Origin: Rhabdothermincola sediminis
Lineage (GTDB): Bacteria > Actinomycetota > Acidimicrobiia > Acidimicrobiales > Acidimicrobilacustridaceae
Direction: 5' to 3'
Length of the DNA: 64,000 nucleotides
NCBI RefSeq assembly: GCF_014805525.1
Contig: NZ_JACFSZ010000013.1
Location: 1-64,000 of the forward strand
Of the stretch, positions 1-64,000 are shown piece after piece. Position 1 is the stretch's first letter; the number at the start of each line of letters is the position of its first letter. Below the pieces are notes generated by a model. It ran no database searches and was not told where the DNA came from. It saw nothing but the letters and a program-made list of their open reading frames with translations. The position numbers were made by a program, and so were the translations under genes.

Positions 1-96
1 ACCCACCATCCGGCACGCCTCGGACACGTTACCGAGCTCCTCAGCCAGCTCGAGCACACGCCGGCGCCGCTGATAGATGATCTCTGTCGGGGTCAT
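1..96 (-). CDS. IS481-family transposase, N-terminal fragment (runs off the window)
   Basis: The first 32 codons read MTPTEIIYQRRRRVLELAEE and continue into a helix-turn-helix segment (LGNVSEACRMVG). This is the start typical of IS481-type transposases, whose N-terminal HTH binds the terminal repeats and whose integrase core follows. The ATG at 94-96 is preceded by AGAGGAG at good spacing on the minus strand. The frame is open to the window edge, so whether the gene is intact cannot be judged. The family call rests on recalled similarity of this short stretch. Confidence 0.7.
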   Translation of the reverse strand, partial: MTPTEIIYQRRRRVLELAEELGNVSEACRMVG

Positions 97-187
97 GGTG
101 ATGGACTCCTCTGGGTCAGTGGAACGAACCACGGGTCCATCACCACCCCCACACCAACGAGGGCGGTGTCAACTCAACCCCCGGACA
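1..187 (-). mobile_element. end of an IS481-family insertion sequence
   Basis: The window opens inside an insertion sequence whose transposase gene reads leftward. On the minus strand a plausible terminus begins with TGTCCGGGGGTTGAGTTGAC at 187, about 90 bases upstream of the transposase start. IS481 elements typically begin with TGT, and this is the first such sequence upstream of the gene. The other end and any target duplication lie outside the window, so the exact boundary is inferred. Confidence 0.4.
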
Positions 188-261
188 GGACGGACTAGAC
201 CGGGTCCGACCCCCGGCCGCCCGCTCGACCGCTCACCAGCGAGCGGTCGGGGTGCGATCGA

Positions 262-1623
262 TCATTCAGCCGCGTCGGAGAGCGCCTCGGCGAGCGCCGG
301 GTGCACCAGCAGGCTCTCGACGATGTCGGTGACCCGGAGCCCGGCGTTGACCGCCAGCGCGATCACCGAGATGAGCTCCGCGGCGTGCCGCCCCACGATC
401 GAGCCGCCGAGGACCACCCCCGTCGCCGGGTCGGACACGATCTTCACGAAGCCCCGGGGGTCGTTGTCGATGAGCGCTTTGGCGTTCGCCGAGAAGGGCA
501 CCTTGGTGACCCGGATCTTGCGACCCTCGGCGAAGGCGTCGGCTTCGGCCAAGCCGACGTCCGCGATCTCCGGCTCGGTGAAGATGGCCGACGCCGCCTT
601 CTCGTAGTCGAGGTGGCGGTGAGGGCCGACGTGCAGGCCCATGGCGTGCTCGGCGATCTTGCGACCCTGCATCGCCGCCACCGACGACAGGGGCAACTTC
701 CCCGACAGGTCCCCCGCAACGTAGATGTGGGGAACGGTCGACTGGCAGTTGTGGTTCACCACCACGTAGCCGGACCGGTCGACCTTCACCCCCGCGGCGT
801 CGAGGCCCAGTCCCTCCGAGTTGGGGATCGACCCGATGGCCAGGATCGCGTGCGATCCGCTCGCGGACCGCCCGTCGTCGCAGCGCACGGTCACCGACTC
901 ACCCGCGACCTCGACCCCGACCGCCCGAGCACCCTTGAGCAACCGCACCCCCCTTGCCAGGAAGTCCGCTTCGAGCGCAGCCGCCACCTCCGGGTCCTTC
1001 TGGGGGAGCACCTGCTGGCGGCTCACGATGAAGGTCACCTCGCTGCCCAGCGACGCGAACATGTGGACGAACTCCACCCCGGTGACCCCCGCGCCGATCA
1101 CCACCAGGTGATCGGGCAGCTCCGGTGGCGGGTACGCGTCACGGGTGGTGAGGACCCGGTGGTGGTCGACGGCGGCCCAGTCGGGGATCCGCGGCCGGCT
1201 GCCGGTGGACAGCACGATCACGTCGGCCTCGAGGTGCTGGGCGCCCTCGTCCGTGTCCACGAGCACCTCGTGCGGGCTGGCGAGACGGCCCCGACCCCGC
1301 AGCAGCCGCACCCCCTGGCTCTCGAGCAGTTCCGTCACCGAAGCCTGCAACCGGGCCTCGATGGAGCCGATGCGCTCCTTCAGCGCATCGAAATCCAGTG
1401 CTGCGCTCACCTGGGTCAGGCCCATCCCCGGCGCCTCGTTGATGAGCCGCAAGGCGCCGCCGGTGGCGATCATCGCCTTGGAAGGGATGCAGTCCCACAG
1501 GTGCGCCGCGCCTCCCACGATGTCCTTCTCGACCAAGGTGACCTCGGCCCCGAGTCGAGCGGCGTGCGTGGCCGCCTGGTTCCCCGCGGGACCGCCACCG
1601 ATGATCACGAAGCGCTTGGCCAT
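262..1623 (-). CDS. LpdA-like flavoprotein (probable NAD(P)H:quinone reductase)
   Basis: A 453-residue pyridine-nucleotide-disulfide-reductase fold protein. It has an N-terminal FAD site (IIGGGPAGNQA, residues 7-17), a central NAD(P) site (VIGAGVTGVEF), the second FAD motif (IYVAGDLSG) and a dimerisation domain. The redox region reads GGAAHLWDCIPSK: only C45 is present and the first cysteine of the usual CxxxxC pair is A40. That GGAA...CxPSK form is typical of the mycobacterial LpdA (Rv3303c) group, which reduces quinones and lacks lipoamide dehydrogenase activity. The ATG at 1623 lies 8 bases after a TAGCCT box, consistent with a leaderless mRNA. The genuine lipoamide dehydrogenase of this window is the gene at 43559. 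Confidence 0.85.
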   Translation of the reverse strand: MAKRFVIIGGGPAGNQAATHAARLGAEVTLVEKDIVGGAAHLWDCIPSKAMIATGGALRLINEAPGMGLTQVSAALDFDALKERIGSIEARLQASVTELLESQGVRLLRGRGRLASPHEVLVDTDEGAQHLEADVIVLSTGSRPRIPDWAAVDHHRVLTTRDAYPPPELPDHLVVIGAGVTGVEFVHMFASLGSEVTFIVSRQQVLPQKDPEVAAALEADFLARGVRLLKGARAVGVEVAGESVTVRCDDGRSASGSHAILAIGSIPNSEGLGLDAAGVKVDRSGYVVVNHNCQSTVPHIYVAGDLSGKLPLSSVAAMQGRKIAEHAMGLHVGPHRHLDYEKAASAIFTEPEIADVGLAEADAFAEGRKIRVTKVPFSANAKALIDNDPRGFVKIVSDPATGVVLGGSIVGRHAAELISVIALAVNAGLRVTDIVESLLVHPALAEALSDAAE

Positions 1624-1631
1624 GACACCCG

Positions 1632-1637
1632 AGGCTA
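1632..1637 (-). promoter_or_regulatory. -10 box (TAGCCT) of a leaderless promoter for the LpdA-like gene
   Basis: TAGCCT on the minus strand ends 8 bases before the ATG at 1623, so transcription should begin at or next to the start codon. There is no good Shine-Dalgarno. Confidence 0.5.
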
Positions 1638-1651
1638 CCCACCGGCCCCGG

Positions 1652-2330
1652 TCACGACGGTGGCCGCGGAAGCTGGACCAAGCGGTGATCCGGGCTGGGG
1701 AGGCGGCGCGTGAGGCCCACGCCGGTCACCGTCACGCTGGTGGCGACGGATCCGAGGATCTGGTACATGATCGCCAGCTCCACCAGCACCGCGTCGAACG
1801 CATCGACCCCGGCGAGGATCAGCCCGGTCATCGCCCCAGGGAGGATCACCAGCCCGACCGCCTGGTGGACTCGATCTGTGGCACGAGGGCCGTCCGCAGC
1901 GCCTCCCGGACGTGCGGATGGGCGGCCCGGCGGGAGGAGTACCCCAGCGCCAGCCTCGCCTCCACCTCGGGGCGCTTGTCATGGCCGCCACGGGAACACG
2001 GCGGGGACCTCGGAGGCCCGCTGGCGCACGGTGAACGCGGCGAAGACGATCATCGCCGCCACCCAGGCGAACGCCCAGGCCAACGGTCGAGAGGGGTCCA
2101 GCACCAGGTGCAGCGCCCAGCCGACGAGCACCAGCTGGACCGACGACGGGACCTCCAAGCGGTTGCAGAGCCGCAGCAGGGTCGTCTTACCCGCGCCCGA
2201 CGCACCGAGGACCACACTGATGCCCGCAGGGGCAGGCGGCACGTCACCCGATCGAGGATCCGGTGGCCTCCCTCGCCATCCATCGACGGTCACCGACTCG
2301 AAGGCGAGATCCTCGGGGTTCGGTACGCCG
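1652..2330 (-). pseudogene. decayed fetA-fetB (iron-export ABC transporter) remnant
   Basis: Three reading frames of the minus strand hold pieces of an ABC transporter in the right order. Near 2310-2280 is the FetA start (FESVTVD). A frame change follows, then GHRILDRVTCRLP, then the Walker A region (VLGASGAGKTTLLRLCNRLE, about 2215-2160). This runs straight into FetB membrane sequence (VQLVLVGWALHLVL), so most of FetA and the first part of FetB are deleted. After another break come EARLALGYSSRRAA and VREALRTALVPQIEST, and after a further frameshift ILPGAMTGLILAGVDAFDAV, the conserved FetB C-terminal motif. The combination of two deletions and several frameshifts argues for real decay, not a single sequencing error. 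No downstream gene depends on it. Confidence 0.75.
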
Positions 2331-2463
2331 ACGCGGCTCTCGCTCACGGGCGAAGCTTGCCATCGCTCGGTGGCGCCGATCAGCGCGCCGGACCCTCCCG
2401 GCGACGACCGTGGTGTGGAAGAGGGTGGCTCCGGCCGTTTTCCGGCGCGATTCGCCCAGCCCA

Positions 2464-2469
2464 TAGCCT
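2464..2469 (+). promoter_or_regulatory. -10 box (TAGCCT) of a leaderless promoter for mutB
   Basis: TAGCCT lies 8 bases before the GTG at 2478. No Shine-Dalgarno is present, which fits a leaderless transcript. Confidence 0.5.
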
Positions 2470-2477
2470 GAACGGCC

Positions 2478-4642
<2,165 letters not shown>

Positions 4643-4646
<4 letters not shown>

Positions 4647-5629
4647 CCGAGTCGGTCGACGAACTGGTCCGGGGCATCCGGGCGCGGGACCGCCGGTCCC
4701 TGGCGCGCGCCATCACCCTCGCCGAGTCCTCCCGAGCCGACCATCGCGCCGTCGCCGCCGGGGTGCTCGAGCAGGTGCTCCCCGAGACCGGACGCTCCGT
4801 GCGGCTGGGCATCAGCGGGCCTCCGGGTGTGGGCAAGTCGACGTTCATCGAGGCCCTCGGGCTCCGGATCGTCGAGGACCACGCCCTCGCCGTGCTGGCC
4901 ATCGACCCATCGAGCAGGCGCTCGGGCGGGTCGATCCTCGGTGACAAGACCCGCATGGGCGAGCTCGCCCGCCAACCTCGGGCGTTCATCCGCCCCACAC
5001 CGGGGGGTGGCCAGCTCGGTGGGGTGGCCCGGCGTACCCGGGAGGCGATCCTGCTCTGCGAGGCGTCCGGGTTCGACGTCGTCATCGTGGAGACCATCGG
5101 CGTCGGCCAGTCCGAGGTGGCCGTCGGTGAGATGGTGGACCTGTTCCTCCTGCTGGTCGCACCGGGGGGCGGTGACGAGCTGCAGGGGATCAAGCGGGGG
5201 ATCATGGAGCTGGCCGACCTGGTGGTGGTGAACAAGGCCGACGGCGACCTGGCCGCGGCTGCCGGCCGGACGGCCGCTGACTACACCAACGCCGTGCACC
5301 TGCTCCGGCCGAAGTGGCGGGCCTGGCAGACGAGGGTCCTCACCTGCTCGGCGCTCACCGGCGCGGGGCTGGCGGAGGTGTGGGAGGCGATCCTGGCCTT
5401 CCGGGACGCGCTCACGGCCTCGGGTGAGCTGGCGGAGCTGCGCGCCGCACAGGCCAAGGCCTGGATGTGGGCCGAGGTGCGCGACTCGTTGCTCGAGCGC
5501 TTCGAGAGCGCGGCGAGCGTCCGGTCGATGCTCCCGTCACTCGAGGATCAGGTGGCGCGGGGGGAGATCACCCCCTCCGCGGCGGCCGCCGAGCTGCTGC
5601 AGGCATTCGAGCGCGACCGCTCGACCTGA
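4643..5629 (+). CDS. meaB: MeaB/ArgK-type GTPase chaperone of methylmalonyl-CoA mutase
   Basis: A 328-residue G3E GTPase. It protects methylmalonyl-CoA mutase from inactivation and gates exchange of damaged cobalamin. Walker A is GPPGVGKST (G59-T67). The switch region follows ([19 protein letters not shown]), then [15 protein letters not shown] (switch/Walker B) and the guanine-specificity motif NKAD. The start GTG at 4643 overlaps the mutB stop as GTGA, so the two are translationally coupled. The C-terminal helical arm (about 270-328) matches the dimerisation region of the family. An open frame extends upstream into mutB but has no support as coding. Confidence 0.95.
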
Positions 5630-5651
5630 GGCGTACCACCACCGAAGCTCC

Positions 5652-7325
5652 TCACCTCGACTGGAAGCGCTCGAGCACGCGTCGAGCCACGGCTCGGAGC
5701 CGGACCCCGAGGCGGCGTTCGGCTTCCCTCCGCCAGAGGTCACGCTCCGCTTCCACGGTCCGCATCCGCGTGCCGAGGTCACGGACGTGCTCCGAGAGCA
5801 GCTCCATCCGCTGGTCCCGCGAGGCCAGTTGGGCTTCGAGCGCCGAGAGGCGGGCCTCGTCCGCGAGGATCCGTCGCCGAAGGTCGGCCAGCCGGTTGGC
5901 GTCACCTGCGCGGAGCAGCATCGGCTGCTCCGACAGCGCGTCGTCGATGCGCTCGCCATCGACGACCGGATCGGGGAGGTGACTCCTGGGAACCAGGACT
6001 TCTGCTCCGTCCGCGGGCTCGACGCCACACAGGGCGGCGGCCCGGGCGAGGAACACGGCCAACGAGGAGCTGCCGTGGCGCTCCTCGGGCACGACTCCAG
6101 CGGTCTGAGCCACCTGGGCAGGAACGGCGAACGCAGCCGGGATGACCGGGGCCGGGACGTCGACGTGCACCGGATCGAGCGGGGCCTGCGCGACCTCGCC
6201 GGCATCCGCCGCGAGGACGGCGAAGCTCCCCTCCGCGCTCGCCGCGCCCACCTCGTCGTCGTAGGTTCGGACCGTGGCCCGCAGGACGGCCCCCACGGCC
6301 CGCTGCTCGGCGGCCACGAGCGCTGCCAGCCAACCCGGCCCCACCCGCTGCCCGGGTCGGAGCACGCTGACGTAGCGACCCCTGGCCTGACGCAGCGCCT
6401 CGTTGAGAGCCTCGATCACCTGCCCGTCCTCAGCCTCCACGACCCGGACCTCGTGCTCGACCCCGCGTTGCCCGTCGAGATCGCGGTGCAGGTCAGCCAA
6501 GTCGCGTGGGTCCTGTCCCCGACCGGTGAGCACGATCACCGTGGCGAACGGCCTGACCTCGTCGACGCCGGCTACCGCTTCGCGCCGCTGCGGGGGGTGG
6601 AGCCGGAAGAGCCGGACGAACTGGAAGGTCGACCCGTACGGATCCGCGGCGTCCCGCCAGGCTCGGAGGAGCCCGTGAGCAGGGGTACCCGGTCGGAGGA
6701 CCGGCGTGTAGGACGGGAAGCACTGGTCGCTGACGGGGCGGATGACGTCATCGGCTCCGGCCTGACGCCATCCAGCTTCGAGGAAGACGCGCAGCAGGTC
6801 CGGGCCCGAGAGGAACTGGGTGTGGGTACGGTCCAGCAGGCCTTCGTCGGTCGTGTCCCACCGGCCCATGAGCAGCTTCGCCCCCACGTCGAAGTGGGTG
6901 ATGTTCGGGAAGCTGACGACGAGCGGAGCGTCGCTCGGTTCCGCCACCGACGCCAGGGCTCGGAGGGTCGCGGGGATGTCGAGCAGGTGCTCGAGCACGT
7001 CGAGCGCCAGGATGGCGGCCAAGCGGCGGCCATCGACGATCCGGGACAGTCGTTCCACCAGCTCGTCGCCCGGAGCCAGCAGATCGCACCGATGGGCCTC
7101 GTGGCCACGCTCCTGCAGCTCGGCCACCGCCTGCTCATCGAGGTCCACACCGACGTAGCGGTGCCCGAGCCCGATGAGTGGATCCGCGACCGCGCCGTAC
7201 CCACAGCCGAGATCGAGCACGAGACCAGGCTGCAACCCGGCCGACCCGATCAGCCGGACCGCGCTGCCGTAGGAGGTGTCCTGGTCGAACCCGTGCCGGT
7301 AACGCGTGCCGCCCTCGCCCGTCAT
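5652..7325 (-). CDS. SAM methyltransferase with GT-A-like middle region and C-terminal coiled coil
   Basis: A 557-residue protein. Residues about 25-190 are a class I SAM methyltransferase (LVLDLGCGYGAVADPL motif I, then YVGVDLDEQAV and ILALDVLEHLLD). The middle (about 230-460) has weak glycosyltransferase family 2 character (ATVIVLTGRG, ALNEALRQARGRYVSVLRPG) without a clear DxD, so it may be inactive. The last 85 residues are a heptad-rich coiled coil. The ATG overlaps the stop of the glycosyltransferase upstream (ATGA), and both belong to the Wzm-Wzt transcription unit. A methyltransferase with a coiled-coil tail next to an ABC polysaccharide exporter recalls WbdD-type chain-terminating proteins. 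That role is inference from architecture and context. Confidence 0.8.
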   Translation of the reverse strand: MTGEGGTRYRHGFDQDTSYGSAVRLIGSAGLQPGLVLDLGCGYGAVADPLIGLGHRYVGVDLDEQAVAELQERGHEAHRCDLLAPGDELVERLSRIVDGRRLAAILALDVLEHLLDIPATLRALASVAEPSDAPLVVSFPNITHFDVGAKLLMGRWDTTDEGLLDRTHTQFLSGPDLLRVFLEAGWRQAGADDVIRPVSDQCFPSYTPVLRPGTPAHGLLRAWRDAADPYGSTFQFVRLFRLHPPQRREAVAGVDEVRPFATVIVLTGRGQDPRDLADLHRDLDGQRGVEHEVRVVEAEDGQVIEALNEALRQARGRYVSVLRPGQRVGPGWLAALVAAEQRAVGAVLRATVRTYDDEVGAASAEGSFAVLAADAGEVAQAPLDPVHVDVPAPVIPAAFAVPAQVAQTAGVVPEERHGSSSLAVFLARAAALCGVEPADGAEVLVPRSHLPDPVVDGERIDDALSEQPMLLRAGDANRLADLRRRILADEARLSALEAQLASRDQRMELLSEHVRDLGTRMRTVEAERDLWRREAERRLGVRLRAVARRVLERFQSR

Positions 7326-10312
7326 GCGTGCTGCTCGGGATCGCCGAGGTACTCGTAGATGCCCTTGAAGGCGGCCTCCCAGTCGCCATGACGGGCAGCG
7401 ATGTCCTCGAGCCCCGTCGCACCCAGCCGGACCCGCAGCGACGGGTCGGCAACGAGCCGGCCGATCGCCTCGGTCAGACCGTCGACGGTCCGGCGGCACC
7501 GCAACGAGTTCTCGCCATGATGGAGGATCCAGTCGCCGGCGGGGTTGTCGAACGCCACGACCGGCACCCCGCAGGCCATCAGCTCGAGTGGCAGGTACGA
7601 CGGGTGGGCGGAAACCGTCAGGGCCACGCCCACGTCGCAGGTCCGGTAGAGCTGACCCGTCTCCCGGTAGTCGAGCAGCCCCAGGTGCTGGATGCCCCGC
7701 CCGAGATCGTCGGGGGTGGCCCACGAGCCGGCGGTGACGATGTGGACATCATCACCGAAGCGCTCCTTCACCTGGACGAGCGCCGGGGACGCTAGTTCCC
7801 AGCAGTTGCGCCAGTGACCCGGCCGGGCATAGACGAAGACCCGAACCGGCCCATCGTGATCGAGTGGTCTCCTGCCCTCAGCGTGGAACACGGACCGATC
7901 CACCGCGGGCGTGAAGGCGAATCCCCTGCCCTGGTACTGGTCACGGTAGATCCGGAGCAGGTTGTCGGTGTTGCACAACCCGTAGAGGCCGAGCCGGTAG
8001 CTCTCCTCGGCGAGGGCGTACTGGGTGCCTGCCGGGTAGAACATCGGCTCGAAGTCCTGGATGAGGTAGAACTTGCGGCGGGTCCGCCGGAACCGGGCCA
8101 CCGAATAGGCGGTGACCCAGAGCGTGGCGATCGACACGTCCGCCGCCGGGACCGACTCGAGGGCCGGGTCCGTGGGACCGTCGACGAAGGCGATCATGCT
8201 CTCGGCCAGGGCCGGGAATGCCGCCGCCAGCGCGGAACGGAAGAACGGCTCGTTGGGCGCGGCCATCACCACGAACTGGTTCCGCACCCCGTGCACCCGA
8301 GCCAGGTGATCGGCCAAGCGCAACGCGGTGTTGATGCCCCCGTAGAAGGGGCTGTCGATGTCGGGCACGAACCAGTTGATCGTCTCCGGGGGGAAGCCCG
8401 CCGTGTTGGCGGCGTGCAGCGCGTGCACCCTGGCCGCGACCTGATCGTCGGCTCGGCACACGTCGGCCAACCACGCGGCCTCGGAGCCCTCCGAGGTCTG
8501 GCGGAAGACGGTGAACGACCGGTTGAGCACCTGGCCGACCTTGTCGAGGGGTGCCTGCTCGCTGGGCTCCGCCAGGCGTGGCACCCGGCTGTGCAGGGAG
8601 AGGTTGGGGGTGAAGTACGGATCACCCGCCCGCAACCACTTCTGGTACCGCCAGTAGCTGGCAAAGAAGTCCTCCGTCGGCACGTCGGTGCCACGGGTGG
8701 CGGACTCGAGGTGACGGACCGTCGCGTAAGGCGTGCACACGTTGCGCCACCCGTGGAACCGAACGTCCAGGCCCAGCACCACGTCGCTGCCGCAGAGCAC
8801 GAACCGTTCGTCGAAGCCGCCGACCTGCTCGAACACCTCTCGGCGCACCGCGACGCACGCCGCGGTGACCGAGAGGAGGTCGCGGTACCAACCCGTCGGA
8901 CCGAACGGCGTCTCCGAGCCCGGTGCCAACCCCTCGAAGAGGTGGTCCGCGAACCCGTTGAGACCGAGGATCACCCCGCCGTGCTGGATCAGGCCGTCCG
9001 GGCCGATGAGCTGCGCGCCCACCAGCCCGATGCCCGGCTGCACCACCCAACCCACCATCTCGGACAACCACCCGGGATCGAGCGGCTCGGTGTCGTCGTT
9101 GAGGAACACCAGCACGTCGCCGGGGGCGTCGGAAGCCACCGCGTTGTTGACCGCCGAGTAGTTGAACGGCTCCTCCCACCAGCTCACGCGCAGGTCGAGG
9201 GAACCGGCGAACTGCCCGTACCACGCCTCGTTCTCGGGGGTCCGGGGCCCGTTGTCGACGATGCGGACGTCGAAGGAGGGGTATTCCGTCCTGGCGAGCG
9301 CCGGCAGGCACACCGAGAGCATCGTGCGGTTGTGCCTGGTCGGGATGACGATGGTGACGTGAGGGGGATCGTCCAGTGTCCATCGCACCCGCACGCCGGC
9401 CGGCGTCGGGGACACCGACGCCCGCTGCCCGAGACGGTCGAGGTGCTCCTGGACCACCGCGACGGCGAGCTCACCGTGGGCCTGCGGCCGCCGACCGAGG
9501 TGAGCCAGCACTTTCGGCAACCGAGCCACACGGGATTCGTCGAGGCCGAGGCGCAGGAGCAGGTCCCACCAGGCCGCGTCACCGAGATCCGAGCGGAAGC
9601 CTCCTGCGGTCACCACCCGCTCCCGGCGCACGGCGAACGAGCGACCGAGGTAGTTGGCCCCCAGCAACATGTCGGGTGACCACGAAGGCCGGAACAGCGG
9701 ATCGGCCACGGTGCCGTCCGGGGCCAGCACGTCGTCGTCCCAATGGACCAGATCGACGGCAGGGTCGTCGGCCGCCGTGGCGGCGATGCGGAAGAACAGG
9801 TCAGGTTCGAGCCGATCACCGGCCTCGAGCACGAGCACGAACGCCCGGGGGTCGCCGTCGGCCATGAACCTCGAGACCGCGAGGGAGCGGTCATCATCGC
9901 GATCCCCCACCCGCACCCGCGGATCGCCCGGATGGTCGAGACCGCCACCGACGACCAGTGCCGACCAGCCGCCGAAGGTCTGCAGGCGCAGCGAGCGGAC
10001 GGTGTGCTCGAGCGCGGCGCGGGCGCCGGGTCCCGGCGGGGCGATCACCACGCACTCGATCGAGCACCGCAACCGCTGCTCGGCAGTCCGGCCGGTCTGG
10101 TAGAGGATCTCCTCCGCGCCGAGCCGGTTGCGCTCGAGGAACGCCGCATAGCGCGGCTCGCTGGCCGGTGGCTGGGTGGCCACCCACCAGAGCGCACGAG
10201 CGCGCCGCGCGTAGCGGAGTCCGTCGAGCGCGAGCTGCCGGCCCATGCGCGCCACGGCGCGCCGCGTCGAGCCGGGTGGGACGAGGCGCTCGAGCGCCTC
10301 CCGGGCCTTCAT
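7322..10312 (-). CDS. large two-domain glycosyltransferase (GT2 plus WsaF/GT4-like)
   Basis: A 996-residue cytoplasmic glycosyltransferase. Residues about 60-300 resemble a degenerate GT-A fold (VLVLEAGDRL, LVHWDDDVLAPDG). Residues about 310-600 are a clear GT2 domain (HVTIVIPTRHN, VLVFLNDDTEPLDPGWL, VGGFDERFVLCGSD). The C-terminal third (about 660-996) is a GT-B domain like that of the WsaF rhamnosyltransferase (FYLIQDFEPMFYPAGTQYAL, YLPLELMACGVPVVAFDNPA). The ATG at 10312 overlaps the wzt stop (ATGA). An open frame continues upstream but lies inside wzt and is not coding. Together with the Rml enzymes nearby, the protein probably extends a rhamnose-containing chain; the sugar is inferred. 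Confidence 0.88.
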   Translation of the reverse strand: MKAREALERLVPPGSTRRAVARMGRQLALDGLRYARRARALWWVATQPPASEPRYAAFLERNRLGAEEILYQTGRTAEQRLRCSIECVVIAPPGPGARAALEHTVRSLRLQTFGGWSALVVGGGLDHPGDPRVRVGDRDDDRSLAVSRFMADGDPRAFVLVLEAGDRLEPDLFFRIAATAADDPAVDLVHWDDDVLAPDGTVADPLFRPSWSPDMLLGANYLGRSFAVRRERVVTAGGFRSDLGDAAWWDLLLRLGLDESRVARLPKVLAHLGRRPQAHGELAVAVVQEHLDRLGQRASVSPTPAGVRVRWTLDDPPHVTIVIPTRHNRTMLSVCLPALARTEYPSFDVRIVDNGPRTPENEAWYGQFAGSLDLRVSWWEEPFNYSAVNNAVASDAPGDVLVFLNDDTEPLDPGWLSEMVGWVVQPGIGLVGAQLIGPDGLIQHGGVILGLNGFADHLFEGLAPGSETPFGPTGWYRDLLSVTAACVAVRREVFEQVGGFDERFVLCGSDVVLGLDVRFHGWRNVCTPYATVRHLESATRGTDVPTEDFFASYWRYQKWLRAGDPYFTPNLSLHSRVPRLAEPSEQAPLDKVGQVLNRSFTVFRQTSEGSEAAWLADVCRADDQVAARVHALHAANTAGFPPETINWFVPDIDSPFYGGINTALRLADHLARVHGVRNQFVVMAAPNEPFFRSALAAAFPALAESMIAFVDGPTDPALESVPAADVSIATLWVTAYSVARFRRTRRKFYLIQDFEPMFYPAGTQYALAEESYRLGLYGLCNTDNLLRIYRDQYQGRGFAFTPAVDRSVFHAEGRRPLDHDGPVRVFVYARPGHWRNCWELASPALVQVKERFGDDVHIVTAGSWATPDDLGRGIQHLGLLDYRETGQLYRTCDVGVALTVSAHPSYLPLELMACGVPVVAFDNPAGDWILHHGENSLRCRRTVDGLTEAIGRLVADPSLRVRLGATGLEDIAARHGDWEAAFKGIYEYLGDPEQHA

Positions 10313-11571
10313 CGCAGCGCCTCTGCCCGAGGCCCGACGGGTGCCTCCCATCGCCCGAGCAGGTCCACGAGACCTGGCACCGATCTCGAGGACCGCTGGA
10401 CGTGGAGCTTGGCGCAACGCTGCTGGTGATCGAACCGGATCATGCCGTGCCGATCGTGCACCGCCGTGCTGAGCAGGTACTCGCCCGGCGCCAGGGCCAA
10501 CTGGTCGATGCGGTAGTCGACGTACCCCTCGTCGACGAGGACCTCGGACCGTCGATCGTCCGGACGCATCCCGGGGGTGGCCACGTGCACACCGTTCGCG
10601 CTCTCGACCGCGAAGGAGAACAGCGGTGATTCCACCGGCTCCGATGCCCGGTAACGGATCCGGACCGTGAGCGGCTCCAGGCTCAGGGCCACCTGGGTGG
10701 GTTGGCCGTCCGAGCCCAGGAACTCCACGGCTTCGATGGAGAGCGGGCGCAACGACGCCTCGACGTCGAGACCACCCTCGGGGACACCGAGCTCGCTGGC
10801 CGCCTCGGCTTCGTGCTCGAAGCGCTCCGCTTCGCGCTCGTTGACCTTGCTGACGTAGTGGTGCACGACGTCGCCTGCGGGACCCTCGGCCAGCAACTTG
10901 CCATGGTCCAGCCACGCGGCCCTGCTGCACATGCTCTGCACCAACCCGAGGCTGTGGGTCACCATCACGATCGTGACCCCTCGGTTGCGAAGCCTGTAGA
11001 GGTGCTCGAAGCAGCGGCGCTGGAACTCCTCGTCGCCGACCGCGATGACCTCGTCGATCAGGAGGATCTGGGGGTCGACGTGGACCGCCACCGAGAACCC
11101 GAGCCGGACGTACATCCCACTCGAGTAGTGCTTCACCGGCGTGTCGATGAAGGGCTCGATGCCCGAGAACTCGACGATCTCATCGAGGATCTTGTCGGTG
11201 TCCCGTCGGCGGAAACCGAGGATGGCGGCGTTCAGGTAGATGTTCTCGCGTCCTGTCAGATCCGGGTGGAAGCCTGCGCCCAGCTCGAGCAGCGCCGAGA
11301 TCCGACCGTTGGCGACGATCCGCCCCTTGGTCGGGCGGTGGATGTTGGCCATCAGTCGCAGGAGACTCGATTTGCCTGATCCGTTGTGGCCCACGAGCCC
11401 GTACACCGACGCCTCGGGCACCTCGAGGCTGACGTCGTCGAGGGCCCAGAACTCCTCGTAACGATCGCGAGCGAAGCGGGTGACCCGCTCCTTCAAACTG
11501 GTGGGCCGGCTCTTGTAGACCTTGAACCGCTTCGAGACCCCCTCGACGACGATCGCGGTGCTTCCCGTCAC
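10309..11571 (-). CDS. wzt: polysaccharide ABC exporter ATP-binding protein (Wzt-like, with C-terminal carbohydrate-binding domain)
   Basis: A 420-residue ATPase. The first ~245 residues are the nucleotide-binding domain, with Walker A GHNGSGKSS, the family helix LLELGAGFHPDLTGRENIY, signature YSSGMYVRLGFSVA and Walker B ILLIDEVIAVGD. This pattern is specific to Wzt/TagH exporters of lipid-linked polysaccharide or teichoic acid. Residues about 270-400 form a beta-rich C-terminal domain like the Wzt module that recognises the modified chain end. The GTG start at 11571 overlaps the permease stop (GTGA), so Wzm and Wzt are translationally coupled. It works at the inner face of the membrane with the product of 11568-12377. 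Confidence 0.95.
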   Translation of the reverse strand: MTGSTAIVVEGVSKRFKVYKSRPTSLKERVTRFARDRYEEFWALDDVSLEVPEASVYGLVGHNGSGKSSLLRLMANIHRPTKGRIVANGRISALLELGAGFHPDLTGRENIYLNAAILGFRRRDTDKILDEIVEFSGIEPFIDTPVKHYSSGMYVRLGFSVAVHVDPQILLIDEVIAVGDEEFQRRCFEHLYRLRNRGVTIVMVTHSLGLVQSMCSRAAWLDHGKLLAEGPAGDVVHHYVSKVNEREAERFEHEAEAASELGVPEGGLDVEASLRPLSIEAVEFLGSDGQPTQVALSLEPLTVRIRYRASEPVESPLFSFAVESANGVHVATPGMRPDDRRSEVLVDEGYVDYRIDQLALAPGEYLLSTAVHDRHGMIRFDHQQRCAKLHVQRSSRSVPGLVDLLGRWEAPVGPRAEALR

Positions 11572-12377
11572 AGCTCCTCCGCCACGTTGCGGGCCTTCAC
11601 GTTGAACGCCGCGGTCCCGGCGAGGAACACCACGACGGAGGCGACCATGGCGTAGAGCATGCCGGCCGTGGAGGGCCAGCGGAGGCTGTAGAAGGCGTCA
11701 CGCGACCACTCGACGAACTGCGTCAACGGGTTGAGCTCGATGAGCCGCCGGACCGGGATGCCCCCGACCCTCGCCGGGATGATGTCGATGCTGTAGATGA
11801 TCGGCGTGGCGTAGAAGAGGAGCTGCATGAAGATGCCGACCAGGTAGCTGACGTCGCGGTAGAGGACGTTGTACACGCTCAGGAAGAGGCCCAGGCCGAG
11901 GGCGAACAGACCGAGGAAGACCAGGATCACCGGGAACAGCAGGAAGGTGACCGACGCGTTCCCCAGCAGCACCATGATGGCCGCGAGGATGCCTCCTTCG
12001 ATCACCGCTTGGAGCAGTACGGTCAGCATGTTCGCGATCGCCGGGGCGGCAGGCGGGAAGTACACCTTGTTGAGCAGGCCCCCGGAGCCCTGCAGGGCTG
12101 AGATCGACCCGGTGACGGTGCCGTTGAAGAAGTTCCACACGACGAGCGCGCAGAACAGGTACATGCCGAACAGCCCGATCCGCCCGTTGCCCATCGGCGG
12201 CGGCTGCTGGGCGAGGAAGACACCGAACACAAGGGTGTAGATGCCGAGGGTGGCCGCCGGGTTGATCAGGGACCACAGCCATCCGAGCAGGCTCTTCTTG
12301 TAGCGAGCTCGCAGCTCCCGCTGAGCGAGGTTGTAGATGAGGTTCCGGTAGGTCCAGATCTCGGTTGCGGCGGTCAC
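11568..12377 (-). CDS. wzm: polysaccharide ABC exporter permease (Wzm/TagG-like)
   Basis: A 269-residue ABC-2 type permease with about six membrane segments. The N-terminal amphipathic stretch (IWTYRNLIYNLAQRELRARY) is followed by KSLLGWLWSLINPA, the conserved cytoplasmic gate motif of the family. The signature YVLYRD-type loop (VYNVLYRDVSYLVGIFMQ) and FYATPIIYS near the last helices match O-antigen and teichoic acid exporters. The GTG at 12377 gives the normal family length; the longer open frame upstream reads as low-complexity and is rejected. It is the first gene of a four-gene overlapping run (wzm, wzt, glycosyltransferase, methyltransferase). Confidence 0.94.
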   Translation of the reverse strand: MTAATEIWTYRNLIYNLAQRELRARYKKSLLGWLWSLINPAATLGIYTLVFGVFLAQQPPPMGNGRIGLFGMYLFCALVVWNFFNGTVTGSISALQGSGGLLNKVYFPPAAPAIANMLTVLLQAVIEGGILAAIMVLLGNASVTFLLFPVILVFLGLFALGLGLFLSVYNVLYRDVSYLVGIFMQLLFYATPIIYSIDIIPARVGGIPVRRLIELNPLTQFVEWSRDAFYSLRWPSTAGMLYAMVASVVVFLAGTAAFNVKARNVAEEL

Positions 12378-12517
12378 GTGTGCAGTCGTCCTCGGATCAG
12401 ACCGAACTCGGCCGATGGCTCGTGCGACGAGGCATCCGGGCGTTCCCGCTCCCAGATCCGGGGCGGCTCCAACGCCGCGTTCCGGCGAGCGTGAAGGGAT
12501 CCGAGCATACCAGCCGG

Positions 12518-13462
12518 TCAGGATCCTCCCGAAGACCGGCCGGCGAGCCAGCGGGTTGCCCGTGACCTCCAACTCCTGCGGCGTGGGGTGGTGATGAACG
12601 GGCGGACCGCATCGGCCAAGCGGGTGTCGACCACCAGCGGGCGGGGACCGCTCGGAAGATCGAGCACGCCGGGTCCCTCGTCTCGCCAGGAGTTCGCCGC
12701 CCACTCGGCCTCGAGCTCTCCCGCCGCGGCGAGCCGCGCCCATCGCCGCACGTGCCAGCTGATGTCGGGGGGGAGACCCAACTCGTCCACCCGCCGACCG
12801 TGCTCGGCCTTCTTCTCGAGCACCTCGCGAGCCCGCAAGCCTGCGTGCAGGCACACGATCTCCGGGGTGTCGATCACTGGGCCATCGACGCCATCGATGT
12901 GGTGTGCGCCCCCGTGGACGATGATGCCCGGCCCGGGTCGGGCGAGGCAGTTGACCGGATGGTTCATCTCCACGTAGGCGATCTCGCCGGCCTCGACCAG
13001 GCGCCGGGCGTCCTCCAGCGTTCCCCGGGTTCCCGGCACGCGGCGGGTGATCGTCAAGAGAGCCTGGGGTGATCGGGCTCGCACGTCACGCCGCTGGACG
13101 AGGTTCACCACGTCGCAGCGCAGGACGCTGGCCTCGGTCCGGGCCAGCACCGCTCGGAGATCACCACCGGGGGTCCACCAGAACTCATCGCCGTCGATAT
13201 TGACGACCCAGTCGACACCCATGGCACCCGCCGCCCGGGCGAGCCGCGTCCGGACCACGTCCTGCTGGTACGGGCCCGGATCGATCTCCACGTGGACGGA
13301 CGGGTCGGACCGAGCCATCTCGGCCAGGATCTCCGCCGTGCCGTCGGTCGAGCCGTTGTCCACCACCAGGAACTCGTCGATGCCGATCGATCGGTGGTAG
13401 CGGAGGTTGACCTCGACGAAGTCGGCCTCGTTGCGCAGCAACATGATGCCGGCGATGCGCAT
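12518..13462 (-). CDS. family 2-type glycosyltransferase
   Basis: A 314-residue GT-A glycosyltransferase. It begins with IAGIMLLRNEADFVEVNLRY, the opening of the Glyco_tranf_2_4 group, and continues with EFLVVDNGSTDGT and the metal-site region VVNIDGDEFWW. A histidine-rich segment (IIVHGGAHHIDG) follows. The donor and acceptor cannot be told from sequence. The ATG at 13462 lies 6 bases after TAGGAT, so although the gene overlaps the 3' end of the preceding glycosyltransferase gene region by its promoter, it may also be transcribed on its own as a leaderless mRNA. Confidence 0.85.
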   Translation of the reverse strand: MRIAGIMLLRNEADFVEVNLRYHRSIGIDEFLVVDNGSTDGTAEILAEMARSDPSVHVEIDPGPYQQDVVRTRLARAAGAMGVDWVVNIDGDEFWWTPGGDLRAVLARTEASVLRCDVVNLVQRRDVRARSPQALLTITRRVPGTRGTLEDARRLVEAGEIAYVEMNHPVNCLARPGPGIIVHGGAHHIDGVDGPVIDTPEIVCLHAGLRAREVLEKKAEHGRRVDELGLPPDISWHVRRWARLAAAGELEAEWAANSWRDEGPGVLDLPSGPRPLVVDTRLADAVRPFITTPRRRSWRSRATRWLAGRSSGGS

Positions 13463-13468
13463 CGGCGG

Positions 13469-13474
13469 ATCCTA
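13469..13474 (-). promoter_or_regulatory. -10 box (TAGGAT) of a leaderless promoter
   Basis: TAGGAT ends 6 bases before the ATG at 13462 and overlaps the stop of the upstream gene. It would provide an internal promoter in the polysaccharide locus. Confidence 0.4.
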
Positions 13475-14794
13475 TTCGCCGCTGCGCAAGGCTGAGCGCG
13501 CCCTGGCAGCGACCCGCTGGAGCAGGCCCGTGAGCCCGGGCGCCGGCAGGGCGTCCGGTGCGACGGGCTGAGCCCGCCCGCCGGCGAGGCGATCCGCTGC
13601 CCGGCGGGGCTCGGCGCAGAGCTCGACGAGCGGCCTGCTCACGACCGACCACTCGTAGGCCGGAGCGAGGTCCCGCACTCGATGCGAGCAGGCGGCCCGC
13701 ACCTCGCGGTCGCGCAGCCGGCCGATCGCCTCGGCCATCGCCGCGGCGTCCTCGGCGGGGACGACCGCTCCGAGCTCGCGCGCACGAACCAGCTCGGCGA
13801 AGCCGTCGCCCTCGGAGGTGAGAATGGGCAGACCCGCCCACAGGTAGTCGAGCAGCCGCGTCCGGAACGAGAAGGTGGTTTCGACGTGCCGCCGGTGCAC
13901 CGAGACCCCGATGTCGGCATCGGTGAGGTAGGCGGCCCGCTCGCCGTAGGAGATCCAACGGTCCGAGAAGACGACCCTGGTCCCGATCAGCCCCCGGTCG
14001 GTGGCCGCATCACGTGCCGCCTGCGCCATGGGCATCACCGGGACCTCAGGCGTGGGGTGCGCGATGCCGGCGAAGAAGAGCTTCACGTTCGGGTCGTCCA
14101 CCAACGCCATCGCGTCGATCAGGGTCAACGGATCGAGCCACTGGTAGATGCCGCCACCCCAGTAGAGCACCACGTCGTCGGCGGCGAACGGGCCACCGGG
14201 CCCCCGCAACGGCCGGTGCTCGGTGAGGGGCGGATCGGCGGGCAGGCCGAACGGCACCACCGGGACGAACCTGCCGAGCGTCGGATCCTCGCCGTAGGTC
14301 TTCGGGTTGACCCGACCGATCGCGGTGAGCAGCCCGATGAGCAGGTGGCGCTGGCGTTCCGACGCGCAGAGCACGGCATCGGCGAACCGGAGCGGCTCGA
14401 TCATCTGGGCCAGCGCATCGAGGAACCGAGCGTCCTGCTCCTGCGGGGCCGCCGGCGAGAACCACTCCAACACCTCGAAGAGGACCGGATCGTAGGCGTC
14501 GGCCAGCACGACCAGGTCGTGGTCCGCGATCCAGTCGAAGCGGTGGAGCACCGACGGCATGGCCAGCACGACGTCGGCCCAGTCGACGTGGGGCTCCAGG
14601 TCGAGCCGCTCCCGGACGGTCGTGGACCGGAACGGGAGGCCGGCGAGGGAGACCTCATGGGTCGACCCCAGCACGACCTCGAACGAGCGATCCAGCACCC
14701 GGGCCAGCTCGATGGCCCGGATGGCCGGCCCCGCCATCGCTCCCCCGACCTTGTCAGCGGTGAGAACGAGCACACGCGTCGGGCGGCCGGCCAT
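13472..14794 (-). CDS. GT-B glycosyltransferase (GT4-like)
   Basis: A 440-residue protein with the GT4 N-terminal pattern (VLVLTADKVGGAMAGPAIRAIELARVL) and a C-terminal nucleotide-sugar-binding half (VVLYWGGGIYQWLDPLTLIDAM, ADIGVSVHRRHVETTFSFRTRLLDYLWAGLPILTSEGDGF, which I split here into two observed motifs: YWGGG and LWAGLPILTSEGDGFAEL). This closely resembles mannosyl- and rhamnosyl-transferases of actinobacterial envelope loci. The ATG at 14794 is preceded at 9 bases by TAAGGT. The gene is divergent from the DUF2142 gene at 14888 and starts the left half of the locus. Confidence 0.85.
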   Translation of the reverse strand: MAGRPTRVLVLTADKVGGAMAGPAIRAIELARVLDRSFEVVLGSTHEVSLAGLPFRSTTVRERLDLEPHVDWADVVLAMPSVLHRFDWIADHDLVVLADAYDPVLFEVLEWFSPAAPQEQDARFLDALAQMIEPLRFADAVLCASERQRHLLIGLLTAIGRVNPKTYGEDPTLGRFVPVVPFGLPADPPLTEHRPLRGPGGPFAADDVVLYWGGGIYQWLDPLTLIDAMALVDDPNVKLFFAGIAHPTPEVPVMPMAQAARDAATDRGLIGTRVVFSDRWISYGERAAYLTDADIGVSVHRRHVETTFSFRTRLLDYLWAGLPILTSEGDGFAELVRARELGAVVPAEDAAAMAEAIGRLRDREVRAACSHRVRDLAPAYEWSVVSRPLVELCAEPRRAADRLAGGRAQPVAPDALPAPGLTGLLQRVAARARSALRSGE

Positions 14795-14803
14795 GGGCCA
14801 GCG

Positions 14804-14809
14804 ACCTTA
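14804..14809 (-). promoter_or_regulatory. -10 box (TAAGGT) upstream of the GT4-like gene
   Basis: TAAGGT on the minus strand lies 9 bases before the ATG at 14794, within the 93-base divergent intergenic region. Confidence 0.4.
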
Positions 14810-14861
14810 CCAGTGGGGCCCTGCCGGCCCTCACCGGCACGGGCACGCTCATCGCGAGGGG

Positions 14862-14867
14862 TAGCGT
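14862..14867 (+). promoter_or_regulatory. -10 box (TAGCGT) upstream of the DUF2142 gene
   Basis: TAGCGT is followed by GGAAGG, a Shine-Dalgarno 12 bases before the ATG at 14888. This promoter would therefore give a short-leadered transcript. Confidence 0.35.
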
Positions 14868-14887
14868 GGCGGAAGGTCCCCACGACG

Positions 14888-16522
14888 ATGCCGCTCTCCA
14901 CTCCGACCAGTGCCCCGCACCCGGCACGTGCCGGCTTCGCCTCCCACCTCGACGACCGTCGGATCTGGTGGATCTCCTTCCTCATCCTGGGTGCGCTGGC
15001 GGCGATCTGGGCCCTCTCGATGCCGCCGCTGGTCGGTCCGGACGAGCCCGCACACGCCGGCAAGGCGGCAGCCGTGGTGCGCGGTGAGCTCACCTGGGTG
15101 GCACGAGAGGACATCGCCGGCACCAGCGACGACGACGTGACCCGGTCGGAGATCTGGCTCCGCATGCCTCGCGCCTACGCGGAGCCGGACTATGCGTGCA
15201 TCGCGCTGCCCCCCCTGAGGCCAGCGAACTGCATGACCGCCGTACCACGGGTCACCGATGAGGTCGAGGCCATCAACTCCGCCGGCGCGTACCCGCCCGT
15301 GTTCTACGCGCTCGTCGGCTGGCCCTCCCTCCTGCTCCCGCCATCGAAGGCGATGTACATGATGCGGCTCGTCAACGTGGCGCTGTGCTCGGCCCTGGTG
15401 GCCTCGGCGCTGGTGGCCGCCCGCCGTGCCGATGTGAGTGGCACGACGGTCATAGGGGTGGCGGCTGCGCTGACACCCATGGTCGTGTTCCTCGCCGCGG
15501 TCATCAACCCCAACGCCCTGGAGATCGTGGCAGCCATGTGCACCGTCGTGGCCGGCCTGGAGCTCCTGCAGACCGAGGGAAGACCGTCGACCCGCTCGAT
15601 CACCCGGTTCTTCGTTGCGTCGTCGATGCTGGTCCTCGCCCGACCGCTGTCGATGTTGATGCTCCTCGCGATCGTCGGCCTGCTCGCCCTCGCGGCCTTG
15701 GGTCGCGCCAACCTCAGGACGCTGGCCGGTGACCGTCGCGTGCGGATCGGCGCGGTCGTCTTGTCCGTGGCCACCGGTTTCGCGGTGTTCTGGCTCGCCT
15801 ACGCGACCCCGCAGCGCGCGCTCTGGGGAGGGCCTCGCCCGGGGATCACGCTGCCCGAGGCCTTGCGTGAATCAGCGAGCATGTTCCCGTGGCGGGTGCG
15901 CCAGATGATCGGCGTGTTCGGGTGGATCGACGCGCACGACGCACTGCCGGTGTGGATGATCGTGTCGTGGCTCGGGGTTGTGGGAGCGCTCGTGGTCCGA
16001 GCGCTGGTGGTCGGCTCGGCCCGCCAGAGGCTGGCAGTCGTCGCATCGGTGCTCGGTGTCATCGCGCTCACGCTCTCCGAGGTCACCCAGGCCGAGCGCA
16101 TCGGCTTCGTGTGGCAGGGCCGATACTCGCTGCCCGTCGCGATCGCGGTGCCCATCTTGGCGGCTTGGGTGGTCGGGACGTCGGGGAGGGTTGGGTGGCG
16201 CCCGCTGCGCGGCATGGGCGCCCTGGCGATCGGGGCCCTCACCGTGATCATGCTCTTCTCCTACGTCGTGGTGATGCGCCGGTACGTGATCGGCGCGCCG
16301 TCGCCGTACCTCGACTACCTCTTCGAGGGCGACTGGGAGCCGAAGTTGCCGAAGCACCTGCTACTCGCGCTCGCCACACTGGCCACCACGGCACTCGGCC
16401 TGTGGCTGGGGACGCTGGCGCTGGCGCGTCAACACTCACCAGCCGGCGCGGGCCTCGGCGAGGGTGACACGCCAGCGGTCGGCACCAGTGCCATGAGGAG
16501 CTCGGCGTCGCTCACGGTCTGA
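14888..16522 (+). CDS. DUF2142-family polytopic membrane protein
   Basis: A 544-residue integral membrane protein with about ten to twelve hydrophobic segments. The first (WWISFLILGALAAIWAL) is followed by an extracytoplasmic loop with the family hallmark PPLVGPDEPAH, which carries the acidic pair typical of GT-C-like proteins. DUF2142 proteins occur in polysaccharide and teichoic-acid loci; their activity is not established, but the fold resembles lipid-linked sugar transferases. It is the only plus-strand gene in the locus. Its last 94 bases overlap, convergently, the 3' end of the GT2 gene at 16429. ATG 14888 is chosen for its GGAAGG Shine-Dalgarno; a longer open frame upstream runs antisense through the GT4 gene and is rejected. 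Confidence 0.85.
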   Translation: MPLSTPTSAPHPARAGFASHLDDRRIWWISFLILGALAAIWALSMPPLVGPDEPAHAGKAAAVVRGELTWVAREDIAGTSDDDVTRSEIWLRMPRAYAEPDYACIALPPLRPANCMTAVPRVTDEVEAINSAGAYPPVFYALVGWPSLLLPPSKAMYMMRLVNVALCSALVASALVAARRADVSGTTVIGVAAALTPMVVFLAAVINPNALEIVAAMCTVVAGLELLQTEGRPSTRSITRFFVASSMLVLARPLSMLMLLAIVGLLALAALGRANLRTLAGDRRVRIGAVVLSVATGFAVFWLAYATPQRALWGGPRPGITLPEALRESASMFPWRVRQMIGVFGWIDAHDALPVWMIVSWLGVVGALVVRALVVGSARQRLAVVASVLGVIALTLSEVTQAERIGFVWQGRYSLPVAIAVPILAAWVVGTSGRVGWRPLRGMGALAIGALTVIMLFSYVVVMRRYVIGAPSPYLDYLFEGDWEPKLPKHLLLALATLATTALGLWLGTLALARQHSPAGAGLGEGDTPAVGTSAMRSSASLTV

Positions 16523-17817
16523 CGGCGACGGAGGCGCCGGCGGGCCCGGAGCGCGTGCGGTGCCGAGCGGAGGAAGCCGAGCCCTGCACGCAGCCTCCGG
16601 TACGTCGGCACCGGGTTGGGGCGGCGACCCTGCGCCAGCGCTGCGACGATGTCGCGGCGTGCCGCGTCGTAGGTCTGGCCGAGGAACCCTCCGAGCGCCC
16701 GCCTGAGTAGCGGCGCGGGCGCGTTCTTCGCCAGGACGAGCAGTCGGTTCCGCTCGGTGAAGTACTGGAACCGGGCTGATCCGTCGATGCTGGTGGCCGC
16801 GTGCAGGTGGCGGACACGGGCTTCCGGCACGAACCGGTACCGCCATCCCCGGGCCTGGCCTCGCCACGAGAGATCGGTGTCCTCGTAGTAGAGGAACAGG
16901 TGCTCGTCGAACAGCCCCACGTCAGCCAGGTAGTCGGGGCGCAGCAACACCGCGCCCCCGCACCACGCGAACACCTCGGCCGGCTCGTCGAATTGACCGC
17001 TGTCCACCTCCCCGAACCCCCGGTCGGCCCCGTAGCCGTCGTCGAAGACGACCGAACCGGCGTTGTTGACCACGTCGAAGGGTTCGCCGTCCACCGCCAC
17101 CTCGATCCACGAAGGTCGCTCGTGGACCTCGACCTCCGTGCGCACCCGGCCCGAGGTGAACGTCGCTACCCGGGGCGAGAGCGCGGCCGCCTGCAACTCG
17201 ATCCGGTCCGGTCGCGGCTCCCCCCGCCGCACCGGCACCCGCACGACGGCCCGCCGCCCGGTCCACTGCCAGCTGCTCCGCCCCGAGACCTCCAGGCCAT
17301 GACCGCCCCGGGGGACGTGCACCCGGCGCCACACGTCCTCGCCGGCCACCCTGGCCCCGGTCAGCTTCACCCCCAGCTCGCGGGGATCACCTGGGCCCGG
17401 GCGCTCAGCAGGTACCTCGACCGCCAGCTCGAGGTACTGGTGATCGAACAGGATCAACGGGCACGCCGCGCCGAGTGACCGATCGGCTTCGAGCGCCTCC
17501 ACCAGCGGTGCCAGGAAGCCCGGCTCGACGAACGCGTCGTTGTTCACGAGGCCCACGTAGCGCACGCCGGCCAGGTCACGCAGGGCAACGTTGTTGGCCG
17601 GAAACCCTCGATTGCGATCGAGCTGCACCACTTCGACGCTCGGGTGTCGGGTGGCGACGGCGTGAGCGCTGCCGTCGCTGGAGCCGTTGTCGATCAGCAC
17701 CAACTCCAGCTCGTCGGGTGGCCACCGCAGTGCCATCAAGTGGTCGAAGCAGCGCACCACCTCGTGACCACCGTCGTAGTTGAGCACGACGAGGCGAACC
17801 CGTCCCCGCTCGGCCAT
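16429..17817 (-). CDS. GT2 glycosyltransferase (rhamnosyltransferase-like)
   Basis: A 462-residue GT2 enzyme. Seen in order are RVRLVVLNYDGG (N-terminal strand), LVLIDNGSSDGSA (nucleotide-binding loop), RNRGFPANNVALRD, YVGLVNNDAFVEPGFL (DxD-equivalent region) and, after a ~140-residue beta-rich insertion, the acceptor region GLFDEHLFLYYEDTDLSWR, a motif shared by WbbL-type rhamnosyltransferases. The C-terminal 80 residues are basic and probably membrane-associated. It ends 94 bases inside the convergent DUF2142 gene. The ATG at 17817 sits 4 bases after the rmlD stop region, so it likely follows rmlD in one transcript. Rhamnose as donor is inferred from the rml genes directly upstream. Confidence 0.88.
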   Translation of the reverse strand: MAERGRVRLVVLNYDGGHEVVRCFDHLMALRWPPDELELVLIDNGSSDGSAHAVATRHPSVEVVQLDRNRGFPANNVALRDLAGVRYVGLVNNDAFVEPGFLAPLVEALEADRSLGAACPLILFDHQYLELAVEVPAERPGPGDPRELGVKLTGARVAGEDVWRRVHVPRGGHGLEVSGRSSWQWTGRRAVVRVPVRRGEPRPDRIELQAAALSPRVATFTSGRVRTEVEVHERPSWIEVAVDGEPFDVVNNAGSVVFDDGYGADRGFGEVDSGQFDEPAEVFAWCGGAVLLRPDYLADVGLFDEHLFLYYEDTDLSWRGQARGWRYRFVPEARVRHLHAATSIDGSARFQYFTERNRLLVLAKNAPAPLLRRALGGFLGQTYDAARRDIVAALAQGRRPNPVPTYRRLRAGLGFLRSAPHALRARRRLRRRQTVSDAELLMALVPTAGVSPSPRPAPAGEC

Positions 17818-17821
17818 CGGA

Positions 17822-18670
17822 TCAGCGGTCGAGCAGCCGGGCAACGAGGCGATCGAGGCTGTGGCGGTAGTGCGGGAGCAGCGGCACGCCCGACAGCCGG
17901 AGCGCAGCGTTGTCGAGAACCGAGTTGGCCGGCCTGGGCGCCGGGCGCGGTGGGTCGAGCTCGGAGGTGGCGATCGGCCGCACCCGATCCGGGTCCTGGC
18001 CTGCACACTCGAGCACAGCCCGCGCGAACTCGTACCAGGAGACGGCTCCCTGGTTCGTGACGTGGAACAAGCCGGTGCGGCGCTCGACCACCAGCCGCTT
18101 GATCATCGCCGCCAGATCGTCGGCGAAGGTCGGGTGGCCACGCTGGTCGTCGACGAAGGACAACACATCGTGCTCGGCCGCGAGCCGCAGGATGGTCTTG
18201 ACCATGTTGTTGCCGTGGAAGCCACACACCCACGAGGTGCGGATGATGGTTGCGGCGGGACCGGCCTCCTGCTCACCGCCCAGCTTGGAGCGCCCGTAGA
18301 CCGAGACCGGGTTGGGCTGGTCCCACTCCAGATAGGGCTCCGTCTTCGAACCGTCGAACACGTAGTCGGTCGAGAGGTGGACCAGGTGGGCGCCCACCAC
18401 CCGAGCGGCCTCGGCCAGGTAGCGGGTTCCCAGCGCGTTGACGAGGAACGCTCGATCGGGGTCGAGCTCGCAGGCGTCCACCGCGGTCCAGGCTGCCGCG
18501 TTGACGACGACATCCGGCTCGGAGGCGCAGATCGCCGACATCGCGGCGTCGCGATCGGCGATGTCGAGGCTGGCGCGGTCGAACCCCACGACCTCGTGAC
18601 CGTCTGCGGTGAAGACCTCGACCAACTCCCGACCGACCTGCCCCCCGGCTCCGGTGATCAGCACCCGCAT
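17822..18670 (-). CDS. rmlD: dTDP-4-dehydrorhamnose reductase
   Basis: A 282-residue SDR that reduces dTDP-4-keto-L-rhamnose to dTDP-L-rhamnose, the last step of the pathway. It shows the nucleotide motif ITGAGGQVGREL (residues 5-16), VVNAAAWTAVDACE, STDYVFDG and the catalytic YGRSK tyrosine/lysine pair. Length is normal. It lies 1 base from rmlB, with the rmlB stop at 18672, and is followed by the GT2 gene. All four Rml enzymes are encoded within 6 kb. Confidence 0.95.
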   Translation of the reverse strand: MRVLITGAGGQVGRELVEVFTADGHEVVGFDRASLDIADRDAAMSAICASEPDVVVNAAAWTAVDACELDPDRAFLVNALGTRYLAEAARVVGAHLVHLSTDYVFDGSKTEPYLEWDQPNPVSVYGRSKLGGEQEAGPAATIIRTSWVCGFHGNNMVKTILRLAAEHDVLSFVDDQRGHPTFADDLAAMIKRLVVERRTGLFHVTNQGAVSWYEFARAVLECAGQDPDRVRPIATSELDPPRPAPRPANSVLDNAALRLSGVPLLPHYRHSLDRLVARLLDR

Positions 18671-18671
18671 G

Positions 18672-19628
18672 TCAGGAACCCTTGAGCGGTTCCCACCACC
18701 AACGGTTGGCCCGGTACCACTCCACCGTGTCGGCGAGCGCTTCGTCGAGATCGCGCTGCGGTTTCCAACCGAGTGCTCCGATCTTCGAGCAGTCGATCGA
18801 GTAGCGCCGGTCGTGCCCGGGCCGGTCGGTCACGTACTCGATCATCTCCTCACCTGCTCCGCAGAGCCGCAGGACCCGCTCGGTCAGATCCCGATTCGTG
18901 ATCTCGTTGCCACCGCCGATGTTGTAGATCTCCCCCACCTCGCCCGATCGCAGCACCAGGTCGACGCCAGCGCAGTTGTCCTCGACATAGAGCCAGTCCC
19001 GCACGTTCAGCCCGTCGCCGTACAACGGCACCTTCCTTCCCTCGAGCAGGTTCGTGACGAACAGCGGGATGACCTTCTCCGGATACTGGTACGGCCCGAA
19101 GTTGTTCGACGAGCGGGTCACGATCACCGGCAGGCCGTAGGTGCTGACGTAGGACAGCGCGATGAGATCGCTGCCCGCCTTCGACGCGCTGTACGGCGAG
19201 CGGGGGCCGAGCGGGTCACTCTCCTTGAACGAGCCGTGCTCGATGGAGCCGTAGACCTCGTCGGTGGAGATGTGGATGAACCTCCCCACCTCGAGACGCC
19301 GAGCGACGTCGCACATCACGTTGGTGCCGTCGCAGTTGGTGCGGACGAACGCGTCGGGGCTGACAATCGATCGGTCGACATGGCTCTCAGCGGCGAAGTG
19401 CACCACCGCATCGTGCCCCCGCATCGCCTCGGTGACCGCCTCCCGGTCGCAGATGTCGCCCTTCACGAACCGGTAGCGGGGGTCATCGGTCAGGTCACGG
19501 AGCGTCTCGAGGTTGCCGGCATAGGTGAGCGCGTCGAAGACCGTCACCTCGTCGTCGCTGTGGGACAGCACGTACCGCACGTAGTTCGAGCCGATGAAGC
19601 CCGCGGCGCCGGTGACGAACAGCTTCAT
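18672..19628 (-). CDS. rmlB: dTDP-glucose 4,6-dehydratase
   Basis: A 318-residue extended SDR converting dTDP-glucose to dTDP-4-keto-6-deoxyglucose. It carries VTGAAGFIGSNYVR (NAD site), HFAAESHVDRSI, ISTDEVYGS and the catalytic YSASK, followed by SSNNFGPYQYPEKVIP, all diagnostic of RmlB. The ATG at 19628 is preceded by GGGAGG, a clear Shine-Dalgarno. The 87 bases separating it from rmlC hold no gene. Confidence 0.96.
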   Translation of the reverse strand: MKLFVTGAAGFIGSNYVRYVLSHSDDEVTVFDALTYAGNLETLRDLTDDPRYRFVKGDICDREAVTEAMRGHDAVVHFAAESHVDRSIVSPDAFVRTNCDGTNVMCDVARRLEVGRFIHISTDEVYGSIEHGSFKESDPLGPRSPYSASKAGSDLIALSYVSTYGLPVIVTRSSNNFGPYQYPEKVIPLFVTNLLEGRKVPLYGDGLNVRDWLYVEDNCAGVDLVLRSGEVGEIYNIGGGNEITNRDLTERVLRLCGAGEEMIEYVTDRPGHDRRYSIDCSKIGALGWKPQRDLDEALADTVEWYRANRWWWEPLKGS

Positions 19629-19715
19629 TGATCGATCATCCTCCCAGACTGGTCCGCACCGGTGACCGGCCAGGCGACGCGCCGGACGACCTGGCGTCTC
19701 GGGCCACGGGCATCA

Positions 19716-20282
19716 TCAGGTTCGCAGACCGTTGTGCGGTCGCCAGCGGGGCTCGATCTCCGAGCGCCGCGGGTTCTTCCGATCACGATCGGACAGGATG
19801 GGGTCGGCCACGCCCCAGTCCGCGCCGATCTCGGGGTCGTCCCAGGCCACACCGAGCTCGTCGGCAGGGTTGTAGTAGCCGTCGACCAGGTAGGTGATGG
19901 TCATGTCGGTGAGCGCGGCGAACCCGTGGGCCACGCCCGGTGGGATGAACACCCCGCGGTGGGAATGGGTGCCGTCGGGCTGGCGCCCCAGGTCGAGGGT
20001 CATGGTCGCGCCGTCGGTCGGTGAACCGACCCGGAGGTCGTGGAGCACCACCCGTGCCGTGCCGTAGGGGACGTACCAGTAGTCCGCCTGGTGGAGGTGG
20101 TAGTGGAGACCGACAACGGCTCCCGCTTGCCGGTCACCGCGGTTGCCCTGCACCATCTCCCGCCCCTGCGGGAACCATGCTCTGCGGTAGGTCTCGACGA
20201 AGAACCCACGATCGTCGCCGTGGACGACGGGATCGACGAGGTACACGCCGGCGATCGTGTCCGATTCCGTGATGGTGGCCAT
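19716..20282 (-). CDS. rmlC: dTDP-4-dehydrorhamnose 3,5-epimerase-family protein
   Basis: A 188-residue cupin of the RmlC family. It shows DDRGFFVETYR, GLHYHLHQADYWYVPYGTARVVLHDLR and FIPPGVAHGFAAL. In classical RmlC the catalytic base is in the RGLHxQ-type motif; here it reads VGLHYHLHQ, so the histidine is kept but the context is unusual. The C-terminus retains the YNPADELGVAWDDPEI metal-free substrate loop. It is listed as RmlC because RmlA, B and D accompany it. The divergent motif means a related 3,5-epimerase specificity is possible. A TAGCGT box lies 9 bases before the ATG. Confidence 0.85.
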   Translation of the reverse strand: MATITESDTIAGVYLVDPVVHGDDRGFFVETYRRAWFPQGREMVQGNRGDRQAGAVVGLHYHLHQADYWYVPYGTARVVLHDLRVGSPTDGATMTLDLGRQPDGTHSHRGVFIPPGVAHGFAALTDMTITYLVDGYYNPADELGVAWDDPEIGADWGVADPILSDRDRKNPRRSEIEPRWRPHNGLRT

Positions 20283-20291
20283 GGGACGGCC

Positions 20292-20297
20292 ACGCTA
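20292..20297 (-). promoter_or_regulatory. -10 box (TAGCGT) upstream of rmlC
   Basis: TAGCGT ends 9 bases before the ATG at 20282, consistent with a near-leaderless transcript for rmlC-rmlB-rmlD. Confidence 0.4.
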
Positions 20298-20346
20298 CCG
20301 CCTGGGCAGCCCTGGGGGTGTCCGCTCCATCCCGATCGGGACGACC

Positions 20347-21921
20347 TCACAGGATCCGGCAGCCGAGCAAGGGGTTGGTGCTGCCCGGTCCCACGTTGAT
20401 CGCGTACAGGCATACCTGCTGGGGTCCGGGTGCGACGGCGATCGTGATGTCGAACCCGTGGTTCGGCCCGGAGTCCGGATAGACGAGCGCCACGTCGGGC
20501 CGCGCCACACCGGCGGTGAAGGACCCACCCCAGCCCCCGTTCACGTACGCGTGGACGGTCACGGGTGCGGCCGTATCGGGATCGATCACCCAACCTTGGA
20601 ACCTCACCTGGTTCGATGACCGGCTGGCGGAATCGACGGTCCCGAACGGGCTCCGGTTGGCGGTGAACGCCCGGCAGCCGATCAACGCGTTCGAACCGGC
20701 GGCCACGTTGATGCCGTAGACGCACAGCTGATGGGTCCCGTCGGAGGTGGGTGGCACCGTCACGGTGAAGCCGTGCGACGAACCGAAGGAGGGGAAGGCG
20801 GCTCCGACATCGGGACGGTCCCCGTTGGCCAGCCCTTGCCCCGCCCACCGGCCGTCGACGTAGACGTGCACCGCGATCGGCGCTGTCGTGTCAGGGTCGA
20901 GCGCCCACCCGCTGACCCGGAGGACCTCAGCGGCTTGCACGCCGTCGACGCTGCCCAGCGGATCGCCGGACACGGGGACCTTCCGACAGCCGATCGTCTG
21001 GTCACCGGCGCCACCGAACACGTTCACGGCCCGCACGCACACCTCGTGCGGACCGCCACCCACGCCGTCCACCGCGATCCGATACCCGTGGTTCGCCCCG
21101 TACGAGGGGAACACGAGCCCGACATCGGGGCGGCTCTGGTCGGCGGTCACGGTGGCCCGGAGCTGTGAGTCCACCAGAACCTGGACGACGATCGGGTCCG
21201 CGGTGTCGGGGTCGAGTGCCCACCCCGACACCGTCACCGAGCCGACCCCGGCCTGGACCGCGTCCACACTGCCCACCGGGACGCCGTCCAGCACGAGCAC
21301 CGATCGGCACCCGAGCAAGGGGTTCGTGTCGCCAGTGCCCACGTTGATCGCGTACACACAGGCCCGGTGCGGGCCGCCGCTGACGGCGCCGACCTCGAAC
21401 AGCCACCCGTGCCTCGGCCCCGCACCCGGGAACGTGCTCTGGACATCGGGCCGCTCGAGATCGGCCGTGGTGGAACTGATCCAGCGGCCGTCGAGGTAGA
21501 GGTGGACATCGATCGGCGCGGTGGTGTCCGGATCTGCGGCCCAGCCTGCGATCCGCAGCGTCCCGCTGGCGGGCGACGACGCGCCGTCGACCGAGCCCAC
21601 CGGGTTCGGCACGACGGTCCGGCACCCGAGCAGCGGGTTCGTGGTGCCCGGGCCGGTGTTGATGGCGAAGGCACACACCTCGCGGGCCCCGGGACCGACC
21701 GGGATGGTGGCCTGGAAGCCGTGGTTCGAACCGAAGCCGGGGTACGCGGCGCCGACGTCGGGGCGGGAGCCGTTCGCGGTCACGGATCCACCCCAGCGGT
21801 CGTCCACGTAGAGGTGGACGTTGACCGACCCGACGGTGTCGGGGTCGATCGCCCACCCGGTGACCGTCAGGGCCCCCGGCGCGAGCGACGCGCCGTCGAG
21901 CGAGCCGAAGGGGTTCCCCAC
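20347..21921 (-). repeat. five tandem ~105-residue GW-DPDT repeats (protein-level)
   Basis: Five copies cover the C-terminal two thirds of the GH25 protein. Conserved landmarks in each are GWALDPDT (or GWAIDPDT/GWVIDPDT), a VH-YVDG-W strand, RPDV, HGF/HGY and paired cysteines ending LLGCR or IGCR. The third copy diverges most (VQVLVDSQL, GDQTIGCR). Copies also occur in the protein at 23944. Confidence 0.9.
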
Positions 21922-22665
21922 GGCCACACCGCTCGTCGGTCCCGCCATCGCGACCAGGTTCGACGCCGCGCAGCAGAAGCGGTTCATGTCCACGTTGCCG
22001 ATGATCCCCGGGACCTGGCCGGTACTGGAGTACTGCCAGAACGTCCAGGTGCCCCAGGCGCTGGGCACGTAGGTCGGCACCGGCTTCGTGGTGTAGGAGG
22101 GCAACCAGAGCCGGTACCCGGACAGCGCGGTGGTCGAGGCGAGTTGGTCCTTCCAGAAGAAGTACCCGGTGTAGACCACGGGACGGCGACCCGTGAGCGC
22201 CTCCACCTCCTGCAACCAGGTCAGGCTCCACACGACCAGATCGTTGGGTGACAGCCCACCGGTCTCCTCGAGATCGAACATCGGTGGGAGGTCGAGGGGA
22301 CCACCCATCGAGCCCGTCCGGGAGACGAAGTAGCGCGCCTGGGCCTGGGCGGTCGACATCGGGAGCGCGGGGCGGGCGTAGTGGTACGCCCCCCGGTAGA
22401 GCCCGGCGCTGGCGATGCCCGACCAGTCACTGGCGAAGTACGGGTTGGTGTAGGTGGTGGCTTCGGTCGCCTTGACGTACGCGAACGAGTGCCCTGCCGC
22501 CTTGACCTGGGCCCAGTCGATGGGGGCCCCGTTGGGATGCTGGTAGGAGGCCACGTCCACCCCGGTGATGGCGGCCGCGGGCAGCACCGGGACGAGCACC
22601 GCCGTGGCGATGGCCACCGCGAGGGCTGCTCGGCTGGCCAACCACACGGCTGGGACATGAGGCAT
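20347..22665 (-). CDS. secreted GH25 lysozyme-like protein with five C-terminal repeats
   Basis: A 772-residue exported protein. A signal peptide (residues 1-32, ending AAA) precedes a GH25 muramidase domain (about 33-235) with catalytic candidates D37 (GVDVASYQ) and D131/E133 (MFDLEE), plus VVYTGYFFW and WTFWQYSS. Five ~105-residue repeats follow (about 250-772). Each has the pattern GS-D, GW-DPDT, VH-YVDG-W, RPDV, HG, and two cysteines (VC-YAIN ... GCR), which probably form a disulfide. GH25 enzymes cut the glycan of peptidoglycan. The repeats may bind cell-wall glycan, which is inference. The ATG at 22665 has a GGAGG upstream. It sits between rmlC and rmlA, so it may act on or be anchored to the rhamnose-containing envelope. 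Confidence 0.88.
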   Translation of the reverse strand: MPHVPAVWLASRAALAVAIATAVLVPVLPAAAITGVDVASYQHPNGAPIDWAQVKAAGHSFAYVKATEATTYTNPYFASDWSGIASAGLYRGAYHYARPALPMSTAQAQARYFVSRTGSMGGPLDLPPMFDLEETGGLSPNDLVVWSLTWLQEVEALTGRRPVVYTGYFFWKDQLASTTALSGYRLWLPSYTTKPVPTYVPSAWGTWTFWQYSSTGQVPGIIGNVDMNRFCCAASNLVAMAGPTSGVAVGNPFGSLDGASLAPGALTVTGWAIDPDTVGSVNVHLYVDDRWGGSVTANGSRPDVGAAYPGFGSNHGFQATIPVGPGAREVCAFAINTGPGTTNPLLGCRTVVPNPVGSVDGASSPASGTLRIAGWAADPDTTAPIDVHLYLDGRWISSTTADLERPDVQSTFPGAGPRHGWLFEVGAVSGGPHRACVYAINVGTGDTNPLLGCRSVLVLDGVPVGSVDAVQAGVGSVTVSGWALDPDTADPIVVQVLVDSQLRATVTADQSRPDVGLVFPSYGANHGYRIAVDGVGGGPHEVCVRAVNVFGGAGDQTIGCRKVPVSGDPLGSVDGVQAAEVLRVSGWALDPDTTAPIAVHVYVDGRWAGQGLANGDRPDVGAAFPSFGSSHGFTVTVPPTSDGTHQLCVYGINVAAGSNALIGCRAFTANRSPFGTVDSASRSSNQVRFQGWVIDPDTAAPVTVHAYVNGGWGGSFTAGVARPDVALVYPDSGPNHGFDITIAVAPGPQQVCLYAINVGPGSTNPLLGCRIL

Positions 22666-22817
22666 GGGGAGAGGACCTCCGGGTGGGTCGGAGCGCGCCG
22701 TCGCCGCGCGACCGTCGCCCTTCCCTATCGGAACGGCCCGACCCGACCGTTAGCGATCGGGCACGATCGGGCCCCCACTCTCACCCTGTGCGCGAGCGGC
22801 TCCCTCCCGAGTCGCTC

Positions 22818-23924
22818 TCAGTCCAACTCGACCACGGAATGGTCACCGAGCATCAGCCGGGTGGCCCGCGGTAGCAACCCCGAGCGGCGGACCTCGACCT
22901 CCCGACCGATGAGGGAATCGAACAGGCGCGGCACCCCGATGATCCGGCTCTTGTCCAGAACCACGGAGTGCTCGACCTCGGAGTCCACGATCTCGCATTC
23001 CCGGGCCACGGCGGTGAAGGGCCCGATGTAGGAGTTGATGATCCTCGTGCGAGCCCCGATGACCGCCGGCCCGCGCACCCGGGACCCGATCAACTCGGCG
23101 CCGGCTTCGAGGACCACTCGGCCGTCCACCTCCGACGCCTCGTCGACGAAGCCCTCGATCTTCGGGTCGATTGTCTCGAGCACCCGCCGGTTGCTCTCGA
23201 GCAGCGGGTCCTTCTTGCCGGTGTCCAGCCACCATCCCTCGAGGACCTCGTGGCGGACCCGATGGCCGTGGTCGATCAACCACTGGATGGCGTCGGTGAT
23301 CTCGAGCTCGCCGCGCGCCGAGGGCTTGATCGCGGCCACGGCTTCGTGGATCGCGGAGGTGAACAGGTAGACGCCGACGAGGGCCAGATCCGACGGAGGG
23401 TCGGGCGGCTTCTCGATCAGGCGCACGACGTGGCCGGCGTCGTCGACCTCCGCCACCCCGAACCGATGAGGATCGGGGACGTGGCAGAGCAGGATCTGCG
23501 CCGACGGCGGGCGGTGATCGTCCTCGAGCGTGGGCTCTGCTGCCCGCCGCCGATCGGCCTCGAAACGCTCGATGAACTCCACCAGCCCCTGCTGGAGCAT
23601 GTTGTCGCCGAGGTACATCACGAAGTCGTCGTCGCCGAGGAACTCACGGGCGATCAACACGCAGTGCGCCAGGCCCAGCGGAGCGTCCTGGGGGATGTAG
23701 GTCACCTTCACCCCGAACTCCGAGCCGTCGCCGACCGCTTCGCGGATCTCCTCCGCCGTGTCACCGACGATGATGCCGATCTCGTCGATCCCCGCCTCGG
23801 CCATGTCCTCGATCCCGTAGAAGAGGATGGGCTTGTTGGCGACCGGCACGAGCTGCTTGGCCGAGGTGTGGGTGATGGGCCGCAGCCGCGTACCGGCCCC
23901 GCCCGAGAGGATGAGCCCCTTCAC
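22818..23924 (-). CDS. rmlA: glucose-1-phosphate thymidylyltransferase (long form)
   Basis: A 368-residue nucleotidyltransferase making dTDP-glucose, the first step of dTDP-rhamnose synthesis. The N-terminal catalytic domain shows LILSGGAGTRLRPITHTSAKQL (first 20: LILSGGAGTRLRPITHTSAK), YIPQDAPLGLAHCVL, MYLGDNMLQ and the EKP loop (RLIEKPPDPPSDLALVG). Residues about 245-368 form a left-handed beta-helix tail (GPAVIGARTRIINSYIGPFTA is part of it), which places it in the long RmlA form. The GTG at 23924 gives the exact expected N-terminus; the longer frame upstream is antisense-like and rejected. It is separated from the other rml genes by the GH25 gene. Confidence 0.93.
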   Translation of the reverse strand: MKGLILSGGAGTRLRPITHTSAKQLVPVANKPILFYGIEDMAEAGIDEIGIIVGDTAEEIREAVGDGSEFGVKVTYIPQDAPLGLAHCVLIAREFLGDDDFVMYLGDNMLQQGLVEFIERFEADRRRAAEPTLEDDHRPPSAQILLCHVPDPHRFGVAEVDDAGHVVRLIEKPPDPPSDLALVGVYLFTSAIHEAVAAIKPSARGELEITDAIQWLIDHGHRVRHEVLEGWWLDTGKKDPLLESNRRVLETIDPKIEGFVDEASEVDGRVVLEAGAELIGSRVRGPAVIGARTRIINSYIGPFTAVARECEIVDSEVEHSVVLDKSRIIGVPRLFDSLIGREVEVRRSGLLPRATRLMLGDHSVVELD

Positions 23925-23943
23925 GGCGTGGTGTCTACCACGC

Positions 23944-24895
23944 TCAGATGGTCCGGCAACCCAGCAGCGGGTTGGTCGTGCCCGGCCCCACGTTGATGGC
24001 GTACACGCACAGGGTCGCCGGTGCTGCGCCGACGGGAACGGTGACGTCATAGCCGTGGAGGTCGCCGAAACCCGGGAACGCGGCGCCGACGTCCGGGCGA
24101 GCCGTACCGGCCGTGTAGGCGCCTCCCCAGGCGCTGTCGACGTAGACGTGGACCGCCACCGCGCCGGCGGTGCTGGGGTCGAGCGCCCACCCCGTGAGCC
24201 GGACGACCCCTCCCGGCACCCGTGCCGCCCCGTCGAGGCTGCCCAGCGGCGTCCCGTCGGGCACGTCGACGACCCGGCAGTTGAGCAGCGGGTTCGTGGC
24301 ACCCCAGCCGACGTTGATGCCGTAGGCGCAGAACGTCCGCCTCCCCGGTGCGGCGGCGGCGAGCACCCGGTACCCCCGGTTCGGCCCCCACCACGGGTAC
24401 ACCTTCTCGACGTCGGGGCGTGATCGGTCGGTCACCCCCATCCCGCCCCAGCGCCCGTCGACGTACACGTGCACCCCGATCGGGCCGGTGGTGTCCGGGT
24501 CGAGGGCCCAACCTTCGACCCACATCCCACCCGGCGCCATCGCCGTCGAGTCCACGTTGCCGAACGGCTCGCCGCTGATGACCACCCGGCGGCAGGCGAG
24601 GAGCGGGTTGTGATCACCGTAAGGGCCGACGTTGATGGCGTACACGCACACGTCGTGCGGCCCGCCGCTCACACCCGGCACCACCGTCTGGAAGCCGTGC
24701 CGGTCCCCGTAGCCGGGGATCGCGGCCGCGACGTCGGGTCGTGGCTGGTCGGCACGCACCGCACGGACCCAGGTCCCGTCCAGGTAGACGTGCACGTCGA
24801 CCGGATCACTGGTGTCCGGGTCGATGACCCAACCGGCGACGGCGATCCACGCTGCCCCGGGGCTGGCGCTGTCCACGCTCCCGAGCGGCAGGGCC
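23944..24895 (-). repeat. three tandem ~105-residue GW-DPDT repeats (protein-level)
   Basis: Three copies with GWVIDPDT, GWALDPDT and GWALDPST, each followed by VHVYLDG or VHVYVDG, RPDV and a cysteine pair. The last copy is nearly interchangeable with the last copy of the GH25 protein (both end YAINVGPG-TNPLLGCR), suggesting recent exchange or duplication. Confidence 0.9.
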
Positions 24896-25842
24896 ACCCG
24901 GTCACCCCACGGCGTGCTCGCCACCCGGGGTGGGGCGCCGCAGTCGCCGCGCCCCAGGCTGAGGTCGCAGAGCCCCCCGGCCGTGGACCACACGAGACTG
25001 GTCCGGGCGTTGGCCCGGATCGGTTTGTCGGCGGAGATGGTCACCGGGTAGCCCGTGTCCTGCTTGAGCCAGAACCGGTACTCGCGGCCGTTGTAGCTGA
25101 TCACGTAGAACGGTGCGGTCACCGGCGTCGGCCCCGCACCCGGGACGGCCCAGCCGGCGAACCCCTGCGCCTTGGCCGGGTCGACGTAGTGGCACGGCAA
25201 CGACGTGGCGAACAGGCGGCAGGACCGGGTCTCCATCCCGCCGTCGCGGGTGACGGTCGAGTAGATGGTCAGGTTCCGCAGCCGTGCGCCGTCGAAGATG
25301 AAGTTGTAGATGTCCTCGCAGATGGAGGTGGTGGCGCAGCCGTACCACGGTCCCCAGGCATAGGCACGTGACGGGCTGGTGCACCATCGCTGCGCCATCA
25401 CCGTGGCCGCCTGCTCGGCTGAGGTCGCGGTCGAGATCGCGGTCGCGGCCGTCAGGTTCCACGCCCCCGCGGAGTCGAACTGCCACATGCCCACCCCGGG
25501 ATGCCAGAACGCCCGCTGGTACGGCGTCGCCTTGTCGCCGAAGGCCCACAGGGCCGCCTGGGTGTCCCACCGGCTGAGGGTCATGGGCGACGGCGCCTGC
25601 ATCCCGCTGGCCCCGGTCTCGGGGTAGGTCGGGGCCATCATCATCGCCGCCAGCTGGTCGCGGCTGAGTCCGCAGGCCTTCTTCTGGTCGGCCCAGTAGA
25701 GGATGTCGTCGAGCGGGGTCTGCCCCATGCCCCGGGCGGACGCGGGACTGGCCGAGCCGGCGAGGGGGATGGGCACCGGCACCGCGCCGCACACCGACAC
25801 GATGACCAGCACCAGGATCACGAGGCGCCACACCGCCTTCAC
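23944..25842 (-). CDS. secreted protein with lysozyme-like N-terminal region and three GW-DPDT repeats
   Basis: A 632-residue exported protein. A signal peptide (about 1-36, ending SASPASA) leads into a ~290-residue domain I do not recognise by name. It contains YPETGASGMQAPSPM, FWHPGVGMWQFDSAGAW and RWCTSPSRAYAWGPWYGC. The glutamate followed by a G-MWQF motif recalls lytic transglycosylases and other lysozyme-fold enzymes, but this is only suggestive. It is cysteine-rich. Three copies of the same ~105-residue repeat as in the GH25 protein follow (about 315-632), each with two cysteines. The GTG start overlaps the stop of the upstream lipoprotein gene (GTGA), so the two are coupled. Confidence 0.78.
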   Translation of the reverse strand: MKAVWRLVILVLVIVSVCGAVPVPIPLAGSASPASARGMGQTPLDDILYWADQKKACGLSRDQLAAMMMAPTYPETGASGMQAPSPMTLSRWDTQAALWAFGDKATPYQRAFWHPGVGMWQFDSAGAWNLTAATAISTATSAEQAATVMAQRWCTSPSRAYAWGPWYGCATTSICEDIYNFIFDGARLRNLTIYSTVTRDGGMETRSCRLFATSLPCHYVDPAKAQGFAGWAVPGAGPTPVTAPFYVISYNGREYRFWLKQDTGYPVTISADKPIRANARTSLVWSTAGGLCDLSLGRGDCGAPPRVASTPWGDRVALPLGSVDSASPGAAWIAVAGWVIDPDTSDPVDVHVYLDGTWVRAVRADQPRPDVAAAIPGYGDRHGFQTVVPGVSGGPHDVCVYAINVGPYGDHNPLLACRRVVISGEPFGNVDSTAMAPGGMWVEGWALDPDTTGPIGVHVYVDGRWGGMGVTDRSRPDVEKVYPWWGPNRGYRVLAAAAPGRRTFCAYGINVGWGATNPLLNCRVVDVPDGTPLGSLDGAARVPGGVVRLTGWALDPSTAGAVAVHVYVDSAWGGAYTAGTARPDVGAAFPGFGDLHGYDVTVPVGAAPATLCVYAINVGPGTTNPLLGCRTI

Positions 25843-26432
25843 CGGCCCACCCCCTGCAGTTCGGGCTCGCGATCCTCGAGGGGGGTCGCCAGGACCGGGT
25901 CGTCCACGACGATGACGAAGTCGGCCGCCCTGCCAGGGGCGAGCTCGGCGAGGGGTCGGCCTTCTGGGTCCACGACGGCTCCGCGAACGCTGGCGATGAC
26001 GTCGCCGGCCGCGTCCCGCCAGGTCGCGATCACCGCGGGAGCCTCGATCGCCCGGTCGGAGGTGTTCGCGGCCGAGCCGTAGAGGACGTAGGGGAAGGAT
26101 CCTCCCACGGTGTCGCGGTACGCGGGGATGTCGAGGCGATCGGGGCGACCGAAGGGCCTCACCCAGTAGACGGAGAGCTCGAGCGGGGCGGGCTTTGGCT
26201 GCGGATCGAGTGCCGTCCCAAGAGCGGTCGAGGTGGTCGGCGCGACCACCGCCGCCGTGGTCGGTGCGGTCCCCGAGCCAGCGGATGTGGGCGGCGGCGG
26301 GGGTGTGGTGGGCGGCGGTGCCGCCTCGCCGCCGGACCGTGAGCAGCCGAGTGCCATCACCAGGCAGGCCGTCACGAGCAGCTGGTGGCGCCGGGGGCGG
26401 CGGTCGGAGGGACGAGCTGGGCAGGAAGTCAT
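25839..26432 (-). CDS. putative lipoprotein with Pro/Thr-rich linker
   Basis: A 197-residue exported protein of unknown function. Its N-terminus is basic (SDRRPRRHQ), then hydrophobic (LLVTACLVMALGCS). Two cysteines could be the lipidation site; VTAC fits the lipobox best and ALGC is the alternative. A ~45-residue linker rich in proline, threonine and alanine is followed by a ~120-residue beta-rich domain (LELSVYWVRPFG, PYVLYGSAANTSDRAIEAP). The latter resembles small extracellular domains that contact surface polymers, but I cannot name it. The stop overlaps the start of the repeat protein downstream, suggesting joint function at the cell surface. Confidence 0.7.
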   Translation of the reverse strand: MTSCPARPSDRRPRRHQLLVTACLVMALGCSRSGGEAAPPPTTPPPPPTSAGSGTAPTTAAVVAPTTSTALGTALDPQPKPAPLELSVYWVRPFGRPDRLDIPAYRDTVGGSFPYVLYGSAANTSDRAIEAPAVIATWRDAAGDVIASVRGAVVDPEGRPLAELAPGRAADFVIVVDDPVLATPLEDREPELQGVGR

Positions 26433-26545
26433 GACCGGTTGTCGCACGTCGGCCGCGCCAGGTGCGCGGACCTCCGCCCGGCCAGAGCGTAGCAAGCAGA
26501 CCACACTCCGCTGGTCGATGGTGTCGCCGGCCAGCGCTCGCAGCC

Positions 26546-27799
26546 CTACTGCTGCACCGGAAGCTCGGCCATCGCCTCGCTGAGATCGAGCACCCGTCCC
26601 CGGGCGTGACGGCGGAGCAGGACGGCCACGTGGCCCCCCATCCACAGCATCGCCACCAGGCTCCCCGCCAGCAGCCCCAGCTCGACCCGGAGGTAGAGAT
26701 CGTCGCCGAGTGCCGTCACGGCGACGAACACCCCCAGCGCGACGAACCAACCGAGGGCCATGCGGCTGTGCGACGCCAGGGCGACCAGCGCCTGGTCGAG
26801 GCAGATCGCGGCCATGACCACCACGAAAGCGATGGCCAGCAGGGCCAGGTCGCGGCTGGTGAGCGCTGCCTGCGCGCCGAACGCCAGGTCGATGAAGCGC
26901 GGTCCGACCACGGCGGCAGCGATGGTGGTGACCGAGCCCACCGCGAGGATGGCGACCACCAGCCGCACCAAGGCCCGCTCGAAGTCGGCATAGGCACCGG
27001 TGCTCGCCAGCCGGGACAGCTTGGGCAGCAGCGACGCCAGGATCGCCTGGAACAGGAACAGCGGGATGCGCGCCGTCTGCAGGCCGTTGAGGAACACGCC
27101 CGCCGCCTGGCGCTGGTCGGCGGTGGCCAACCAGTCGACGGCGATGGTCCCGCCCTGGATGAGCAGCGAGAGCGACACGGTCCCCAGCAGGAGCCATCCC
27201 AGTGCCGTCGTCAACTCCTTCCACGAGGCTTCGGGACCGTCCTGGAGCAACCCTCGGGGCCGGGCGAGGGCCACGGCGATCCCGAGGAACGGCGTGACCG
27301 CGAACAGCAAGCCGTAGGCCCCGACCGCGGTGATGCCTGCGGCGGCGAGCGCGGCGGCGAGGACGACCCGGCTCACGCCGTCGGTGGCGAAGAAGCTCGC
27401 GTAGGCACCGAAGCGATGGTGGGACGAAAGCACGCCGCGGGTGAGGTGCCCGGCGCAGAAGGCCAGCAAGCCCACCACGAAGGCCACCAGCAACCACCCG
27501 TTGACGGTGTCGCGCCGGACGAACGCCTGCCCGACCAGCACCAGCGTGCAGACCCCGGCTGCGAACACGGCCCCCAGTGCCACCGCTCGGCGGATCACCG
27601 GGCCGGCACCGATCCCCCGGGCACGGCGGGCGGACACCGCCCGGGCCACCTCCTGCTCGAGCGGCTGCATGATGCCGTTGCCCACACCGAACACCAGCGC
27701 CCACAGCACCCCGAGCGCGCTGTAGTCCTCGGGCGTCAGCCGGCGCGAGGCGATGGCGAGGAAGGCGATCAGGGCCGCGCCGTTCACGGCCAAGCCCAC
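26546..27799 (-). CDS. flippase-like polysaccharide biosynthesis membrane protein
   Basis: A polytopic membrane protein (417 residues from GTG 27799) with about twelve hydrophobic segments. It resembles Wzx/MATE-like exporters (VNGAALIAFLAIASRRLTPEDYSALGVLWALVFG for the opening helices, of which RRLTPEDYSALGVLW is the recognisable part; later LLPKLSRLASTGAYADFERA). Such proteins translocate lipid-linked sugars. The open frame extends 24 codons further upstream, to a TAG at 27872, with protein-like sequence (LIERIRRENPLPEGAIPVAV) but no ATG, GTG or TTG. The true start could therefore be a rarer codon such as CTG at 27856. The locus thus carries both an ABC exporter and a flippase, so two polymers or two steps may be involved. 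Confidence 0.75.
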   Translation of the reverse strand: MGLAVNGAALIAFLAIASRRLTPEDYSALGVLWALVFGVGNGIMQPLEQEVARAVSARRARGIGAGPVIRRAVALGAVFAAGVCTLVLVGQAFVRRDTVNGWLLVAFVVGLLAFCAGHLTRGVLSSHHRFGAYASFFATDGVSRVVLAAALAAAGITAVGAYGLLFAVTPFLGIAVALARPRGLLQDGPEASWKELTTALGWLLLGTVSLSLLIQGGTIAVDWLATADQRQAAGVFLNGLQTARIPLFLFQAILASLLPKLSRLASTGAYADFERALVRLVVAILAVGSVTTIAAAVVGPRFIDLAFGAQAALTSRDLALLAIAFVVVMAAICLDQALVALASHSRMALGWFVALGVFVAVTALGDDLYLRVELGLLAGSLVAMLWMGGHVAVLLRRHARGRVLDLSEAMAELPVQQ

Positions 27800-27905
27800 C
27801 GCGACCGGGATGGCCCCCTCGGGCAGCGGGTTCTCCCGCCGGATGCGTTCGATCAGCGTGATCGACGCAATCTAGGCGAGGCGCCCGGACGGCCCGCGCT
27901 CCTGC

Positions 27906-29069
27906 CTACCGGGGATGCGGCATGCAGTGCTCGTCGTACTCGGCGATCACGATCTCCTCAGCCGGGATCGAGCATGCCGGGCACTTCGGGTCACGGTTGA
28001 TCTTGTAGGTGCGGAACGACTCCTCCAGCGCGTCGTAGACGAGCAGGCGTCCCGACAGCGAGTCCCCGAGCCCCAGGATGAGCTTGATGGCCTCCATGGC
28101 CTGGATCGACCCGATGATGCCGGGCAGCACCCCGAGCACCCCGGCCTCGGCGCAGGAGGGCGCCAGCTCGGCGGGTGGCGGCTCGGGGATGAAGCACCGG
28201 TAGCACGGCCCGTCGTGGGGCTTGAAGACGGTGGCTTGACCCTCGAAGCGGAAGATCGAGCCGTGCACCACCGGGGTCCCGGTCTTCAGTGAGGCGTCGT
28301 TGAGCAGGTAACGGCTGGGGAAGTTGTCAGCCCCGTCGACCACGATGTCGTACTGCGAGAGCAGCTCGACCACGTTATCGGCGCCCAGACGCGTGTCGTG
28401 GCCCACGACGTTCACGTCCGGGTTGAGCGCGCTCAGGGTCTTCTTGGCCGAGTCGACCTTGCGCTCGCCGACCCGGTCGACGTTGTGGAGGATCTGGCGC
28501 TGCAGGTTGGACTCGTCCACGACGTCCATGTCGATGATGCCGAGGGTGCCCACGCCAGCCGCCGCGAGGTAGAGGGCGGCGGGTGAGCCGAGGCCGCCCG
28601 CGCCGAGCAACAGGACCTTGGCGTCGAGGAGGGCGAGCTGCCCCTCCTCGCCGACCTCGGGGAGCAGGAGGTGGCGGTGGTAGCGGTTGCGCTGGGCTGG
28701 TTCCAGCACCCGGGGGGTGGCCCACTCTCGACCCTCGTCCTTCCAGCGGTTGAACCCCCCTGCCATCGAGACCACGTCGGTGTAGCCCAGCTCGGTGAGG
28801 GTCTTGGCCGCGAACGCCGAGCGGTTCCCGCCCGCGCAATAGATCACCAGCGGGGTGTCACGCCCGGGAACCAGGTTCTCGATCTTGGACTCCAGGTGCC
28901 CACGAGGGACGAAGACCGAACCGGGAATCGTCCCCTGCTCGTGCTCGTCCGGCTCCCGCACGTCGAGCAGCACGACTCCCGGGCGGGTCCGTAGCTCGTC
29001 GGCCTCGGCGGTGGTCACCTCGCGGATCTCGGCCTTGGTCTTGGAGAGCAGGTCTCGATAGGTGGGCAT
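27906..29069 (-). CDS. rhodanese-MoeB fusion (sulfur-carrier adenylyltransferase, MoeZ-like)
   Basis: A 387-residue two-domain protein. Residues about 10-110 are a rhodanese domain with active-site loop VIYCAGGNRSAF, whose cysteine carries persulfide. Residues about 125-375 are a ThiF/MoeB E1-like domain with VLLLGAGGLGSPAALYLAAA (ATP site), DESNLQRQILH and two zinc-type CxxC pairs (CYRC and CPAC). It would adenylate and sulfurate small sulfur carriers for molybdopterin, thiamine or cysteine synthesis. The domain order is rhodanese first, the reverse of mycobacterial MoeZ. ATG 29069 is chosen; the upstream extension (to 29138) is less protein-like. Confidence 0.9.
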   Translation of the reverse strand: MPTYRDLLSKTKAEIREVTTAEADELRTRPGVVLLDVREPDEHEQGTIPGSVFVPRGHLESKIENLVPGRDTPLVIYCAGGNRSAFAAKTLTELGYTDVVSMAGGFNRWKDEGREWATPRVLEPAQRNRYHRHLLLPEVGEEGQLALLDAKVLLLGAGGLGSPAALYLAAAGVGTLGIIDMDVVDESNLQRQILHNVDRVGERKVDSAKKTLSALNPDVNVVGHDTRLGADNVVELLSQYDIVVDGADNFPSRYLLNDASLKTGTPVVHGSIFRFEGQATVFKPHDGPCYRCFIPEPPPAELAPSCAEAGVLGVLPGIIGSIQAMEAIKLILGLGDSLSGRLLVYDALEESFRTYKINRDPKCPACSIPAEEIVIAEYDEHCMPHPR

Positions 29070-29178
29070 CGGCGGTCCCGTCTGCGATCTGGCCGGCACA
29101 GGCCCGGCTCGGACCTGAAATCCTACCAACCTGGTCAACTATTCGGCCACGGCGGACATTCCCCGGGGGGGTCCAGCG

Positions 29179-29970
29179 TCAGGCCTGGTCCGAATCCTGG
29201 CCCACGAGATCGGGCAGGATGCGGCTGAGCGAGCCGTGCACGACGAGATCCGCCAGCGGGTCCATCTCCGTCGGATCCGCGTTGACGATGAGGATCGTGG
29301 CTCCTGCCCGCTTGGCGTGGGGCACCATGCCCGCCACGGGGTAGACGGACAGCGTCGATCCGGCGGCGAGCAGGAGATCGCACGCCTCGGCGGCGTCGAA
29401 GGCCCGGATCAGGTCCTCGGGGCGGAGGCCCTGACCGAACGAGATGGTGGCCGACTTGAGCAGGCCACCGCAGTCGAGGCAACGGGGGTCCGCCTCGCCG
29501 GCCCGCACCCGGTCCAGGGTCGGCCCCGCCGGCTCCCGGCGCTCGCAGGCCAAACACACCACCTCGTGGATGGTGCCGTGGACCTCCACCACCCGAGCGG
29601 GGTCGTGCCCTGCGGCCTGGTGCAGCCCATCGATGTTCTGGGTAACGAGCGAGTGCAACACTCCACGGCGCTCGAGCTCCACCAGGGCCCGGTGGCCGGC
29701 ATTGGGCTGCGGGGCGAGCTCGATCCAGCGCAGGCGCCCCTGCCAGGCCAGAGCACGCACCTCCGGGTCCCGGAGGTAGTGGTCGATGTGCGCGGTCCGT
29801 TCAGCCTTCGGGTTCTTGGTCCACAGCCCGTTCGGGCCCCGGAAGTCGGGGATCCCGCTGTCGGTGGAGATCCCCGCACCGGTGAGCACAGTGACCGATC
29901 GGGCCGCCTCGAGCAGGGTTCGGGCGGCGGCGATGGCGGCCGGGTCGGGCTCGGGCATCCAGTCGGCCAT
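29179..29970 (-). CDS. Sir2-family NAD-dependent protein deacylase
   Basis: A 263-residue sirtuin. It has VLTGAGISTDSGIPDFRG (NAD site), LVTQNIDGLHQAAGH, EVHGTIHEVVC with the catalytic histidine, two CxxC pairs for structural zinc (CLAC and CLDC), and LLLAAGSTLSVYPVAGMVP. It removes acyl groups from lysines using NAD. ATG 29970 gives the conserved N-terminus; a start at 30048 would add about 26 residues without family support. It is divergent from the unknown gene at 30078, with which it shares an AT-rich intergenic region. Confidence 0.93.
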   Translation of the reverse strand: MADWMPEPDPAAIAAARTLLEAARSVTVLTGAGISTDSGIPDFRGPNGLWTKNPKAERTAHIDHYLRDPEVRALAWQGRLRWIELAPQPNAGHRALVELERRGVLHSLVTQNIDGLHQAAGHDPARVVEVHGTIHEVVCLACERREPAGPTLDRVRAGEADPRCLDCGGLLKSATISFGQGLRPEDLIRAFDAAEACDLLLAAGSTLSVYPVAGMVPHAKRAGATILIVNADPTEMDPLADLVVHGSLSRILPDLVGQDSDQA

Positions 29971-30014
29971 GGACCCAGCCTGCCACCGTCCGACCTTGAC
30001 AGCCGGCCGACGAG

Positions 30015-30060
30015 CTGCCAGGTTGCACGAAACATATCTAAACAACACGACACATCATCT
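30015..30060. promoter_or_regulatory. AT-rich divergent promoter region
   Basis: Unusually AT-rich for the window, with AAACATATCTAAAC flanked by two direct CACGA copies and a TTGCAC that could serve as a -35 for the rightward gene. TATGTT on the minus strand could be a -10 for the sirtuin gene. The exact boxes are uncertain. Confidence 0.3.
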
Positions 30061-30077
30061 GAAAGGCGGAGATCGCG

Positions 30078-30740
30078 ATGCCCCTCACCGAACCCTCCTT
30101 CCCACAGCAGCGCTTGGCCGTGGAACCGTGGCCCGATCCGGTGATCGACCAGCTCGGGCACGACCCCCGCTCCACCTACGTCGAGAAGTTCTGGTTGGGC
30201 GTGCTCGGCCCGTCGACCGTGTGGCTGCTCCGGCGCGTCGCGGACCAGCTCGACGCGCACCCCGAAGGCTTCACCCTCGACCTGGCCGAGACCGCCCGGG
30301 CCATCGGGGTCGGCATGCGGGGTGGCCGCAACTCCCCGTTCATGCGATCGATCGATCGCAGCTGCCGCTTCGGGGCCGCTCGCTACCTCGGCGCCGACAC
30401 CCTCGCCGTCCGCCGCAAGCTCCCCCCACTGACCCGCCAGCAGGCACTCCGGCTCCCCGAGTCCCTCCAGCGCGAGCACCAGAGCTGGCTCGAGCGGGGT
30501 GCCACCCCCAACACCCCCGGGGTCACCGTCACCGAGATGCGCGAGCGGGCACGGGGGCTGGCCCTGTCGATGCTGGACCTCGGAGAGGACGTCGAGGCCG
30601 CCGAGCGGCAGTCGCACCGCTGGCACTTCCACCCGGCCCTGGCCCACGACGCAGTGCGATGGGCGGTAGCCCACCGCAGCCAGCCGACTGCCCCACCGCT
30701 CACCCCGGCTCGCACCGAACCCTCGGCAGTGAGCAGCTAG
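30078..30740 (+). CDS. conserved protein of unknown function
   Basis: A 220-residue soluble protein that I do not recognise. The first 100 residues look structured (YVEKFWLGVLGPSTVWLLRR, TLDLAETARAIGVG, NSPFMRSIDRSCRFGAARYL) and could include a winged-helix-like segment. The middle is proline-rich, and the C-terminal part has RSHRWHFHPALAHDAVRWA-type helices (observed as HRWHFHPALAHDAVRWAVAH). AAAGGCGGAG precedes the ATG at 30078. It ends 4 bases inside the convergent pepA gene. A regulatory role is possible from the winged-helix-like segment but unproven. Confidence 0.7.
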   Translation: MPLTEPSFPQQRLAVEPWPDPVIDQLGHDPRSTYVEKFWLGVLGPSTVWLLRRVADQLDAHPEGFTLDLAETARAIGVGMRGGRNSPFMRSIDRSCRFGAARYLGADTLAVRRKLPPLTRQQALRLPESLQREHQSWLERGATPNTPGVTVTEMRERARGLALSMLDLGEDVEAAERQSHRWHFHPALAHDAVRWAVAHRSQPTAPPLTPARTEPSAVSS

Positions 30741-32194
30741 GACTCGCTGCGGAAGGTCCTCGCCAGCTCCAGCAGCGTCCGAACCCCCCAACCGGTGCCG
30801 CCGGGGCTGACGTCGGCCTCGGCGGCATCACCCCACCAGGCCACGCCCGCGATGTCGAGATGCGCCCAGGGGATCCCCGCTCCCACGAACTCCCGGAGGA
30901 ACATCGCGGCCGTGATCGTGCCGGCGTCCTTGGTCTTGGAGATGTTCCGCAGGTCGGCCACCTCCGAGTCGAGCCGGGGCCGGTACTCGTCGGGCATCGG
31001 CAAGGGCCACACCCGCTCCCCCACCCGTTCCGCGGCAGCGCGCACCTCGTCGATCCAGTGCAGGTCGTTCCCCATCAGGCCGGCGATGCGGTTGCCGAGC
31101 GCGACCTCCACCGCCCCAGTGAGGGTGGCGAGGTCGACGATGGCGTCCGGCCGAGCCTCGGAGGCGAGTGACAGGGCGTCCGCGAGGATGAGTCGGCCCT
31201 CGGCGTCGGTGTTGAGCACCTCCACCGTCTTGCCGTTGCGGATCTTCAACACGTCACCCGGCCGGGTCGCGTCACCCCCGCTCATGTTGTCGGTCAGCGG
31301 CAGGTAGCCGCTGACCCGGCAGCGCGGGGCCACCGCCGCCAGGGCCGAGAACGCGCCGAGCACCGCGGCGGCGCCGCCCATGTCGTCCTTCATGGTCATC
31401 ATGCCCTCGGCGGTCTTGATCGACAGCCCACCGGAGTCGAAGGTGATGCCCTTGCCCACCAGGGCCAGCGAGCCCTGCGGGTCGTCCGGCTCGTAGGTCA
31501 GCTCCACGAACCGGGGCGGGTTCGTCGAACCTCGGTTCACCCCGAGCAGCCCCCCGAGCCCCGCCTCGGCGATCTCGTCGGGGCCGAGCACCGTGACCTG
31601 CAGGTTCTCCCGCTCGGCCACCTCGACCGCGGCCTCTGCGAAGAGCGCCGGGGTCAGCTCCCCGCCAGGGGTGTTCACCAGGTCGCGTGCCAGCGCGACC
31701 GCCTCTGCCACCCGCCTGCCCCGCTGCACGGCGGCCTCGCGGTCGTCGCCGTCCACCGACGTGCCGTCCACCAAAACCAGTCGCTCCAGCCCCACCGGCG
31801 AGGGATCGGACTTGTAGCGGACGAACCGGTAGCCCGCGAGCAGGCTGCCTTCGACGATCGCCTCGATCGCCGCCACCCGGTCCTCGGTGGGCAGCAGCTC
31901 CGGCAGGGTCAGCGCTACGGAGCGCCGCCGGGCACACGCCCGGGCGGCGATCGCGGCAGCACGGCGCACCCCGAGCACGTCGACCTCGGCGGAGGGGCCC
32001 ACGCCGACGAACACCTGCGTGGTGCCGTCGTCGCGCACGATCGTCGCCACCTGGTCGACCTTGCCCTCGAAGCCCTGCCCCGTGAGGGCCTCCACCGGCA
32101 CACCGGCCGACTCGAGCCGATCGCTCGGCACGCCGACCACGACGACGTCGACGCCGGCGGGGACCGTCCTGCGATGCTCGAACGAGACAGCCAT
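30737..32194 (-). CDS. pepA: leucyl aminopeptidase (M17 family)
   Basis: A 485-residue dimetal aminopeptidase that releases N-terminal residues from peptides in the cytosol. The C-terminal catalytic half has LVGKGITFDSGGLSIK (metal-binding lysine and aspartate), MKDDMGGAAAVLG, and the signature NTDAEGRLILADALS. The N-terminal ~165 residues form the alpha/beta M17 domain. Length is typical. The ATG at 32194 overlaps the stop of the adenosyltransferase gene by one base (TGATG), showing coupling. A GTG one codon upstream is an alternative. Confidence 0.95.
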   Translation of the reverse strand: MAVSFEHRRTVPAGVDVVVVGVPSDRLESAGVPVEALTGQGFEGKVDQVATIVRDDGTTQVFVGVGPSAEVDVLGVRRAAAIAARACARRRSVALTLPELLPTEDRVAAIEAIVEGSLLAGYRFVRYKSDPSPVGLERLVLVDGTSVDGDDREAAVQRGRRVAEAVALARDLVNTPGGELTPALFAEAAVEVAERENLQVTVLGPDEIAEAGLGGLLGVNRGSTNPPRFVELTYEPDDPQGSLALVGKGITFDSGGLSIKTAEGMMTMKDDMGGAAAVLGAFSALAAVAPRCRVSGYLPLTDNMSGGDATRPGDVLKIRNGKTVEVLNTDAEGRLILADALSLASEARPDAIVDLATLTGAVEVALGNRIAGLMGNDLHWIDEVRAAAERVGERVWPLPMPDEYRPRLDSEVADLRNISKTKDAGTITAAMFLREFVGAGIPWAHLDIAGVAWWGDAAEADVSPGGTGWGVRTLLELARTFRSES

Positions 32195-32763
32195 CACGCT
32201 CCCTTCTCGGCCTCACCGGCGAGAGGCGCCACAGCTCGGGCGGTGAGCGAGTCGCCCTCCTGCCAGCGGGCCATGGTCCACAGCAGGTCGCTCAGCCGGT
32301 TGAGGTAGGCGACCACCCGCGAGCCGGGCGCGGCGGCGGCCAGGCTGTCGCGCTCCGCCCGCCGTACGACGGTGCGAGCCACATCCAGCGCAGCCGCCAC
32401 CCTATTCCCGCCCGGCACCACGAACTCGGACGGCATCGTGAACCGCGCGCTCAGGTCGTCGATCCGGCGCTCCAAGCTCGCCACCATGGCGTCGGTCACG
32501 AGGGTCTCCCCGGCGACGAGCTTCGCCCGGTTGGTCTCGTCCGTGGCGAGATCCGCCATCAGCACCCACAGGTCGCGCTCGATGGCCACGAGGAGCTGAT
32601 CGAGCTCGGATCCCGGCTCTGCCTCGGCCCTCGCCAGGCCGATGAACGCCTGGGCTTCGTCCACGGTTCCATAAGCCGTGGGGAGGGCGGAGTCCTTCGC
32701 CACCCGGCCACCGAAGTACAGGCCGGTCGTCCCGTCGTCGCCCTTGCGGGTGTAGATCCTCAT
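32194..32763 (-). CDS. pduO: PduO-type ATP:cob(I)alamin adenosyltransferase
   Basis: A 189-residue enzyme that attaches adenosyl to cob(I)alamin, producing the cofactor of methylmalonyl-CoA mutase. It begins RIYTRKGDDGTTGLYFGGRV (the ATP-binding motif TRKGDDGTT), continues GTVDEAQAFIGLAR, and ends RLSDLLWTMAR, all diagnostic of the PduO/MMAB family. ATG 32763 is fixed by a TAGGCT box 8 bases upstream, so the transcript is probably leaderless. It is divergent from metH, the other B12 gene of this region. Confidence 0.94.
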   Translation of the reverse strand: MRIYTRKGDDGTTGLYFGGRVAKDSALPTAYGTVDEAQAFIGLARAEAEPGSELDQLLVAIERDLWVLMADLATDETNRAKLVAGETLVTDAMVASLERRIDDLSARFTMPSEFVVPGGNRVAAALDVARTVVRRAERDSLAAAAPGSRVVAYLNRLSDLLWTMARWQEGDSLTARAVAPLAGEAEKGA

Positions 32764-32771
32764 CGAGCCCG

Positions 32772-32777
32772 AGCCTA
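32772..32777 (-). promoter_or_regulatory. -10 box (TAGGCT) of a leaderless promoter for the adenosyltransferase gene
   Basis: TAGGCT ends 8 bases before the ATG at 32763, in the 89-base region divergent from metH. Confidence 0.5.
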
Positions 32778-32839
32778 CGCGGCTGTTCTCCAGGGGGAGG
32801 AGGCCCTCGTACAGATTCCGAGAGCCGTCCACCCACCGG

Positions 32840-32845
32840 TAGCCT
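32840..32845 (+). promoter_or_regulatory. -10 box (TAGCCT) of a leaderless promoter for metH
   Basis: TAGCCT is 7 bases before the GTG at 32853. With no leader there is no room for a cobalamin riboswitch. Confidence 0.5.
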
Positions 32846-32852
32846 CGGGCCG

Positions 32853-35800
32853 GTGACGAGCAGCTACGTGGAAGCCGTACGGAACCGGGTCGTCATCTAC
32901 GACGGGGCGTTCGGCACGGGGGTCCAGTCCAGGGAGCTCACCGCGGAAGACTTCGGGGGCTCCGAGCTGGAGGGCTGCAACGAGATCCTCGCCATCACCC
33001 GGCCCGACGTCATCGCCGAGCTGCACGCCGGGTTCCTGGAGGTGGGCGTCGACGTCCTCGAGACCTGCACGTTCGGCGCGTTCGGGGTGCCGCTGGCCGA
33101 GTACGGCATCGCTGACCGGGCCTACGAGCTCAACCTGGCTGCGGCCCGCATCGCCAGGGAGGTGGCCAGCGACTACAGCACCCCTGACCACCCTCGTTGG
33201 GTGGCCGGCTCGATGGGACCGGGCACCAAGTCGCCCACGCTGGGACAGATCGGCTTTGCGGAGCTGCGCGACCTCTACGAGATACAGGCCCGGGCGCTCA
33301 TCGAGGGCGGCGTCGACCTGCTCTTGATGGAGACCCACTTCGACCTGCTGTGCGTCAAGGCATCGTTGCTCGGTGCTCGGCGGGCGATGGCGGCGCTGGG
33401 CCGCGAGGTGCCCGTCCAGCTCCAGGTCACCATGGAGGTCACCGGGCGCATGCTGCTCGGCACGGAGATCGCCGCCGCGCTCGGCACCCTCGAACCGCTC
33501 CGGCCCGACGTCATCGGCATCAACTGCGCCACGGGTCCGGCGGAGATGAGCGAGCACCTGCGGCACCTGTCGCAGCACGCCCGCACCCCCATCGCCTGCA
33601 TCCCCAATGCGGGACTGCCGTCGGTGGTCGACGGCAAGATGCACTACGACCTCTCCCCCGCCGATCTGGCCGAGCACCATGCGCGGTTCATCACCGAGCT
33701 CGGCGTCACCGTGGTCGGGGGCTGTTGCGGGACGACCCCGGAGCACCTGCGCGCGGTCGTCGAGCGCTGCCGGGACCTCGAACCGGCTCGGCGCGAGCCC
33801 ACCCACGAGCCGGGGGCGACCTCGATCTACTCGTTGGTCCCCTTCGAGCAGGACACGTCCTTCCTCATCATCGGCGAGCGCACCAACGCCAACGGTTCGA
33901 AGAAGTTCCGGGAGGCGATGCTGGCCGGCGACTGGGACGTGTGCGTCCAGATGGCCAGGGACCAGATCAAGGAAGGTGCGCATGTGCTCGACGTGTGCGT
34001 CGACTACGTGGGACGTGACGGCCGGGTCGACATGGACGAGCTGGTGTCGCGCCTGGCGACGCAGGCCAGCGCGCCACTCGTGCTGGACTCCACCGAGCCG
34101 CCAGTGATGGAGGCTGGGCTCCAGCGCTTCGGTGGTCGGGCCATCCTGAACTCCGCCAACCTCGAGGAGGGAGACGGACCTGGTTCGCGATTCGACCGGG
34201 TCATGACGCTGGCCCGCCAGTACGGCGCGGCGGTGATCTGCCTGCTGATCGACGAGGAAGGCCAGGCGCGCGACGTCGAGTGGAAGATGCGCGTCGCCCA
34301 CCGCATCCACGACCTGGCCATCGAGCGCTACGGCCTGGAGCCCAGCGACCTGATCTTCGACGCGCTGACCTTCCCGCTCTCCACCGGCGACGAGGACCTT
34401 CGTGGCGATGCCATGGCCACCATCGAGGCCATCCGGCGGATCAAGGCGGAGCTCCCCGGCGTGTACACCACCCTCGGGGTGTCGAACGTCTCCTTCGGCC
34501 TCAAGCCCGCGGCCCGCCACGTGCTCAACTCGGTGTTCCTCCACGAGTGCGTGCAGGCGGGCCTGGACTCTGCGATCGTCCACGCGGCGAAGATCATGCC
34601 GCTGAACCGCATCCCCGATGACCAGCGGGAGGTCAGCCTCGACCTGATCTATGACCGTCGCCGACCGGACTACGACCCGCTCCAGCAGCTGCTCGCGATC
34701 TTCGAGGGCGTCGAGGAGGTGACGACCGAGCGCGAGGACCGCTCGGGCTGGCCGGTCGAGCAACGGCTCTCGCAACGCATCATCGACGGGGACCGCGACG
34801 GGCTCCCCGACGACCTCGACGAGGCGCTCGCCAAGGGGATCCCCGCGCTCGAGATCATCAACGACATCCTCCTGGCCGGCATGAAGGTCGTCGGGGACCT
34901 GTTCGCCTCCGGCGAGATGCAGCTGCCGTTCGTCCTGCAGTCCGCCGAGACCATGAAAGCCGCCGTCGCCCACCTCGAACCGCACATGGAGCGCGCCGCC
35001 GGCAGCAGCGGCAAGGGCCGCATCGTCCTCGCCACCGTCAAGGGTGACGTGCACGACATCGGCAAGAACCTCGTCGACATCATCCTCACGAACAACGGGT
35101 ACGAGGTGCACAACCTCGGCATCAAGGTCGGCATCGCCGAGATGATCGAGAAGGCCCTGGAGGTGGGCGCGGACGCCATCGGGATGAGCGGGCTGCTGGT
35201 GAAGAGCACGCTCATCATGCGCGAGAACCTCGAGGAGCTGAACGCCCGCGGGCTGACCGACATCCCTGTCCTGCTGGGCGGAGCGGCCCTGACCCGCAGC
35301 TACGTCGAGCGCGACCTGCGCGAGGTCTACGAGGGTCGAGTCTTCTACGGCAAGGACGCGTTCGAAGGGCTCTGGGTGATGGATCGGCTGGGTGAGATCA
35401 AGCGCACCGGCGTCGACGATGACCCGGACTGGGGTCGGGTGCCCTCCGCGTCGAAGGTGCCGGCCCGATCCGCCACCGCGGTGCTCGAGGTCGATCCCGC
35501 GACTCTGCCGGCCCGCTCACCCGAGGTGACCACCGACAACCCGGTGTTCGTGCCGCCGTTCCTCGGCTCGAAGGTGGTGAAGGGAATCCCGCTGGACGAC
35601 ATCGCGGCGTACCTCAACGAGACCGCGCTGTTCCGCAACCAGTGGCAATTCCGGCCGCAGAAGGGTGAGAGCGACGGGGACTTCAAGGCCCGCATACGGC
35701 CGACGCTGCGCGAGCAACTGGCGAAGGCCAAAGCCGGTGACGTGCTGGTCCCACAGGTGGTCTACGGCTACTTCCCCGCAAACGCCGAGGGGCAGGACCT

Positions 35801-36338
35801 GATCATCTGGAAGGACGAGAGCCGCTCGGCGGAGTGGATGCGGTTCCGGTTCCCCCGCCAGAGCACCGAGCCGTGGCTGTGTATCGCCGACTTCTTCCGG
35901 CCTGTGGACTCGGGGGAGGCCGACTTCGCCGCGTTCCACATCGTGACGATGGGTCCCCGGGTCAGCGAGCTGACCGCCGAGCTGTTCGCCACCGACCGCT
36001 ACCAGGAGTACCTGCTGCTGCACGGTCTCGGGGTGGAGATGGCCGAGGCGCTCGCCGAGTACTGGCATCGCCGGATCCGGGAGGAGTGGGGCTTCGCCGC
36101 CGAGGACGGCCCCACACTGGCGGGCCTGTTCCGCCAGCAGTACCGGGGTGGTCGTTACTCGTGGGGGTACCCCGCCTGCCCGGACCTGGAGGACAACGTG
36201 AAGGTGGCCGAATTGCTCGACGCGGGGCGGATCGGCATCGCGGTCAGCGAGGAGACCGGCTTCCAGTACCAGCCCGAACAGACCACCTCGGCGATCATCT
36301 GCCACCACCCGCAGGCCAAGTACTTCGTGGCCCGCTGA
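32853..36338 (+). CDS. metH: cobalamin-dependent methionine synthase
   Basis: A 1161-residue modular enzyme transferring methyl from methyltetrahydrofolate to homocysteine through cobalamin. Modules in order: homocysteine domain (about 1-310) with zinc ligands C225 (GINCATG) and C291/C292 (GGCCGTTP); pterin domain (about 325-600, with IGERTNANGSKKF and DVCVDYVGRD); cobalamin cap (about 620-710); B12 domain with GDVHDIGKN, D732-x-H734-x-x-G737; and AdoMet-binding reactivation domain (about 880-1161) ending in RYSWGYPACPDLEDN. All five regions are intact. The GTG at 32853 is set by the TAGCCT box 7 bases upstream. It converges with the LigD-type polymerase gene, 16 bases away. Confidence 0.97.
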   Translation: MTSSYVEAVRNRVVIYDGAFGTGVQSRELTAEDFGGSELEGCNEILAITRPDVIAELHAGFLEVGVDVLETCTFGAFGVPLAEYGIADRAYELNLAAARIAREVASDYSTPDHPRWVAGSMGPGTKSPTLGQIGFAELRDLYEIQARALIEGGVDLLLMETHFDLLCVKASLLGARRAMAALGREVPVQLQVTMEVTGRMLLGTEIAAALGTLEPLRPDVIGINCATGPAEMSEHLRHLSQHARTPIACIPNAGLPSVVDGKMHYDLSPADLAEHHARFITELGVTVVGGCCGTTPEHLRAVVERCRDLEPARREPTHEPGATSIYSLVPFEQDTSFLIIGERTNANGSKKFREAMLAGDWDVCVQMARDQIKEGAHVLDVCVDYVGRDGRVDMDELVSRLATQASAPLVLDSTEPPVMEAGLQRFGGRAILNSANLEEGDGPGSRFDRVMTLARQYGAAVICLLIDEEGQARDVEWKMRVAHRIHDLAIERYGLEPSDLIFDALTFPLSTGDEDLRGDAMATIEAIRRIKAELPGVYTTLGVSNVSFGLKPAARHVLNSVFLHECVQAGLDSAIVHAAKIMPLNRIPDDQREVSLDLIYDRRRPDYDPLQQLLAIFEGVEEVTTEREDRSGWPVEQRLSQRIIDGDRDGLPDDLDEALAKGIPALEIINDILLAGMKVVGDLFASGEMQLPFVLQSAETMKAAVAHLEPHMERAAGSSGKGRIVLATVKGDVHDIGKNLVDIILTNNGYEVHNLGIKVGIAEMIEKALEVGADAIGMSGLLVKSTLIMRENLEELNARGLTDIPVLLGGAALTRSYVERDLREVYEGRVFYGKDAFEGLWVMDRLGEIKRTGVDDDPDWGRVPSASKVPARSATAVLEVDPATLPARSPEVTTDNPVFVPPFLGSKVVKGIPLDDIAAYLNETALFRNQWQFRPQKGESDGDFKARIRPTLREQLAKAKAGDVLVPQVVYGYFPANAEGQDLIIWKDESRSAEWMRFRFPRQSTEPWLCIADFFRPVDSGEADFAAFHIVTMGPRVSELTAELFATDRYQEYLLLHGLGVEMAEALAEYWHRRIREEWGFAAEDGPTLAGLFRQQYRGGRYSWGYPACPDLEDNVKVAELLDAGRIGIAVSEETGFQYQPEQTTSAIICHHPQAKYFVAR

Positions 36339-36354
36339 GCGAGCCCCGCCGCTC

Positions 36355-37257
36355 CTACCGCATGGGTGCCGGGATGCGCTGCTCGAGGCTGGCCGCGTCC
36401 GCGAACAGGTCCCCGAGCCGTTCGACCCGATCGAGCACCTCGGCGGCCTCGAACGAGAGCGGCTGGCCGCCGGCGGCCGCTTCGACCTCGTCCCAGGTCA
36501 CCGGGGTGGACACCGTCGGCCGGGGCCTGGCCCGCAGCGAGTAGGCGCAGATCGTGGTCTTGAAGTAAGCGTTCTGGCTCCAGTCGATGAGTACCTTGCC
36601 TCGCCGGAGCTCCTTCTTCTGGTCCGTCACCACCAGGGAGGGGTGGTGCTTCTCGATGAGCTGCGCGACTGCGAGGGAGAAGGACTTCGCGTGGTCGGTG
36701 TGGTGGTAGCAGTTGAGCGGCACGTACAGCTGCAGGCCTTTCGAACCTGAGGTCTTCGCGACCGAGCGCAGCCCGAGGCCGGCCAGCGTGTCGCGGATGA
36801 GCAAGGCCACCTCGGCGCAGGCCGCCATGCCCGCGGGCGGTCCGGGATCGAGGTCGAAGACCACCATGGTCGGGGCGTGCATGTCCCCGGCGCGCGACAT
36901 CGGGGTGTGCAGCTCCAGCGCCGCCAGGTTCGCCGCCCACACCAGCGCGGCGACCGAATCCAGCACGCAGTAGCGGATCGGCCCACCCCGGTCGCCGGGG
37001 CCTTCGGCCACGGGCACCCACTCGGGGCGATGGCCCGGACATCGCTTCTCGAAGAACGACTCCCCGTCGACCCCGTCGGGGAACCGGCGGAACGTCACGA
37101 TGCGATCGCGGAGATGGGGCAGCATCACCGGCGCGATGCGCGCGTAGTAGTCGACCACCTCGGCCTTGGTGAAGCCCGCCTCGGGGTAGAGCACCTTGTC
37201 GAGGTTGGTGAGCTTGAGCTGGTGCCCCTCGATCTCCACGAGGGTGGGAGGCGACAT
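36355..37257 (-). CDS. LigD-type primase-polymerase domain protein (NHEJ)
   Basis: A 300-residue stand-alone polymerase domain of the archaeo-eukaryotic primase superfamily. In bacterial non-homologous end joining it adds ribonucleotides at breaks. Seen are LKLTNLDKVLYPEAGFTK, FEKRCPGHRPEW, VVFDLDPGP (metal-binding D-x-D), KTSGSKGLQLYVP (catalytic core with the SGSKGLH-like motif) and VLIDWSQNAYFKTT. The nuclease and ligase domains of full LigD are absent, so they must be separate genes elsewhere if the pathway is complete. ATG 37257 is preferred; a TTG at 37275 overlapping the Ku stop is possible. It follows ku directly. Confidence 0.92.
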   Translation of the reverse strand: MSPPTLVEIEGHQLKLTNLDKVLYPEAGFTKAEVVDYYARIAPVMLPHLRDRIVTFRRFPDGVDGESFFEKRCPGHRPEWVPVAEGPGDRGGPIRYCVLDSVAALVWAANLAALELHTPMSRAGDMHAPTMVVFDLDPGPPAGMAACAEVALLIRDTLAGLGLRSVAKTSGSKGLQLYVPLNCYHHTDHAKSFSLAVAQLIEKHHPSLVVTDQKKELRRGKVLIDWSQNAYFKTTICAYSLRARPRPTVSTPVTWDEVEAAAGGQPLSFEAAEVLDRVERLGDLFADAASLEQRIPAPMR

Positions 37258-37271
37258 GAAGCTCCGGGCGC

Positions 37272-38150
37272 TCAACCCGTCGCGGTGCGGGCTTCGGTGG
37301 CGGGACCCTCCCCGGTGACAGCGCCCTCGGCCTCGGCCTGCGGCTCGTGCGCGGTCGGGTGCCGCTTGCGAGCCTCTTTCGCCGCCGCGACCGAAGCCTC
37401 CAACGCCGCCATCAGGTCGACCACCCTGGCGGGCTCCGCGGCCGCCGGCGCAGCCAGCACTCCGGCTCCCCGGGCCTTCTGCTCGATGAGATCGATCACC
37501 GCTTCACGGTAGGTGTCGTGGAACTTCTCCGGCTCGAAGTCCGCCGAGAGGGTGGCGATGAGCTGGCGGGCCATCACCAGCTCCTTGTCGGGGAGCTCCA
37601 TCTCGCCCAGATCGGCCAGCTCGGGGATCTGCGCCGGGTCGTTGATCTCGTCGGCGTAGACCATCGTCGACAGCAGCAGCACACCGTCCCTGGGCCGGAT
37701 CGCCGCCAGGTACTGCTTGGTGCGCATCACGAAGTGCGCGATGCCGACCTTGCCTTCTTCCTCCATCGCCTTGGCGAGCAACGCATAGGGCTTGGCCGCG
37801 GCGTCGGGCGCCAGGTAGTACGCGGAGTCGTAGAAGATCGGATCGATGTCCGCGAGATCGACGAACTCCTCGATGTCGATCGTGCGCACCGCTTTGGGAT
37901 CGAGTGCAGCCAGCTCCTCGTCGGTGATGACCACGTAGCTGCCCGAGCCCAGCTCGTAGCCCTTGACGACCTGCTCCCAGGGGACTTCTTCACCCGTCTC
38001 GGCCGAGACGCGCTTCTGCTTGACCCGCGCATGGGTACGGGCGTCGAGTTGGTTGAACTGCACGGTCTTGCGAGTCACCGCGCTGTACAGCTTCACGGGG
38101 ATGTTGACCAGGCCGAAGCTGATCGACCCGCTCCAGATGGCTCGCGGCAT
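37272..38150 (-). CDS. ku: Ku protein (non-homologous end joining)
   Basis: A 292-residue bacterial Ku that binds DNA ends as a homodimer ring. The start PRAIWSGSISFGLVNIPVKL is the family hallmark, followed by KGYELGSGSYVVITDEEL, IFYDSAYYLAPD and PDKELVMARQLI. The C-terminal 50 residues are low-complexity and alternate acidic and basic, as in other Ku tails that recruit ligase. GGAAGGGAAGAG precedes the ATG, and TACTCT at 38189 is a plausible -10. The polymerase gene lies immediately downstream, so the two form an NHEJ unit. Confidence 0.96.
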   Translation of the reverse strand: MPRAIWSGSISFGLVNIPVKLYSAVTRKTVQFNQLDARTHARVKQKRVSAETGEEVPWEQVVKGYELGSGSYVVITDEELAALDPKAVRTIDIEEFVDLADIDPIFYDSAYYLAPDAAAKPYALLAKAMEEEGKVGIAHFVMRTKQYLAAIRPRDGVLLLSTMVYADEINDPAQIPELADLGEMELPDKELVMARQLIATLSADFEPEKFHDTYREAVIDLIEQKARGAGVLAAPAAAEPARVVDLMAALEASVAAAKEARKRHPTAHEPQAEAEGAVTGEGPATEARTATG

Positions 38151-38180
38151 GGGCTCTTCCCTTCCCCCGGGACCGCCCGC

Positions 38181-39038
38181 TCAGCTCGAGAGTAGCGCCC
38201 GAGCCACCAGATCGGTACCGAACGCCGTCAGGATGGCCAGGTAGAGCAGCCCCGTGGCAGCCATGACCGCCGAGTAGTAGCGCTCCTTGAGCGCCAGCCG
38301 GGTGACCACGATCAAGGCGCCGGTCGTCAGCGCGCAGGCCACCCAGAACCACGACAGCAGGCCGTTGTAACCATCGTCGATGGTGCCGTCGACTGCGGAG
38401 AGCATCCCCGTCGGGACGAGCAATAGCAGCACCTCGGGCACCCACAGCCAGCCGACCCAGCGCACCAGCTCGAGCAGCGGGGCGCGGGCCAGCCCCGGCT
38501 GCACCAGGTACCAGTGGCCGAGCAGCATCGCATCGGTGACCGCGCCGAGGAACGCCGCGCCGACCACGAAGCGCGCCACGGCCAGCCAGTGCGGCCCTCC
38601 TGCTCCGAGCGCTGCGGCGACCACACCGGCGAACCCGATGCAGGGCGCGACCAGGTCGAGCCAGGGCGGGAACTCGGGGATGGATCGATCCCGAGCCGCC
38701 AGGGCGCGGTCGATCCCGGTCATGGCCGCCACCCGGGCCGATCGCTGGTCGGCGAGCGCAAGCTGGCCTGACACCCCGGCCTTGCGACGGGCTATCGAGA
38801 CCGCGAGCGCGACCCCGGCGGCAATGGCGGTACCGACCGAGGCCAGGTCCCTGACCGGCTCGGTGTCGATCACGACGAAGCCGACGTACGCCGCGCCGAG
38901 CGCCATCAACCCGAAGACCCCGCGCATCAACCAGCCGTATCCCAGGCCCACCTCTCGGCGGCGGGTGGTGACCCACAGGAACAGCAGCCCGCCCGCAGCC
39001 CATTGCAGGAGGAAGGACGCGCCATCGAACCCGATCAT
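38181..39038 (-). CDS. polytopic membrane protein of unknown function
   Basis: A 285-residue membrane protein with about eight hydrophobic segments. Examples are FLLQWAAGGLLFLWVTTRRR, VGTAIAAGVALAVSIARR and VPEVLLLLVPTGMLSAVDG. Histidine in the fifth segment region (MLLGHWYLVQPGLARAP) is the most distinctive feature. I do not recognise the family. A frame extension of more than 150 residues upstream runs antisense to the M24 peptidase gene and is rejected. The ATG at 39038 is 19 bases after the M24 peptidase stop, so the two are likely co-transcribed. Confidence 0.75.
   Translation of the reverse strand: MIGFDGASFLLQWAAGGLLFLWVTTRRREVGLGYGWLMRGVFGLMALGAAYVGFVVIDTEPVRDLASVGTAIAAGVALAVSIARRKAGVSGQLALADQRSARVAAMTGIDRALAARDRSIPEFPPWLDLVAPCIGFAGVVAAALGAGGPHWLAVARFVVGAAFLGAVTDAMLLGHWYLVQPGLARAPLLELVRWVGWLWVPEVLLLLVPTGMLSAVDGTIDDGYNGLLSWFWVACALTTGALIVVTRLALKERYYSAVMAATGLLYLAILTAFGTDLVARALLSS
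38189..38194 (-). promoter_or_regulatory. possible -10 box (TACTCT) for ku
   Basis: TACTCT lies 38 bases before the ku ATG, giving room for the Shine-Dalgarno GGAAGGGAAGAG. It overlaps the 3' end of the membrane-protein gene. Confidence 0.3.
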
Positions 39039-39057
39039 CGCCGTCCCTGCCCACCCA

Positions 39058-40179
39058 TCACGCGTCGATCGGGACGAGGTCGTGGTCGGCGGCGTTGAGT
39101 GGCTCGGGTCCCCCCTCGGCGACCACCACGATGTCCTCGAGCCGGACACCGAAGCGGCCGGCCAGGTAGATGCCAGGCTCGATCGAGAACGCGTTGCCCT
39201 CCACCAGGGGGGTGTGGTTGCCGGCGACGATGTAAGGGTGCTCGTGCTCCTCCACGCCGATGCCGTGACCCGTACGGTGGATGAAGCACTCGCCGAAGCC
39301 TGCCTCGGTGATGCGTCCCCGGGCGATGGCGTCGACCTCCTCGCACGCCACTCCGGCCTTCGCCCCGGCGACCGCCGCCTGCTGTGCGTCGCGCAGCACC
39401 CGGTACAGGTCGCGAACCTCCGGTGGCGGCTCGCCGGTGTACACGCAGCGGGTGATGTCCGAGCAGTACCCGGCACCGTCGGCACCGAGCATGGTGCCAC
39501 CGAAGTCGCACAGGACGATCTCGTTCGGCTCGATGACCCGGTTGCCGGGCTCGTGGTGCGGGCTGGCGGCGTGCTCCCCTGCGGCGACGATGGCGAAGTT
39601 CACCCGCTGGTGGCCCTCCGCCAGGATCCGCCGGCCCAGCTCGGCGGCGACCTCGGCCTCGGTGCGACCAACGAGCGGGATCTCACCCTGCTGGAGCTGG
39701 CCCGCCACCCGATCGACCGCCGCGGCCGCTCGCCGGAGGGCGGCGATCTCGCTGGCATCCTTCACCGCCCGCAGCGGACCGGTGATGTCGCTGGCGTTCC
39801 GGAAGGTCGTGCCCGGCATGCGCCGCTGCAGCTCGATGAGGAACTGCGCCCAGGTGCGGTTCCCGACGGCGGCCACCGAGGCCAGCCCGGCCAGGTCCGC
39901 CACCAGCTCCACGGGGTCGTCGGTCTCGGCCCAGGTCCGCACCCCGAAGACCTCCGGTTCCTCGCGGACCCGCGGCGCTTCGAGCAAGGGGACCACCAGC
40001 GTCGGCTGCGCGTCACGGGGCACCACCAGCATGGTGAGCCGCTCGAGCGGCATGGCTTCGTAGCCGATCAGCCACGGCAGGTCCGCGCCCACCGACAGCA
40101 GCAGCACGTCGACGCCGGCGTCCTCCATGGCTCGCCGCACGCGAGCCACGCGCGCCGCGTGGGGGGACCAGGAAGACAT
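39058..40179 (-). CDS. M24-family Xaa-Pro aminopeptidase-like metallopeptidase
   Basis: A 373-residue pita-bread peptidase. The N-terminal creatinase-type domain (about 1-130) is followed by the catalytic domain, whose five metal ligands can be traced: D in VLCDFGG, D in YCSDITR, H in HRTGHGIG, E in FSIEPGIY and E in VRLEDIV. It cleaves N-terminal residues before proline or acts on a related substrate. ATG 40179 is preferred over the TTG three codons upstream because TAGCCT sits 8 bases before it. Confidence 0.92.
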   Translation of the reverse strand: MSSWSPHAARVARVRRAMEDAGVDVLLLSVGADLPWLIGYEAMPLERLTMLVVPRDAQPTLVVPLLEAPRVREEPEVFGVRTWAETDDPVELVADLAGLASVAAVGNRTWAQFLIELQRRMPGTTFRNASDITGPLRAVKDASEIAALRRAAAAVDRVAGQLQQGEIPLVGRTEAEVAAELGRRILAEGHQRVNFAIVAAGEHAASPHHEPGNRVIEPNEIVLCDFGGTMLGADGAGYCSDITRCVYTGEPPPEVRDLYRVLRDAQQAAVAGAKAGVACEEVDAIARGRITEAGFGECFIHRTGHGIGVEEHEHPYIVAGNHTPLVEGNAFSIEPGIYLAGRFGVRLEDIVVVAEGGPEPLNAADHDLVPIDA

Positions 40180-40187
40180 CGCGGCCA

Positions 40188-40193
40188 AGGCTA
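40188..40193 (-). promoter_or_regulatory. -10 box (TAGCCT) of a leaderless promoter for the M24 peptidase gene
   Basis: TAGCCT ends 8 bases before the ATG at 40179. The remaining ~215 bases up to the lipoate gene contain nothing I can assign. Confidence 0.5.
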
Positions 40194-40410
40194 CGGGAGC
40201 GCGGCGCGCCCAGGCACGCCGCTGATCCGCTTCCTACGTTGTCGACCAAGCCGACGGCCGGACAGCGCCGTCGGGAACGAGGAGTCCTGCGGCGTGAGTC
40301 CGAGGAGCCGGCCGAGACCGCATCGCGACCGGGTGATCGCCGACCGCACCGCTCTCCGGTGCTCGGCGGACCGGCCACGAACGAACGGTCGCGCCCCTCC
40401 AGCCACCTGG

Positions 40411-42117
40411 TCAGTGGCGCAGGGGACTGGAAGCCGGAACAGCGCCTGCGACCTTGTCTCCCGCGGTACCGGCCGCATGGCGAGCGTGGTAACTGGAGCG
40501 GGCGAGCGGGCCGGCCTCCACGTGGGGGATCCCCATGCCCTCGCCGATGCGGGCCAGCTCGGCGAACTCACCGGGCTCCCACCACCGGGCCACCGGCAGG
40601 TGCTGCGAACTGGGCCGCAGGTACTGGCCGAGGGTGACGATGTCGGTGCCCACACCGGCGAGGTCCGCCAGCGCGGCCACCACCTCGTCGAAGCTCTCGC
40701 CGAACCCGAGGACCAAACCGGACTTGGTGGTCAGGCCGGCTCGCTTGGCGGCCGCGAGCACCGCGAGGCTACGGGCGTACCCCGCCGAGGGTCGCACGGC
40801 TCGCTGGAGGCGGGCGACGGTCTCCAGGTTGTGGTTCAGCACGTCGGGGCGGGCGTCGAAGATGGTCGCCAGCGCGACTGCGTCACCCTTGCAGTCGGGG
40901 ATGAGGACTTCGATCGCCACCTGCGGCGTGCGGGCCCGGATGGCGTCGATGGTGGCGGCGAAGGCGCTGGCCCCACCGTCGGGTAGGTCGTCGCGAGCCA
41001 CCGCGGTCACCACGGCGTACTGCAGACCCATCCGATGCACCGCCTCGGCCACCCGGGCCGGCTCGCCGGGGTCGAATGGGCCGGGCCGCCGGGTGTCCAC
41101 CAGGCAGAAGCCACAGGCCCGGGTGCAACGCTCACCGTTGATCATGAACGTGGCCGTGCCGTCGGCCCAGCACTCGAAGATGTTCGGACAGCCCGCCTCC
41201 TCGCACACCGTGACCAGCCCCAGCTCGCGCATCGTGCGCTTCAGCCGCAGGTAGCCGTCGCCGATGCGCACCTCGGCGCGCATCCAGTGCGGTTTGCGTT
41301 CGTGGAGGTCGTGGCCCCCGGCCACCCCTGCCTCGGCCAGGCGTCCCCGGAGGCGCAGAGAGCCCTCACCGCTCGGCGCGGGGAGTTCACCTGGCCCTTC
41401 CCCCCTGCTGAACGGCGCCAGGTCGACCGGCGATCGGCGCCACACGACGTCCGCCCGGTCCCAGCCGGCCGGGCCTGCCCAGCGGGTGACCGCTCGGTCG
41501 ACGACCGCGTCGACCACCCGGTGCAGATCAGCATCGATGCCCTCGGCTCGCAGCGAGGTGACCGCCTTGTCGGCGATGCCGCAGGGCACGATGTGGCCGA
41601 ACATGGCCAGATCGGGATCGACGTTCAGCGCGAACCCGTGCATCGAGCGGCCCCTCGCCAGCCGCACCCCGATGGCCGCGATCTTGCGTGGACGCTGCCC
41701 TGCGGGCTCGACCCAGACCCCCGGGTAGCCGGGCAGCCGACCCACGTCGCGCAGCCCGAGGTCGCCCAGCACGTCGATGAGCAGCTGCTCGACAGCGCGT
41801 ACGTAGGCCACCGTGTCCGCCATACCCCCGCCGCGCCTGCCCGGCACGGTGAGGATCGGGTAGCCGACGAGCTGGCCGGGCCCGTGATAGGTGACGTCCC
41901 CACCCCGATCGGCGCGCACCAGCTCAGCGCCCACCTCCGCCGGGGGGACGAGCACGTGGGCGAGGTCGCCGCGGGCTCCCAGCGTGTACACGTGAGGGTG
42001 CTCGAGCAGCAGCAGCCAGTCGTCGCGGCCGTGCTCGAACAGGCCTTGCTGGAGGGTGTGCGCCTCCCGGTACGGGACCTGCCCCAGCCAGCGGACGTGC
42101 AGCGCCCGGCCGCTCAG
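40411..42117 (-). CDS. lipB-lipA: LipB-LipA fusion: octanoyltransferase plus lipoyl synthase
   Basis: One continuous frame of up to 568 codons encodes both steps of lipoate attachment. Residues 1-~215 are LipB: RGGDVTYHGPGQLVGYPIL (octanoyl pocket) and PCGIADKAVTSL with the catalytic pair C179 and K184. After a short linker, residues ~265-568 are radical-SAM LipA: auxiliary cluster cysteines C305, C310, C316 (CEEAGCPNIFEC) and radical-SAM cysteines C331, C335, C338 (CTRACGFC). The frame has no ATG, GTG or TTG before codon 43, yet the upstream codons encode canonical LipB sequence (HVRWLGQVPYREAHTLQQGL). The likely start is CTG at 42117, 7 bases after GGAGG and overlapping the sucB stop. The fusion sits beside its substrate E2. 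Confidence 0.88.
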   Translation of the reverse strand: MSGRALHVRWLGQVPYREAHTLQQGLFEHGRDDWLLLLEHPHVYTLGARGDLAHVLVPPAEVGAELVRADRGGDVTYHGPGQLVGYPILTVPGRRGGGMADTVAYVRAVEQLLIDVLGDLGLRDVGRLPGYPGVWVEPAGQRPRKIAAIGVRLARGRSMHGFALNVDPDLAMFGHIVPCGIADKAVTSLRAEGIDADLHRVVDAVVDRAVTRWAGPAGWDRADVVWRRSPVDLAPFSRGEGPGELPAPSGEGSLRLRGRLAEAGVAGGHDLHERKPHWMRAEVRIGDGYLRLKRTMRELGLVTVCEEAGCPNIFECWADGTATFMINGERCTRACGFCLVDTRRPGPFDPGEPARVAEAVHRMGLQYAVVTAVARDDLPDGGASAFAATIDAIRARTPQVAIEVLIPDCKGDAVALATIFDARPDVLNHNLETVARLQRAVRPSAGYARSLAVLAAAKRAGLTTKSGLVLGFGESFDEVVAALADLAGVGTDIVTLGQYLRPSSQHLPVARWWEPGEFAELARIGEGMGIPHVEAGPLARSSYHARHAAGTAGDKVAGAVPASSPLRH

Positions 42118-43529
42118 AGCTCCGCCTCCCAGTTGCGGGTCTCGATGCTCGCCTTCACCGCGGACAGGAACGCGGCCGCGTACCCACCGTCGAAGGCGCG
42201 ATGGTCCCAGCTCATGCCCAGCAGCCCGACCGAGTGGATGGCCACGGCCTCCGTGCCGTCCTCCGCGGTGACCACCACCGGCTTGCGGGACACCCCGTCG
42301 GTGCTGAGGATCGCCACCTGCGGCTGGTTGATGATCGGCAGCACCAGATAGCTGCCGAACGATCCGGAATTCGAGATCGTGAAGGTGCCCCCGGTGATGT
42401 CGTCGACGGAGAGCTTCTTGGTGCGAGCCCGGGTGGCGAGGTCGTTGATGGCCCGGGCGATCGCCCGCAGCCGCAGGTCGTCGGCCTCGTGGATGACGGG
42501 GGCCAGCAGACCCTCGAAGTCGAGGTCGACGGCGATGGCCAGGTTGACGTAGTTGTGGACCACCAGCTCGCCGTCACCGACGGTGGCGTTGAGGTGCGGG
42601 AAGTCGGCCAGCGCGTCGATCACCGCTCGGGCGATGAAGGGCAGGTAGGTGAGGCTGAAGCCCTCGGTGGCCTTCCACTCGTCGCGGTGCGCCCGCCGCA
42701 CCCGCTCGACGTTCTCGTAGTCGACCTCCACCACGGTGTAGGCGTGGGGTGAGGTGGCCTTGGAGGCCACCATGTGCTCGGCCGTGCGGCGGCGGATGTT
42801 GTTGAGCGGCTCCACCGTGTCGCCGGTGCCCGACCGCGGGGTGGGTGAGGCTCGCCGGGCTGGTGCCGGCTCGACGGGCGGAGCAACAGAGGGCGCGGCA
42901 GGCGGGGACACGACAGGCGAGGGCGCGGCGGCAGCCGACGCAGGCCGGTCCACCGCCCGGGTGGCCCCCCGAGCGCGGATCTCGCGCTCGACGTCCGCCC
43001 GGGTGATCCGCCCGCCCGGCCCGGTGGGGGTGATCCGGCTGGCGTCGAGCCCGTAGTCGTGCACGAGCTGGCGCACCACCGGCGACATGAGCCGCCCTTT
43101 CGTCTGGCCGTCGGTAGCCGCCGCAGGGGCCGCCGCGGACGCCGTCGGGGGCTGGGGCGACGGCGCTGGCGGCGGGGGCACGGGTTCCGCCTCGGGCCGG
43201 TGCGCCTCGGCGGCCTTCGCGGGCGGCTGCTCGGTGGGCGGCGCGGCCGGCTCGTCACGGGGTGGCGGCGGTGCCGCCGCGGCACCCTCGACGGGAGCCT
43301 CGGTCACCACCGCGAGCACCGCGCCCACCTCGACCGTCTCGCCTTCGGGGACCCGGATCTCGGCCAGGTACCCGGACACGGGCGAGGGGACCTCGGAGTC
43401 GACCTTGTCGGTGGAGACCTCGAAGAGCACCTCGTCCTCGGCCACGTGGTCGCCCACCGCCTTGAACCACTTGGTGATGGTGCCCTCGGTGACCGACTCA
43501 CCGAGCTGGGGCATCTGGATCTCGGCCAT
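42114..43529 (-). CDS. sucB: 2-oxoacid dehydrogenase E2 (dihydrolipoamide acyltransferase)
   Basis: A 471-residue E2. Residues 1-77 are one lipoyl domain with the lipoylated lysine in VSTDKVDSEV. An alanine/proline-rich linker follows (about 80-145), then a peripheral subunit-binding domain (MSPVVRQLVHDYGLDASRI) and a second linker. The catalytic acyltransferase domain (about 235-471) contains SWDHRAFDGG with the HxxxDG active site. It forms the core of a pyruvate or 2-oxoglutarate dehydrogenase complex. The nearby AceE at 53646 makes pyruvate likely, but the substrate is not shown by sequence. The ATG at 43529 fits the conserved MAEIQMPQLGESVTEGT start. It is coupled to lipB-lipA downstream. 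Confidence 0.92.
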   Translation of the reverse strand: MAEIQMPQLGESVTEGTITKWFKAVGDHVAEDEVLFEVSTDKVDSEVPSPVSGYLAEIRVPEGETVEVGAVLAVVTEAPVEGAAAAPPPPRDEPAAPPTEQPPAKAAEAHRPEAEPVPPPPAPSPQPPTASAAAPAAATDGQTKGRLMSPVVRQLVHDYGLDASRITPTGPGGRITRADVEREIRARGATRAVDRPASAAAAPSPVVSPPAAPSVAPPVEPAPARRASPTPRSGTGDTVEPLNNIRRRTAEHMVASKATSPHAYTVVEVDYENVERVRRAHRDEWKATEGFSLTYLPFIARAVIDALADFPHLNATVGDGELVVHNYVNLAIAVDLDFEGLLAPVIHEADDLRLRAIARAINDLATRARTKKLSVDDITGGTFTISNSGSFGSYLVLPIINQPQVAILSTDGVSRKPVVVTAEDGTEAVAIHSVGLLGMSWDHRAFDGGYAAAFLSAVKASIETRNWEAEL

Positions 43530-43558
43530 GGTCCGTCGTTCCTCGAGTTTCGATCGGG

Positions 43559-44965
43559 TCAGTGCAACGAGCGTCCGGTGAGGGCCATCGCCGCCTCGCC
43601 GAACACCTCGCTCATCGTGGGATGAGGCTGGATGAACTGGGCCACCTCCGCCGCGGTGGCTTCCCAGTTCACCGCCAGGTAGGCCTGCCCGAGCTGCTCG
43701 GTGACCCACGGGCCCACCATGTGCACCCCGAGGATCTGCCCGGCGCCGCCGTCCGCGTTGCGCTCGGCGATGATCTTCACCATCCCCTCGTTGTCACCGA
43801 CGATCATCGCCCGGCCGTTGCCTCCGTAGCGCTGCTTGGCGGTCACCACGTCGTAGCCGGCCTCCTTGGCCGCCTCTTCGGAGAGCCCGGCGAAGGCCAC
43901 CTCGGGGTGGCAGTAGATGCACCACGGCACCCGGTCGTAGGCGATGGGGAGCGGGTCCTCACCGAGCACGTCCTTCACCACCAACATGCCCTCCGCGAAG
44001 CCCACGTGGGCCAGGGCGGGGGTGGCGATGAGGTCACCGGCGGCGTACACCCCGGGCTCGGCGGTGCGGCAGCGCTCGTCGACCACCACGTGGCCCCGCT
44101 CGGTGACCTCGACCGCGGTGCCCTCCAACCCGAGGGTCTCCGAGAGCGGGCGCCGGCCCACCGACACCACCACCAGCTCGGTCTCGATCGACTGACCATC
44201 ACCCAAGGCGACGACGGTGGTCTTCTCGCCCGGCGTGTGGCCGGTCACGGTGACCCCGGTGCGCACCTCGATGCCCCGCTTGGAGAACGCCCTGGTGACC
44301 AGCTTGGTGATGTCGTCGTCACAGCCCGGCAGGATCTTGGGCAGCGCTTCGAGCACGGTGACCTCGGTCCCGAGGTCGGCCATCATGGAGGCGAACTCGC
44401 AGCCGATGGCGCCACCCCCGATCACCACAGCGGTGGCGGGCAGGGTCTGCAGGGAGAGCAGCTCGTCGGAGGTGACGACGAAGCGGCCGTCGACCTCGAA
44501 GCCGGGGATGGTCCGGGGCACCGACCCGGACGCCAGCAGCACGTGGTCACCGGTGAGCTCGACCTCCCCGGACGCGCCGCCACTGACGCGCACCACCCGG
44601 CCCGGGTGCAGGGTGCCGGTGCCGTCGAAGAGGGTGACGGTGCGCCGCTTGAGCAGACCGGTCAGGCCGGTGGTGAGCTGGTCGACGATCTGCTGCTTGC
44701 GGGCCTGGGTGACCCCGAAGTCGACCGACGGGGACCCGGCATTGATGCCGAACTCCCCCGCCCGGCTCACCGTGCGGTACACGGCTGCGGTCTCGAGGAG
44801 CTCCTTGGCGGGGATGCAGCCCACGTGCAGGCAAGTGCCGCCGAGCTTCGCCCGCTCGATGAGCGCGATGTGCAGCCCCGCCGAGGCGCCGTAGAGGGCA
44901 GCTGCGTAACCGGCGGGCCCACCTCCGATGATCACGAGGTCGAAGTTCTCGGCCGTGGGGACCAC
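43559..44965 (-). CDS. lpd: dihydrolipoamide dehydrogenase (E3)
   Basis: A 468-residue flavoprotein that reoxidises dihydrolipoamide. It has VIIGGGPAGYAAALYGASAG (FAD), the redox disulfide GGTCLHVGC (C45, C50), VVIGGGAIGCEFA (NAD), YAAGDLIATP and the C-terminal HPTMSE with the base histidine. Unlike the flavoprotein at 262, both cysteines are present. The predicted GTG at 44965 overlaps its own GGAGG, so the exact start is uncertain by a few codons. It is followed by sucB after 29 bases. Confidence 0.94.
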   Translation of the reverse strand: MVPTAENFDLVIIGGGPAGYAAALYGASAGLHIALIERAKLGGTCLHVGCIPAKELLETAAVYRTVSRAGEFGINAGSPSVDFGVTQARKQQIVDQLTTGLTGLLKRRTVTLFDGTGTLHPGRVVRVSGGASGEVELTGDHVLLASGSVPRTIPGFEVDGRFVVTSDELLSLQTLPATAVVIGGGAIGCEFASMMADLGTEVTVLEALPKILPGCDDDITKLVTRAFSKRGIEVRTGVTVTGHTPGEKTTVVALGDGQSIETELVVVSVGRRPLSETLGLEGTAVEVTERGHVVVDERCRTAEPGVYAAGDLIATPALAHVGFAEGMLVVKDVLGEDPLPIAYDRVPWCIYCHPEVAFAGLSEEAAKEAGYDVVTAKQRYGGNGRAMIVGDNEGMVKIIAERNADGGAGQILGVHMVGPWVTEQLGQAYLAVNWEATAAEVAQFIQPHPTMSEVFGEAAMALTGRSLH

Positions 44966-45008
44966 CTCCGTTGCGTGCTGGGTTGTGTGCGCCCGGGCGA
45001 GCCGGCGG

Positions 45009-45098
45009 TCAGCGAGCGATGGCGAGCTGCACGGTGAACGCGGTCAGGATGGCGATGCCGCACAGCAGGGACAGGAAGATCAGCTTCCGGGTGCTCAT
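45009..45098 (-). CDS. 29-residue single-span membrane peptide
   Basis: A minus-strand ORF from ATG 45098 to TGA at 45009 encodes a peptide with an N-terminal MSTRKLIF, a continuous hydrophobic segment (LSLLCGIAILTAFTVQLAIA) and a C-terminal arginine, the make-up of a single transmembrane helix with positive-inside end. It is 43 bases upstream of lpd in the same direction. It has no named family I know, and the Shine-Dalgarno is weak. Position and clean membrane-protein composition are the only evidence. Confidence 0.5.
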   Translation of the reverse strand: MSTRKLIFLSLLCGIAILTAFTVQLAIAR

Positions 45099-45133
45099 CG
45101 TGAGGGCAGCCTAGCGGCGCGCACCCCCTCGCC

Positions 45134-45139
45134 TACCAT
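45134..45139 (+). promoter_or_regulatory. -10 box (TACCAT) of a leaderless promoter
   Basis: TACCAT lies 7 bases before the ATG at 45147 and itself contains the alternative ATG at 45138, favouring 45147 as the start. Confidence 0.4.
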
Positions 45140-45146
45140 GCGAGCC

Positions 45147-46418
45147 ATGTCGAGCGAGTCGCAGCGGCTGGTGGTCGTGGGGCAGGGCTACGTCGGTCTC
45201 CCGCTCGCCGTGCGCGCCGTCGAGCAGGGCTTCGACGTGGTGGGCCTCGACGTCGACGAGGCCAAGATCAAACGCCTCGCGGCCGGTGAGTCGCCAGTGG
45301 AGGACATCACCGACGAGCGGCTGCGCGCCGCGCTGGCCACGGGCCGGTACCGGCCCACCACCGCCGCCGAGGACTGCGAGGGGTTCGACGTGGCGGTGAT
45401 CTCCGTACCCACCCCACTGCGCGAGGGCAACCCCGACCTCAGCTACATCGAGCAGGCCGCCGCCGCCATCGCGCCCCATCTGCGCCGAGGGGCCACGGTC
45501 GTGCTGGAATCCACGACCTACCCAGGCACCACCGAGGAGCTTGTGGGGCCGATCCTCGAGGACGGCTCGGGGCTGGTGGCGGGCAGCGACTTCCACCTGG
45601 GCTACAGCCCGGAGCGCATCGATCCCGGCAACCGCACCTGGACCCTCGAGAACACCCCCAAGGTGGTCTCCGGGGTGGACGCCGCGTCGCTCGCCGCGGT
45701 GCAGGCCTTCTACGACGCCATCGTCGACACCACCGTGCCGGTCTCGTCGCCGAAGGAGGCCGAGCTCACCAAGCTGCTCGAGAACACGTTCCGGCACGTG
45801 AACATCGCGCTGGTCAATGAGCTGGCCATGTTCGCCAACGAGCTGGGCATCGACGTGTGGGAGGCCATAGACGCCGCCTCCACCAAGCCGTTCGGATTCA
45901 TGCGGTTCACGCCTGGCCCCGGAGTGGGCGGTCACTGCCTACCCATCGACCCCTCGTACCTCTCGTGGCGGGTTCGCCGCTCGCTGGGCGAGACGTTCCG
46001 CTTCGTCGAGCTGGCCAACGACGTCAACGACCACATGCCCGACTACGTCGTGCGCCGGCTGATGATGGCGTTGAACCGCCGGGGCCTGGCGATGAAGGGG
46101 CGACGGGTGCTGCTGCTCGGCATGTCCTACAAGCGCAACACGGGTGACGCCCGCGAGTCGCCCTCGCAGCCCATCGCCCGCCAGCTCGTGCAGCTCGAAG
46201 CCGAGGTGCTCGTCGTGGACCCCTTCGTCGACGACCGCCACCTGCCGCCCGGGGTCACCCGGGTCGAGCTCACCCCCGAGGTGCTGCGCAGCGCCGCCGC
46301 GGTGCTCCTGCTCGTCGGGCACGACGCCTTCGACCGGGAGCTGATCGTCGAGCACGCCAGCTACGTGTTCGATTCGCAGCGGTGCCTGCCGCCGGCGGCC
46401 AACGTCGAGTACCTCTGA
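45147..46418 (+). CDS. nucleotide-sugar dehydrogenase (UDP-glucose/UDP-HexNAc/GDP-mannose type)
   Basis: A 423-residue NAD-dependent dehydrogenase that oxidises a nucleotide sugar to its uronic acid in two steps. It shows VVVGQGYVGLPLAVRAVEQG (NAD site), ESTTYPGTTEE, SPKEAELTKLLENTFRHVNI (catalytic lysine helix) and GVGGHCLPIDPSYL with the nucleophilic cysteine. The pattern is closer to UDP-GlcNAc dehydrogenases (WbpA/WecC-like) than to UDP-glucose dehydrogenases, but substrate cannot be fixed. It ends at a 9-bp hairpin. It would supply an acidic sugar to an envelope polymer, although it is 17 kb from the main locus. Confidence 0.9.
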   Translation: MSSESQRLVVVGQGYVGLPLAVRAVEQGFDVVGLDVDEAKIKRLAAGESPVEDITDERLRAALATGRYRPTTAAEDCEGFDVAVISVPTPLREGNPDLSYIEQAAAAIAPHLRRGATVVLESTTYPGTTEELVGPILEDGSGLVAGSDFHLGYSPERIDPGNRTWTLENTPKVVSGVDAASLAAVQAFYDAIVDTTVPVSSPKEAELTKLLENTFRHVNIALVNELAMFANELGIDVWEAIDAASTKPFGFMRFTPGPGVGGHCLPIDPSYLSWRVRRSLGETFRFVELANDVNDHMPDYVVRRLMMALNRRGLAMKGRRVLLLGMSYKRNTGDARESPSQPIARQLVQLEAEVLVVDPFVDDRHLPPGVTRVELTPEVLRSAAAVLLLVGHDAFDRELIVEHASYVFDSQRCLPPAANVEYL

Positions 46419-46439
46419 GGCGCGCCGGGCGGCGCGCCT
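46418..46439. terminator. hairpin between convergent genes
   Basis: AGGCGCGCC, loop GGGC, GGCGCGCCT form a 9-bp perfect stem. It begins at the last base of the nucleotide-sugar dehydrogenase stop and faces the LapA-like gene. There is no T tract on either side, so it is a terminator by position only. Confidence 0.5.
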
Positions 46440-46490
46440 GATCAGATCGCGCACCGTCGGGCCGCGCGCCGCAGCGGCCGCGTGCCCCGC

Positions 46491-46730
46491 TCAGCGCTTG
46501 GGGCGGCGCGACCGGCGACCGGCCAGGAAACCGACGAGCAACGCCAGCACCACCGTGCCGGCCAGCATCAGCCACAGCGGGGCGGTGAACTGGAGGAAGA
46601 GGAACGTGAACGGGACCTCTTCCCGGTTCTGTCCGACGAAGGCCAGCAGGGCCAGCAGGATCACCGCGCCGCCCACCAGCCGGGCATCGACCTGCATCTT
46701 GGCGCCGCGATGTTCAGCCTCACGAGCCAT
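46491..46730 (-). CDS. LapA/DUF1049-domain small membrane protein
   Basis: A 79-residue protein with two membrane helices. After a short polar N-terminus comes RLVGGAVILLALLAFVGQNR, then EEVPFTFLFLQFTAPLWLML (the family motif of a short periplasmic turn between helices) and a second helix ending in a basic tail (GRRSRRPKR). DUF1049 proteins are related to LapA, involved in envelope assembly in enterobacteria; the actinobacterial role is unknown. The ATG at 46730 is preceded by GGGAGG, so it is preferred over an upstream start. Confidence 0.85.
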   Translation of the reverse strand: MAREAEHRGAKMQVDARLVGGAVILLALLAFVGQNREEVPFTFLFLQFTAPLWLMLAGTVVLALLVGFLAGRRSRRPKR

Positions 46731-46828
46731 GGAGCACCTCCCTGCGGTACCGGTCGTATCGGTCACCGTAGCGGGCATAGATCAGCCGACCGCGGACGTT
46801 GGAGCCCATGACTGATGGGAGAGTTGGC

Positions 46829-47749
46829 ATGGACATCGCGATCACGGGTGCGAGCGGCCTGATCGGTCGAGCGTTGGCCACGGATCTCCAGCGTGACGGC
46901 CATCGGGTGGTCGCGGTCTCCCGCAATCCGGCGGCGCTGCGGGGTCTGGACGCCCTGGGCTGGGATCCGGCCGCGACGCGCATCGACCGGGTGGGCTTCG
47001 AGGGGATCGACGCGGTGGTGCACCTCGCCGGCGCGGGCATCGGCGACCACCGCTGGACCGACGCCTACAAGCGCGAGATCCGCGAGAGCCGCGAGCTCGG
47101 CACCCGGCTCTTGGCCGAGACCCTCGCCAGCCTGCAACGGCCCCCTCCGGTGCTCGTGTCCGGCTCCGCGATCGGCTACTACGGCGACCGGGGCGACGAG
47201 GTGCTCACCGAGCAGAGCCCACCGGGCGGCGGGTTCCTCGCCGAGGTGTGCATCGGGTGGGAGGCCGCCGCGGCGCCCGCGACGGAAGCCGGGATCCGCA
47301 CCGCGTTCATCCGCACCGGCATCGTGCTGTCCGCAGAGGGCGGCGCGCTCGCGAAGCTGCTGCCGCTGTTCCGGTTGGGGCTCGGCGGCCGCATGGGGAG
47401 CGGCCGCCAGTGGTGGAGCTGGATCTCCATCGCCGACGAGGTGCGGGCGATCCGCTGGCTGATCGACCACGACCTGTCGGGACCGGTGAACCTCACCGCG
47501 CCGACCCCTGTGACCAACGCGGCATTCACCAAGGTCCTGGCGTCGGTACTGCGCCGGCCGGCCGTCTTCCCGGTCCCCGCGTTCGCCCCGAGGCTGCTGC
47601 GCGGGGCAGAGTTGGCCGACGAGCTGCTCTTCGCCAGCCAGCGGGTCGAGCCTGCGGTCCTGGCCGGGAGCGGCTTCACGTTCTCGGCGCCGGACCTCGA
47701 AGGCGCGCTGCGGGACATCCTCGACAGCAGGAAGGAGGCAGGCAGGTGA
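46829..47749 (+). CDS. TIGR01777/SDR39U1-family epimerase-like protein
   Basis: A 306-residue atypical SDR. It has IAITGASGLIGRALATDL (nucleotide-binding), VVHLAGAGIGDHRWTDAYK and VSGSAIGYYGDRGDE, the family motif with the tyrosine. The C-terminal DUF1731-like tail is about 45 residues. These proteins are predicted nucleotide-sugar epimerases; their substrates are unknown, and several affect cell division. ATG 46829 is chosen because GGGAGA lies upstream and the NAD motif then sits at the family position; ATG 46808 is an alternative. Its stop overlaps the next gene (GTGA). Confidence 0.9.
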   Translation: MDIAITGASGLIGRALATDLQRDGHRVVAVSRNPAALRGLDALGWDPAATRIDRVGFEGIDAVVHLAGAGIGDHRWTDAYKREIRESRELGTRLLAETLASLQRPPPVLVSGSAIGYYGDRGDEVLTEQSPPGGGFLAEVCIGWEAAAAPATEAGIRTAFIRTGIVLSAEGGALAKLLPLFRLGLGGRMGSGRQWWSWISIADEVRAIRWLIDHDLSGPVNLTAPTPVTNAAFTKVLASVLRRPAVFPVPAFAPRLLRGAELADELLFASQRVEPAVLAGSGFTFSAPDLEGALRDILDSRKEAGR

Positions 47750-48204
47750 GCAGGTCGAAGCGGCAGGTGTCGGTGAGCCGGGTGATCGCGGCTCCGCCGG
47801 AGAAGATCTTCGACGTGCTGGCGGACCCGTCCAAACACCCGATCATCGACGGGTCCGGCACCGTCAAGCACGCCCGGGCCAGCGCGCCCCGCCGACTCGA
47901 GCTGGGCTCGACGTTCGGCATGGATATGCGGATGGGCGTGCCCTACGTCATCAAGAACACGGTGGTGGAGTACGAGCCGAACCGGTTGATCGCCTGGCGC
48001 CACTTCGGGCGGCATCGCTGGCGCTTCGAGCTGGAGCCGGTGGAGGGTGGTACTCGGGTCACGGAGACCTTCGACTGGTCCACGGCGCTCGCGCCCTGGC
48101 TGATCGAGCTGGTCGGGTACCCGAAGCGGCACCCGACCAACATGCTCGCGACCCTGGAGCGCCTCGACGCCTACGTCACCACCGGCGAGGTACCGGCGAG
48201 CTGA
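47746..48204 (+). CDS. SRPBCC-family (START-like) protein
   Basis: A 152-residue helix-grip protein of the polyketide cyclase/dehydrase-type SRPBCC group, typically a hydrophobic-ligand carrier. It starts with VSVSRVIAAPPEKIFDVLAD, the family N-terminus, and contains LIAWRHFGRHRWRFELEP and TRVTETFDWS. The GTG overlaps the epimerase stop (GTGA) and follows GGAAGGAGG, so the two are co-translated. The fixed pairing of SDR39U1 epimerase and SRPBCC protein implies a shared function not yet known. Confidence 0.88.
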   Translation: MSRSKRQVSVSRVIAAPPEKIFDVLADPSKHPIIDGSGTVKHARASAPRRLELGSTFGMDMRMGVPYVIKNTVVEYEPNRLIAWRHFGRHRWRFELEPVEGGTRVTETFDWSTALAPWLIELVGYPKRHPTNMLATLERLDAYVTTGEVPAS

Positions 48205-48225
48205 TCGACCGGTGACCCCGCCGGC

Positions 48226-49002
48226 TCACTTGGGCTGCATGCGGATGCCGCCGTCGACGCGGATGGTCTCGGCGTTCATGTAGCTGTTGCCGATGAGCTC
48301 GAGCACCATGCTGGCCAGCTCGTCGGGGGTGCCGAGCCGCTTGGGGAACAGCACGCCCTTCTCGAGGTTGGCCTTGAACGCTTCGGACGCCTCGCCCTGG
48401 CCGTAGATCGGGGTGTCGATGAGGCCAGGCGCCACCGTGTTCACCCGGATGCCCACGGCGGAGAGGTCGCGGGCCACGGGGAGGGTCATACCGACGACGC
48501 CGCCCTTGGAGGCCGAGTAGGAGGCCTGGCCGATCTGGCCGTCGAAGGCCGCCACCGAGGAGATGTTCACGATGGCGCCCCGCTCGCCGCTGTCGAGCGG
48601 TTCGGTCTGGCTCATGGCGGTGGCCGCCAGGCGGATGCAGTTGAAGGTGCCGATCAGGTTGACCTCCACGACCTTGCGGAACACCTCGAGGTCGTGGGCG
48701 GATTCGTAGCGGCCGTCCTTGCCGATGGTGCGGGTGGCCCACCCGATGCCGGCGGAGTTCACCAGCGCCCGCAGCGGGCCCATCTCCTTGGCCAGCTCGA
48801 CCGCGGCGATCACTTCGTCGGTGTTGGTGACGTCGACGTGTGCGAAGGCGCCGCCCAGCTCCGAAGCCAGCGCGTTGCCCTTGTCGTCCTGAAGGTCGGC
48901 GATGACGACCTTCGCCCCCCGGGCCGTGAGCTGGCGGGCGCAGGCCTCGCCGATGCCCGAGGCCCCGCCGGTCACGATTGCGGAGATCCCGTTGATGTCC
49001 AT
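48226..49002 (-). CDS. short-chain dehydrogenase, 3-hydroxyacyl-CoA dehydrogenase type-2-like
   Basis: A 258-residue classical SDR. Motifs are [17 protein letters not shown] (NAD), [27 protein letters not shown] (catalytic serine) and YSASKGG. The insertion before the catalytic serine ([18 protein letters not shown]) matches type-2 3-hydroxyacyl-CoA dehydrogenases, which act in branched-chain fatty acid and isoleucine breakdown. That fits a methylmalonyl-CoA route ending at mutB. ATG 49002 lies 8 bases after TAGGCT, supporting a leaderless start. Confidence 0.9.
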
Positions 49003-49010
49003 GGCCGGCG

Positions 49011-49016
49011 AGCCTA
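49011..49016 (-). promoter_or_regulatory. -10 box (TAGGCT) of a leaderless promoter for the short-chain dehydrogenase
   Basis: TAGGCT ends 8 bases before the ATG at 49002. Confidence 0.5.
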
Positions 49017-49080
49017 CGCAAGCCCTCGCGACCGGAGCCAAACCGCCCTGACCGGACCCCGCCGCTCACTGCTCCACCGT

Positions 49081-49125
49081 TCTGTTCACCGATCCGCGGC
49101 CATGGGCCGCGCCACCATGAACAGA
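49081..49125. terminator. long nested inverted repeat downstream of hyuB
   Basis: Outer arms TCTGTTCA and TGAACAGA (49081-49088, 49118-49125) enclose an inner 7-bp stem CGCGGCC/GGCCGCG with a 3-base loop (49095-49111). It lies 38 bases after the hyuB stop and upstream of the next gene. No T tract follows, so terminator is inferred from position; a protein-binding site is the alternative. Confidence 0.45.
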
Positions 49126-49162
49126 GCGGGGTTGGAACGGGGTCGGAGCGGGGTGCTCGGCA

Positions 49163-50698
49163 TCATGGAGAGACGGGTGCTCCCCACCCGCCGCCACCGG
49201 GAGTGAGCATCCGCAGCACGTCGCCGGCCTCGAGATGGATCGTGCACTTGTCGGGCAGACGCTCGGCCCGGCTCTCGTCGCCGCCGGGGAGCAGCCAGTT
49301 CTCCCCCACCGCCCCGGGCTCGCCGCCGGCCAAGCCCCACGGCTGGGACACCCGCCGCTCGGTGATCAGCGACAGGGTCGCGTCCTCGAGCACCTGCAGG
49401 TCCCGCTCGATCCCCTCTCCACCGGGCGCGGACCCCGCGCCACCACTCCCCCGCCGCAGCCGTTGCCGAAGAACCCGCAGCGGAAACGCCCGCTCCAGCG
49501 CCTCGATCGGAGTGTTTCGGGTGTTGGTCATCGCCGTGTGCACCCCGCTCATGCCCCGCCCCACCGAGCGGCCACCCTGCCCGCCGCCGACCGTCTCGTA
49601 GTACACCCAGCCCGCGCCGCCGATGAGCACGTTGTTCATCGTCCCCTGCGACGCCGCCCCCACCCGGCCGGGCAGAGCGAGGGCCAGCGCACCGAGGCAC
49701 ACGTCGGCCACCCGCTGGCTGACCTCCACGTTGCCTGCGCCCACCGCCGCCGGCGGGCGGGCGTTCACGATGGTGCCGGCGGGGGCGTGCACCCGCACCG
49801 GTCGCAGCAGGCCGCCGTTGCTCGGCAGGGTGGGGTCCAGCGCGCAACGCAGCGCGAACGTCACGGAGCTCACCGTGACCGCCTCCACCGCGTTCACGTT
49901 GCCCGGCCGCTGGGGATCGGTCCCGGTGAAATCGAAGGTCACCTCGTCCCCCTCGACGGTCATCGCCACCGCTATGCGGGTCTCGACCTGCTGGTAGGGC
50001 GCGGGGCCGAACGAGTCGACCACGTCCTCGAAGCGCCACGTCCCGTCGGGCAGCGACGCCAGCTCGGCCCGCATCCGCCGCTCGCCGTAGTCCAGCACCT
50101 CGGCCAACGGCTCACCTGCGAACGACCGCAGCCGCTCCACGCCCACCACGTTGGCCCCGATCTGGGCGTGGAGATCCCCGTCGCGCTCAGCCGGGGTGCG
50201 CGAATTCGCCACCAGCACCGCGCGCACCTCCTCGGTGAGCTTCACCGGGGGGATCCGCAGCCCCTCCTCGAACACCTCGACCGCGTCCGCCGGCAGCGAG
50301 CCCGGCGCGGCGCCACCGACGTCGGCGTGATGCGCCCGGTTCGCCGCCCAGCCGACCAGCCGGCCGTCGGCGAAGCAGGGGGCGACCAGCGTGATGTCGT
50401 TGAGGTGGGTGCCCCCGGCGAAGGGGTCGTTGAGGATCACCTGGTCGCCCGGCGCCAGCGACGACCCGAAGCGCTCGATGGCCACCCGCACCGACGCGGG
50501 CATCGACCCCAGGTGCACGGGGATGTGCTCGGCCTGCACCAGCAGCTCGCCATCCGCGGTGAACAGCGCCGCCGAGCAGTCCGCCCGTTCCTTGATGTTC
50601 GGGCTGAACGCGGCGCGCTGCAGCACCGCCCCCATCTCCTCGGCCACCCCCGTGAGGCGCGACACCAGGATCTGCAAGCCTGCCGGGTCGAGGCTCAC
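49163..50698 (-). CDS. hyuB: hydantoinase B/5-oxoprolinase-family beta subunit
   Basis: A 511-residue HyuB-family protein. Typical motifs are SPNIKERADCSAALFTADGE (N-terminal catalytic region), HLGSMPASV, QVILNDPFAGGTHLNDITL and FDFTGTDPQRPGNVNA. It associates with HyuA to hydrolyse a cyclic amide such as hydantoin or 5-oxoproline, with ATP; acetone carboxylase subunits are related. The substrate cannot be inferred. The GTG at 50698 overlaps the hyuA stop (GTGA). Confidence 0.9.
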   Translation of the reverse strand: MSLDPAGLQILVSRLTGVAEEMGAVLQRAAFSPNIKERADCSAALFTADGELLVQAEHIPVHLGSMPASVRVAIERFGSSLAPGDQVILNDPFAGGTHLNDITLVAPCFADGRLVGWAANRAHHADVGGAAPGSLPADAVEVFEEGLRIPPVKLTEEVRAVLVANSRTPAERDGDLHAQIGANVVGVERLRSFAGEPLAEVLDYGERRMRAELASLPDGTWRFEDVVDSFGPAPYQQVETRIAVAMTVEGDEVTFDFTGTDPQRPGNVNAVEAVTVSSVTFALRCALDPTLPSNGGLLRPVRVHAPAGTIVNARPPAAVGAGNVEVSQRVADVCLGALALALPGRVGAASQGTMNNVLIGGAGWVYYETVGGGQGGRSVGRGMSGVHTAMTNTRNTPIEALERAFPLRVLRQRLRRGSGGAGSAPGGEGIERDLQVLEDATLSLITERRVSQPWGLAGGEPGAVGENWLLPGGDESRAERLPDKCTIHLEAGDVLRMLTPGGGGWGAPVSP

Positions 50699-52515
50699 CG
50701 GTCCCGCTCCCGGCGCAGCACCAACGCCCCCGCCACCCCCGGCTCGGCTCGCCAACCGGCCGGCACCCAGATCGTGCAGTCCGGCTCCGCGACCACCGCC
50801 GGGCCGGCGACCTCGGCCCGCTCGACCAGCGGCAGGTCCCCGAGGGCCACTGGCGCCCGCCGCCGGGCGGCGGCCCGCACGGCCACGACCTCCACCGGGT
50901 GGCCCGGCCGGGCGTAGCCGTTGTGGCGCCGGTGCGCGTCGTGGAAGCCCTCCACCGAGGCCACCCGCAGCTCATGGCTCTGCCCCTCGTAGCGGCAGTC
51001 CAGCCAGGTCTCCACCTCCACCCCCACCTCGCCGTCACCCGCGCCCAGCGCGGCCAGCGCCGCCGCCGCCAGCTCCGCCCGGGCCTCCCCCAGCCCACGG
51101 TGGTCACCCGGCATCGCCCACGAGCGCACCAGGTCCCGCTGCTCGGGCGCACACAGGATCCCCGCCGCCGAGAGCACACCCGCCCGGGCCGGCACGATCA
51201 CGCACGGCATGCCCAGCGCGTCGGCGAGGTCGCAGGCGTGCAGCGGCCCCGCGCCGCCGAAGGCCACCAGGGCCAGCCGGCGGGGATCGACCCCCCGCTC
51301 CACCGACACCTTCCGCAACGCCTGCACCATGTTGGCGTTCACCACCGCCAGCACCCCCGCCGCGTCGACACCCGCCCGCTCGAGCGCCTCGCGGGCCAGG
51401 CGGGCGTCGAGGGTCCCCAAACCCGGGAACGAGGCGTCGAGGGGGATGCGCCCGGCGACCAGGTTGGCGTCGGTCACCGTCGGCTCGGTGCCGCCTTGCC
51501 CGTAGCAGGCCGGGCCGGGGACCGCGCCCGCGCTCTCGGGGCCGACCACCAGTGCCCCACCGGGGTCGACGCGGGCGATGGACCCGCCGCCCGCGCCGAT
51601 GGTGTGGACGTCCAGCGACGGCAGCCGCACCGGCAGCCCGGCCACCTGCCGCTCAGCCGCGGGCTCGGGCCGCCCGCCCAGCACCAGGCACACGTCGGTG
51701 CTGGTGCCCCCCATGTCGAAGGTGACGGCGTCGGGGTACCCGTTGGCCACCGCCACCGCCGCCCCAGCCGCCACCCCACCGGCCGGTCCCGACAGCAGCA
51801 ACGCCGCCGGGCGCTCGGCGGCCTCCGCCGCGGGCACCAGCCCACCGGCCGAAGTCATCACCACCACCCGCTCGGCGGCATCGGCGAGGCCTCGCAGGTA
51901 CCGCCTGCACACCGGCCGCAGGTAGGCGTTGGCCACAGTGGTCACCGTTCGCTCGTACTCGCGGAACTCGGGGCTGATCTCGTGCGAGCAGGTCACGTCG
52001 AAGCCCCGAGCAGCGAGCGCCTCGGCCACGGCCCGCTCGTGGTCGGGTCGCAGGTCCGCGTGCAGGAGGCACACCGCGATCGCCTCCACCCCCGCGAGCT
52101 GCCCGCCGGAGGGCAGCGACGACCGGTCGAGGGGCACCAGCACCTCGCCGCGCGCGTCGAGCCGCTCGCGGACCTCGAAGCGCAACGGGCGGGGCACCAG
52201 CGGGGCGGGCCGGTCGATCGTGTGGTCGTACAGGGACGGCCGGTCCTGGCGGGCGATCTCGATGACGTCGGCCAGGCCCTCGGTGGTCACCAGCGCCACC
52301 ACGGCGCCGCGCCGCTCGAGCAGGGCGTTGGTGGCAACGGTGGTGCCGTGCGCCAACACGTGGACCGGGCCGGCGGCCAGCGCGGCGATGCCCTGGCGCA
52401 CGGCCCGACCCGGGTCGTCAGGGGTGGAGGGCACCTTGAGCACCCGGCCGTCGTCGGTGACCAGGTCGGTGAAGGTGCCACCGGTGTCGCTGGCGAGACG
52501 CATCCCGAGACGCAT
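50695..52515 (-). CDS. hyuA: hydantoinase A/5-oxoprolinase-family alpha subunit
   Basis: A 606-residue ATP-binding subunit of the HyuA family. The first region has RLASDTGGTFTDLV (phosphate-binding), then HGTTVATNALLERRGA, and the central ATPase region has VTFDMGGTSTDVCLV and IGAGGGSIARVDPGGAL. The C-terminus ends with the family's beta-rich part (VAEPDCTIWVPAGW). Two ATGs (52515 and 52503) are possible; the first overlaps the stop of the RNase H-type gene. It is co-transcribed with hyuB. Confidence 0.9.
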   Translation of the reverse strand: MRLGMRLASDTGGTFTDLVTDDGRVLKVPSTPDDPGRAVRQGIAALAAGPVHVLAHGTTVATNALLERRGAVVALVTTEGLADVIEIARQDRPSLYDHTIDRPAPLVPRPLRFEVRERLDARGEVLVPLDRSSLPSGGQLAGVEAIAVCLLHADLRPDHERAVAEALAARGFDVTCSHEISPEFREYERTVTTVANAYLRPVCRRYLRGLADAAERVVVMTSAGGLVPAAEAAERPAALLLSGPAGGVAAGAAVAVANGYPDAVTFDMGGTSTDVCLVLGGRPEPAAERQVAGLPVRLPSLDVHTIGAGGGSIARVDPGGALVVGPESAGAVPGPACYGQGGTEPTVTDANLVAGRIPLDASFPGLGTLDARLAREALERAGVDAAGVLAVVNANMVQALRKVSVERGVDPRRLALVAFGGAGPLHACDLADALGMPCVIVPARAGVLSAAGILCAPEQRDLVRSWAMPGDHRGLGEARAELAAAALAALGAGDGEVGVEVETWLDCRYEGQSHELRVASVEGFHDAHRRHNGYARPGHPVEVVAVRAAARRRAPVALGDLPLVERAEVAGPAVVAEPDCTIWVPAGWRAEPGVAGALVLRRERDR

Positions 52516-53540
52516 CAGGGCTCCGGGTCGGGCGCGGGTGGTTCGAGGATCCACACGTCGTCGCCGAGGTGGTCGGCGAGCGAGCGGTGGAGGCGACCGA
52601 GGCTCTCGTCCCGGCGATCCCACACCAGCACCGCTTCGGCCGCGTGCCGGGCCAGCCACGCGTCCCGGCGGGCCAGCGCGGCGCCGGCCTGCTGCTTGGA
52701 ACGTGGTTCCTTGCGTTCCAGGGTGATCACGTCGATGGCGTCGTCGAGCAGGTCACGGAACTGGTGCTGGGACTCGTCGGGCCACACCTTCTCGGGATGC
52801 GGGTACGGCAGCACCACCAGGTACGGCACACCCGCCTCCCGGGCGGCCTGCGCGCCGAGCATCTCGGCCCCGAGCCGCAACCCCGTCACCACCACCAAGT
52901 CAGCGAACAGCTCGTGTTTGGCCCGGAGGATCTCCACCAGCTTGCGGCGAACCTCGGCGGCCACCGGGTTGTCCCCGTAGCCGCCGAGCTCAGGGGGACG
53001 GTGACCGAACACCACAAGGGGATGGCCGGGCAGCGGCGCGTCGGCCAGCGCCGCCGGCTGGGGTCGCCCCACCTGGTCGGCCGGCCCCAACTCGGGGGGC
53101 GGTCCAATACCGGACCGCCCCCGCTGCTCGAGCGCGGCTTCGACCGCCAGGCGGTCCACCAGCTCGTTCATCGGGTCACCGCCGTGACCCTTGACCCAGC
53201 GGAAGGTGACGTCACCGCGGGCGCGCACCAGCTCGACCAACGGCTCCCACAGGTCGCGGTTGGCGACCGGCTTGCGCTGGCTGTTCTTCCAACCCCGCTC
53301 GAGCCATCCCTCCCACCAGCGGTCGCGGAAGCAGTTGACGACGTAGGTGGAGTCGCTCACCACCTCCAGCCGGCCGGGGTTGGCCCGCACGGCTTCGAGC
53401 GCGGCGGTGATCTCCATGCGTTGGTTCGTGGTCCGCGGCTCCGCGCCGGACGCGTACGGGCCGGCAGGTACGGCCCACGCCCACCCGCCGGGCCCCGGGT
53501 TCCCGCTGCACGCGCCGTCGGTGTACACGACGGTGCTCAT
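52515..53540 (-). CDS. RNase HI fused to a YpsA/DUF1273 (SLOG-like) domain
   Basis: A 341-residue two-domain protein. Residues 1-~140 are RNase HI with all catalytic residues: D8 (TDGACSGNPGPGG), E43, D63 (SDSTYV), H119 and D129. It would cleave RNA in RNA-DNA hybrids. Residues ~165-341 resemble YpsA/DUF1273: VVFGHRPPELGGYGDN, VVVTGLRLGAEMLGAQAARE, VLPYPHPEKVWPDESQ and VLVWDRRDESLG. SLOG proteins bind nucleotides or sense small ligands. A fused pair is unusual; I infer a nucleic-acid or nucleotide-linked function. GGAG lies 9 bases before the ATG. It is first in an overlapping operon with hyuA and hyuB. Confidence 0.85.
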   Translation of the reverse strand: MSTVVYTDGACSGNPGPGGWAWAVPAGPYASGAEPRTTNQRMEITAALEAVRANPGRLEVVSDSTYVVNCFRDRWWEGWLERGWKNSQRKPVANRDLWEPLVELVRARGDVTFRWVKGHGGDPMNELVDRLAVEAALEQRGRSGIGPPPELGPADQVGRPQPAALADAPLPGHPLVVFGHRPPELGGYGDNPVAAEVRRKLVEILRAKHELFADLVVVTGLRLGAEMLGAQAAREAGVPYLVVLPYPHPEKVWPDESQHQFRDLLDDAIDVITLERKEPRSKQQAGAALARRDAWLARHAAEAVLVWDRRDESLGRLHRSLADHLGDDVWILEPPAPDPEP

Positions 53541-53645
53541 CGTCGGCACTCCGAGCTCACGCCCGCATCCTCGCACGTGACCGGCCAACCCCTCCGGCGG
53601 ACCTACCGGCCGGTAACCAGCGCCGAGCGGGCATCATCGGTGGTG

Positions 53646-56363
53646 ATGATCATCGACCAGTTCGTCCATCAGCTCCCCGACACCGACCCCGGCGAGACGC
53701 AGGAGTGGCTCGAGTCCCTCGACGCGGTGATCGACGCCAAGGGCAAGACCCGGGCCCGCTACCTGGTCTCCAAGCTCACCGAACGAGCCCGCGAGCGCCA
53801 GATCGGCACCCCGGCGGAGGTCAACACCCCGTACGTCAACACCATCCCCACCGCCGAGCAGCCCTGGTTCCCTGGCGACGAAGCCCTCGAGAAGCGCATC
53901 CGGGCGTTCATCCGCTGGAACGCGGCTGTCATGGTCGTCTACGCGAACAAGCGGGCCGACGGCATCGGTGGCCACCTGTCGACCTTCGCCTCATCGGCGT
54001 CGCTGTACGAGGTCGGGTTCAACTGGTTCTTCCGGGGCAAGGAGGACGGCCTGCCCGGCGACCACGTCTACTTCCAGGGCCATGCCGCTCCCGGAGTCTA
54101 CGCGCGGGCGTACCTCGAGGGGCGACTCGACGAGGCCCACCTCGAGAACTTCCGCCGCGAACTCTCCGGTGAGGGCCCCGGCCTCTCCTCGTACCCCCAC
54201 CCCTGGTTGATGCCCGACTTCTGGGAGTTCCCGACCGTGTCGATGGGACTCGGGCCGATCAACTCCATCTACCACGCCCGGTTCAACCGCTACCTCCAGC
54301 ACCGCCAGATCGACGACACCAGCGAGTCGAGGGTGTGGTGCTTCCTCGGTGACGGCGAGTGCGACGAGCCCGAGACGCTGGGCTCGATCTCGCTCGCCGG
54401 GCGGGAGCGTCTCGACAACCTGATCTGGGTGGTCAACTGCAACCTGCAGCGCCTCGACGGGCCGGTGCGGGGCAACGGCAAGATCATCCAGGAGCTCGAG
54501 GCGGTGTTCCGCGGGTCGGGTTGGAACGTCATCAAGGTCATCTGGGGCACCGCCTGGGACGAGTTGCTCGAGCGCGACACCGACGGCTTGCTGCTGCACA
54601 AGATGAACACCACCGTCGACGGCGACTTCCAGCGCTACGCGGTGAGCGACGGCGCGCACATACGCGAGCACTTCTTCGGCCCCGACCCCCGGCTGCGCCA
54701 GATGGTGGAGCACCTGAGCGACGACGAGCTGCGTGCCCTGCCCCGGGGCGGGCACGACTACCGCAAGCTCTACGCGGCGTACAAGGCGGCCACCGAGCAG
54801 CGGGGCGCGCCGACGGTGATCCTGGCCAAGACGGTGAAGGGATGGGCGCTCGGCTCCGAGGTCGAGGGCCGCAACGCCACCCACCAGATCAAGAAGATGA
54901 CCACCGAGCAGCTCCGTGAGCTGCGCGACCGGCTCCGGCTCGACGACGTCATCCCCGACGACGCGCTCGACGGCGATCGCCCGCCCTACTACCGCCCACC
55001 GGAAGGCTCCATCGAGCACACCTACCTGATGGAGCGGCGTCGGGCGCTCGACGGGCCGCTGCCAGCTCGGATGGTGACGATCCGCCGACCGCTCGAGCTC
55101 CCACCGGACAGCGCGTTCACGGAGCTCGCGGCCGGGTCGGGAGGGCAGCAGGTGTCAACCACGATGGCCTTCACCCGTCTGATCCGGAACCTGGCTCGAA
55201 CCGAGCACTTCGGGCCCCGGGTGGTGCCCATCATCCCCGACGAGGCCCGCACCTTCGGGATGGACGCGCTGTTCCGAGAGCTCAAGATCTACGCCGCGCA
55301 GGGCCAGCTCTACGAACCGGTCGACGCCAAGCTGCTGCTGTCGTACTCCGAGGACCAGCGGGGCCAGATCCTGGAGGAGGGGATCACCGAAGCGGGTTCG
55401 ATGGCGAGCTTCACCGCTGCGGGTACCGCCTATGCGACCCGCGGGGTGCCGATGGTGCCCTTCTTCATCTTCTACTCGATGTTCGGCTTCCAGCGGGTGG
55501 GCGACCTGATCTGGGCTGCCGCGGACGCGCAGGCCAAAGGGTTCCTCCTGGGGGCCACCGCAGGGCGCACCACGCTGCTCGGCGAGGGTCTCCAGCACCA
55601 GGACGGACACAGCCACGTGCTGGCGTCCACCGTGCCCACCTGCCAGGCCTACGACCCCGCGTTCGCCTACGAGATGGCAGCCATCATCCGGGACGGGCTG
55701 CACCGCATGTACGGCGGTCCGGGCGGCACCGGCGAGGCGATCTTCTACTACCTCACCCTCTACAACGAGAACTACGAGATGCCACCCCAGCCGGAGGCGG
55801 TGAGCGACGAGGACATCTGCTCGGGGATCTACCGCTTCACGGGCGCACCCGACGGCACCGAACCGGCGGCGACGATCCTGTTCTCGGGCACCGCGCACCT
55901 CGCCGCCCGCGAAGCGCAGGCCCAACTCGCCGAGCAGCACGGCATCGGCGCCGAGCTGTGGAGCGTCACGTCGTGGAAGCGGCTGCGGGAGGAGGCGCTC
56001 TCGATCGAGCGCTGGAACCGGCTCCATCCCACCGAGCCGCCCAGGACGCCACTGGTGACCGAACGCCTGGCCGCGAGCACCGGCCCCATCGTCGCGGTCA
56101 CCGACTTCATGAAGGCCGTCCCCGACCAGATCGCCCGCTTCATCCCTGCCGGCCGCACGTTCGTACCGCTCGGTACCGACGGCTTCGGGCGCAGCGACAC
56201 CCGCCAGGCGCTACGCCGGTTCTTCGAGACCGACGCCGCCCACGTCGAAGTGGCGGTGCTCGGCGCGATGGCTCGCGACGGTGCCGTCGATCCCTCCGTC
56301 GCAGCGAAAGCCATCGACCGCCTGGGCGTCGATCCCGACCTCCCCGATCCCCGTACCCGCTGA
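53646..56363 (+). CDS. aceE: pyruvate dehydrogenase E1 (homodimeric AceE type)
   Basis: A 905-residue thiamine-diphosphate enzyme that decarboxylates pyruvate and acetylates the E2 lipoyl group. It shows AAVMVVYANKRADGIGGHLS, the ThDP-magnesium motif GDGECDEPETLG from G235 with the matching NCNLQRLDGPVRGNG, and YSMFGFQRVGDLIWAAADAQ plus HQDGHSHVLASTVP in the second half. Size and order match the single-chain E1 of actinobacteria and enterobacteria. ATG 53646 is preferred; two in-frame GTGs sit directly before it. E2 and E3 lie 8 to 12 kb away at 42114-44965. Confidence 0.96.
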   Translation: MIIDQFVHQLPDTDPGETQEWLESLDAVIDAKGKTRARYLVSKLTERARERQIGTPAEVNTPYVNTIPTAEQPWFPGDEALEKRIRAFIRWNAAVMVVYANKRADGIGGHLSTFASSASLYEVGFNWFFRGKEDGLPGDHVYFQGHAAPGVYARAYLEGRLDEAHLENFRRELSGEGPGLSSYPHPWLMPDFWEFPTVSMGLGPINSIYHARFNRYLQHRQIDDTSESRVWCFLGDGECDEPETLGSISLAGRERLDNLIWVVNCNLQRLDGPVRGNGKIIQELEAVFRGSGWNVIKVIWGTAWDELLERDTDGLLLHKMNTTVDGDFQRYAVSDGAHIREHFFGPDPRLRQMVEHLSDDELRALPRGGHDYRKLYAAYKAATEQRGAPTVILAKTVKGWALGSEVEGRNATHQIKKMTTEQLRELRDRLRLDDVIPDDALDGDRPPYYRPPEGSIEHTYLMERRRALDGPLPARMVTIRRPLELPPDSAFTELAAGSGGQQVSTTMAFTRLIRNLARTEHFGPRVVPIIPDEARTFGMDALFRELKIYAAQGQLYEPVDAKLLLSYSEDQRGQILEEGITEAGSMASFTAAGTAYATRGVPMVPFFIFYSMFGFQRVGDLIWAAADAQAKGFLLGATAGRTTLLGEGLQHQDGHSHVLASTVPTCQAYDPAFAYEMAAIIRDGLHRMYGGPGGTGEAIFYYLTLYNENYEMPPQPEAVSDEDICSGIYRFTGAPDGTEPAATILFSGTAHLAAREAQAQLAEQHGIGAELWSVTSWKRLREEALSIERWNRLHPTEPPRTPLVTERLAASTGPIVAVTDFMKAVPDQIARFIPAGRTFVPLGTDGFGRSDTRQALRRFFETDAAHVEVAVLGAMARDGAVDPSVAAKAIDRLGVDPDLPDPRTR

Positions 56364-56409
56364 CGCACGCCGGGCCCGCCGCACCCGCCTGGCATCCACC
56401 CACGGTCGC

Positions 56410-56415
56410 TACCCT
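56410..56415 (+). promoter_or_regulatory. -10 box (TACCCT) of a leaderless promoter
   Basis: TACCCT ends 6 bases before the ATG at 56422, separate from aceE. Confidence 0.45.
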
Positions 56416-56421
56416 CTCGGC

Positions 56422-57003
56422 ATGCCCGCCAAGACCCTGCCCGTGACCGGTGACCCCGATGCCGACGCGCTCCTGGCCTCCGAGCCCTTGGCGCTGCTGA
56501 TCGGCATGCTCCTCGACCAGCAGGTGCCCATGGAGTGGGCGTTCAAGGGACCTTGGACGCTACGCCAGCGGCTCGGCGGCTCCCTTGACGCGGCCACCAT
56601 CGCGGCGATGGACCCCGCCGCGCTGGAGGGGCGGTTCAAGCAGAAACCCGCGCTGCACCGCTACCCGGCGGCGATGGCCAAGCGCACACAAGCCCTCTGC
56701 CAGTTCATCGTCGACCACTACGGGGGCGACGCGGGGGCGGTGTGGCGGGGGGTGCGCACCGGCGACGAGCTGTACCGGCGGCTGCGCGAGCTGCCCGGCT
56801 ACGGCGACGAGAAGGCCAAGATCTTCATGGCCATCCTGGCGAAGCGCTTCGGCAAGAAGCCGAAGGGTTGGGAGGAAGCCGCGGCGCCCTTCTCCGACGG
56901 CACCCCCCGGTCGGTCGCCGACATCGACGGCCCGCAGGCTCTCCGGCGGGTGCGGGAGTACAAGCAGGCGATGAAGGCCCAGGGCAAGGGCAAAGCCGAC
57001 TGA
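56422..57003 (+). CDS. HhH-GPD-type base-excision repair protein
   Basis: A 193-residue protein of the helix-hairpin-helix DNA-glycosylase group found in actinobacteria. It contains LIGMLLDQQVPMEWAFKGPW (the family opening), GRFKQKPALHRYPAAMAKR and LRELPGYGDEKAKIFMAIL, which is the HhH region. The catalytic aspartate of classical HhH-GPD enzymes is not obvious, so glycosylase activity is uncertain. ATG 56422 is set by a TACCCT box 6 bases upstream. It converges with the hydrolase gene at 57019 over 15 bases. Confidence 0.85.
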   Translation: MPAKTLPVTGDPDADALLASEPLALLIGMLLDQQVPMEWAFKGPWTLRQRLGGSLDAATIAAMDPAALEGRFKQKPALHRYPAAMAKRTQALCQFIVDHYGGDAGAVWRGVRTGDELYRRLRELPGYGDEKAKIFMAILAKRFGKKPKGWEEAAAPFSDGTPRSVADIDGPQALRRVREYKQAMKAQGKGKAD

Positions 57004-57018
57004 TCGCCGCTGGCCGGT

Positions 57019-57786
57019 TCAGACCCGGGCGGAGGCCTGCGCCCGCTGCCGGTCGAGCCAACCGAGCAGCACGGCGATCGCTCGCGGATCATGGCGCAAG
57101 TGGTGCGGCCCCCCTTCGATGATGCGCAGGTCCGCGTCGCCGTGGGCGTCGGCGACGACCCGGGCGTCGAAGACCGGCACGACGTCGTCATCGGAGCCGT
57201 GCAGCACCAGCACCGGCCGGGGTGCCACCTGAGCGGCGCAGGACACGCCTCGGATGTCGCGCAGCTCCCGGGCCCACACGTCGAATGCCGGGGGGAAACT
57301 GGCGCGGTGGATGATCCCCACCTCCCGTGCGTGCTGGAGCAGCCGGCGCGGGTTGCCGGCCCAGTCGTCGAAGTCCGCCGGTGCGGCGATCGCGGCCACC
57401 CCACGGATGCCCGGATCCCGCGCCGCGGCGCACAGCGCCAGGGCACCGCCGGTACCGAAGCCGCACGCCCACACGTCCCGGACCCCCTCGACCCCACGCA
57501 ACCAGCGAGCCGCGGCGAGCAGGTCCTCGAGCCACCCACCGAGCGAGAAGTCGCCGTCGGAGTCGCCGCAGCCCCGGAAGGTGAACACCAGCACCACCCA
57601 GCCCAGCTCGGTGGCGATCCGATCGGCGAGCTCGGGGAACGACTGAGCGGAGATCCGCCCACCTCCTCTCAGGTGGGGGAAACCGTGGCTGATCACCAGG
57701 CCCGGCACCGAGGTGCCGGGAGCGATGCGCGGCAGGGCCAAGTGGCCCGCGATGCCGAGCCCTCCGCTCTCGAAGAGCTTCTCCAC
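57019..57786 (-). CDS. alpha/beta-hydrolase-fold protein lacking the usual nucleophile
   Basis: A 255-residue alpha/beta hydrolase. Seen are LVISHGFPHLRGGG (oxyanion HG), VFTFRGCGDSDGD, the acidic residue in VLHGSDDDVVPVF and the histidine in GGPHHLRHD. The nucleophile elbow, normally GxSxG, reads GFGTGG with glycine at residue 111, so the catalytic serine is missing. It may therefore be inactive as a hydrolase or use another mechanism; the family also contains non-hydrolytic members. The GTG at 57786 is used. Confidence 0.85.
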   Translation of the reverse strand: MEKLFESGGLGIAGHLALPRIAPGTSVPGLVISHGFPHLRGGGRISAQSFPELADRIATELGWVVLVFTFRGCGDSDGDFSLGGWLEDLLAAARWLRGVEGVRDVWACGFGTGGALALCAAARDPGIRGVAAIAAPADFDDWAGNPRRLLQHAREVGIIHRASFPPAFDVWARELRDIRGVSCAAQVAPRPVLVLHGSDDDVVPVFDARVVADAHGDADLRIIEGGPHHLRHDPRAIAVLLGWLDRQRAQASARV

Positions 57787-57839
57787 GGCCTCGGCGGGTC
57801 AGCCGCGAGGATGGCGACCGCGGCAGGTCGAGCGGCCCG

Positions 57840-58073
57840 TCACGCAGCCTCCCCATCACCGTCGACGCCGCGGCCGCTGCCGTCGCCCTTGTACGGGCGG
57901 TAGCCGCGGTTGCGAGCCTCCGCCAGCGTGTCGGGCCCGAAGCAGATGTAGGTCTCGGCCGCCATCAGCTCCTCGATGATCGACTCGTCGTCGAGGTTGT
58001 CGAGGTCGTAGACGATCTGGGTGCGCTTGTCGCCGACCCAGCGATGCTCCTCGAACTTGGTTGGACGCTGCAT
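57840..58073 (-). CDS. small conserved protein of unknown function
   Basis: A 77-residue soluble protein beginning MQRPTKFEEHRWVGDKRTQI, followed by VYDLDNLDDESIIEELM, TYICFGPDTLAEARNRGYRP and a glycine/aspartate-rich tail. The middle resembles short actinobacterial proteins of unknown function that I recognise only by pattern. ATG 58073 is 6 bases after TATGCT, supporting a leaderless start; a longer upstream frame enters the structured unit at 58129-58343 and is rejected. Confidence 0.75.
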   Translation of the reverse strand: MQRPTKFEEHRWVGDKRTQIVYDLDNLDDESIIEELMAAETYICFGPDTLAEARNRGYRPYKGDGSGRGVDGDGEAA

Positions 58074-58079
58074 GCCGGG

Positions 58080-58085
58080 AGCATA
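58080..58085 (-). promoter_or_regulatory. -10 box (TATGCT) of a leaderless promoter
   Basis: TATGCT ends 6 bases before the ATG at 58073. Confidence 0.45.
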
Positions 58086-58128
58086 CGACGCCGGGGGCGC
58101 GGTGCCCGCAGACCGCCCAGGAACAGCG

Positions 58129-58156
58129 GAGGGGGAGGCCCAGAGGCCTCCCCCTC
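58129..58156 (-). terminator. perfect 12-bp terminal hairpin
   Basis: The plus-strand sequence GAGGGGGAGGCC, loop CAGA, GGCCTCCCCCTC forms an uninterrupted stem. On the minus strand it follows directly after the stop of the 50-codon frame. The following bases (GCTGTTCCTG) are only moderately T-rich. Confidence 0.7.
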
Positions 58157-58272
58157 TCACGCGGAATGCTGGAAGGAACCGGATCGACGTTTCGGTACCG
58201 GGAGGGACGAGGCCCCGGCCGTCGATCTGGCGGTGGACTGGTTGGATTCCACCAAGTGGTCCAGCGAGCCGC

Positions 58273-58317
58273 TCAGCGGCCAGCCACCTCCAGGGTCCCA
58301 TGTGAACTGTCACTCAT
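58273..58317 (-). CDS. 14-residue peptide reading frame behind the extended Shine-Dalgarno
   Basis: ATG 58317 opens MSDSSHGTLEVAGR and stops at TGA 58273. The GGAGG core is 11 bases upstream within a 19-nt match to the anti-Shine-Dalgarno. The frame lies inside the loop that would form if GCTGGACCAC pairs with the Shine-Dalgarno. It could be a leader peptide or the start of a longer product made by a -1 shift into the 50-codon frame that ends at 58157. Confidence 0.4.
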   Translation of the reverse strand: MSDSSHGTLEVAGR

Positions 58318-58350
58318 CTGCTGGACCACCTCCTTTCTCTGGTGCCTGCC

Positions 58351-58356
58351 AGGATA
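58351..58356 (-). promoter_or_regulatory. -10 box (TATCCT) of the small structured unit
   Basis: TATCCT would start transcription about 5 bases before the 16S-complementary tract. No clear -35 is visible. Confidence 0.4.
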
Positions 58357-58393
58357 GGAGATGGCGAACTCGCCGCGGTGGAGGGATTCCGGC

Positions 58394-58849
58394 TCAGGAT
58401 CCCGGGTCGACCCCGCCCGGGACCTCGGGGCCGATGGCCCCGATGGCCCGCAGGTAGGCGACCTCGGCCTCGAGCACCTCGACCACGTCCACGTCGTCGA
58501 GCTCCAGCCCGGAGCCTTCGGCACGGCCGAGCACGTACGCCACCGCCTCGTCGTCCGCGGTGACGATCGGCCCGGCCGGCGCGGCGGCCAGGTCGTGGTC
58601 GCTCACCCCCGCGACCCCCTTGGCTTGAAGGTAGTCGAGGTGCCAGCCGATGACCGCCCGGACGTCGTCGTAGCTCAGCCGAGCGGTGAGGTCCTCCTGC
58701 AGCCGATCGGCGACGTAGTGCACCGCCTCGTCGAGGTGGAACACCGAGGTCGGCGGCTCACCGGCCAGCCGCCCGGTGACCGTGCCGACGGCGACCAGGG
58801 CGATGGCCACCACCACGATCACGGCGATCACGACGAACACGGCGATCAC
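58394..58849 (-). CDS. membrane-anchored conserved protein of unknown function
   Basis: A 151-residue protein with one N-terminal membrane helix (IAVFVVIAVIVVVAIALVAV) and a soluble helical domain (FHLDEAVHYVADRLQEDL, YDDVRAVIGWHLDYLQAKGV, VVEVLEAEVAYLRAIGAI). It is acidic overall. I cannot name the family. GTG 58849 lies 6 bases after TAAGCT, so the transcript is probably leaderless. The tail is glycine/proline-rich (PEVPGGVDPGS). Confidence 0.75.
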   Translation of the reverse strand: MIAVFVVIAVIVVVAIALVAVGTVTGRLAGEPPTSVFHLDEAVHYVADRLQEDLTARLSYDDVRAVIGWHLDYLQAKGVAGVSDHDLAAAPAGPIVTADDEAVAYVLGRAEGSGLELDDVDVVEVLEAEVAYLRAIGAIGPEVPGGVDPGS

Positions 58850-58855
58850 GCGGCC

Positions 58856-58861
58856 AGCTTA
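58856..58861 (-). promoter_or_regulatory. -10 box (TAAGCT) of a leaderless promoter
   Basis: TAAGCT ends 6 bases before the GTG at 58849. Confidence 0.45.
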
Positions 58862-58920
58862 CGAGCGAGCCCGCGCGTCCCGACGGTCCTTCACCATCAC
58901 GCCCGGCGAGGGCCGCCGGC

Positions 58921-60036
58921 TCAGATTCCGATGCGTTGGGCGAGCAGCTCGCGGTGGTAGGTGGGGTCGCCGAAGAGCAGCTCGGAGCTCTTGGCCCGCT
59001 TGAAGTACAGGTGGGCGGGATGCTCCCAGGTGAAGCCGATGCCGCCGTGGATCTGGATGTTCTCTGCGGCGGCGTGGAAGTAGGCGTCCGAGCAGTAGGC
59101 CTTCGCCAGGCTGGCCACCGAGGGCAGCTCGTCGTTCATCTCCGAGGCGCACCAGCCGGCGTAGTACGCCGCCGACTTCGCCGACTCCACCTCGAGGAGC
59201 ATGTCGGCGCACTTGTGCTTGATGGCCTGGAAGGAGCCGATGGGGCGCCCGAACTGCACCCGCACCTTGGCGTACTCCACCGCCATGTCGAGGCAGCGCT
59301 GCGCGCCGCCGACCTGCTCCGCGGCGAGGGCCACGGCCGCGAGGTCCAGCACCGTCGAGAGTACGTCCCAGCCCTTGCCTTCCTCGCCGATCAGGCGGCC
59401 CTCGACCCCGTCGAGCTCGAGCTTCGCCTGCTTGCGGGTCTGATCCATGGTGGCCAGCGGGGTGCGGGTGAGGCCGGCTGCGTCACCGTCGACGGCGAAG
59501 AGGCTCACGCCCTTGCCGGTGCGGGCCGCGACCAGGATGAGGTTCGCGGTGTGCCCGTCGAGCACGAAGCTCTTGGTGCCGCTCAGCTTCCAGGTGCCGC
59601 CCTCCTCGGTGGCCGTCGCCTCGATGCCGGACTCGTCCCAGCGGCCGTTGGGCTCGGTGAAGGCCAGGGTGGCGATGGTCTCCCCCGACGCGATGCCCGG
59701 CAGGTAGTCGGCCTTGGCGGCGTCGTCACCCGAGTGGATCAGCGTGTTGGCGGCGAGCACCACGGTCGAGAAGTACGGCGCGCACAGCAGGTAGCGGCCC
59801 ATCTCCTCCAGCACCACGATCAGCTCGACGTAGCCGAAGCCCTGCCCGCCGAACTCCTCGGGCACGATGAGGCTCTGCAGGCCGAGCTGTTCGGCCATCT
59901 GCTTCCAGACGGCGTCGTCGAAGCCCCGCTCGGTTTCCATCTGCTCCCGCACCGCGGACTCGGGCGACTTGGCCTCGAGGAACTGGCGGACGATGGTGCG
60001 AAGCTCTTCCTGCTCCTCACTGAAGGCGAAGTTCAC
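58921..60036 (-). CDS. acyl-CoA dehydrogenase family protein (FadE-like)
   Basis: A 371-residue flavoprotein-fold protein. It has SEEQEELRTIVRQFLEAKSP (N-terminal helix), VPEEFGGQGFGYVELIVVLE, LAFTEPNGRWDESG (FAD and substrate region), VQFGRPIGSFQAIKHKCADM and NIQIHGGIGFTWEHPAHLYF. The classical C-terminal catalytic glutamate (YEG) is replaced; the aligned segment reads LLFGDPTYHREL. Such chains often pair with another FadE subunit in actinobacterial steroid or branched-acid breakdown. The GTG at 60036 follows GAGGGGG. A 12-bp palindrome lies 70 bases upstream. Confidence 0.88.
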   Translation of the reverse strand: MNFAFSEEQEELRTIVRQFLEAKSPESAVREQMETERGFDDAVWKQMAEQLGLQSLIVPEEFGGQGFGYVELIVVLEEMGRYLLCAPYFSTVVLAANTLIHSGDDAAKADYLPGIASGETIATLAFTEPNGRWDESGIEATATEEGGTWKLSGTKSFVLDGHTANLILVAARTGKGVSLFAVDGDAAGLTRTPLATMDQTRKQAKLELDGVEGRLIGEEGKGWDVLSTVLDLAAVALAAEQVGGAQRCLDMAVEYAKVRVQFGRPIGSFQAIKHKCADMLLEVESAKSAAYYAGWCASEMNDELPSVASLAKAYCSDAYFHAAAENIQIHGGIGFTWEHPAHLYFKRAKSSELLFGDPTYHRELLAQRIGI

Positions 60037-60108
60037 TGGGTCTGGCCCCCTCGGATCGGGTGTACCGGCCGGGACGGTCCGGTGCTGGCAAGGCCACCAT
60101 TCTTACTA

Positions 60109-60120
60109 GACCGCACGGTC
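60109..60120. promoter_or_regulatory. palindrome resembling a TetR-type operator
   Basis: GACCG-CA-CGGTC is a perfect inverted repeat, partly flanked by TTCTT at 60100 and AAGAA at 60121. It is 73 bases upstream of the acyl-CoA dehydrogenase start and overlaps a TTGACC that could be a -35. TetR-family repressors of actinobacterial acyl-CoA genes often bind ACCG-NN-CGGT sites, so control by acyl-CoA is plausible. Confidence 0.4.
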
Positions 60121-60196
60121 AAGAACCACTCCGGCCCGGCGGGGGGCCGCTCCGGCAGGGCCCCGGCGGCAAGGACCGCCGGGCGAGGGCCGGGGT

Positions 60197-60202
60197 TAGC
60201 CT
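60197..60202 (+). promoter_or_regulatory. -10 box (TAGCCT) of a leaderless promoter
   Basis: TAGCCT ends 6 bases before the GTG at 60209. Confidence 0.5.
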
Positions 60203-60208
60203 GGCCGG

Positions 60209-60817
60209 GTGGGCACGCTGCACTACCAGGACGAGCAGGCCGAGATCCACAAGCTGGTGGTTGGCCCGCTTGACAACAACGTGTTCGTGGTGCGCTGCCG
60301 TGACACCGGCCAGTCCCTGCTCATCGACGCCGCCAACGAGCACGAGCGGCTGCTGGAACTCTGTCAGCGCCTCGACGTGCGTCGGGTGCTCGAGACCCAC
60401 GGCCACTGGGACCACATCCAAGCGGTGCCGGCGGTGCGCGACGCGGGCTACGACGTGGGGGTCACCGCCGCGGACGCGAGCATGCTCGACGCCTACGACT
60501 TCGTGCTCGAGGACGACTCGGTGATCGAGGTGGGGCGGCTGCGGCTCCGCACCATCGCCACCCCCGGGCACACCCCGGGCTCGATCTGCTTCCTCCTCGA
60601 AGGCTCGCCCGTGCTGTTCAGCGGCGACACCCTGTTCCCCGGCGGCCCGGGGGCCACGAAGTTCCCGGGTGGGGACTTCGAGACCATCATCCGCTCCATC
60701 GACACCCGCCTGTTCACCCTGCCGGCGGAGACCCTCGTGCTGCCCGGGCACGGCGACGACACCACCATCGGCGCCGAGCGGCCCCACCTGCAGGAGTGGA
60801 TCGACCGGGGCTGGTAG
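60209..60817 (+). CDS. metallo-beta-lactamase-fold hydrolase (glyoxalase II-like)
   Basis: A 202-residue MBL-fold protein. The metal motif is THGHWDHIQAVP (HxHxDH), followed by ATPGHTPGSICFLLEG with the third histidine, FSGDTLFPGG with the bridging aspartate and VLPGHGDDT with the last histidine. This set is complete for a two-metal hydrolase such as glyoxalase II or a related thioesterase. The substrate is unknown. The GTG at 60209 is supported by TAGCCT 6 bases upstream. It converges with the Rrf2 gene. Confidence 0.88.
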   Translation: MGTLHYQDEQAEIHKLVVGPLDNNVFVVRCRDTGQSLLIDAANEHERLLELCQRLDVRRVLETHGHWDHIQAVPAVRDAGYDVGVTAADASMLDAYDFVLEDDSVIEVGRLRLRTIATPGHTPGSICFLLEGSPVLFSGDTLFPGGPGATKFPGGDFETIIRSIDTRLFTLPAETLVLPGHGDDTTIGAERPHLQEWIDRGW

Positions 60818-60858
60818 CGCCGGGCTGGTGAGAGCCGGTCTGATGAACAGGGCGCGGG

Positions 60859-60875
60859 GCGGGCCCGCGGCCCGC
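60859..60875. terminator. hairpin between convergent genes
   Basis: GCGGGCC, loop CGC, GGCCCGC form a 7-bp stem directly before the Rrf2 stop, facing the MBL gene. It lacks a T tract. Confidence 0.4.
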
Positions 60876-61340
60876 TCAGTGCGGCTCCCACGCCTCCGGG
60901 TCGTCGAGCAGGGCACGCACGCTGCCGGGCAGGTTCCCGCGGGCGACATCGGCCAGGCTCACCGCCTCAAGCACCGACCGCAGCGCGGCCCGGGTGGCGA
61001 TCCACACCTCCCGCAAGGCCCCGACGCCGTCCGGGTACGCGAGGTCGTCCGGTCGCTCGCCGCGCACGTTGGCCAGCGGGCCCTCGACGGCACGGATCAC
61101 GTCGGCCACGCTGACCTCCTCGGCCGGCCTGCCCAGCCAGTACCCCCCCTCGGCCCCCCGCTGGCTGCGCACGATACCGGCCTGGCGCAGCTCGGCCAGG
61201 ATGTTCTCCAGGTACTTGAGGGGCAACCCCTGCTCCTCGGCGAGCCGGTCACCCTTGACCGGACCCTCGCCACGCGCCGCAGCCTGCGCCAGCAGCACGC
61301 CGGCGCGCACGGCGTAATCGACCTTCGCGGTGACCCGCAC
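60876..61340 (-). CDS. Rrf2-family transcriptional regulator
   Basis: A 154-residue winged-helix regulator. It begins VRVTAKVDYAVRAGVLLAQA (family N-terminus) and has LPLKYLENILAELRQAGIVRSQRGAEGGYWL, of which LKYLENILAELRQAG is the recognition helix. The protein contains no cysteine at all, so it cannot hold the 2Fe-2S cluster of IscR or NsrR. It probably represses the divergent suf genes by another signal or through a partner. GGAGGAGG precedes the GTG at 61340. Confidence 0.9.
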   Translation of the reverse strand: MRVTAKVDYAVRAGVLLAQAAARGEGPVKGDRLAEEQGLPLKYLENILAELRQAGIVRSQRGAEGGYWLGRPAEEVSVADVIRAVEGPLANVRGERPDDLAYPDGVGALREVWIATRAALRSVLEAVSLADVARGNLPGSVRALLDDPEAWEPH

Positions 61341-61437
61341 GACACCACCTCCTCCCGGGGCATTCTGACCCAGTGGGAAGACCCGCTCCTCACCGCAGGC
61401 GACCGCCGCGGTCCCCCTCCCCATGAGCGGGAGCACA

Positions 61438-61467
61438 TTTCCACTATCGGCGTAGTGCTAATAGACT
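61438..61467 (+). promoter_or_regulatory. suf promoter (TTTCCA -35, TAGACT -10)
   Basis: A TTTCCA at 61438-61443 and TAGACT at 61462-61467 are 18 bases apart. The -10 ends 7 bases before the sufC ATG, so the transcript should be leaderless; no Shine-Dalgarno is present. Confidence 0.55.
61442..61457. promoter_or_regulatory. palindromic operator candidate (CACTA-N6-TAGTG)
   Basis: CACTATCGGCGTAGTG is a perfect 5-bp inverted repeat lying between the -35 and -10 of the suf promoter. Binding there by the divergent Rrf2 regulator would block the promoter. Confidence 0.5.
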
Positions 61468-61474
61468 TCAGGGC

Positions 61475-62239
61475 ATGAGCGAGCCGCTGCTGCGCATCGA
61501 GGACCTCCACGCGCGACCCGCCGCGACCCACGACGGGGACGACCAGCCGGAGATCCTCAAGGGCGTCGAGCTCACGGTCGGCGCCGGGGAGGTCCACGCC
61601 CTGATGGGGCCGAACGGGTCGGGGAAGTCCACCCTGGCCTCGGTGTTGCTCGGCAGCCCGGAGTACGAAGTCACCCGGGGCCGGATCCTGTTCAAGGGCG
61701 ACGACATCACCGCCTGGAGCCCCGATGTGCGCGGCAAGGCCGGGGTGTTCCTCGCCTTCCAGTACCCCCAGGAGATCCCAGGGGTCTCGGTACTCAACTT
61801 CCTGCGCCAGGCCCTGTCGGCCCGCAAGGGGATCGACCTGTCGATGCTGGAGTTGCGACTGGCCATCATGGAGTGGATGGGCCGCCTGGGCATGGACCCG
61901 TCCTTCGCCGACCGCTACCTCAACGAGGGCTTCTCCGGCGGGGAGAAGAAGCGCAACGAGATCCTCCAGATGGCCATCCTCGAGCCCGAGGTGGCGATCC
62001 TCGACGAGACCGACTCGGGGCTGGACATCGACGCGCTGCGGGTGGTCGCCAACGGGGTCGAGGAGGTGCGCAAGGCTCGGCCGCAGCTCGGGGTGCTGGC
62101 CATCACGCACTACCAGCGGCTGCTCACCGAGCTGCGCCCCGACCGGGTGCACATCCTCATCGACGGCCGTATCGTCGACAGCGGCGGCCCCGAGCTGGCC
62201 GAACGCCTCGAGGCCGAGGGATACGACGCATGGCGATGA
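61475..62239 (+). CDS. sufC: SufC, Fe-S cluster assembly ATPase
   Basis: A 254-residue ABC-type ATPase that drives the SufBCD scaffold. Walker A is GPNGSGKST (G45-T53). Specific SufC features are VFLAFQYPQEIPGVSVLNFL, the signature EGFSGGEKKRNEILQMA from about residue 151 and the Walker B ILDETDSGLDIDALR. Length and sequence are typical. It is the first gene of the suf run here; sufB and sufD, its usual partners, are not in the window. The ATG at 61475 is placed by the TAGACT -10. Confidence 0.96.
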   Translation: MSEPLLRIEDLHARPAATHDGDDQPEILKGVELTVGAGEVHALMGPNGSGKSTLASVLLGSPEYEVTRGRILFKGDDITAWSPDVRGKAGVFLAFQYPQEIPGVSVLNFLRQALSARKGIDLSMLELRLAIMEWMGRLGMDPSFADRYLNEGFSGGEKKRNEILQMAILEPEVAILDETDSGLDIDALRVVANGVEEVRKARPQLGVLAITHYQRLLTELRPDRVHILIDGRIVDSGGPELAERLEAEGYDAWR

Positions 62240-63477
62240 CCACCCCGATCGACCCGGCGGTCGTCAAGCGCGACTTCCCGCTGCTCACCAAGGCGGAGAT
62301 GCACGGCCGGCCCATCGTCTACCTCGACTCGGCGTCCTCCTCGCAGAAGCCCCAGAGCGTGCTCGACGCCATGGACGAGCTCTACGAGCACACCTACGCC
62401 AACGTGCACCGCGGCGTCTACGAGCTCGGAGCCGAGACCACCGAACGCTACGAATCGGCCCGGCGCAACGCCGCCCGCTTCGTGAAGGCGCCGTCCGAGC
62501 GCGAGATCGTCTTCACCAAGAACGTCACCGAGGCGATCAACCTGGTGGCCTACAGCTGGGGGCGGGCCAACCTCGCCGAAGGCGACGTGGTGGTGCTCAC
62601 CGAGATCGAGCACCACGCCAACATCGTGCCTTGGCTCATGCTGCGGGAAGAGCGTGGCATCGAGCTGCGCTGGATCCCCATGGCGGAGGACTACACGCTC
62701 GACGTGTCCTCGCTCGACGAGCTGCTCGACGGGGCGAAGCTACTCGCCGTCACCGCCATGTCCAACGTGCTCGGCACCCTGACGCCGGTGCGCCAGCTCG
62801 CCGACGCGGCCCACGCGGCGGGGGCCCTCTGCCTGGTGGACGCGGCCCAGTACGTGCCCCATCTCCCCACCGACGTCACCGAGCTCGGCGCCGACTTCCT
62901 CGGCTTCACCGGGCACAAGATGCTCGGCCCCTCCGGCATCGGGGTGCTGTGGGCCAGGGCGGAGCTGCTCGAGGCCATGCCGGCGTTCCTCGGCGGCGGC
63001 GAGATGATCCGTGACGTCCGAAAAGACGGGTGGACCCCCAACGAGATCCCCTGGAAGTTCGAAGCGGGCACCCCGCCCATCGCGGAGGCCATCGGGCTCG
63101 CAGCCGCGATCGACTACCTGGAAGGGTTGGGCATGGACGCCGTCCGGGCCCACGAACGCGAGCTCACCGGGTACGCGATCGACACCCTCACGGAGCGGTT
63201 CGGCGACCAGTTGACCATCCACGGACCGGCCGCCCTCGACGCTCGCGGTGGCGTGCTGTCGCTGGCGCTGCGTGACGTGCACCCCCACGACATCTCCCAG
63301 GTGCTCGACCAGCACGGGGTGTGCGTACGCGCCGGCCATCACTGCGCCAAAGTGCTCATGAAGGTGCTCGGTGTGGGCGCCACCGCCCGGGCGTCGCTGT
63401 ACGTCTACAACGACGAGACCGACGTCGACACCCTGGCCGACGCCCTGGCCGACACCGCGGACTTCTTCTCCCTCTAG
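62230..63477 (+). CDS. sufS: SufS-type cysteine desulfurase
   Basis: A 415-residue PLP enzyme that moves sulfur from cysteine to a persulfide on C372 (RAGHHCAKVLM). PLP binds K230 in FTGHKMLGPSG. Other motifs are YLDSASSSQKPQSVLDAM, TEIEHHANIVPW and FEAGTPPIAEAIGLA. It is the group II SufS form used with SufU. The ATG at 62230 overlaps sufC by 10 bases; a second ATG is 6 bases further on. Confidence 0.96.
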   Translation: MAMTTPIDPAVVKRDFPLLTKAEMHGRPIVYLDSASSSQKPQSVLDAMDELYEHTYANVHRGVYELGAETTERYESARRNAARFVKAPSEREIVFTKNVTEAINLVAYSWGRANLAEGDVVVLTEIEHHANIVPWLMLREERGIELRWIPMAEDYTLDVSSLDELLDGAKLLAVTAMSNVLGTLTPVRQLADAAHAAGALCLVDAAQYVPHLPTDVTELGADFLGFTGHKMLGPSGIGVLWARAELLEAMPAFLGGGEMIRDVRKDGWTPNEIPWKFEAGTPPIAEAIGLAAAIDYLEGLGMDAVRAHERELTGYAIDTLTERFGDQLTIHGPAALDARGGVLSLALRDVHPHDISQVLDQHGVCVRAGHHCAKVLMKVLGVGATARASLYVYNDETDVDTLADALADTADFFSL

Positions 63478-63487
63478 GATCGCCACG

Positions 63488-63976
63488 ATGCCTGGGCTCG
63501 AAGACCTCTACCGGGAGATCATCCTCGATCACTACCGCAACCCCCGGAATCGCGGTGAGCTGCCGGTGCCCCCCGCTCACCGGGTGGAGGGCTTCAACCC
63601 GCTGTGCGGTGACGAGATCGTCGTGTACCTCGATATCGACGACCAGGGCCGCATCGACGACATCCGCATCTCCGGGCAGGGGTGCTCGATCAGCCAGTCC
63701 TCGGCGTCGATGATGTCCTCCGCGGTGAAGGGCAAGACCGTCGACGAGGTGCGAGACCTCACCAAGGCCTTCAAGGCCATGATGTCCATCCACGAGTCGA
63801 GCCTCGAGGGTGACGGCGAGAGCGAGGGCGAGCCGGCCGAGGTTCCCGACGTGAAGCTCGGTGATCTCGAGGCGCTGCGAGGAGTGGTGAAGTTTCCCGT
63901 TCGCATCAAGTGCGCCACCCTCGCCTGGAACACCCTCGCTCAAGGCATCGACGAGGCGGTCGACCACCCGAGCTGA
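63488..63976 (+). CDS. sufU: SufU, zinc-dependent sulfur-transfer partner of SufS
   Basis: A 162-residue protein. It begins LEDLYREIILDHYRNPRNRG, the SufU/IscU N-terminus. The zinc ligands are C40, D42 (NPLCGDE), C66 (GQGCSISQSSAS) and C142 (IKCATLAW). SufU has an insertion between the second and third cysteines, seen here as about 20 extra residues rich in Ser, Glu and Gly, which separates it from IscU. It takes sulfur from SufS. The ATG at 63488 follows sufS after 10 bases. Confidence 0.94.
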   Translation: MPGLEDLYREIILDHYRNPRNRGELPVPPAHRVEGFNPLCGDEIVVYLDIDDQGRIDDIRISGQGCSISQSSASMMSSAVKGKTVDEVRDLTKAFKAMMSIHESSLEGDGESEGEPAEVPDVKLGDLEALRGVVKFPVRIKCATLAWNTLAQGIDEAVDHPS

Positions 63977-64000
63977 GCCGCTCGCGCCGGCGGTGTCACG

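Follow-up and report, generated by a model that had tools for sequence, protein, structure and literature searches.

A diverged RF02471 homolog in Rhabdothermincola sediminis combines an extended Shine-Dalgarno tract with a short reading frame

Known systems and the layout of the unit

In leader-peptide attenuators of the erm, trp and whiB7 type a short translated open reading frame (ORF) overlaps alternative RNA pairings, and dual-function sRNAs such as SgrS combine a small RNA, a short ORF and a terminator. The RNA family RF02471 (Ms_IGR-5) is described as an sRNA of Actinobacteria only. Homologs were detected as a transcript/sRNA in M. smegmatis (PMC10454040), as an sRNA with RNA-seq support in S. 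lividans (PMC8079986) and as an sRNA in S. avermitilis (PMC8780764), and a homolog is among the ribosome-protected RNAs of M. abscessus and M. smegmatis (PMC4974804). Our search of open-licence papers returned no function for RF02471 and no mention of its ORF. Extended Shine-Dalgarno (SD) sequences are known from Staphylococcus aureus, where they help weak start codons (PMC13009471).

The window analyzed here, a stretch of 64,000 nucleotides from R. sediminis, carries on its minus strand a unit that resembles each of these systems in part. Like the erm, trp and whiB7 leaders it has a short translated ORF lying over alternative pairings; unlike them, it has no conserved regulated downstream gene and its amino-acid sequence is unselected. 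The SgrS-type RNAs are likewise small and have a short ORF followed by a terminator; they base-pair with target mRNAs, and the sequence of the unit gives evidence neither of a target nor of a functional peptide. The S. aureus sites are similar in their extended SD-aSD pairing and weak start codons; they serve ordinary genes and one uORF, whereas the unit is a stand-alone short RNA (PMC13009471).

The closest relation is to RF02471. At the gathering threshold no Rfam family was found in the window, nor was a tRNA or tmRNA detected there. In a permissive Rfam scan the window matched RF02471 over the full model length with an E-value of 6e-7 and 36.2 bits, which does not reach the family's cut-off of 45 bits; a genome of the same taxonomic family (G006) scored 45.9 bits, a Zixibacteria-labelled locus 55.9 and an Acidobacteria-labelled locus 47.7. 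The order of elements is shared: SD, short ORF, GAGGTG followed by the stop, GAATCC, S3 and a 3' hairpin with GTCC. By these scores and this order the unit is a diverged homolog of RF02471, short of formal membership. The structure line of RF02471 contains neither of the helices P1 and B:D found here, and the window's order adds segment C. The features of the unit, from promoter to terminator, are as follows.

58351..58356, minus: -10 box TATCCT, from the sequence and the TANNNT hexamer count in relatives
58125..58344, minus: whole transcript of ~220 nt, its putative ends set by the -10 box upstream and the terminator-like hairpin downstream, its span conserved in relatives
58320..58338, minus: extended Shine-Dalgarno tract (SD1, segment A), pairing exactly with the usual 16S tail at 18/19 positions and as G-U at one
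58273..58317, minus: short ORF MSDSSHGTLEVAGR-stop of 14 codons, start/stop architecture kept in relatives
58294..58299, minus: segment B, GGGACC inside the ORF, of which GGGAC pairs with D in the position-restricted swap test; nearly invariant in the order
58285..58290, minus: GAGGTG, a second hexamer resembling an SD, 9 nt upstream of the stop codon, conserved in relatives
58279..58288, minus: 5' strand of helix P1 (GGTGGCTGGC), 9 standard pairs, from covariation
58268..58280, minus: small hairpin GCCGC-TGA-GCGGC whose loop holds the stop codon, from the sequence and the minimum free energy fold; kept in most of the order
58254..58265, minus: segment C GCTGGACCACTT, SD complement (10-12 bp), mostly confined to this order
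58242..58249, minus: conserved motif GAATCCAA just before S3, GAATCCCA in many relatives
58232..58241, minus: S3 CCAGTCCACC, 3' strand of helix P1 with one bulged T, from covariation
58198..58218, minus: 3' hairpin whose loop bears segment D (GTCCC, 58208-58204), the partner of B
58129..58156, minus: perfect 12-bp terminator-like hairpin, from the sequence

The SD tract, AGAAAGGAGGTGGTCCAGC at 58338-58320, recurs nowhere else in the window when up to 3 mismatches are allowed, and the 19-mer had no match in 100 shuffles; the observation is correct and chance is excluded. The organism's own 16S tail was looked for in its assembly and not found. In relatives the tail reads TGGATCACCTCCTTTCT, seen in 11 of 61 genomes of the order, and its carriers include two members of the same family, G004 and G006, which both have the unit. 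The tract's first 17 nt all form pairs with this tail, one being G-U, and the duplex computes to -29.4 kcal/mol. The original prediction, that the tract departs from the 16S complement at one position where G-U pairing is still possible, thus holds against the relatives' tail. The TATCCT box it placed near the SD and the perfect 12-bp hairpin it placed downstream are present at 58356-58351 and 58156-58129. Its wording that the complementarity is far beyond the needs of efficient initiation was too strong, as extended SDs are known elsewhere and aid weak starts (PMC13009471); start codons in the units are often CTG, TTG or GTG, and even ATA or ATT.

Promoter position was judged by hexamer count. 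Upstream of 146 of 185 units lies a TANNNT hexamer, usually at a fixed distance that takes one or two values; among the control windows 4 of 175 have one. Its position would place the RNA start ~8 nt before the SD core, with the SD thus at the extreme 5' end. Perfect hairpins of at least 8 bp follow 60 of the 185 units and 13 of 175 controls, pointing to a terminator in only part of the units, a share that the demand for a perfect stem may have lowered; other hairpins follow units in relatives, some with T-runs. Upstream of the unit is a 151-aa ORF (58394-58849, minus) with a hydrophobic N-terminus, for which a Pfam search gave no match.

A reading frame kept for its start and stop

The short ORF reads ATG AGT GAC AGT TCA CAT GGG ACC CTG GAG GTG GCT GGC CGC TGA. 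That the unit contains no ordinary gene had been predicted and is right for long genes, but this conserved frame of 14 codons (58317-58273) was overlooked. All 30 loci found with BLAST have GAGGTG, and in each an ATG or CTG that follows the SD begins a frame that runs uninterrupted to a stop five codons past the start of GAG. A wider search, which required the SD and GAGGTG and left the stop position free, gave 186 units. In 185 of them the ORF ends exactly as E-V-x-x-x-stop, with the stop 15 nt from the start of GAG; in the others examined this distance is 14-17 nt. The stop itself varies among the 185 (TAG 127, TGA 38, TAA 20). An in-frame start lies 5-13 nt after GGAGG in 181 of the 185, giving ORFs of 11-19 codons, 12-14 in 164 of the 181. 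ATT, ATC and ATA were also allowed as starts for these units; of them, ATC alone was picked, in three. The spacing of GAGGTG is approximately that of an SD for the codon preceding the stop.

GAGGTG lies in a different frame in three groups: L210-L214; L215; and L217 with L219. Their start (TTG, ATT or ATA) is 8 nt after GGAGG and their stop 14 or 17 nt from the start of GAG, so start and stop are kept and E-V is lost. L171, the single exception among the 186 units, has the same sequence as L215. These groups amount to natural frame-shift experiments. Separately, L216 (G109) as well as G138, G194, G204 and others show an apparent in-frame ATA start 8 nt after GGAGG and an 18-codon ORF.

Over six codons in close pairs, the synonymous fraction is 0.19, compared with 0.22 expected from random changes. 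Since this is about the value expected without selection and the frame is shifted in the groups above, start, stop and openness are kept and the amino acids are not. By these comparisons the amino acids of the ORF are not under selection, and we infer that translation as such, rather than a peptide, is what is selected. A leader-peptide attenuator with a selected peptide or regulatory codons was considered and dropped, as the synonymous fraction is neutral and the frame is changed in three groups.

Helices joining the reading frame to the 3' part

Helix P1 is formed by GGTGRCNGNN near the end of the ORF and a downstream NNCNG(y)CACC. For the pairing test the 3' strand was anchored on GAATCC and the near-invariant C6 served to fix its register, a procedure that left 150 units anchored and registered. 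At position N9, where C-G, G-C, T-A and A-T are all common, standard pairs make up 92.7% compared with 48% after shuffling of partners; the values are 97% and 85% for N7 and 59% and 37% for N10. The second helix joins B (GGAC), upstream of GAGGTG, to D (GTCC), which usually lies ~25 nt after S3. In a position-restricted swap test the units' own partners scored 14.8, swapped partners 13.0 (p 4e-11) and shuffled ones 12.5 (p 1e-19), whereas own and swapped partners could not be told apart when B:D was searched for without restriction across the entire 3' region. Compensatory changes in B:D include GGATG:CATCC and TGACCGG:CTGGTCA. The shuffle and swap tests for both helices ignore relatedness. 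Within the window's order RNAalifold predicted 25 pairs, one of them with a two-sided change; two-sided changes are few there because the sequences are too alike, and the covariation support comes from the wider comparison. Comparison of sequences thus shows two covarying helices, P1 and B:D, through which the latter half of the ORF is joined to the 3' part in the region of the stop. Compensatory changes and conservation in relatives, which the original prediction named as support for a real element, were both found, the former in P1 and B:D and the latter by BLAST (56 of 99 sampled genomes, 51 of 73 genera). Together with the expressed and ribosome-protected mycobacterial homologs (PMC10454040, PMC4974804) they bear out its claim of a real transcription unit with an RNA/ORF element.

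Segment C offers the SD a further possible partner, with at least 6 contiguous pairs in ~25 of 30 loci of the order. Masking of the SD by A:C is found mostly in this order and was rejected as a rule for the whole family. The computed folds of the window RNA are -106.0 kcal/mol with A:C, -104.9 with P1 and -96.6 with P1 and enforced B:D; enforcing B:D with P1 costs ~8-10 kcal/mol, in rough energies computed without pseudoknots. The whole fold has a z of -2.27 against shuffles. The earlier suggestion that the unit controls its own translation is plausible in the light of these models, in which the SD can pair with GCTGGACCACTT just past the stop and the competing folds differ little in computed energy.

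Range of the element and how it might work

Among 296 Actinomycetota genomes, 67 match the RF02471 model, 25 of them above the cut-off. A DNA pattern likewise matched 67 of the 296, its reversed control 2. No match was found in the 21 genomes sampled from genus g12 of the same family (G011, G016, G018-G036); genomes of this genus are small, about 1.8-2.6 Mb. A pattern scan of the genome collection returned at least 119 records, mostly Actinomycetota among the matches listed, where the other labels are Acidobacteriota (Bryobacterales, Terriglobia), Deltaproteobacteria, Nitrospinae, Nitrospirae, Spirochaetia, Zixibacteria and Sumerlaeota. Ten of these genomes were checked; each has exactly one copy and the control pattern gave 0. 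One genome (G317) carries two copies of the pattern instead of the usual one. A strict pattern was found in 10 of 199 genomes in the phylum of an Acidobacteriota locus (query included; control 1), in 1 of 198 in that of a Deltaproteobacteria locus, this being the query itself (control 1), and in 3 of 149 in that of a Spirochaetia locus (query included; control 0). The architecture apparently reaches about seven other phyla beyond actinobacteria, under labels that come mostly from metagenome bins, with contamination possible, and its range beyond Actinomycetota and Acidobacteriota rests on few loci. Repeated Acidobacteriota loci with L31 downstream and T-run terminators in some low-GC loci argue against contamination there. 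L123, labelled Acidobacteriota, has an acidimicrobial-type unit and is probably from a contaminated bin.

The architecture of the unit is well supported by these sequence comparisons. For its mode of action, we put at about even the chance that it is a stand-alone, usually single-copy RNA switch worked by the translating ribosome, and not a peptide gene or the leader of a neighbor. The unoccupied RNA would fold closed over the ORF with SD1 still able to load a ribosome. A ribosome reading to the stop would open both P1 and B:D, and the second SD, GAGGTG, would tend to hold it there. In the window's order segment C, past the stop, could cover SD1 instead and form a second gate. As a putative regulatory output, the changed fold might alter the stability of the RNA or expose its 3' part. 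A bolder version, which we hold only tentatively and consider rather unlikely, is an old, cross-phylum and gene-independent translation sensor: a near-perfect SD would recruit the ribosome, a sequence-free ORF would be translated, the second SD would park the ribosome at the stop, and the fold would report ribosome availability or the efficiency of termination/recycling.

If ribosome passage does work the fold, the element would be a simple model for sensing translation via one small RNA, and it occurs in mycobacteria and Streptomyces, where the idea is directly testable. RF02471, an sRNA family without an assigned function, carries a short ORF apparently kept for translation and not for its peptide; if the switch reading holds, 'non-coding' labels and tests for peptide conservation would both miss such elements.

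The RNA might instead act as a ribosome trap or anti-SD competitor, two roles named in the original prediction; it would hold a 30S or terminating 70S ribosome via SD1 and GAGGTG, leaving fewer free ribosomes in some states. The very stable SD1 pairing (-29.4 kcal/mol computed), a second SD-like hexamer spaced for a ribosome at the stop and the ribosome protection of a homolog (PMC4974804) fit this, but one copy per genome, as in the ten checked, would demand extreme abundance for titration and the covarying helices are left unexplained. We regard such a trap as an unlikely explanation.

Less probable still is that the unit attenuates transcription of the downstream gene or serves as its leader, in the style of erm or trp. 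The short ORF, the alternative pairings and the terminator-like hairpin would suit such a role, and a same-strand gene comes next in the window's order, in Acidobacteriota (L31) and in Nitrospinae (YtoQ). The neighbors differ between groups, however: acyl-CoA dehydrogenase and an unnamed small protein in the window's order, aminotransferase, GcvT-like and THAP4-like genes in mycobacteria, where the THAP4-like gene is on the opposite strand, PAS/GAF and pyridoxamine oxidase genes in Streptomyces, and a nitroreductase in a Zixibacteria-labelled locus. The downstream small-protein gene of the window has a TATGCT box whose end is 6 nt ahead of its ATG, and this suggests that the gene has a leaderless mRNA and its own promoter. 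With differing neighbors and this box the element is most simply a separate unit, and a leader role is disfavored. The small protein (57840-58073, minus; M-x-RPTxFExxRWxGDKR...FGPDxLxEARNRGY) is conserved at many of the order's 30 loci, where it follows the unit, and had no Pfam match.

A micropeptide gene acting through a conserved C-terminal E-V-A is very improbable: the end E-V-[A/T]-x-x is near-invariant in the main set, but the upstream codons are without purifying selection, residue 4 tracks the pairing of helix P1 and GAGGTG stands in another frame in three groups; codon statistics and the frame-shifted groups led us to reject a peptide function. An ordinary base-pairing sRNA with an incidental ORF, which would agree with the Rfam class and with the sRNAs detected in M. 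smegmatis, S. lividans and S. avermitilis, deserves hardly any weight, as the kept start, stop and frame are unexpected for an incidental ORF.
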